Virus record (IMG/VR): IMGVR_UViG_3300035670_001176
Coordinates: 1-25,010 of that record
DNA length: 25,010 bases
Source: a virus
Strand: one strand, 5' to 3'
This document shows positions 1 through 25,010 of the stretch, piece by piece. The notes beneath the pieces are model-generated. The model was not told the origin of the DNA, searched no databases, and saw nothing but the letters and a program-made list of their open reading frames with translations. Made by a program: the position numbers and the translations under genes. Positions within the stretch are counted from its first letter, which is position 1. Every line of letters begins with the position of its first letter.

Positions 1-60
1 CTGACCTGGGGCCAGTTCAGGGCTGTCAAGAAACTCATCAAGGAACTCGAGTCCAATTAA
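1..60 (+). CDS. C-terminal end of a gene truncated by the window edge
   Basis: Frame 1 is open from the first base and ends in TAA at 58-60, giving 19 residues (ending KKLIKELESN). The Lys/Glu-rich amphipathic tail looks like the end of a helical protein. It ends six bases before the next ATG on the same strand, which fits the tight packing of this plus-strand block. Too little remains to assign a function. Confidence 0.6.
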   Translation: MTWGQFRAVKKLIKELESN

Positions 61-65
61 CACTC

Positions 66-269
66 ATGACACCGACACCAGCAGCAGAGATCGTCCGCAG
101 GTGGGAGGCTCAGTGGGACGCCGAACGCGGTGTGCATTGCGACCTCTCGCTTTACATTGCCGCCAAGGCGGCTGAATGGGGCTACCGGCAATGCGACGCG
201 GAATACGAACGCGCGGCGATGGATATCTATCCGCCGACGGATCAAGAAGACGACGAGGCTGGCGACTAG
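66..269 (+). CDS. small acidic hypothetical protein (67 aa)
   Basis: A 67-residue reading frame starts at the ATG six bases after the preceding stop and ends seven bases before the next ATG. The first half is predicted helical (EIVRRWEAQWDAERG). The C-terminus is strongly acidic (DQEDDEAGD). There are no membrane segments or recognisable motifs. It is called a gene because of its spacing with both neighbours and its coherent composition. Longer frames on both strands over the same bases are Arg/Ser/Pro-rich shadows. Function unknown. Confidence 0.6.
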   Translation: MTPTPAAEIVRRWEAQWDAERGVHCDLSLYIAAKAAEWGYRQCDAEYERAAMDIYPPTDQEDDEAGD

Positions 270-275
270 CACTGC

Positions 276-749
276 ATGTACGCCTGCCCTGAATGCAATG
301 GTGCTGCACGCGTCATTGAAAGCCGCCTTGATCAGATCGGGCGCCGCCGTCGTCGCTGGCGCTGCGAGAGCTGCAAGCAGCGCTGGACCACCCACGGCGA
401 TGAACTGCCGCCTCGTGTACGGGTTCGTGGTCTCGGCGAAGACGCGATCTTCGACATTCTCACCAGCTCGGAATCCAGCGCTGTACTCAAGCGGCGCTGG
501 AACTGCAGCCAGCAGACCATCAACCGCACTCGCACCGGTGAACTCAATGCCAACGTATTACCTGAGCTTCGTCGCTGGCCGGGGCGCCGCAGCTGCAAGG
601 CCTGCCGTCATTGGCAGCGCGGCTGCACCCTCGGGATCAAAGCCCCCTCCGAGCGTGGTACGCGTTACGCCCGCGAGTGCCTGCGTTTTGAAGGTCAACC
701 CGTGCCGGTCAAGGGCGATCCGCTGGCTTCTCAAGCTCTCGAATCCTGA
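276..749 (+). CDS. NrdR-like zinc-ribbon protein with HTH-like segment and C-terminal Cys cluster
   Basis: This 157-residue protein opens with a zinc ribbon (Cys4, Cys7, Cys30, Cys33) whose surrounding pattern, VIESR followed by an Arg run and RWTT, resembles the N-terminal domain of the regulator NrdR. The ATP-cone domain of NrdR is absent, so it is not NrdR itself. Residues about 55-92 read as a helix-turn-helix (VLKRRWNCSQQTINRTRTGE). A second group of cysteines lies at about 107, 110, 117 and 135. A nucleic-acid-binding or transcriptional role is inferred. A shorter protein with the same ribbon lies at 7156-7374. The last 41 bases overlap a convergent minus-strand gene. Confidence 0.75.
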   Translation: MYACPECNGAARVIESRLDQIGRRRRRWRCESCKQRWTTHGDELPPRVRVRGLGEDAIFDILTSSESSAVLKRRWNCSQQTINRTRTGELNANVLPELRRWPGRRSCKACRHWQRGCTLGIKAPSERGTRYARECLRFEGQPVPVKGDPLASQALES

Positions 750-909
750 CCTCGTGATCCAGGAGATCGCTTTCCAGTTCACGAATGTCGCTGGTCAGAT
801 CACTTCTGAGCAGCTGCAGCTCCTTGAGGATGGACTTCATTCCCTCGCGCATCGAGCCATGCTCCACGGCAATCTTCCACAGCGCGCCCACTGCGGCCAG
901 GCCGATCAT
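709..909 (-). CDS. small membrane protein with coiled coil, holin-like layout
   Basis: From the ATG at 909 the frame gives 66 residues: one hydrophobic segment (IGLAAVGALWKIAV) followed by a Leu/Ile/Glu-rich heptad region (LKELQLLRSDLTSDIRELES) ending in a charged tail. GAGGTG lies six bases before this ATG, which favours it over the GTG at 927 and the more distant upstream start. One membrane helix plus coiled coil occurs in phage XhlA-like and spanin/holin-accessory proteins, but here the membrane segment is N-terminal and no family can be named. It is the only gene on this strand within the first 6 kb and overlaps its convergent neighbour by 41 bases. Confidence 0.5.
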   Translation of the reverse strand: MIGLAAVGALWKIAVEHGSMREGMKSILKELQLLRSDLTSDIRELESDLLDHEVRIRELEKPADRP

Positions 910-983
910 GGCTGACACCTCAATCACGCTGCGCTGCCCCGGAAGACGGTGTAACTCTAAAGACAATCTACAGGGAATAACCC

Positions 984-1529
984 ATGCGCACACCACCTGA
1001 AATGCGCCCGCCCAGAGCGCCGGCCGACTGGCATCAACGCTTTCTGGTCCTGGCCCAGACGGTCGCCGGCTGGTCCAAGGATCCCAGCACTAAGGTCGGT
1101 GCGATTGCCGTGCGGGAACGCCGCGTCCTGGCCACGGGCTACAACGGTCTTCCTATCCATGTCGGTGATGACCTTGAGCGGCTGAACAACCGCGAGATCC
1201 GCCTGGCGATGTCGGTTCATGCGGAAGCGAATGTCATCGCGTACGCCGCAAGGCATGGGGTCTGTCTCAACGGATCGACGATCTACGTCTTCCCGTTAAT
1301 GACCTGCAATCAATGCGCCGCCCAGCTCATCCAGGCGGGTGTCAGCCGGGTGGTGGTGCCGAACTTCGTGGAGCCCCTGCGCTGGCAGGAGTCCTTTGAT
1401 ACAGCGCGCCTGATGTTCGTTGAGGCCGGTGTCGCGGTGGCCCGGATTCCGATGAGCGGCCCGATCGAGCCTGCATTGACTGGAAACGAAGACGAACTGT
1501 TGACCGAAGATGATCTCCAGTTACCCTGA
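984..1529 (+). CDS. deoxycytidylate (dCMP) deaminase
   Basis: A 181-residue zinc-dependent deaminase of the dCMP/ComEB type converts dCMP to dUMP, the substrate of the thymidylate synthase encoded at 3682. The catalytic His-Ala-Glu is at 79-81 (SVHAEANVI). The two further zinc ligands are Cys108 and Cys111 in MTCNQCA, followed by the typical LIQAGV helix. The usual Pro before the first Cys is Thr here. The N-terminal body (KDPSTKVGAI, ATGYNGLP) matches the family. AGGGA lies about ten bases before the ATG. A second Met at residue 7 is a possible start. Pairing with thyX supports a phage dTTP-supply role. Confidence 0.92.
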   Translation: MRTPPEMRPPRAPADWHQRFLVLAQTVAGWSKDPSTKVGAIAVRERRVLATGYNGLPIHVGDDLERLNNREIRLAMSVHAEANVIAYAARHGVCLNGSTIYVFPLMTCNQCAAQLIQAGVSRVVVPNFVEPLRWQESFDTARLMFVEAGVAVARIPMSGPIEPALTGNEDELLTEDDLQLP

Positions 1530-1547
1530 GCGCGCTTTGTGTAAGAC

Positions 1548-1805
1548 ATGGCACACACTCCGCGCAAGAAGCCGCTCGCGGTCGGCATGCGTGTGCGGCA
1601 CGCCCTGGACAACCGCGCCGCCATCGTCATCGGTGCGCCGGAGGTAGATGGCCGTCACACGCTGATTCCAGTCAACCTCGAATCCAGTACTCGCAGTGAG
1701 CTCTGGCCTGATCAGCTCGTCAAGGTTCGCCCTAAGCGCGAGCAGTTCCCCGCCCATGGTGGCACCTATCGCCAACGCCCCGGCTATCTGCTCAAAACCA
1801 AATGA
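1548..1805 (+). CDS. small basic beta-rich hypothetical protein (85 aa)
   Basis: An 85-residue frame ends in TGA at 1803-1805, overlapping the next ATG (1802) in an ATGA arrangement that indicates translational coupling. The protein begins VGMRVRHALDNRAAIV and is followed by short beta-strand-like stretches (HTLIPVNLESS, ELWPDQLVKVRP). This resembles small KOW/SH3-like barrels in general pattern only. Its neighbour starts with a similar IGDRVRERL, so the two may be distant tandem paralogues. Function unknown. Confidence 0.65.
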   Translation: MAHTPRKKPLAVGMRVRHALDNRAAIVIGAPEVDGRHTLIPVNLESSTRSELWPDQLVKVRPKREQFPAHGGTYRQRPGYLLKTK

Positions 1806-2068
1806 CCACTTCACAACGCGAGTCCCTCAAGATTGGTGATCGCGTGCGCGAACGCCTCCACCAGGGGGATCGCTGCATCAGCAGCACCGCCACGGCACAG
1901 CTCGTTCCGGGCCCCCGTTACGGGCGCATCGTTTCCCTGGAATCCAAGCCGGATCGTCGCGGTAGGCTGCGGCAGTACGCCAACGTGCAATGGGATCATC
2001 TCAAGTCACCTTCCCTGCACGCGTCGTTTCGGATCGAAGTGATCGCCTCAGCGGTACATTCCCAGTAG
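1802..2068 (+). CDS. small hypothetical protein, possible paralogue of the upstream gene (88 aa)
   Basis: An 88-residue frame starts inside the previous stop codon (ATGA). It has the same opening idea as its neighbour (KIGDRVRERLHQGDR), then RYGRIVSLESKP and RQYANVQWDHL, consistent with a small beta barrel. There are no catalytic motifs or membrane segments. Coupling suggests the two products are made together. Function unknown. Confidence 0.65.
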   Translation: MTTSQRESLKIGDRVRERLHQGDRCISSTATAQLVPGPRYGRIVSLESKPDRRGRLRQYANVQWDHLKSPSLHASFRIEVIASAVHSQ

Positions 2069-2081
2069 TAGCGACAGTGCC

Positions 2082-2783
2082 ATGAGCAAATGGGCGATCC
2101 CTCCGAATCTGCACCAGGAAACTGAGTCAGGGCCGTTGTGCTTCTTCCTGGAGCACAGCATCGGTTCTCTCGATGGCACGGTGCCTCGCTACACCGATAG
2201 CCAGGCCTGCGTCCGCTGCATCTCCTCCCTCACGGAAGGTCGCGTCACGCTGGATGTGCACCGGATTCACAAGCGGCACCGACGCAAGTTCCTCGAGTTC
2301 TGGTCCCTGGTCGAGATCCGCGACCCCAGCGACTGCTGGCCCTGGCGCGGCGCACCGATCGATCGCGGCAACCTGTCGTCCTTCTACATCAAGCGCTACT
2401 GGGGGCGTGCCTACTCCTACAACGCCCAACGCGTTGCCTTTTGGTTCACCTGGGGCGACGTCGGTCGGCTTCCGATCGTCACTTCCTGCGGCAACAACCG
2501 CTGCTGCAACCCGCTGCACTTAAAGGTGCGCGGTGTTCCGCATTTCCATCACAACCGCAAACTCCAGGCCATCGACCTGGAATTCAGCCGCGTCAAGCTG
2601 CTGCAGGAGACCCAGCTGTTCCTCGAGACCACGGCCGAGCGAGATCCAGAGCGCTTTGAAACCTTGCGCAAGCGGAGCGGTGACTGGATTGAATATCGCA
2701 TGAGCCAGGGCGGCGATGTCGACATCGACGATTACGAGGAGGAAGAGGACGATATTGAGGACGTACTCAGCGAAATCGGGTAG
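2082..2783 (+). CDS. HNH-endonuclease-like protein with altered catalytic core
   Basis: This 233-residue protein has the layout of phage HNH proteins. DCWPWRGAP at 84-92 corresponds to the usual CW-W-G strand. QRVAFWFTWGDVG corresponds to the HRVA...GxIP segment. SCGNNRCCNPLHL at 135-147 corresponds to the family pattern HxCDNxxCvNPxHL. The zinc cysteines and the terminal Asn-Pro-x-His-Leu are present, but the His that should lie two residues before Cys136 is Thr134. It may therefore be catalytically changed or only DNA-binding. Residues 20-46 hold another Cys group. The C-terminus is very acidic (EEEEDD). It starts 13 bases after the previous gene. Confidence 0.65.
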   Translation: MSKWAIPPNLHQETESGPLCFFLEHSIGSLDGTVPRYTDSQACVRCISSLTEGRVTLDVHRIHKRHRRKFLEFWSLVEIRDPSDCWPWRGAPIDRGNLSSFYIKRYWGRAYSYNAQRVAFWFTWGDVGRLPIVTSCGNNRCCNPLHLKVRGVPHFHHNRKLQAIDLEFSRVKLLQETQLFLETTAERDPERFETLRKRSGDWIEYRMSQGGDVDIDDYEEEEDDIEDVLSEIG

Positions 2784-2839
2784 CTACGGACTTCCTGCCA
2801 GTGCCGCCTATCATGAAGTGAATGTAAATAGATCGGTCA

Positions 2840-3595
2840 GTGGCTTCCTACGCCTCGCTCGTCGGCTCCGACAACGCCATCAAGGTGCCGAAGGGCTACC
2901 GCAACACCGACCATTACCTCAGGACCGTCTACGACTGGGAGAAAAAGCAGGGCGACGATCGTACCACTAATTTCGACGGCTCGGCGCGAAAGGCCACGGG
3001 TGACGTCGAACCGGTGATTTCCCAGAAGCTCCTGGAGCAGGGATACACCTGGCAGCCGACCGGCACTGCCTACGGTGAACTCGATGGCAATCGCTTCGGT
3101 GGCGGGGGAGGGGGCGAAAAGAATTACCCGATGAAGCGACCGCAGGTCCGGGAGTGGACGCTCACCAAGCTCTCTGGTGGCAACTCCCAGGCCTCGTCGT
3201 CAGCGCAGGCACCTGCTGCCAAGCAGGACGCCCCACAGACCTCAGCGCGCTTTGAGCCCAGCCCGGAGCTGACGAACACTGCGACGGCGATCGAGGCCCT
3301 GGAGCGCGCCGAGGAATACCAGAAGCAGGCAGTTGCCGCCACGCCTTCCCGGTTCGGGGAGTCAGGCGGCGGGCTTTACTCAGAGATCTCCGGCATCGGT
3401 AGGCAGGAGCTCGATGACTACAAGCGTTTTGTCAAGCCCCTCGCCGAGCAGCGCGCCATGCTCGGGATCCAGGAGGTCGGCGAATCGCTCGGCTTCAATG
3501 CCAGCCGACTCAGGAGCGACATCAAGCTGCCGGAGACCATGGGCATTGATGACACCCTCGAGTACGTCAAGCGCTTCCAGGGCCTGATCGGTTAA
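2840..3595 (+). CDS. hypothetical protein (251 aa), GTG start
   Basis: The frame begins with GTG at 2840; no ATG lies near in frame. The N-terminal third is compact (KVPKGYRNTDHYLRTVYDWE, then TWQPTGTAYGELDG). A Gly run and a Ser/Ala/Pro/Gln-rich linker follow at about 95-140. A predicted helical C-terminus comes last (IEALERAEEYQKQAV; DDYKRFVKPLAEQRAMLGIQ). Two ordered ends joined by a low-complexity linker resemble many phage virion or scaffold proteins, but no family is recognised. A hairpin 39 bases beyond the stop could end transcription. Confidence 0.65.
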   Translation: MASYASLVGSDNAIKVPKGYRNTDHYLRTVYDWEKKQGDDRTTNFDGSARKATGDVEPVISQKLLEQGYTWQPTGTAYGELDGNRFGGGGGGEKNYPMKRPQVREWTLTKLSGGNSQASSSAQAPAAKQDAPQTSARFEPSPELTNTATAIEALERAEEYQKQAVAATPSRFGESGGGLYSEISGIGRQELDDYKRFVKPLAEQRAMLGIQEVGESLGFNASRLRSDIKLPETMGIDDTLEYVKRFQGLIG

Positions 3596-3633
3596 GTTCT
3601 GCGACAGCGTACGCCAGGTCTTGCACGGCGAAT

Positions 3634-3652
3634 GGCAGGGCACTACCCTGCC
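3634..3652 (+). terminator. 7-bp perfect hairpin between the 2840 gene and thyX
   Basis: GGCAGGG-CACTA-CCCTGCC is a perfect 7-bp, GC-rich stem with a 5-base loop, followed by GCAAGTTT. It sits 39 bases after one stop and 30 bases before the thyX ATG. The downstream T content is low, so a terminator call is tentative. TTGCAC (3621) with TACCCT (3644) at 17-base spacing overlaps the hairpin and could instead be a weak promoter. Confidence 0.4.
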
Positions 3653-3681
3653 GCAAGTTTCGCTGCCTATCGCCGAACCCC

Positions 3682-4389
3682 ATGCCCATTCAGGTCAAAC
3701 GTGTAGCGGCCTACGAGTTTCCACAGCAGGCGGCGTATATCGCCCTGCACAATGACTACTCGGAGGACTTTGTCTGCTCTACTGAACTTGCAGAAGATCG
3801 ATGCGGCGAGATTGCGGTCGAGCGGCTAATGCTCGGCAACAAGGGCCACTATGGCCCATTGGAGCATAGTCATCTAACGCTATCTCTCCAGGCCGATCAC
3901 AATACAATCATGCAGCTTAGGACTCATCGAGTCGGGCTAACTTTTGACGTCCAATCGATGCGCTACTCTGGTCAGCGTATTGAGAAAGTTGCTAGCGGCG
4001 ATCTACCCGTCGATGACGTCTTCTACGTCCGCCCACCTGGCAAATACCGAGATCGTCAAGGCGACCCTTACGAGTGGACGGAAGACGACGCGGAAGAGTT
4101 TCGTGCCGTCGCGCTAAGTTCAGCCATTGACTATGCAGCGCTGCGGGCGCGGGGTGTCGCTGAAGAACACGCTCGCCACGCGTTGATCACTAGCTACTAC
4201 CAGAACGCCGTGGTCACCGGCAACATCCGCAGCTGGTTCCATCTGCTCGAGGTGCGCCTAAAGGCTGACGCGCAGCACGAAATCCGCCAACTGATGGAGC
4301 TGGTTGCGCTTGAAATGCAGCGCTGGATTCCCGAAGTCTACGAGTGGTGGCACTCCCACCGCCGCGGCAAAGCTATTCTCGCACCCTGA
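3682..4389 (+). CDS. thyX: FAD-dependent thymidylate synthase ThyX
   Basis: A 235-residue flavin-dependent thymidylate synthase makes dTMP from dUMP using methylene-tetrahydrofolate and NAD(P)H. Recognisable family elements are YGPLEHSHLTL (57-67), the core RTHRVGLTFDVQSMRY (80-95) and the C-terminal NIRSWFHLLEVRLKADAQHEIRQ segment with its nucleotide-contacting Arg and His residues. The core is a variant of the canonical RHRxxSxNxxSxRY, with one extra residue and no first Arg-His-Arg triplet; from memory such variants occur in cyanobacteria and their phages. Length is normal for the family. The next gene starts two bases after the stop. Confidence 0.93.
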   Translation: MPIQVKRVAAYEFPQQAAYIALHNDYSEDFVCSTELAEDRCGEIAVERLMLGNKGHYGPLEHSHLTLSLQADHNTIMQLRTHRVGLTFDVQSMRYSGQRIEKVASGDLPVDDVFYVRPPGKYRDRQGDPYEWTEDDAEEFRAVALSSAIDYAALRARGVAEEHARHALITSYYQNAVVTGNIRSWFHLLEVRLKADAQHEIRQLMELVALEMQRWIPEVYEWWHSHRRGKAILAP

Positions 4390-4391
4390 TT

Positions 4392-4835
4392 ATGAGCCGT
4401 CCCTCACGCATCGAGCTTCTTGAGAAGTTCTTCCCTGAAATCAAGGACAAAGCCACGGCCGGCGAACGCGAGGCCTCGATTCGCCTCAACTCGATGGCCT
4501 GTGAGCTGATCCTCGCTGATCTGATCACCAAGTACGACAACGCCCTGGCCAAGCAGGGGAAGGGCATTCTGATTCTGTACCTCAACAGGGGCAAGCAGGG
4601 CGCAGCATACGTGTCTGCCGCAGACTTTGAGCAGGATCTGGAAACCGCGAAGACAACCGGTGATTCGGAGATGGAGGATTTCCTCGCGTCCGCATTGCAG
4701 CAGATCGAAGCGATCAGCCCCGACAAAGCTGCGCTCGTCATGTTGGTCGACAACACAGGCGCTCAGGTGTTTCCTATCGACCGCGACTATCCCGCCAATC
4801 CGGTCAAGGCCATGCTCGAGGAGTTCAGCGCATGA
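4392..4835 (+). CDS. conserved-looking hypothetical protein (147 aa)
   Basis: The ATG at 4392, two bases after the thyX stop, is preferred over the upstream in-frame ATG that lies inside thyX. The 147-residue product is soluble and mixed alpha/beta: helices at the N-terminus (IELLEKFFPEIKDKAT), strand-like ILILYLNRG and a C-terminal AALVMLVDNTGAQVFPID. No motif identifies a family. The stop overlaps the next ATG (ATGA), so it is probably coupled both upstream and downstream within a thyX operon. Confidence 0.7.
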   Translation: MSRPSRIELLEKFFPEIKDKATAGEREASIRLNSMACELILADLITKYDNALAKQGKGILILYLNRGKQGAAYVSAADFEQDLETAKTTGDSEMEDFLASALQQIEAISPDKAALVMLVDNTGAQVFPIDRDYPANPVKAMLEEFSA

Positions 4836-4996
4836 ATGACTTATTCGCTGAAATGTTCTGGCTTGTCATTGCCACTGCTCTCCTGGCCGTGGCTGCTGCG
4901 CTGTCGATTCATTCCCAGGCGCTGATGGCCATGTATCTGATCTTCATGGCACTTGTCATCCTGTGCCTGGCCCATCGCGATGACGGGCATGACTGA
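4832..4996 (+). CDS. 54-residue membrane protein with two hydrophobic segments
   Basis: ATG at 4832 overlaps the preceding TGA, and the frame runs to TGA at 4994-4996. The product begins MNDLFAEMFW. It has two hydrophobic helices (LVIATALLAVAAALSI, then MAMYLIFMALVILCLA) separated by a short HSQAL turn, and ends in charged HRDDGHD. Two membrane spans and a charged tail fit small holin-like or inner-membrane phage peptides, but the family is not identifiable. The overlaps with both neighbours and the hydrophobic pattern make a random frame unlikely. Confidence 0.7.
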   Translation: MNDLFAEMFWLVIATALLAVAAALSIHSQALMAMYLIFMALVILCLAHRDDGHD

Positions 4997-5618
4997 GGAG
5001 AAGCATGGAAAGGATTTCGACCTCACGGCACCCAAGGACGTCATCACCCAGGCCCGCGCGGTCATGGGTGGAATCGACTTCGATCCTTATACAACCCCCT
5101 ACAACAATCGCCTGGTTCTGGCTGCTCGAATCATTGATCTCAGATTGACGGACCCGGAGCTCATCGCCACCATGCCCTGGGATGCGGGCGAGAAGGCCCG
5201 TGTCTTCCTCAGCGTGCCCGGCGGCGGAACACTCTGCAGGCGTCTAGCAAACAAAGCGCTGCGGGAGTACCGCGCCGGTCGGGTCAAGGAAGCGGTCATC
5301 TGGCTCGGCGTCAACGAGTCAATGACACGTATGCCATGGATCTGGGACTTCCCGGTCTGTGTCCCATTCCGCCGGCTGAGACCCCGATACTGGGATGAGG
5401 AAGCCGAGCAGTTTCGCGCCATCGCACCGGCCAACTGGTCCTTTGCGCTGTATCTGCCGCCCAGCGACAACCCCCATGACTTCCACACCAAGCTCAGTCG
5501 CTTCCACGTCGCGTTCTCGGCGCTCGGCCGGGTCGTCTTCGACACGCACAGCGGCGAGGGCGACTGGCTCAAGGCCTACAAGGCCCTCACCAAGCGCCCC
5601 TACGACTACCACAGCTGA
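4989..5618 (+). CDS. Dam-family DNA N6-adenine methyltransferase homologue lacking the NPPY motif
   Basis: The ATG at 4989 overlaps the previous gene by eight bases and gives 209 residues. The layout follows the phage DNA N6-adenine methyltransferase (Dam, PF05869-type) family: an opening DLTAPKDVITQARAVMGGID, then FDPYTTPYNN (family pattern LDPASxxxAN), a Trp-x-x-Arg-Val strand, a long Lys/Arg helix, EAVIWLGVNESM and a late WSFALYLPPS strand. Where the family has NPPY, this protein has VFLSVPGGGT (72-81), so the catalytic tetrad is lost. It may be an inactive relative, or one with changed chemistry. The family assignment comes from my own pattern reading. Confidence 0.55.
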   Translation: MTEEKHGKDFDLTAPKDVITQARAVMGGIDFDPYTTPYNNRLVLAARIIDLRLTDPELIATMPWDAGEKARVFLSVPGGGTLCRRLANKALREYRAGRVKEAVIWLGVNESMTRMPWIWDFPVCVPFRRLRPRYWDEEAEQFRAIAPANWSFALYLPPSDNPHDFHTKLSRFHVAFSALGRVVFDTHSGEGDWLKAYKALTKRPYDYHS

Positions 5619-5631
5619 GTGGCGCTGCCGG

Positions 5632-6108
5632 GTGCCCTACGCCGAATCCCCGCGCGAGGAGTTCCAAGGGCCGACCGGGGAGTGGTTTACCAGGCTGCGT
5701 GCCATCGTCCATGACGGTTGGCTGTATTGGAAGCATGCCCTGCCCGACTACCCGCTACGGGGGCCGATCGATGAACAAGCGGCACGGGGAATCACAACCC
5801 TGGCGCGCCGGCTGCATAGTGCGCACATGAGCTTTCCGGAGTACCGGCAGCTGTTGCGCACACCTTTCCATGTCGGCCGTTGGTGGGACCCGAGAGATGC
5901 GACCGAGGACTGGAGCTGCGGCACCCGGGTCCTGCTGCGGCTAGACGGCTACAGCTCACACCGACTTGCGACCAAGCTGCCCAAACGCCTCGAGCTGCAG
6001 ACGCGGCAGTGCTCCGAGAACTGGCTCGAGATTTCCCTGCCGCCGGACGCCGAACTGCCGGTGCACTCGCTCGACTACGACAATCCCGTGGTCGCGGAGG
6101 GCGGTTGA
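5632..6108 (+). CDS. hypothetical protein (about 158 aa), GTG start assumed
   Basis: The frame ending in TGA at 6106-6108 is protein-like only after the previous stop (5618). The GTG at 5632 is the first reasonable start; no ATG is available nearby. The product is Trp/Arg/Leu-rich (WKHALPDYPLRGPIDE, FHVGRWWDPRDATEDW) and soluble. The bases before 5618 in this frame belong to the methyltransferase homologue in another frame. Function unknown. The last 34 bases overlap a convergent minus-strand gene. Confidence 0.6.
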   Translation: MPYAESPREEFQGPTGEWFTRLRAIVHDGWLYWKHALPDYPLRGPIDEQAARGITTLARRLHSAHMSFPEYRQLLRTPFHVGRWWDPRDATEDWSCGTRVLLRLDGYSSHRLATKLPKRLELQTRQCSENWLEISLPPDAELPVHSLDYDNPVVAEGG

Positions 6109-6401
6109 CGGAAGCCGCGACCTTCCGCCAGAGCGGCGCGGGCGCCCAGGTCCCCCGACCCGTACTGGCGGAAGATCTCGCGCGCCTGCTTGGTCTCGGC
6201 GTTGCGATTCAGCAGCGCGTTCAGGCCGTCTTCTCCGGCCGACTGGGAGCCGCCCGTGCTGCCGCCATAGCTCTGGCCGTCACGCCAGGACTTGCGGGCC
6301 TGGCCGAGGTAATTGCGAACCAATGCGTCCGCCTGCTGCCGGCGGCTGTCAGAGGCGCGTTCACCGCCGTAGGAGCGGGACTGGGCGAATCGTCGGTCCA
6401 T
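6075..6401 (-). CDS. polar hypothetical protein (108 aa)
   Basis: A 108-residue frame rich in Gln, Arg, Gly and Ser includes SRRQQADALVRNYLGQARKS and LLNRNAETKQAREIFRQYG, two helical stretches separated by a Gly/Ser linker. It starts nine bases after the stop of the next gene upstream on the same strand. The composition resembles other virion-cluster proteins in this window. A virion or DNA-associated role is possible, but nothing is diagnostic. Confidence 0.55.
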   Translation of the reverse strand: MDRRFAQSRSYGGERASDSRRQQADALVRNYLGQARKSWRDGQSYGGSTGGSQSAGEDGLNALLNRNAETKQAREIFRQYGSGDLGARAALAEGRGFRQPPSATTGLS

Positions 6402-6409
6402 GCGGGCCG

Positions 6410-6694
6410 TCAGCGCCCGGAGACTGAGTTGCTTCGATTCTGCGGTGCGGGCACATTGACAATCCGCCCTTCATCGCCTGGGCGGGCCTCTCGCCGCTGA
6501 GCGGAGCGATTCTGGCGTTCTTGGATCTTGCCGCGCATGCGCTCCACGAAGCGACCAACGGCCCCTCCGGAGCGTGCGGCCCCAGAAGCCTTGATGCCAT
6601 TGACATGTCGAGAGACGATCTCTCGGGCCCCCTCTCGCTGGCCATCGCCTCGGCCTCCGACAGCCTCGGCTCTGGTGTTCACACGTCCATTCAT
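6410..6694 (-). CDS. basic hypothetical protein (94 aa)
   Basis: A 94-residue, Arg-rich frame (GGAVGRFVERMRGKIQERQN, then REARPGDEGRIVNVPAPQ) lies just upstream of the previous entry with a nine-base gap. The competing plus-strand frames over the same bases are less protein-like. The strong basic charge could mean nucleic-acid or capsid binding. This pair of minus-strand genes faces away from the promoter at 6736. Function unknown. Confidence 0.5.
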   Translation of the reverse strand: MNGRVNTRAEAVGGRGDGQREGAREIVSRHVNGIKASGAARSGGAVGRFVERMRGKIQERQNRSAQRREARPGDEGRIVNVPAPQNRSNSVSGR

Positions 6695-6735
6695 GGAGTC
6701 GTCCTTGAATATGAGTGCCAGTCGCCGCGCAGTGC

Positions 6736-6764
6736 TTGACGTGGCACACAGTGCTAACTATTCT
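6736..6764 (+). promoter_or_regulatory. sigma70-type promoter for the DUF5664/zinc-ribbon pair
   Basis: TTGACG (6736-6741) and TATTCT (6759-6764) are separated by exactly 17 bases, each close to consensus, and lie 21 bases before the ATG at 6786. The predicted start site would leave a leader of about 15 bases with little room for a Shine-Dalgarno site. Confidence 0.55.
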
Positions 6765-6785
6765 AAGCCGGCTTGTCCTGCGTCC

Positions 6786-7217
6786 ATGGCGAAAACACGC
6801 TTTGATCTGATCCCGTTTGAAGCGATCGGCGAGATCGCTGATGTTCTCGAATACGGCGCCAACAAGTACGAAGCCCATAACTGGGCGCGCGGTGCCGACT
6901 GGTCGCGCTATTTCTCAGCCCTGTGCCGACACGTCTTTGCCTGGTGGGCCGGCGAGGACAACGACCCGGAGACCGGTTTCTCGCATCTGGCCCATGCAGG
7001 GTGCAACCTGCTCTTCTTGATGACGTTTCAGCGCCGCAGCTGGGGAACGGACGATCGCTTCCATGGCCCCAAAGAAGGCGAGGTCTTCGTGAAGGACGAC
7101 GGGCGAAGTGCGGCGCGCCGGGAGATCGACGAGTTCGTTCGCTTCGTGGGCTCTGATGAGTGCAGCGGTGGCCGCAACGAATGGATCGCGTGCAACCGTG
7201 AACTGTCCCAATCCTGA
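6786..7217 (+). CDS. DUF5664 protein, probable dATP/dGTP diphosphohydrolase-type domain
   Basis: A 143-residue protein contains the motifs of the phage DUF5664 family (named in Pfam as the N-terminal domain of a dATP/dGTP diphosphohydrolase): RFDLIPFEAIGEIADVLEYG, then KYEAHNWARGADW, then CRHVFAWWAGEDNDPETGFS and HLAHAGCNLLFL. The conserved His, Glu and Asp residues could form a metal site acting on nucleotides, so a dNTP-pool role is inferred. The ATG at 6786 fits both the family start and the promoter just upstream; a longer in-frame extension to 6528 is not protein-like. It overlaps the next gene by 62 bases. Confidence 0.8.
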   Translation: MAKTRFDLIPFEAIGEIADVLEYGANKYEAHNWARGADWSRYFSALCRHVFAWWAGEDNDPETGFSHLAHAGCNLLFLMTFQRRSWGTDDRFHGPKEGEVFVKDDGRSAARREIDEFVRFVGSDECSGGRNEWIACNRELSQS

Positions 7218-7374
7218 TTGCACGGGCCCGCGCCTGGATGTGATCGAGAGCCGCTACAGCGGCGACCGGCAGCACCGCCGTCGCCGCTATGAGTGCCCAG
7301 CCTGCGGGGCCCGCTACACGACCATGGAGACGATCGTGCGGCGCGACCTCAGCCCAGCCCGAACTGCTTGTTGA
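7156..7374 (+). CDS. small NrdR-like zinc-ribbon protein (72 aa)
   Basis: From the ATG at 7156 the 72-residue product is almost entirely one zinc ribbon: Cys17 and Cys22, then DVIESRYSGD, an Arg run (HRRRRYE), Cys47 and Cys50, then RYTTMETIVRRD. This matches the N-terminal zinc ribbon of NrdR (VIDSR...RRRRxC..C..RFTTYE) without the ATP cone. It shares the ribbon with the protein at 276. A longer GTG start at 7108 is possible but would extend deeper into the DUF5664 gene. A regulatory or DNA-binding role in nucleotide metabolism is inferred. Confidence 0.7.
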   Translation: MSAAVAATNGSRATVNCPNPDCTGPRLDVIESRYSGDRQHRRRRYECPACGARYTTMETIVRRDLSPARTAC

Positions 7375-7696
7375 TCTGCTCCATGCGGCCATTGAGTGCC
7401 GCCAGCTGAGTGTTGATCATCTCGTTCATGTCCGCCCGCTGCGCGCCGGGATTGGCGCCGAACGCGCTGGCGGCCCGCGCCTGCTGCACCACGGCGGCCT
7501 GGCGCTGGGCTTCGATCTGGGCGACCTGGGCAAAAGCGTTCTGCACCTCGGGGCGGGTGATCAGTTCCGGGATCACACGCTCGACCTCTGCAATCCGGCT
7601 CGAGAGACGCTGCTTTCCGGCGACGACCATCAGGCCCTGGCCGGACAGCACGCCAATCAAGGCGGCAACGGCACCAGCCGCGAAGGCTTCCATCAT
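7349..7696 (-). CDS. membrane-anchored helical protein (115 aa)
   Basis: A 115-residue frame has an N-terminal hydrophobic helix (AFAAGAVAALIGVLSGQGLM). A long Ala/Gln/Glu helical region follows (VQNAFAQVAQIEAQRQAAVV, then LAALNGRMEQINKQFGL). The layout fits small phage virion or lysis-associated membrane proteins. It lies downstream of the lysin-like gene on the same strand, which is compatible with a lysis role but does not prove one. The two adjacent ATG codons (7696, 7693) are both possible starts. The 3' end overlaps the convergent zinc-ribbon gene by 26 bases. Confidence 0.6.
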   Translation of the reverse strand: MMEAFAAGAVAALIGVLSGQGLMVVAGKQRLSSRIAEVERVIPELITRPEVQNAFAQVAQIEAQRQAAVVQQARAASAFGANPGAQRADMNEMINTQLAALNGRMEQINKQFGLG

Positions 7697-7772
7697 GTGA
7701 CGTGGCGCACGCGGTGCGCGATAGGAGACACGCCGGCAATGTACCAGGCGAGCTTCGTTCTGCCACGCAGAG

Positions 7773-9053
7773 CTATCGCGCTCTCACTGAGTAGAGATAT
7801 TTACCTAGCACCCCGCGATCAAAGAACGCGCCCGTCTGCTTACCGGTCTCTGGATCGATCGCTGCAATGTCGTGATGGGGAGCGTAGGCATTCGGACCGC
7901 CCGGGCCCCAGCCGCCCTGGAGGTAGATACCGCGCTCGCGGTCTTTCTTGCCGTGGATAATGCGGAAGCTGCCGTCTGGGGTATGGAGCTCGGCAATGTC
8001 TCCGTAGTCAGAGGGCCTGATCTGCCCCCATCGCGCGCCACTGTCGGGCTTCAACATCAGCCCGGTGCCATCTTCATCGGCGAAGTCCCAGGCCAGGTGC
8101 TTACGCCCGGGTCGTGCTGCTCCAAAGCGACCGCCCTCCACGGTGGTCAACGCTGTGATCGGCTTGGCGCCCTGAGGCAGGGGCATCGCGGATCCACCGC
8201 TCGCCATGGGTTGAGCAGCTGTGGGATTGCTGCCGCCGCCAAGCATGGCCTGCAGGGCCTCTACTGCGCTGTCGTTCTGTCCACCGCGCTGCATGACCTG
8301 GCGCTCTTCTGGCAGCATCAGGTCCACAGCACTGATGGGCTTCATGCCCGGGAAGGCTGCGGCCGTCAGGGCTGCAATGGAGCTCTGTAGTCCCTGGAAG
8401 CGTGCGCGCGTTTCATCCGCACCGGCCATCCGTAAACTGACGTTCGCCAGGGTCTTGAGCGGGTCCGAGGCGTCGATCACCGAGCCCCTGGGCATCGTCA
8501 TCCCAGCACCAGCATCCATGCCCTGCATGGGGGATGGCCTGAGGATGCTGTTTGTGAACTCGTCCATCCAGGAGTCATCGCCGCTGCTGGGACGTCGTTG
8601 CATCGAGGAGGCCGGCATGGAGGAGCCTCCCGCCTTGTCGAACTTCGCGGAGAAGCGTTGATACAGATCGCCGCCTGGCTGCATGCGCTTGGCAGCCGAG
8701 TCGGAATTCGTTCCAAAGCTATCGGTACCGCTCTGATTGGGGTTGCCAACAAGAACAGTCCGATAGAGCTCCGTCGGTCCGTGCTCGCCGGGCTTAAAGC
8801 CACGCTGCTGGAAATACTTCAGCACATAGGGCATCTGCTCCGAGATTGTCATCTCCCGGTCTGGCAGGCCAACCTCCTTACGGGCGCCAGGGCCGAACTG
8901 GATCAAGCCTCGATACTGTCCGCCCTGGCCTCCCCAGATATTCGGATTGACGCCTGACTCCAGTTCCATTAACCCACCCAGAACGCGTGGATCGACCTGC
9001 AACTGCTGGGCAACAGCGGCAATCGCCTGCGCATCCTGGGCGGAAAGAGCCAT
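7773..9053 (-). CDS. two-domain lysin: lytic-transglycosylase-like N-terminus and M23-like C-terminus
   Basis: The N-terminal residues 1-80 resemble a soluble lytic transglycosylase/lysozyme-like fold: DPRVLGGLMELESGVNP, with the likely catalytic Glu32 in the Glu-Ser dyad, then QYRGLIQFGP as in the GLMQ motif. A long Ser/Met/Gly/Pro-rich linker covers about 130-290. The C-terminus has a spaced His/Asp set (His319 and Asp323 in HLAWD, His367 in RIIHG, His393/His394 in APHHD) that recalls the zinc site of M23 peptidases, though not in canonical form. A tail-associated or release peptidoglycan hydrolase of 426 residues is inferred. Its start lies one base after the stop of the NblA-like gene. 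Confidence 0.65.
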   Translation of the reverse strand: MALSAQDAQAIAAVAQQLQVDPRVLGGLMELESGVNPNIWGGQGGQYRGLIQFGPGARKEVGLPDREMTISEQMPYVLKYFQQRGFKPGEHGPTELYRTVLVGNPNQSGTDSFGTNSDSAAKRMQPGGDLYQRFSAKFDKAGGSSMPASSMQRRPSSGDDSWMDEFTNSILRPSPMQGMDAGAGMTMPRGSVIDASDPLKTLANVSLRMAGADETRARFQGLQSSIAALTAAAFPGMKPISAVDLMLPEERQVMQRGGQNDSAVEALQAMLGGGSNPTAAQPMASGGSAMPLPQGAKPITALTTVEGGRFGAARPGRKHLAWDFADEDGTGLMLKPDSGARWGQIRPSDYGDIAELHTPDGSFRIIHGKKDRERGIYLQGGWGPGGPNAYAPHHDIAAIDPETGKQTGAFFDRGVLGKYLYSVRAR

Positions 9054-9407
9054 CTAAAAACCTGACTCCGGGTCAGGAGTAAGGACGATCTCGTCCATGT
9101 CTAGCTCCATTGTGGCATCTTGATATTGCTCTTTGAGGTAGCGCTTTGCCTCCTCCTGGGTGGGGACAAAGCCCAGGACCTTCTCGAATTCCTCTTCCGT
9201 CTCAGGCTGCTGCCAGGGATACCTCTCTTCGAGTTTGACCATCATTCCATGGGAGCGGAAGATCCCCTCGAAGTAGGCCCTCTCCCGAAACCTGGCCTCC
9301 AAGGCTGTGCACAGTGCGTCGATGAGGTCCTCGCGGCTCATCGACTGGGCCTCCAGGGCTGTGCGTCTCAGCAGGTACTGCTGCTCCTGCTTCAGCTCCT
9401 CGTCCAT
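9054..9407 (-). CDS. NblA/Ycf18-like protein with C-terminal extension
   Basis: From the ATG at 9407 (117 residues; CCAGGGCG nine bases upstream) the first 55 residues read EELKQEQQYLLRRTALEAQ then SMSREDLIDALCTALEARF. This follows the NblA pattern: EQQF, LR, a hydrophobic helix, MSREQ, a second helix, and RE with an aromatic residue. NblA adapters direct ClpC-dependent degradation of cyanobacterial phycobilisomes and are known in some freshwater cyanophages. About 60 extra residues follow (ETEEEFEKVLGFVPTQEEAK), making it twice the usual NblA length of about 60. Identity to NblA is modest, so a wider family of small cyanobacterial helical-pair proteins is an alternative. The ATG at 9416 is also possible. 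Confidence 0.5.
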   Translation of the reverse strand: MDEELKQEQQYLLRRTALEAQSMSREDLIDALCTALEARFRERAYFEGIFRSHGMMVKLEERYPWQQPETEEEFEKVLGFVPTQEEAKRYLKEQYQDATMELDMDEIVLTPDPESGF

Positions 9408-9774
9408 CCCGATCATCGCCCTGGATCCATTCTCGCGATGGCCGCAACCACGCCTCAATTCTGGCGGCTCGACCGGCACAGTAGAAGTCCTGCTGAGAGT
9501 ACCAGGAGCGCCAATCCCTGGCTGACCCTTTGCGCTCGTTGCAGCAGCGGCACGCCGGCACCAGGTTCGACCGTAGGGAAGACCCCCCGAAGGTCCTCGG
9601 TCGCACGTGATCCAACGTCAAAGGGATCGGTGTCCCTGCCGCGTCATGACTTTTGCCGCAGTAGGCGCAACCTCCCCATTCGTTCTTGATGGAGTCCCGG
9701 AATCGGCGGCGGGCCGCTCTGGGCGAGAGGTCGACAAGGTTGAACACATAGTTCTCCCAGTGCTCGGCCAGCAT
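9202..9774 (-). CDS. HNH endonuclease (McrA type); last third overlaps the NblA-like gene
   Basis: The 190-residue frame carries a clear HNH domain: Cys36 and Cys39 (CAYCGK), LTLDHVRPRTFGG with Asp55-His56, Asn70, and Cys75/Cys78 in ACRCCNERKG. Such enzymes nick or cut DNA, and in phages act in packaging or homing. Protein-like sequence ends near residue 115 (ARIEAWLRPSREW). The remaining roughly 75 residues are read in a different frame across the NblA-like gene and look like shadow sequence. Either the true overlap is long, or a stop/frameshift has been lost. It starts divergently from the excisionase-like gene. Confidence 0.7.
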   Translation of the reverse strand: MLAEHWENYVFNLVDLSPRAARRRFRDSIKNEWGGCAYCGKSHDAAGTPIPLTLDHVRPRTFGGSSLRSNLVPACRCCNERKGSARDWRSWYSQQDFYCAGRAARIEAWLRPSREWIQGDDRDGRGAEAGAAVPAETHSPGGPVDEPRGPHRRTVHSLGGQVSGEGLLRGDLPLPWNDGQTRREVSLAAA

Positions 9775-9910
9775 CCAGCTGCTTCTGCTGCAGGAAGCCT
9801 AGGAGCGCTTCTTGACATGCATCTCACGCGCCTCGCTAGGTGCTCTAGCATCGTGGCTTGCGCGCTGCGCGCCAGGGCATACACTGGCGACGTTCCGAGC
9901 TCACCGCCCG

Positions 9911-10147
9911 ATGGCGACGCGCTACCTGTTGACGGTCGCAGAGGCAGCAGATGCCCTGGGTGTCAGCGAGCGTCACGTCAAGAACCTGATCCAGGAGGCG
10001 ACCGCCTGCAGGCGTTCCCGCTGGAAGTTCGGCCGCGAGCTGATCGACCTGGCGCCCCTTGGCTCAAGCCGCCGCATGGTGCGGATCAATCTGGCGGCGG
10101 TGGTGCCGAACCTTTCAGCAGCGCCCGCTCCGCCGCCTCCGCAATGA
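9911..10147 (+). CDS. excisionase-like DNA-binding protein (78 aa)
   Basis: From the ATG at 9911 the product opens with YLLTVAEAADALGVSERHVK, the winged-helix/MerR-like HTH pattern of excisionases and the HTH_17 family. NLIQEATACRRSRWKFGREL follows, and the protein ends in a Pro-rich tail. It converges on, and overlaps by 62 bases, the integrase gene on the other strand. In temperate phages small HTH proteins beside the integrase steer excision. The assignment as Xis is inferred from the fold pattern and the neighbour. A longer upstream start (9812) adds unconvincing sequence. Confidence 0.65.
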   Translation: MATRYLLTVAEAADALGVSERHVKNLIQEATACRRSRWKFGRELIDLAPLGSSRRMVRINLAAVVPNLSAAPAPPPPQ

Positions 10148-11108
10148 GGTGCGGCTGGACGTGCGCCCGGTAGGTCCGGGAATGCTGAAGCGGCGAATGT
10201 CCCATGAGCCGGCTGGCCGTGTAGATGTCCAGGCTGCTGCCGCCCTCGCGCCACAGCCGACCCGCGTACGCATGCCGTAGGGCGTAAGGCCGATAGGGCA
10301 ATGAGAGCTTCCGCAGCTCCTTGGAGACCCACTTTGCGGTCTGGTCGTTGCGGGCGGGCTCGCTGGTCAACATCGGCCGCAACCGCCGATTCCTCAGATC
10401 GAAAAGCGCAACCCACTCTCTGGGGACCGGGATGACCGTGCGAAATCCCGTCTTTGTGCGTTCCTGCACCTGCAGGTAGTCGCGCTCGAGGAACTCTGTG
10501 CTCTCAATCTCGTGCGGCCTGAGGCCATAGGTGGCCATCATTCCGAAATACCAGCGGGCGGGTTCTTGGGCGCTGTTCACCCAGGCGATGATCTCCTCGT
10601 CCGTGGGGACCGCGACCAGTTCCGCCTGCCCGTACGTCGGTACCGGCACCTCCGGGAAGGGGACGTCGACCAGGCGGCTGAGATGCTTGAGCAGGTAGTA
10701 GAGCTCCTTATAGCTGCAGGAGCTCCGCTCATAGCGCTGCAGAGCCGCCGCCATTGAATCGGAGCTGCAGCGGCTGGCGGGCGGAATCTGCCGCAGCCGC
10801 CCCAGGTAGTTGATCTCCCAGGTCGACTCGGAGGTGCGGCCCAGGACGACCCGGGCCCGGTACAGCTTGGCGATGGCCTCACGCCAGCTGATGCCCTCCT
10901 CCTCATCACGCCAGTAGGACCACTGGAAGGTCCCGGTGTCCAGCTGCCGCTGGAGGGTCTTGAGCTGCTTGGCCGCCGTGCGTCGATTGACCGGCGTGTC
11001 GTCCAGCCGCAGGGGGATCCGGGTCTGCATGAGACCCGGGCTGCCGTCGCGGCGCGGGACCTTGGCCAGCAGGTACAGCTTGCCCCGATGGATGTTGACG
11101 GAGGCCAT
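10086..11108 (-). CDS. int: tyrosine-recombinase integrase
   Basis: This 340-residue protein has an N-terminal Arm/core-binding region and a C-terminal catalytic domain. The catalytic residues in order are Arg197 (MATYGLRPHEIES), Lys219 (ERTKTGFRT), the box II segment YALRHAYAGR with Arg278 and Tyr275 in place of the more usual His, His304 (LMGHSP) and the nucleophile Tyr313 (HSRTYRAH). It would integrate and excise the phage genome at att sites. No att core is visible here without the host junction. The start at 11108 leaves about 58 bases to the next gene, holding the dyad at 11149. This makes the element temperate or recently so. Confidence 0.93.
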   Translation of the reverse strand: MASVNIHRGKLYLLAKVPRRDGSPGLMQTRIPLRLDDTPVNRRTAAKQLKTLQRQLDTGTFQWSYWRDEEEGISWREAIAKLYRARVVLGRTSESTWEINYLGRLRQIPPASRCSSDSMAAALQRYERSSCSYKELYYLLKHLSRLVDVPFPEVPVPTYGQAELVAVPTDEEIIAWVNSAQEPARWYFGMMATYGLRPHEIESTEFLERDYLQVQERTKTGFRTVIPVPREWVALFDLRNRRLRPMLTSEPARNDQTAKWVSKELRKLSLPYRPYALRHAYAGRLWREGGSSLDIYTASRLMGHSPLQHSRTYRAHVQPHLIAEAAERALLKGSAPPPPD

Positions 11109-11148
11109 GGGCGAATACGACTTTTACGGAAGGCCGAGTTGCACCTGA

Positions 11149-11163
11149 TGTACAGGTGGTACA
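11149..11163. promoter_or_regulatory. dyad TGTAC-N5-GTACA upstream of the integrase, possible operator
   Basis: TGTACAGGTGGTACA is a perfect 5-base inverted repeat with a 5-base spacer. It overlaps a second pair, CACCTG (11142-11147) and CAGGTG (11153-11158). It lies 41 bases upstream of the integrase ATG and just after the stop of the preceding small gene, where an operator for lysogeny control or a recombinase arm site would be expected. It does not fit the cyanobacterial LexA box as I recall it, because the spacer is one base too long. Confidence 0.35.
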
Positions 11164-11166
11164 TAC

Positions 11167-11334
11167 CTAGCCCACTTCCGTGCCCTTGTCCGCCCCTCCT
11201 TGCCCTTGATCCTGGATCGAGGCGTCCGTCAGATCGCCTGCAGCGCAGGCATCCTGGGCTTTACGCCTGTCCAGGACTGCAAGGTAAAGATTCTCGTCAA
11301 TTTCCCGGATGTCGTATTGCCGCCCCAGTCGCAC
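11167..11334 (-). CDS. small hypothetical protein (55 aa), GTG start
   Basis: An open frame from GTG at 11334 (or TTG at 11337) to TAG at 11167-11169 encodes a protein-like peptide: RLGRQYDIREIDENLYLAVL, then DRRKAQDACAAGDLTDAS, with an acidic/Gln-rich tail. It is in the same frame as the preceding gene, separated only by that gene's TGA and two or three codons. It could therefore be a separate small gene, the product of stop read-through, or the remnant of a longer protein. No family recognised. Confidence 0.5.
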   Translation of the reverse strand: MRLGRQYDIREIDENLYLAVLDRRKAQDACAAGDLTDASIQDQGQGGADKGTEVG

Positions 11335-11343
11335 CAAGGCTTC

Positions 11344-11595
11344 TCAGGAATCGTACATCGCCTGTTCATTGCGCTCACTGCGAGCCACTTCCAGGCCGCT
11401 CTCCAGGATGGGCCTCAGCACTCCGGGCGAGGGGTAGTGCCGCAACAGGGCGCGGGCCTCTCCCCGGATTTCGCGGGACACCCTGGGCATGGCAGACGGG
11501 GTGCACAGCCGGGCCAGGAACTCCCGGGTGGCGATCACGGCACTGATCTGCTGCACCTTGGTGCTGACAGCGAAGCGGACGAGCTCTTGAGGCAT
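11344..11595 (-). CDS. BPSL0761-like hypothetical protein (83 aa)
   Basis: The ATG at 11595 overlaps the preceding stop (ATGA), giving 83 residues. The core (VIATREFLARL, then VSREIRGEARALLRHYPSPG) matches the pattern of BPSL0761-family small proteins (TREFL..., VR..A..LLRHYP), whose function is unknown. A much longer in-frame upstream extension overlaps the neighbour and is not protein-like. Translational coupling to the 11843 gene suggests related roles. Confidence 0.65.
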   Translation of the reverse strand: MPQELVRFAVSTKVQQISAVIATREFLARLCTPSAMPRVSREIRGEARALLRHYPSPGVLRPILESGLEVARSERNEQAMYDS

Positions 11596-11843
11596 CAGGC
11601 CGCTCCCTGCGCATGAATGACCACGCCACGGCCGCCCTCTTCGTGCCAGCTGCGGGTCAGGGCCTCCAGGACCACGGACCCGAACTCGTAGCGGTACTTG
11701 TCCGCCAGGCCGGTGTAGAGGCTGTGAGAGGGGTGCGCAGGGTCCTGACGGCCGTCCAGGTGATAGAGCCACTCCAGCAGGGCGGCGCGGTTCAGGCCGT
11801 AGCGAGAAAGCTCCGGCAAGGGGAGGTCAGTGCTGCTGTCCAC
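11595..11843 (-). CDS. hypothetical protein (82 aa), GTG start
   Basis: The frame opens with GTG at 11843; no ATG is available in frame. The product is soluble and compact: LSRYGLNRAALLEWLYHLDG, then RQDPAHPSHSLYTGLADKYR, then FGSVVLEALTRSWHEEGGRG. Its TGA overlaps the next ATG. No domain is recognised. Its position next to the integrase suggests an accessory or lysogeny-module gene, but that is only positional. Confidence 0.6.
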   Translation of the reverse strand: MDSSTDLPLPELSRYGLNRAALLEWLYHLDGRQDPAHPSHSLYTGLADKYRYEFGSVVLEALTRSWHEEGGRGVVIHAQGAA

Positions 11844-11894
11844 GATTGAGACGCATGGGTCGCAAAGGTAGCAACTGCGAGGCCCGGAGAGTTA

Positions 11895-11912
11895 GCGCCG
11901 CTGAAGCGGCGC
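11895..11912 (-). terminator. GC-rich hairpin after the last gene of the minus-strand virion block
   Basis: GCGCCGC-TTCA-GCGGCGC (minus-strand sense) is a perfect 7-bp stem two bases after the TAG of the small gene at 11915. It closes the run of tail and DGR genes. The following bases (TAACTCTCC) contain few T residues, so intrinsic termination would be weak. The plus-strand form has a TGAA loop. Confidence 0.45.
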
Positions 11913-11914
11913 GC

Positions 11915-12013
11915 CTAGGAAGCAGTCACCCATGCTTCATTGACGTCCGGCGTATTGGGATCGTCGCCGACATACCGCCCTAACTCGCTGCGCGCTCGAG
12001 TTAGGGCGGTCAC
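11915..12013 (-). CDS. 32-residue peptide, GTG start overlapping the upstream stop
   Basis: GTG at 12011-12013 overlaps the TGA of the gene before it (GTGA), and the frame runs to TAG at 11915-11917. The peptide is MTALTRARSELGRY followed by VGDDPNTPDVNEAWVTAS, which is coherent and unlike a random frame. The start-stop overlap supports translation. Most of its first half is also a perfect inverted repeat (11975-12009), so RNA structure could control or compete with its translation. Function unknown. Confidence 0.45.
   Translation of the reverse strand: MTALTRARSELGRYVGDDPNTPDVNEAWVTAS
11975..12009. repeat. perfect 13-bp inverted repeat with 9-base loop
   Basis: CCGCCCTAACTCG (11975-11987) and CGAGTTAGGGCGG (11997-12009) are exact complements around a 9-base loop, CTGCGCGCT. 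It touches the stop codon of the 12010 gene and lies inside the 32-residue frame. It would form a very stable hairpin in RNA from either strand, or a cruciform. A terminator, a coupling hairpin or a recombinase site are possible roles. Confidence 0.8.
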
Positions 12014-12423
12014 TTTCCCAGGGCCTCTTGGACCTCCTCCAGAGTCGGGAAGGGATGATCCGCTTTGACCTGTAGACAGGCCAGTCGGTAAGCCTCAACC
12101 TGCTCGGCGTCACCCTTGGCTACTGCGTCGAGGTAATCGGTTGCTGGCGGGTATTCCGCAGCCCGTTGCAGCCGGATGCCATGCTTCCGTGCTTCGAGGA
12201 CATCAGTGGCGTAATCGCCCTCGGGGAGATCAGCGCCGGCCAGAGCGGCTTCAAGGTCGTGCTGGAACAGCGTGAGGCTGAACACCTCGTAGCCGGTGTA
12301 ACTGGCGTCGCCAGAGGCGTCTTCCTCTACCGTCACCCCAAGAGGAACGATCCAGCCACCATCGACTGGGCGGGGCTTAGGGGGTGTAGAGCCAAAAGAG
12401 GCAGCTGTCATTGCGCCTGACAT
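12010..12423 (-). CDS. tail-assembly-chaperone-like protein (137 aa)
   Basis: This 137-residue acidic protein starts four bases after the reverse-transcriptase stop, with GCAGGT seven bases before the ATG. Its last third (AAEYPPATDYLDAVAKGD, then AEQVEAYRLACLQVKADHPF) resembles the C-terminus of phage tail-fibre assembly and XkdW-type proteins (P-x-Y-x-D-x-x-A-x-G...Y...C-x-x-V-K-x-x-x-P). Its place after the receptor-protein/DGR genes supports a role in tail assembly. It is not Avd-like: Avd is a basic four-helix protein and this one is acidic with beta-rich N-terminal sequence (GGWIVPLGVTVEED). Confidence 0.5.
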   Translation of the reverse strand: MSGAMTAASFGSTPPKPRPVDGGWIVPLGVTVEEDASGDASYTGYEVFSLTLFQHDLEAALAGADLPEGDYATDVLEARKHGIRLQRAAEYPPATDYLDAVAKGDAEQVEAYRLACLQVKADHPFPTLEEVQEALGK

Positions 12424-12427
12424 AACG

Positions 12428-13468
12428 TTACCTGCATTCTACGGTGAGCAACCTGCGGCGTAATGCCTTCAGGTAATTCCGATAGCGACCTTTAGCCCTA
12501 AGTACAATCTTTCGGTTGAAACCACGGTTATCGCAGTATTTGAGCCAGCCCTTGTAAGTGCCTATGCAGTTGCGTAATCGCAATGCTTCGTTCACAGTCA
12601 TGCGCCTGCATCGCAGGCGACGCTGAAAGTTCTGCAACGTACCTCGGCGCAACTTGGTTCTTTGAGGCCAGAAGCGGTAGCCCAAGAAGTCGAGACCACG
12701 GGCTTCCAGCGGAAACACTTGCCAGTTGCCTTTCAGCTGCAGTCTGTAGTCAGCCAGCTGGTCCTTGATTTCGCGGCGCAGATCATGCAGCACAGCTTTT
12801 GACTCGTGCAGGATCACGAAATCATCGCAGTAGCGGAAGTAATGCTTCACGCCTTTGTCTTCTTTGATCCAGTGATCAAATGGACTGAGCACGATGTTCC
12901 CGAAATACTGGCTCAGGTAATTACCGATCGGCACGCCTGGGCCGGAGTCAATTATGATGTCGAGAAGACCTAAAAGCTTGTGGTCCTTGATCCGTGCTCG
13001 GAGAATATCCTTAAGGATGTCGTGATCAACGGATGGGTAGAACTTGCGAATATCGCATTTCAAGGCGTAAAAGCCGCTGCAGTGGGGCATGATGCGTTGG
13101 ATGCGACGTACACCGTCGTGGATGCCGCGCCCTGGAATCGAAGCGTAGGTGTCGCGAATCATGCCCTTGACCCAGATCGGGCCGCAGACCTGCACCACGG
13201 CGTGATGCACAATCCGATCTGGATAGAAAGGCAACGAGTAGATGATGCGCTCCTTGCCGCGCTCAACCAACGTAAAGATGTTGTAGCGCCCATTAACGAA
13301 GCGCTCCTCAATCAGAATCCGCTGCAGCTGATCAAGGTGACGCTCAGGGTTGGCAAGGACGCGCTGCACCGACCTGATGTGCTGTTTACCCTGGCTGGCC
13401 CCCTGCAGCGCCACCCGCAGGTTCTCCATTGCATGAACCTGCTCATAGAGATAGCCGTAGCGCTTCAT
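12428..13468 (-). CDS. reverse transcriptase of a diversity-generating retroelement
   Basis: This 346-residue reverse transcriptase copies the template-repeat RNA with errors at adenines. Family marks in order are IIYSLPFYPDRIVHHAV (75-91), YASIPGRGIHDGV (108-120), catalytic Asp139 in ALKCDIRKFYPSVDHD, the DGR-type IGNYLSQ motif (181-187; compare IGSLTSQ in the Bordetella phage enzyme), the active-site YCDD (213-216), LDFLGYRFWP and a basic C-terminus. There is no maturase or endonuclease domain, which argues against a group II intron. TR lies directly upstream in the same orientation. CTGAGGGC, with a usable GAGGG 11 bases before the ATG, is half of an inverted repeat. Confidence 0.93.
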   Translation of the reverse strand: MKRYGYLYEQVHAMENLRVALQGASQGKQHIRSVQRVLANPERHLDQLQRILIEERFVNGRYNIFTLVERGKERIIYSLPFYPDRIVHHAVVQVCGPIWVKGMIRDTYASIPGRGIHDGVRRIQRIMPHCSGFYALKCDIRKFYPSVDHDILKDILRARIKDHKLLGLLDIIIDSGPGVPIGNYLSQYFGNIVLSPFDHWIKEDKGVKHYFRYCDDFVILHESKAVLHDLRREIKDQLADYRLQLKGNWQVFPLEARGLDFLGYRFWPQRTKLRRGTLQNFQRRLRCRRMTVNEALRLRNCIGTYKGWLKYCDNRGFNRKIVLRAKGRYRNYLKALRRRLLTVECR

Positions 13469-13478
13469 TGAGTTTTAA

Positions 13479-13596
13479 GCCCTCAGCATTGCGGGGTGTT
13501 CGAGCAAGCTACTAACCCTTTGCGCAGCGCAACTATTTTACCAAGAGGTGCGGCCTGCTCCGTATGACAGTTGATAGTTGCCAAGAGTCTGAGGGC
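13479..13596 (-). repeat. 8-bp inverted repeat bracketing the TR-RT spacer and masking the RT ribosome-binding site
   Basis: GCCCTCAG (plus strand 13479-13486) and CTGAGGGC (13589-13596) are exact reverse complements separated by 102 bases. One arm abuts the 3' end of TR (in the minus sense). The other contains the presumed Shine-Dalgarno of the reverse transcriptase. Inside lies the palindrome TTGCGC-A-GCGCAA (13520-13532). No gene is seen in the interval: the short minus-strand frame at 13483-13671 only reads through TR. Pairing in RNA is inference. Confidence 0.45.
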
Positions 13597-13599
13597 ATT

Positions 13600-13723
13600 G
13601 GCAGTCCGGGCTCCGATGTTCGAATTCGCATTCGAGGAGGCATTATTCGCATTGAGCGTGAATGCCCCCACTTGCGCGCCATTGTTCGAGTTGCCTCCAA
13701 CATTGGCTACACGCCAGCCGGTG
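13600..13723 (-). repeat. DGR template repeat (TR)
   Basis: This block aligns without gaps to 13802-13925 (offset 202). From 13601 to 13723 there are 22 mismatches, all at plus-strand T (minus-strand A) of this copy; 8 T residues are unchanged, and none of the 93 A/C/G columns differs. Read in the frame of the target gene it contains about ten AAY (Asn) codons, as in known templates. Two further T substitutions extend the homology to 13598 before it ends. Confidence 0.95.
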
Positions 13724-13747
13724 AGGCGGAGTCAGGCCACTACCATC

Positions 13748-13763
13748 ATAGCGCCAATGCTAT
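13748..13763 (-). other. small hairpin between VR and TR
   Basis: ATAGC-GCCAAT-GCTAT gives a 5-bp stem with a 6-base loop about 38 bases beyond the 3' end of VR. In Bordetella phage BPP-1 a hairpin/cruciform downstream of VR aids target recognition. This one is shorter and AT-rich, so equivalence is only suggested by position. Confidence 0.25.
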
Positions 13764-13786
13764 ACTGGCAAGTGAGGTTGGCTTGG

Positions 13787-15214
13787 TTAATTTTCGGCCC
13801 AGGCAGCCCGGGCCCCGAAGCTCGAACTCGCATCCGAGGAGGCAACAACCGCAGCGAGCGCGAACGCCCCCACCTGCGCGCCATCGTTCGAGCGGCCCCC
13901 AACAAAGGCCACACGCCAGCCGGTGCTCGTCCACGTTGCATCACCAAGATAAGAGGTGCTGGATGCGCCGCTCACCACAGAGGGCAGGAACACATCAGGG
14001 AACGGATGCAGCTCTTTCTGATAGGAAGAGCTGGCGCTTAGAAGTTGGGCGTACATCCGGTAGCCCACGCTGGTGTTATCGGCAAAAACGGACTGGTCGT
14101 TGGTGAGATACACAACCCGTTCGTACAGATTGAAGCCATCTACCCACTGCCAAGTCCTTCCGTATAGGTTCTCGATTCCCCGATACGACATGAAGTCAGT
14201 ATTGGCACCGCCTGCGGTATAGGCATTGCCATTGCGATTACCACGGGCGTTGCTCAACCCGTTGGCCACCACATAGACGGCGCCCTCCTGGGCGCCATTA
14301 CCGATAACCTTCTGGCTGTTGTGGTCGCGGTACTCGCAGACCAGCAGTGTCTGGATGGCGGCGTACTCGAGGTAGCTCTGGACATGCCAGCCGGTGCCAC
14401 GCGCAGCAGCCCGCGACCGCGACGTGGCCCGCGTGATGCTCACCACGTTGTTCGCACCACTGACGCTGCCAAGGATGCCCCCGGAAGCGTTATGCGCCTG
14501 GTAGGCACCGATGTAGAAGGCGCTCTTGTAGCTGCCGTCAGCCTTGATGAAGGCCGGATGCGGCTGGAATCCTTGGGCAATCAGCGAGTCCGAGCAGCCC
14601 AGCCGCACCTCACGCGTGTGAACGCCGCTGACAAAGCCATAGCGCACCGAGAACGCTGGCACCTCCACCATCACCTGGCCATCAGTGCCAGTGAGATCAG
14701 AGGTGACGCTGCCGGCAGCAGGCTCAGCGGTCGTGCTCGTGGCAATGCACTCCCACAGCGAACCGTTATGGGTCACACGCTGGCCACGGGTGAAGGTGCC
14801 AGCAGCCCAGGCTGGGCTGCTGGCACGGAGCAGGCTGTTGGTGGTCTCCTGGGTCGTGCCGGTGTAGGCCGTGTTCAGAGACTGGGTCTCAACGATCCGC
14901 AGCCAGTCACCAGCCTTCTTGGTGCTGTCGTTAGCGTCGAGGTAATACTGAACGACGCCGGAATCGTTGATCACGCAGCGCCGTAGGCGAGATTGCACGT
15001 CGAGGTCAATCGTGCCAGATAGACCGCCAGCGCGAATCGACGTGCCCGGCAGATACAGCCCATAGTCGTCATTGCTGTGGTTCCACCCGAAAACGGGACC
15101 CGGCGCAATGGATTGCCAGCTGGGCGCTGCCGCGCTACCACTGCTCACGAGCACTTGACCAGCGCTCCCGAACGAGGAAGGCGCCGGAATCGAAGGACGG
15201 AAGTAAAAACTCAT
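13787..15214 (-). CDS. DGR target: receptor-binding tail protein with C-type-lectin/FGE-like C-terminus
   Basis: The 475-residue protein begins with a fibre-like segment (PAPSSFGSAGQVLVSSGS). It includes a carbohydrate-binding-module-like stretch (GTFTRGQRVTHNGSLWECIA). It ends in a domain typical of DGR targets: MSYRGIENLYGRTWQWVDGF from residue 342, GYRMYAQLL, then the variable segment 430-472 (TGWRVAFVGGRSNDGAQVG onward) and a short tail. Compared with TR, Asn codons have become Phe437, Arg441, Asp444, Ala454, Val456, Val457, Asp461, Ser463 and Ser465, and Ile became Phe466. It lies among tail genes and probably contacts the host surface. Variation there would change adsorption specificity. 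Confidence 0.88.
   Translation of the reverse strand: MSFYFRPSIPAPSSFGSAGQVLVSSGSAAAPSWQSIAPGPVFGWNHSNDDYGLYLPGTSIRAGGLSGTIDLDVQSRLRRCVINDSGVVQYYLDANDSTKKAGDWLRIVETQSLNTAYTGTTQETTNSLLRASSPAWAAGTFTRGQRVTHNGSLWECIATSTTAEPAAGSVTSDLTGTDGQVMVEVPAFSVRYGFVSGVHTREVRLGCSDSLIAQGFQPHPAFIKADGSYKSAFYIGAYQAHNASGGILGSVSGANNVVSITRATSRSRAAARGTGWHVQSYLEYAAIQTLLVCEYRDHNSQKVIGNGAQEGAVYVVANGLSNARGNRNGNAYTAGGANTDFMSYRGIENLYGRTWQWVDGFNLYERVVYLTNDQSVFADNTSVGYRMYAQLLSASSSYQKELHPFPDVFLPSVVSGASSTSYLGDATWTSTGWRVAFVGGRSNDGAQVGAFALAAVVASSDASSSFGARAAWAEN
13802..13925 (-). repeat. DGR variable repeat (VR)
   Basis: The 3'-terminal coding segment of the target gene, ending 13 bases before the end of its stop codon. It matches TR except at 22 template adenines. 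On the coding strand the changes are 15 A to G, 5 A to T and 2 A to C. The 3' part contains GC-rich GGGGCCCGGGCTGCC (coding sense), the likely initiation-of-mutagenic-homing region. Its TR counterpart differs there only at adenines. Confidence 0.95.
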
Positions 15215-15226
15215 CTTCAGGCCCGA

Positions 15227-15739
15227 TCAGATGTACTGCGTAACTTGAGCAGTGCCGTTGGCAGCGCTCCATATGCCGTAAATGGCATTTGCCACGATCA
15301 GCTGCTGATCAAGTAGCAAGAATGATCCGGGAGCCATGGCGATAAACTCGTTAACCGTGGTCGCTGGCGTGCTGAACGATAGGTACAGCGTCGCTGTACT
15401 GTCATTGAAGATGCTGAGACCTTTTCGGTCGGCGTTAGCGGCCAGGACGGTCACACTGGTGGCACTACTCGCCACGCTGGTCGTCGTTGGGATGCGAGCC
15501 GGTACCACAGTGGGCACAGCCGATGCGCGCAACTCCGCGTTGGTCAACGGACCGTCAACCGTGATGCTGCCACCGGCATCGCTCACTGGGATCGGATTGC
15601 CGCTGTCGTTGGCAATCTCAACGCCAGCTGCATCCAGGCTCAGCGTTGCGCCCTGGATGTCAACTGGTAGCGGCCTACTGGTCGACGCGACGACGGCGAT
15701 TTCTTCGTAGGTGCGCCCATTGATAGTGATCGCTGGCAT
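15227..15739 (-). CDS. virion/tail protein with beta-rich C-terminal domain (170 aa)
   Basis: The ATG at 15739 (ITINGRTYEEIAVV) is preferred over the upstream in-frame ATG at 15781, whose extra residues are not protein-like. Ser/Thr/Val-rich, predicted beta throughout. The end (RKGLSIFNDSTATLYLSFST, then FIAMAPGSFLLLDQQLIVAN) resembles a small beta-sandwich module found in many phage structural proteins. It lies 12 bases upstream of the DGR target gene on the same strand, so the two are probably co-transcribed. A role at the tail tip is inferred. Confidence 0.65.
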   Translation of the reverse strand: MPAITINGRTYEEIAVVASTSRPLPVDIQGATLSLDAAGVEIANDSGNPIPVSDAGGSITVDGPLTNAELRASAVPTVVPARIPTTTSVASSATSVTVLAANADRKGLSIFNDSTATLYLSFSTPATTVNEFIAMAPGSFLLLDQQLIVANAIYGIWSAANGTAQVTQYI

Positions 15740-15823
15740 CGACGCGGGTCTATGTATTGCACCGATTCTAATGAGTCTCAACGCGCCTGCATTGCGATTG
15801 CGCGCTGCTCGAGCCCCCTCAGA

Positions 15824-16357
15824 TCACCGAGGCAGGCTGTAGACGTATTGCAGATTCCCCGCGGCAAGGGCCTGCCCCAGTTCAACCCAGTCCTCGGCGC
15901 TCAGCGTGGCAGCAGCCGCCACCGACTCCAGACAGGCTTGCAGGAAGGCGCGGTTTGCGTGCCCCTGCTTTGCATCGGAGATTGCTGCCATCAGCTCGGT
16001 GCAGGCGGTGTTAAGCGCCAGGTTCTGGCATGCCTGACTGCGAATTGACTGGTATGCGTCGCTGGTGATCAACGCATCCCAGAACGCTCTGTAATTGCAG
16101 CGTTGGAGAAGCTCCGACTCTGTGGCGGCGCGTACCCGCCAGCGTTGCCTCCAGGTGCCATCTTGCTCTTGCGGGGGCAGCTCTTCAAGGGCTTCGTCGT
16201 CGTCAGGCAAGGGCGGCTCAGCAGGCGCAACCGACGCGAACCCATGTGGCCGCAGGTCAGCATCACTCGGCTGCTGTGGGAAGGAAACGCTTGGATACGC
16301 CTGGCGGATTCCCTGAAGATCCAGGGGATACTCCAGTGTGACAGTGTTAATAAACAT
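15824..16357 (-). CDS. tail-associated hypothetical protein (177 aa)
   Basis: The start at 16357 is fixed by a perfect AGGAGG nine bases upstream, rather than the longer frame from 16408. The N-terminus is beta-like (FINTVTLEYPLDLQGIRQAY). The middle is acidic and Pro-rich, with DGTWRQRWRVRAATESELLQ. The C-terminal half is all helical (LNTACTELMAAISDAKQG, then FLQACLESVAAAATLSAEDW). The organisation suggests an assembly factor for the fibre genes on both sides, but no family is recognised. Confidence 0.65.
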   Translation of the reverse strand: MFINTVTLEYPLDLQGIRQAYPSVSFPQQPSDADLRPHGFASVAPAEPPLPDDDEALEELPPQEQDGTWRQRWRVRAATESELLQRCNYRAFWDALITSDAYQSIRSQACQNLALNTACTELMAAISDAKQGHANRAFLQACLESVAAAATLSAEDWVELGQALAAGNLQYVYSLPR

Positions 16358-16366
16358 CAGAGATGT

Positions 16367-16372
16367 CCTCCT
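16367..16372 (-). promoter_or_regulatory. strong Shine-Dalgarno that decides the 16357 start
   Basis: Minus-strand AGGAGG lies nine bases before the ATG at 16357 and overlaps the end of the preceding gene (stop at 16371). It is the best ribosome-binding site noticed in the virion block, most genes of which have weak ones. Strong expression of the following protein is implied. Confidence 0.7.
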
Positions 16373-16970
16373 AAGGGGTGGGTGAGAATAGTCCTCCGCC
16401 GCCCTCAAACACGGCTCCTGAGTAGAGAATAGTGGCCACGGGTAGCAAGAATCCCCCTTGCCCCATAATCATCAGTCGAAGGTTGCCAGAGGGGACGTCA
16501 ATAGGCCCTCGAATTAACGTGCTGTTGATCCGCTTGAAATAGATCTTGTTCACTCCAGACTCAGTCCTCAGCGCAATTCGGTAATCTCCGGCTACCAACG
16601 CTGAGGTAGACGATGTCTCACCACCTGGGTACCACATCGCGCCACTCCAGTACCAGCCAGTGAACGGCCGAGGGGCCGTGCCGGAATTGATTGCGGCAGT
16701 AGTATTGCATACGCCTAGCCATGCGACCCTCGTCGGACTATTCGAATAACCCGTCTCCAGTTGCACATCCAAGAAAAACCCAGTACTTGTAATCGCCGGC
16801 AACAAGTCCCCATACGTTTGCTCGCCGTCGCTATTGCCTGCAACCGTATAAGTGGTCGACCCCGGGGTCACTGTCACTGAGGAATCATTGCTGCCCTGCC
16901 ACAGCACTGTTCCCAGTCGCTTGCGTAGTCCAGTGGAGCCCGCCATTAGTATCAAGGTGCGAGGATCCAT
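16371..16970 (-). CDS. lectin-like beta-sandwich virion protein (199 aa)
   Basis: The ATG at 16970, one base after the fibre gene's stop, is chosen over the upstream in-frame ATG at 17033 inside that gene. The sequence is beta-rich with many aromatic residues (GFFLDVQLETGYSNSPTRVA, then FTGWYWSGAMWYPGGET, then YRIALRTESGVNKIYFKR). This reads like the concanavalin/SPRY jelly-roll fold used by fibre tips. The C-terminus is Gly-rich. A role beside or at the tip of the fibre encoded just upstream is inferred. Confidence 0.65.
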   Translation of the reverse strand: MDPRTLILMAGSTGLRKRLGTVLWQGSNDSSVTVTPGSTTYTVAGNSDGEQTYGDLLPAITSTGFFLDVQLETGYSNSPTRVAWLGVCNTTAAINSGTAPRPFTGWYWSGAMWYPGGETSSTSALVAGDYRIALRTESGVNKIYFKRINSTLIRGPIDVPSGNLRLMIMGQGGFLLPVATILYSGAVFEGGGGLFSPTP

Positions 16971-16971
16971 G

Positions 16972-18711
16972 CTAGGTCGTGTAATCGGTAAGAGCACTGC
17001 CACGCCAACGGGATCCGCCGTCGTCGGTGACAAAGAAGAAAAGATGTGTTTTGCCGGTTGTCAACGTGGGCGCAAGGTCATATGGCCACTTTACAGCGGC
17101 GGGCCATGTGATCGTCCCGCTATTATGCGCCACTTCCAGCGTAAAGGCCACTGCTCGACTGGCTGCCACGTTTGAAAACGTAAACGTACTGTTCCCGCTA
17201 ATCGACTTAGTGAAGTAGTTGCCAGCGCTACAGTCAACGTCCAACGCCGCCACGGCGACGACGTTACCGGCATAGGTGCCATTGACATCTAAATCGGTGT
17301 TAGACGCCGCACTTGCCTGGCCCACCGCCACGCTGGAAGTTGTTGCAAAGCTGCCACTGGTACTGATGTTGCCACTGGTGATCGCTGTGCCCGACACCTT
17401 GCCGGCTGTGGTAATCGTTGCCAGCTTACTGTCAACGATCGCTGCACCTGCAGCAATGTCTGCATTGACAATGCTGTTTGCCAATGACAGCTTTGAATAA
17501 GCAATGCCTGCCCCTGTCGCAATGTCTGCATTGACGATGCTGCCGGTCAGCGATAGCTTTGAATAGCTAATCCCCGCATTGACTGCAACATCGGTATTGA
17601 CAATCGTGCCGTCAAGAATCATCGCAGACGTGACGGTCCCTGTGTCACCTGTCGTGATAATTGTTCCCGAAGCATTGGGCGCTGTTAGCGTCCTTGACCC
17701 CGATAGTGCGGCAGGGGCAAGCTCGACGGTATAGCCTTGGGTGCCAGATGCCGAACCTCGGACAAGAATGCCGTCAGTCGCGGCGGCCCGCCGGAAGATC
17801 TGTCCTGTTGCGTTGGTGAACTGATTCGCGCCAGTGAACGTTTGCCCAGCACTGAGTAGTGCCAGGGTTCCGCTCGCGTTGGGCAGACTGATACTATTGT
17901 CGGATGTGGGATTGATCGCCGACAAGGTTGTCTCGAAGTCATTCTCCGAGCTACCCTCAAAAGCAAGAGAGCCGGTAGATCCAATCAGCAGGGTGCCGGT
18001 CATAGTGTCGCCGGCCTTGAGCAGCGCGTTATTCACTGCGCTCTGAGCGGCGGTCGCCGTCGACTGGGCGCTGTTGGCCGTGGATAATGCCGTATTCGCG
18101 GTTGAGGTCACTCCGGCGACCGCGTTGGCAGCGTTATTCGCTGTCGTTTGAGCGCTGGCCGCTGCGCTGGAGGCGGCTACAGCCGTAGAACTGGCGGCAT
18201 TCGCCGTGGAAAGCGCGCTGTTCGCCGTCGAGCTCGCCGCATTGGCAATTGCCGATGCTCCATTGGCAACGGACTCCGCGTTGCTAGCAGTGCTGGCAGC
18301 CGACGTTGCCGTGTTGTTTGCGGTCTCTGCCAGGTCATACGCCGCCTTAACTGCATTTGGCGTCGCGGCAGTCGTCGTGCTGGTGTTATTGACCGCATTC
18401 ACCAAGCTGACAACACCAGCCCCGGAGGTCGTGCCAGCAACAACACGTGAGGCATCGATCTGAGCCGTCGATGCGACATTGATCAACCCGACCAGTTCTT
18501 CCGGTCCGTAAGCCTGCAGAGTTCCCGAACTGGCCGTTCGCCCAACCCAAACGTTGCCGCCAAACGAGCCAAGGCTGTCCAGGCTGAAATTTCCGGCCGC
18601 CTCGATCGAGACAACAGGCCAAGGCCCCGACCCTACGGGGTCCAGTAAAAATCGATTATTTGCGCGATCGTAGTAGACGGGGCGCCTTTGTGGATCGCTG
18701 ATTCCGCTCAT
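16972..18711 (-). CDS. tail fibre protein (579 aa)
   Basis: The protein begins with an anchoring region (RRPVYYDRANNRFLL). A TPNAVKAAYDLAETANN segment typical of phage fibres follows. A long Ala/Thr/Ser/Asn heptad region, about residues 130-230 (TANSALSTANAASST), would form a trimeric coiled coil. Then come KAGDTMTGTLLIGS, a repeat found in many fibres, beta-rich modules and a run of roughly 22-residue repeats. The C-terminus (FTLEVAHNSGTITWPAAVKW) resembles terminal domains of phage fibres. Composition is strongly biased to small polar residues. Host-surface contact is inferred. Confidence 0.85.
   Translation of the reverse strand: MSGISDPQRRPVYYDRANNRFLLDPVGSGPWPVVSIEAAGNFSLDSLGSFGGNVWVGRTASSGTLQAYGPEELVGLINVASTAQIDASRVVAGTTSGAGVVSLVNAVNNTSTTTAATPNAVKAAYDLAETANNTATSAASTASNAESVANGASAIANAASSTANSALSTANAASSTAVAASSAAASAQTTANNAANAVAGVTSTANTALSTANSAQSTATAAQSAVNNALLKAGDTMTGTLLIGSTGSLAFEGSSENDFETTLSAINPTSDNSISLPNASGTLALLSAGQTFTGANQFTNATGQIFRRAAATDGILVRGSASGTQGYTVELAPAALSGSRTLTAPNASGTIITTGDTGTVTSAMILDGTIVNTDVAVNAGISYSKLSLTGSIVNADIATGAGIAYSKLSLANSIVNADIAAGAAIVDSKLATITTAGKVSGTAITSGNISTSGSFATTSSVAVGQASAASNTDLDVNGTYAGNVVAVAALDVDCSAGNYFTKSISGNSTFTFSNVAASRAVAFTLEVAHNSGTITWPAAVKWPYDLAPTLTTGKTHLFFFVTDDGGSRWRGSALTDYTT
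17422..17615 (-). repeat. 22-residue tandem repeats in the tail fibre
   Basis: Three units of the form (G/N)SIVNADIATGAGIAYSKLSL follow one another with a 66-base period; for example AATGTCTGCATTGAC recurs at 17455 and 17521. A degenerate last unit ends DSKLATI. Such repeats often change number between related phages and set shaft length. Confidence 0.75.
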
Positions 18712-18742
18712 CTCTTGTCGCCCATTGAGTTGATTCTAGGCG

Positions 18743-20146
18743 TCAGCGCACGATCACAGGCGCGCCAGGGCTGCCTGGGGCGACAAGAGACAGGATCGGA
18801 TACTGTACGCCGCTGATTGTGACATCAGACTCAAACCGACCCATCGTTCCGTTGAAGATCCTGAGGTTCTGTGTTCCTCGCTGCACCCACCAGTCGTTTT
18901 GGCGGCACCACGCGACCTCTGGGGTTTCTCGATCATTCCAGAGCAGAGGCCTCGGATCAGGCCTGATGGACTCCCGTGGATCCCCGTCCGGGAACAGGAT
19001 GATGCCGACCGCATCAGCAACGGCCAGCGCAAAGCGATCCCAGCTTAACCGGCGTGACTGAAAAAATTCCAGTATTTCTTCTGGATCGTGCGCGCGCTCC
19101 TGGCGACTTGCGTACTCGAGAAAATCACGAGCATCTGCGGTTGGATAGTCATCGGGCTCCAGCCAGGGCACGCCGCACTCCCACCGCAGTGCATGAATGT
19201 GCTTGCAATCTCTGCGCCGATCTCGCCGATCCGGCAGGCTTCGCCATTGGCGGTAGAAACCAGCCCCCTGCTGCTCCCACGGAGCTCTGGCGCTTCGGCC
19301 AGCGCTCGGCATCGGGAACAGATCCCTGCGAAAGCCCTGACTCGGCCTTTCGGTGTTTGCTAAGACGCCCTGCAGGTGGTCCGGGCAGCAGCAGAAGAAC
19401 TTAAAACTGCTACAGAGGTATCGCCCAGGACGCCACTGCCTTGGTGACTGCGGGCTGTAGGGCAGCGCCTGCCAATAGATCTTGCCGCCATGCTCCGCCC
19501 GACCAAACGGGCGCGACAGGTCGAACGTCAGTGTCATTTCCTGGGGGCTCGCGGCGGTGAGCGTCAAGGCGATGCTGCCCGCATCCAATGGCGCAAGATC
19601 GCCCGGGTACTGGGGACCGGTTGCGGAGTCTTCGAACTGGTCGCCGATAAAGGTTCCGAACACGGCCACCTGTCCTGGGGTCAGAACGCCGCTGACATTC
19701 CAGACAAGTGTGTGCTCGGCCGGATTCTCTGGGTTTGTATTGAGCGTGATCGCGTTCGCCTGCAGGGGCTGAGGGGCGATGATCGAACCCCGCGTCCGGC
19801 ATGTGGTGTACCAGGCGCCCTCGGGGGAGGTCTTACTTGGAAACAGCGTTGTGATTTCTTTGGACGTGCCGTCTACCGCGCCGTTAACGAAGCGTGCCAG
19901 CGAGTGAATCTGGGTACTACCCCAACCCCAGCCGGAACCCGCATATAACTGCTGTCCCGCTCGCCACCGCTTGTAATCACTGTCACGGTTGTAGGCCTCC
20001 AGTAGCCCTGGGTACGCCGTACTCCCGTACTGACCGTGGCCGGTCCCAGTCTTCGGGTAGATCCCCGTCGCGACGCTCGGCAATGCTCGATCGATGGGAG
20101 CCAGCCGCATCCCGGCATCGGGTCGCTGGCCAAGTCTGCGAGGCAT
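18743..20146 (-). CDS. virion structural protein with Cys/His-rich central region (467 aa)
   Basis: The N-terminus is aromatic and polar (GIYPKTGTGHGQYGSTAYPG). A beta-rich middle follows (TLVWNVSGVLTPGQVAVFGT, then SIALTLTAASPQEMTLTFDL). Next is an unusual segment with clustered cysteines, SSFKFFCCCPDHLQG and later RRDCKHIHALRWECGVPW. It then reads as a helical DFLEYASRQERAHDPEEILE and a beta-like end. The Cys/His set could bind metal or form disulfides. Upstream of the fibre gene by 31 bases and in the same orientation, it may link the fibre to the tail. No named family. Confidence 0.6.
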   Translation of the reverse strand: MPRRLGQRPDAGMRLAPIDRALPSVATGIYPKTGTGHGQYGSTAYPGLLEAYNRDSDYKRWRAGQQLYAGSGWGWGSTQIHSLARFVNGAVDGTSKEITTLFPSKTSPEGAWYTTCRTRGSIIAPQPLQANAITLNTNPENPAEHTLVWNVSGVLTPGQVAVFGTFIGDQFEDSATGPQYPGDLAPLDAGSIALTLTAASPQEMTLTFDLSRPFGRAEHGGKIYWQALPYSPQSPRQWRPGRYLCSSFKFFCCCPDHLQGVLANTERPSQGFRRDLFPMPSAGRSARAPWEQQGAGFYRQWRSLPDRRDRRRDCKHIHALRWECGVPWLEPDDYPTADARDFLEYASRQERAHDPEEILEFFQSRRLSWDRFALAVADAVGIILFPDGDPRESIRPDPRPLLWNDRETPEVAWCRQNDWWVQRGTQNLRIFNGTMGRFESDVTISGVQYPILSLVAPGSPGAPVIVR

Positions 20147-20151
20147 TGCTC

Positions 20152-21315
20152 TTAAGCCCGGCCCCCGAATTGGCGTTCGTCCTCCCTAGCGGATCTTGAG
20201 ACACCAATGGACGCTCCGGGGCGGCCCCGCGGCCCGGATGTGAGAGAGCCGGAACGGACGCCACCAGCGCTGTAGGCCGATTGCCCGCTGGCGAGGTTGC
20301 CGCCGCCTCCACTATTGCCGCCCCCACTCGAGTAGCCGCCGCTTCTGATGCCGCGCAGCTGTTCGTTCGCTGCGTAGCTTGCGTCGTCATTCGCACGAGC
20401 TTCCCATTGCTTAGCGCGCTCCAGTGCTTCGTCTCGCTCCGAACGGGCCTTGCTTAGCTCCGTTTGGCTATCGCCGAGATCTTTCTGGTACCGACTGACC
20501 TCCTGATCGAAGTCCTCTGTCGTGCGCTTCAGCAGATCGTCATAAGCCTTTTGGAACTCATTGACGTTTGCGCCAGCTACTCCACCGGCGGGAGCCGCGC
20601 CACCCCCTGCCGAGCCAGTTGCTGTGGCGGCAGGGCTACTAGCGGCTGCGCTCTCCGCCGCCGGGGCGCTGGATACTCCACCAGCGTTTGTCGCGACATT
20701 AACCGCCCGAGAGCCGTCGGCGTTCGCGGGTCCGCGACTGACGGCGGCGGCGTAGCTTTGGATTGCCTCTTTGTATGCCCTTTCGTAATCCAGGGCCACC
20801 TGGTTGCCCGGCTGGGCTTCAGGTTGAGTCAGAGGGGCTTGGCTCGCGCTGCCCCGCGCAAGAGTAGTTTGCGTCGGTATCGGGCCGCGGTTTTGCGGGG
20901 GGGGCGGGGCAGGAATGGCTGGCCCGGGCGCGGAACTCGTGCTGGCCACTGGTAGGCCCCGCCCTGATTGCGGAACCTCGTTCACGCTTGCGCCTGCCAC
21001 AGGAGAGCCGGGGGACGCGCTCCTGGCCGCCAGAGTGGCAACTGGAGCCGCGATACTTCCTGTGGCCGGTGTGCGGGAATCTCTGGTGACGCTTTGAGCG
21101 GTAACCCCCTCCGCAGGGGTGCGCGTGTTCGCTACGCCCTGACTGGCTGGAGCGCTGTAGCCCTGGATCGCCGCCTGATACGCCTCCTCGTAATCCTGAC
21201 TCGCCTGGCTAACCGGCTGCCTCGCAGGTGACCTCGATAAGCGTTCGTCTACGACGCTCCAGGCGGCGTTGGAGTCCATCGGTGCCCTGCGGGCGGTTGT
21301 CGATTCGGGTGGCAT
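20152..21315 (-). CDS. low-complexity virion protein with coiled coil and repeated DYExAY motif (387 aa)
   Basis: Largely Ala/Ser/Pro/Gly-rich and probably disordered, it contains three related short helices: DYEEAYQAAIQGYSA at residue 41, DYERAYKEAIQSYAA near 178 and NEFQKAYDDLLKRTTEDFD near 250. A charged coiled coil follows (KARSERDEALERAKQWEARA), then a Gly/Ser tail. This resembles ejected or scaffold-type internal virion proteins, but no family is recognised. The start could be the second Met at 21279. It ends five bases before the next gene. Confidence 0.6.
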   Translation of the reverse strand: MPPESTTARRAPMDSNAAWSVVDERLSRSPARQPVSQASQDYEEAYQAAIQGYSAPASQGVANTRTPAEGVTAQSVTRDSRTPATGSIAAPVATLAARSASPGSPVAGASVNEVPQSGRGLPVASTSSAPGPAIPAPPPPQNRGPIPTQTTLARGSASQAPLTQPEAQPGNQVALDYERAYKEAIQSYAAAVSRGPANADGSRAVNVATNAGGVSSAPAAESAAASSPAATATGSAGGGAAPAGGVAGANVNEFQKAYDDLLKRTTEDFDQEVSRYQKDLGDSQTELSKARSERDEALERAKQWEARANDDASYAANEQLRGIRSGGYSSGGGNSGGGGNLASGQSAYSAGGVRSGSLTSGPRGRPGASIGVSRSAREDERQFGGRA

Positions 21316-21353
21316 GGGACTCGCAATCGCGGACGCGGAGCGGGCGTCAATCG

Positions 21354-21893
21354 CTAGAAGAATCCGCCCTGGGCGACGACATGCACGCGTGTCGCGCTAC
21401 TGGGGGCTGTGATCGGCGCACTCACGCCGGCATAAAGAAGTGCGCCAGAGGGAACGTAGAGCCCGGTATTCTTTTTGTCGGTCTCGCTGGGGTAGGCGGC
21501 CACTGTCGCCGCAGGGGACGCGAGGTTCGGGACTGGGATACTGATCGGCAGCAGGGGTAGATTCAATCGCTGACCGACCGTGCTTCCGCCCGGAATAGCC
21601 ACACTGCCGACGACCGCCGTGTTGTTAGCTGTCACGGTCGCAGTACTTGTTGCAACGCTCATGAAGACAAGCACCGTCGCTGCAGTCGTGCTTGCTTCGG
21701 TGATCACCACGGAAACGCTATCCACGATGGCCCCGTCATTACCACTGCAGTCGACCAGGAGGGTCATGCCACCCCCGTTCGGCGTGTTGAAGTTAGTGGC
21801 ACTGGTCAGCGCCGCTGTCGCGCCTACCGTCGCCCAGGAGAGCAGCGGCCGGTCCACCAGGAGCGGCATCTTATTGGTGCTACTCGACGCCAT
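21354..21893 (-). CDS. beta-rich virion protein, possible decoration protein (179 aa)
   Basis: Composed almost wholly of Ala/Val/Thr/Ser beta-strand sequence (LLSWATVGATAALTSATNFN, then VSVVITEASTTAATVLVFMS), ending RVHVVAQGGFF. The style matches the truncated gene at the window's right edge. Small all-beta proteins of this kind are commonly capsid-decoration or tail proteins. The specific role is not shown by the sequence. Confidence 0.6.
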   Translation of the reverse strand: MASSSTNKMPLLVDRPLLSWATVGATAALTSATNFNTPNGGGMTLLVDCSGNDGAIVDSVSVVITEASTTAATVLVFMSVATSTATVTANNTAVVGSVAIPGGSTVGQRLNLPLLPISIPVPNLASPAATVAAYPSETDKKNTGLYVPSGALLYAGVSAPITAPSSATRVHVVAQGGFF

Positions 21894-21927
21894 GAGCTAG
21901 AAACGCAGTAAGGCAAGTCTAATCAGT

Positions 21928-22416
21928 TCAACTTTTCGCGTTACCTGGATTCGGCGTATCCCGTCCGCTGGATCCGACCGAGAAACTTGTGCCCAGGGGT
22001 TGTGCTGATGCGGGCGCGGGAGCGTTTTCTGCGTAGCTACGATCCGCCTGCGCCAAGGCCCTGTTGCTGTCCTGTTGCATCCAGGGCAGCGCCGTTGCCC
22101 CGTCGGCCCAATCCGGCGCCATCATCTGCATCGCCGGATCTGTAGGACGAACAGCAACCGGCTCCTGCGGCGGGATGAGCTGCTGCGAGTCGCCATAGGG
22201 GCTTGAGCGCTTCTGCAGGTTTTGCCCGATCCCGCCTTCCGTGGGATACCAGGAAGGGCGACCGCGCTGCGATTCGAAATTGATCGGGCTGTTTGGCACG
22301 CCCTTAGCGCCCCTGCCGTCAGGAGTGAACAGCCCCTGAATCACCTTGGCCATGTGCGGATCACGCACCCAGCCGTCGGGATCCACTTGTACACCACGCT
22401 TGGAATTCATCGCCAT
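21928..22416 (-). CDS. polar, Pro/Gln-rich virion-cluster protein (162 aa)
   Basis: It begins MNSKRGVQVDPDGWVRDPHM and continues with mixed polar sequence (GRPSWYPTEGGIGQNLQKRS, then DWADGATALPWMQQDSNRAL), ending in an Ala/Pro/Ser-rich tail. It overlaps the previous gene by ten bases. The ATG at 22410 is an equally good start. Probably disordered. Function unknown. Confidence 0.55.
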   Translation of the reverse strand: MAMNSKRGVQVDPDGWVRDPHMAKVIQGLFTPDGRGAKGVPNSPINFESQRGRPSWYPTEGGIGQNLQKRSSPYGDSQQLIPPQEPVAVRPTDPAMQMMAPDWADGATALPWMQQDSNRALAQADRSYAENAPAPASAQPLGTSFSVGSSGRDTPNPGNAKS

Positions 22417-23504
22417 TGGCCGCTAATTGCAGAGGCGTACCGGTTCAATAGCAGATTAGCTCTCCGGTTCTCTTCTGGATCGGTGATATTGCCTACCCCG
22501 CCGAAGCCGCTGACGGGATTCAGCGCCTGGGCGAAGCCCTGAGCCCCGGTCGCTCCCATCTGCTGAGCTTCCGCCTGGGAGATACCTGCGGCACCCAGAA
22601 GATCCTGGGGGGCTTGGCTCGCAGCGGCAGCCTCGTAGCCCTGCAGGTCTGCAGAGGGGCGAACGCTGTAGTCCGACTGGACCAGATTCGGCAGCTCGTC
22701 GCGAGCGGCCATCTGCCACATCTGCTCGCTGGCTTGGCGCTGCTCAGGGGTCAGCTCGGGGTTGAAGGCTGGAGCGACACCAGCGCCGCTCATGTCGGCG
22801 ACATCAGGCAGCTGCTCCTTGCCCGCCATGTTGAAGACCCGCTGGTTACGCTGGCTCTGCTCGGGGGTCATCTCCGGGCTGAAGTCTCCGAAGTAATTCG
22901 GTGCATTCATCCGCCCAGCAGCGCGCTCCTTCTCGAGGAATCGCTCCACGATGTTCTTGCCGTCGAGCTTGGAGCGCTCGGCGTTGGCGTTGGCGCGCAT
23001 CCATTGCTCAAGGCCACTGGCATTGGCGCGGCCCTGGTTGGCGCTCAGCCAGCCCGAGATGTCCGATGACATCTGGGAGCTGAGCGTCGGTGCGGTCTGA
23101 GCGGGGAGGCCGCCCTGCTGAGCGGCAGTGGTCACCGCAGAGGCGCGGTTCCGCGCGGCAGGGGTGACCATCGGGGTCCAGCCGCCAGAAACCGCAGCCA
23201 TGGGGGCGGGGGCGGGTCGAGGCACTGGCCGATTGACGGTTGACGTAGCAGCGGGAGTCCACTGGCTGGCCGTGCTGGCGCCCGCATTGCCGCCTCCGAC
23301 ACGTCCGCGTCCGCTCCCGGCACGGAAGACCGCTGCCTCGGACATGTAACCGGGGCCCATATATGACTGCTCATTAGCAGTTTGCGAGCCAACGGGCAGT
23401 CGACGACCCGCTGACGGCACTGCAGCGCCGCCGCCGAGCAGGCCCAGCAGTCCGCCAGGGACCTGACGCGAGTTTTGCCCAGGGCGACGAATACCGGGTG
23501 GCAT
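22407..23504 (-). CDS. low-complexity virion protein with internal 37-residue repeat (365 aa)
   Basis: The Gly/Arg/Pro-rich N-terminal half ends in an ordered helical section (SGWLSANQGRANASGLEQWM, then DGKNIVERFLEKERAAGRM). Two imperfect repeats follow: FSPEMTPEQSQRNQRVFNMA...LPDVADMSG and FNPELTPEQRQASEQMWQMA...LPNLVQSD. The C-terminus is Ala/Gln-rich. Related to its neighbours in composition only; an internal or head-tail virion component is a reasonable guess. Confidence 0.6.
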   Translation of the reverse strand: MPPGIRRPGQNSRQVPGGLLGLLGGGAAVPSAGRRLPVGSQTANEQSYMGPGYMSEAAVFRAGSGRGRVGGGNAGASTASQWTPAATSTVNRPVPRPAPAPMAAVSGGWTPMVTPAARNRASAVTTAAQQGGLPAQTAPTLSSQMSSDISGWLSANQGRANASGLEQWMRANANAERSKLDGKNIVERFLEKERAAGRMNAPNYFGDFSPEMTPEQSQRNQRVFNMAGKEQLPDVADMSGAGVAPAFNPELTPEQRQASEQMWQMAARDELPNLVQSDYSVRPSADLQGYEAAAASQAPQDLLGAAGISQAEAQQMGATGAQGFAQALNPVSGFGGVGNITDPEENRRANLLLNRYASAISGQWR

Positions 23505-23508
23505 AGTC

Positions 23509-23994
23509 CTACCTCCAATTCATGGAACCTGTCGCCTGCAGGACGCGGGTTCCCACGGCGGTGTCTGCCGGCCCCGGGAGGGCCATGATGAACTCAGCGC
23601 CCGAGCGCTCGAAGGCGTATCGGCGGACGTCTTCGCGGCGATAGTTCGCCACGTAAAGCGTCTCGGCCAGTAGATCCACCTCCCGCAGGTAGACCTCTCG
23701 GTAGTCCTTGGATGTCTTGAGCGGATCAGACGTGAAGATCGCGCGATCCGTATCACCTGTGATCCGTTCGATCCGACTGGGCTGCGGCTGGTCCTCGACG
23801 CGGAATACTTGGCTGACCCGCCAAACTTTGTCACAGCGATCGAGGTGCTCGATCACCCGGGCGTAAAAGTACGAGTCCGGGATCCGAGCCATAGCCTCTT
23901 CGAGGCGAGCCAGGTCGCCCGCAGGCAAGTTGGCGCCTACGTTGTAGCCGAGATGGAACCGGCACCTGCTTTTGTTGAAGTCGTCGAGCTCCAA
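23509..23994 (-). CDS. probable head-tail connector-type protein (161 aa), TTG start
   Basis: The frame opens with TTG at 23994 (ELDDFNKSRCRFHLGYNVGA) and no ATG lies near. The text is well ordered: DLARLEEAMARIPDSYFYAR, VIEHLDRCDKVWRVSQVF, then RREDVRRYAFERSGAEFIMA. Small helical proteins with this opening occur in phage head-tail modules, but I cannot name the family with certainty. It ends five bases before the next gene. The helical, non-repetitive sequence contrasts with the low-complexity genes that follow. Confidence 0.6.
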   Translation of the reverse strand: MELDDFNKSRCRFHLGYNVGANLPAGDLARLEEAMARIPDSYFYARVIEHLDRCDKVWRVSQVFRVEDQPQPSRIERITGDTDRAIFTSDPLKTSKDYREVYLREVDLLAETLYVANYRREDVRRYAFERSGAEFIMALPGPADTAVGTRVLQATGSMNWR

Positions 23995-24026
23995 GGGCTG
24001 GGCCAGTCTGCTGTGATTCTAGGCGC

Positions 24027-24458
24027 TCAGCCGATGTAGATCATGTCCTCGGCGATCACCTGATCCCAATCGACGCGGCCGATCTTGCGCAGCTGGTCGA
24101 GATTCACGAAGCGTTCGCCAGAGAGGCTCAGCCGCAGGTCGACAATCTTCTTAGCGGTCGCGTAACCTATCCCGTGCACAGCTTTGGCAATCGCCTCGGC
24201 GCTGGCGGTATTGATGTTCAGCCGGGTGTCGACCGGGATGATGCTTTCAGGGATCGCGTCCTCATCGACGGGCTCTTCTGCCGACTGACGGGGGATCGTC
24301 TCACCGGTGCGTCCCTTGCCGGGCTCGTAGGACACCAGCTCCGAGAGCGGGACGTATTGGATCGCGCCAGACGCGTTCTTGATCATGGCGTAATCCTTGT
24401 CGTGGTGAGCCACGAACTCCACGATCTGGCCGTTCCGGGTGTTCTGATAGAGGGCCAT
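24027..24458 (-). CDS. helix-hairpin-helix (ComEA-like) DNA-binding protein (143 aa)
   Basis: The start at 24458 (ALYQNTRNGQIVEFVAHHDK) lies just beyond the upstream terminator. The longer frame from 24581 would run through the terminator and the preceding gene. The N-terminal 55 residues are beta-rich. An acidic linker follows (EEPVDEDAIPESII). Residues about 80-143 form a ComEA-type helix-hairpin-helix: LNINTASAEAIAKAVHGIGY, then ATAKKIVDLRLS, then FVNLDQLRKIGRVD. HhH domains bind DNA backbone without sequence specificity. Here it may serve packaging, head completion or DNA ejection. Confidence 0.75.
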   Translation of the reverse strand: MALYQNTRNGQIVEFVAHHDKDYAMIKNASGAIQYVPLSELVSYEPGKGRTGETIPRQSAEEPVDEDAIPESIIPVDTRLNINTASAEAIAKAVHGIGYATAKKIVDLRLSLSGERFVNLDQLRKIGRVDWDQVIAEDMIYIG

Positions 24459-24466
24459 ATAGACAC

Positions 24467-24496
24467 AAAAAAGGGCGCCTGACACGCAGACGCCCT
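24467..24496 (-). terminator. intrinsic terminator with six-T tract
   Basis: In minus-strand sense AGGGCGTCTG-CGTGT-CAGGCGCCCT forms a 10-bp stem (one G-T pair) with a 5-base loop, followed directly by a run of T ending TTTTTTG. It sits 26 bases after the stop of the edge gene and just before the ATG of the HhH gene. The upstream gene is thus separated from the rest of the virion block, as is usual for highly expressed capsid genes. Confidence 0.85.
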
Positions 24497-24522
24497 CATT
24501 GTAGGGAGAAGTGACCGTTAGG

Positions 24523-25010
24523 TCAGCTGGCTCCGGTCTCCGTGATGAACGGGACAACCACGTCGCCGAGATCGGCAACATCGTCGTCGAGGTAGTAGGC
24601 CACCTCCACGATGATCGGTGTGCCGCCCGTGGCGCTCGAGGTCAGGGTCGATCCAGCTGAGGTCCCCGAACTGTCAGTCACGTAGACCTTCAGGGTGAGG
24701 GGGCTGGTCGTAACAGCCACGGGGGTGATCACGCTGAAGCTCGACTGAAGCGGCGCAACGGTCGTGCTTGCCACGGCTACAGCCGAGGAGTCGGTCCCCA
24801 GCGCGGTAGCGGCAATCGTCCCCGTAGCGGTGGTGTTCACCGCGCTGGCCAGCTTCAGGCGGTTGGTATTGGTGCCAACCAGGCCGGAGAAGGCCGTACC
24901 CACGCCGCGATCCTTGCGCATGTCGGGCACGCGGATACCAAGGTCATAAACCTTGGCGCCCACGGGCACCACCAGACCGGTGATCGAGGAGCGGGGCTTG
25001 TCGTCCGCCC
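24523..25010 (-). CDS. beta-rich virion protein, 5' end beyond the window
   Basis: The frame is open through position 25010 and ends in TGA at 24523, giving about 162 residues of the C-terminal part. The GTG at 24972 is an internal Val rather than a convincing start. Sequence includes GLVVPVGAKVYDLGIRVPDM, then GTAFSGLVGTNTNRLKLASA, a Ser/Thr/Val-rich beta region and IIVEVAYYLDDDVADLGDVV. A strong terminator follows, suggesting an abundant product such as a capsid or capsid-decoration protein, but the visible part is not diagnostic. Confidence 0.65.
   Translation of the reverse strand, partial: ADDKPRSSITGLVVPVGAKVYDLGIRVPDMRKDRGVGTAFSGLVGTNTNRLKLASAVNTTATGTIAATALGTDSSAVAVASTTVAPLQSSFSVITPVAVTTSPLTLKVYVTDSSGTSAGSTLTSSATGGTPIIVEVAYYLDDDVADLGDVVVPFITETGAS

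Follow-up and report, generated by a model that had tools for sequence, protein, structure and literature searches.

The window, by which we mean the whole stretch of 25,010 nucleotides analysed here (IMG/VR record IMGVR_UViG_3300035670_001176), almost certainly carries a complete diversity-generating retroelement (DGR), presumably with a BPP-1-like mechanism, in a phage partly related to the freshwater cyanophage S-EIVl. As the initial annotation held, the target gene with its variable repeat (VR), the template repeat (TR) and the reverse transcriptase (RT) share one orientation, all four parts lying on the minus strand in the order target/VR–TR–RT, with the VR inside the target ORF and the TR outside it, adjoining the RT. 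That the element is complete is borne out by TR/VR differences confined to adenine, by an RT nested among DGR RTs, by the C-terminal position of the VR and by a match of the target to the fold of DGR variable proteins.

The two repeats, at 13600–13723 (TR) and 13802–13925 (VR), were recovered by a mechanical repeat search of the window. On the coding (minus) strand 22 of the 30 template adenines are changed, as against none of the 94 other bases in 124 ungapped columns; the initial annotation had the adenine count right and was one short in both columns (123) and other bases (93). Its tally of 15 A to G, 5 A to T and 2 A to C changes agrees with ours. An extension that tolerates differences at adenine lengthens the repeat to 126 columns (TR, 13598–13723, with 32 adenines; VR, 13800–13925; both minus strand and 126 nt), in which 24 of the 32 adenines are altered and every difference is again at adenine. 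About a quarter of the template adenines are thus unaltered in the VR, matching the expectation for random replacement by any base, and G is over-represented among the substitutions. In-frame AAY codons are the usual design of a DGR template; the TR has ten, nine of which are altered in the VR to Phe, Arg, Asp, Ala, Val or Ser. There is a negligible chance that the repeats arose by ordinary duplication and divergence, or are a repeat hypermutated in the manner of a deaminase, beside an unrelated RT. Such a reading accounts for the presence of a repeat and for nothing further, and is refuted by mismatches that all fall on template adenine (hypergeometric P 4.2e-18) and go to all three other bases, by the same TR/VR arrangement in most relatives and by the RT tree, which places the enzyme in the DGR lineage. 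Around 32 nt downstream of the VR is a weak candidate for an imperfect stem-loop (13743–13768, minus strand): the segment 13738–13775 has a folding energy of −6.4 kcal/mol, equalled or bettered in 8 of 200 shuffles, and hairpins are similarly placed in several relatives. No difference between IMH and IMH* could be marked out in the cassette.

The target gene (13787–15214, minus strand) encodes a 475-aa protein of tail or receptor-binding type with a C-terminal variable region, the VR sitting at the 3′ end of the ORF and the stop codon ending 13 nt past it. Among the PHROGs it matches the tail protein phrog_5302 (E 1.7e-90). The AlphaFold2 model (pTM 0.73) has as its top PDB match TaqVP (5vf4, E 5.9e-10), with Mtd second at a weak E-value; on this model, with its mean pLDDT of 63, the predicted fold matches that of the C-type-lectin-like DGR variable proteins.

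The RT gene (12428–13468, minus strand) is an open frame of 346 aa in which the IGNYLSQ and YCDD motifs are both intact, as originally noted. The protein matches RVT_1 (E 2.3e-14) and phrog_1423 (E 7.8e-112) and is 32% identical to BPP-1 Brt; its best PDB relative is 8ub7 (E 6.5e-40), which we take to be the RT of a Bordetella phage DGR, with a group II intron RT reaching only 2.8e-17. In a tree of 72 rows, built without a non-DGR outgroup so that placement means nesting among cassette-bearing RTs, the window RT falls in a starred four-row clade with those of the cassette-bearing relatives L002, L003 and L005, among RTs whose loci carry adenine-only TR/VR pairs. Judged by these sequence comparisons the RT is a member of the DGR lineage. 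A scan of the 80 nearest viral RT loci detected a TR/VR pair at 69, making the element less exceptional than first thought; the cassette is of a known kind and ordinary for its class.

Some relatives arrange their repeats differently. Many, among them L031, L041, L044, L047, L078 and L080, have a single TR serving two or three VRs, each in an ORF of its own, and at L077 two VR-like copies (10369 and 11918) lie 4–6 kb downstream of the TR and not just upstream. L006, a contig related to S-EIVl that has a full-length RT, contains two abutting tandem VR-like copies in one target region (5491–5687), the second of which lacks TR bases 1–30 and seems to be in a different frame; this looks like an accident of retrohoming or recombination.

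Near-identical relatives that differ almost only at TR adenines show that DGRs of the family do operate in nature. The VRs of L038 and L059 differ at 16 of 27 adenines and at none of 85 other positions, with no difference in the TR (0/112) or flanks (0/2666); for L029 and L070 the corresponding values are 16/35, 0/79, 0/114 and 0/1428. The nearly identical contigs L035 and L036 also differ in the VR almost only at TR adenines, their TRs and flanks being identical, and the VR differences between L009, L010 and L013 are mostly at TR adenines with slight drift elsewhere. Searches of viral contigs with a TR pattern in which adenine was left free, and with an RT pattern, found no alleles of the window phage. 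The recent retrohoming originally proposed is soundly drawn from the lack of any non-adenine difference between TR and VR; for the window copy, of which no allele was found, both it and present activity would seem likely.

A cassette can look intact and have recently stopped retrohoming, as the case of S-EIVl illustrates. This cultured Synechococcus phage from a high-arctic lake (KJ410740; locus L196, KJ410740.1 13828–27123, 7254–7854) has a DGR, not annotated in the KJ410740 record, that keeps its VR, TR and spacer RNA; its RT has undergone an internal deletion that leaves a stub of some 27 N-terminal codons next to a C-terminal fragment, and a search of all 79 kb of the record revealed no other RT. 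Although the RT is a stub, 27 of the 29 VR/TR differences are at adenine, so that an adenine-only signature alone is no proof of present activity. We consider a recent inactivation of the window DGR quite improbable, given that its RT frame is open with intact motifs and that its TR and VR have accumulated no non-adenine differences at all. The orphaned DGR of S-EIVl might be used as a naturally occurring RT-minus control.

Apart from the target, six window proteins have relatives in S-EIVl, two of them weak, and no near DNA matches of the window were found among GenBank phages. The window phage is probably a phage of freshwater picocyanobacteria. A divergent tyrosine recombinase (phage integrase) gene at 10086–11108 (minus strand) hints at a temperate phage. 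Along with the tail module, the same record holds genes of nucleotide metabolism, for ThyX (3682–4389) and a dCMP-deaminase-like protein (984–1529), and two small proteins (276–749 and 7108–7374; all four on the plus strand) whose N-termini (CPxC...CxxC) look by eye like NrdR zinc ribbons.

Between TR and RT lies a spacer, 113–137 nt long in close relatives, that has conserved blocks and covaries as a structured RNA. A putative 5′ arm, GCCCUCAG (13589–13596, minus strand), begins some 1–2 nt past the last TR/VR homologous base and can pair with a 3′ arm, CUGAGGGC (13479–13486, minus strand), in a helix that appears to close the spacer; the relatives L009–L013 have GCCCCCAG/CUGGGGGC in place of GCCCUCAG/CUGAGGGC. 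Within it, the predicted core (13489–13555, minus strand) consists of a UCUU-loop hairpin, an A-rich single-stranded stretch and a helix interrupted by AGUA/GAA, an interruption whose sequence resembles the bulged-G (sarcin–ricin) module. RNAalifold on the long untrimmed alignment had given only a partial structure (−6.2 kcal/mol), and it was trimming together with helices found by eye that led to the structure tested. In 41 sequences all 15 pairs of this three-helix structure show changes on both sides, and the covariation score is 0.582, against 0.217 ± 0.017 for shuffles and no more than 0.161 on sliding, a comparison that favours the unslid version because the alignment was made by sequence and the structure read from it. 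Matches of the covariance model outside its training set are free of this alignment bias. They occur just upstream of the RT remnant of S-EIVl (E 1.8e-14), just upstream of the RT gene of the crAss-like phage cr55_1 (E 4e-15) and at 17 of 40 cellular DGR loci (E < 2e-4), at the last always on the RT strand and just upstream of the RT; the window spacer, a training sequence, is matched with E 1.4e-11. BPP-1-like spacers are matched weakly, two of them at the expected place (E 0.03 and 0.27). Rfam, applied to the window and four relatives, returned two tRNAs and no family for the spacer, and the covariance model, lacking an Rfam counterpart, offers a marker of DGR template RNA. In BPP-1, bRT–Avd is recruited by the folded structure of the spacer, an adenine of which primes the cDNA (PMC12875486); by analogy, the window spacer RNA may have a similar role in RT recruitment and cDNA priming.

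No bAvd was detected in any of 13 records (the window record and 12 viral relatives), these being fragments in which a diverged partner could be missed; all four BPP-1-like controls have it. Neither PF05635 nor HRDC gave a match over the cut-off in the DGR family of the window. The association concerns viral records only, since bAvd genes do occur somewhere in several of the cellular genomes that have spacer-RNA loci, possibly as parts of other cassettes. We infer that the window DGR is independent of an Avd-type partner. Directly downstream of the RT is an ORF for a 137-aa protein (12010–12423, minus strand), kept in close relatives (L002, L003, L005, L007, L016 and L018) and 49% identical to its S-EIVl counterpart. 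Considered as an Avd, it found no support and has no Pfam match. It matches phrog_2687 (E 1.7e-4). Its role may be that of a chaperone in tail assembly and not that of a DGR accessory protein.

Which base replaces a template adenine depends on its 3′ neighbour in the template, the base copied just before. Over 91 non-redundant VRs, 94% of changes at A before G are to G, those at A before C are 80% G, 15% T and 5% C, and A before A or T gives mixed outcomes. In all 35 TR clusters, G arises more often before G/C than before A/T, and the observed difference of 0.466 compares with a maximum of 0.095 in 1000 within-VR shuffles. In the window VR itself, the changed adenines became G in 8/8 cases before G/C and in 8/16 before A/T (Fisher p 0.02). 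Slippage, in which the preceding template base is re-used, was rejected as a general rule, since changes to C are rare at A before C in the family. DiGReF judged the substitutions essentially random (PMC3521204), and for BPP-1 in E. coli the 3′ base had earlier been shown to dominate, with A before C favouring G insertion, equivalent to coding A to C (PMC12875486). Of the changes at A before C, 27% are to C in natural BPP-1-like VRs (bootstrap 20–35%) and 5% (3–7%) in the family of the window; no description of this lineage difference was found in the literature searched.

Natural VRs have passed selection, and the neighbour dependence might reflect selection on the protein and not the enzyme. 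The overall excess of A to G would fit a preference for codons of small residues, the VR of S-EIVl alone departs from the A-before-C trend, and the result for A before T at four-fold degenerate sites comes largely from a single position in a single TR family. We think selection unlikely as the explanation, however, because adenines followed by G at third positions with four-fold degeneracy go to G in 84 of 86 changes, because AAC and AAT, though equivalent in the amino acids they can give rise to, diverge at their second A (p 1e-7), and because the cellular loci that carry the spacer RNA, a separate set, yield a nearly identical substitution table. The pattern would seem to be set by the enzyme. 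The contrast with BPP-1-like DGRs is directly testable by cDNA sequencing.

Tentatively, and with somewhat less than even confidence, we suggest that the DGR of the window is one of a broad lineage that functions with no Avd-type protein, depends on its own conserved spacer RNA scaffold (UCUU hairpin and AGUA/GAA internal loop) and has an RT whose error code is set by the previously copied base in a way unlike that of BPP-1. The interest of the element lies mostly in these comparative findings, namely the spacer RNA, the substitution code and the orphaned DGR of S-EIVl.

By analogy with BPP-1, the RT would bind the structured spacer RNA between the TR and its own gene, and cDNA synthesis would begin at the base of the spacer, close to the 3′ end of the TR. 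The RT would then copy the TR in the direction of its 5′ end and put in wrong bases opposite adenines, and the VR at the 3′ end of the tail protein gene would be replaced by this mutagenised cDNA. Progeny would thus carry different receptor-binding surfaces, assuming that the target binds a receptor. It is on this analogy that reverse transcription and retrohoming are proposed for the window phage.

Compared with BPP-1 itself (brt, Avd, TR and the VR of mtd; NC_005357), the cassette has the same target/VR–TR–RT order on one strand, the same mutation of adenine only, a C-terminal VR in a tail protein and a TR–RT spacer of about 130–145 nt. It differs in Avd, which lies between TR and mtd in BPP-1 and was not detected in the window, and in the spacer RNA and treatment of A before C described above. 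TaqVP, the variable protein of the Thermus aquaticus DGR, is the best fold match of the target, but is a cellular protein with only 17–18% identity to it. In crAss-like phage DGRs, represented by uncultured phage cr55_1, the RT is 44% identical and the spacer RNA is present, though the phage is otherwise unrelated and its target and RT are more distant. A relative of the target is encoded by S-EIVl, whose protein is 71% identical over 432 aa; S-EIVl also has the VR, TR, spacer RNA and several other related proteins, and differs in its internally deleted RT.
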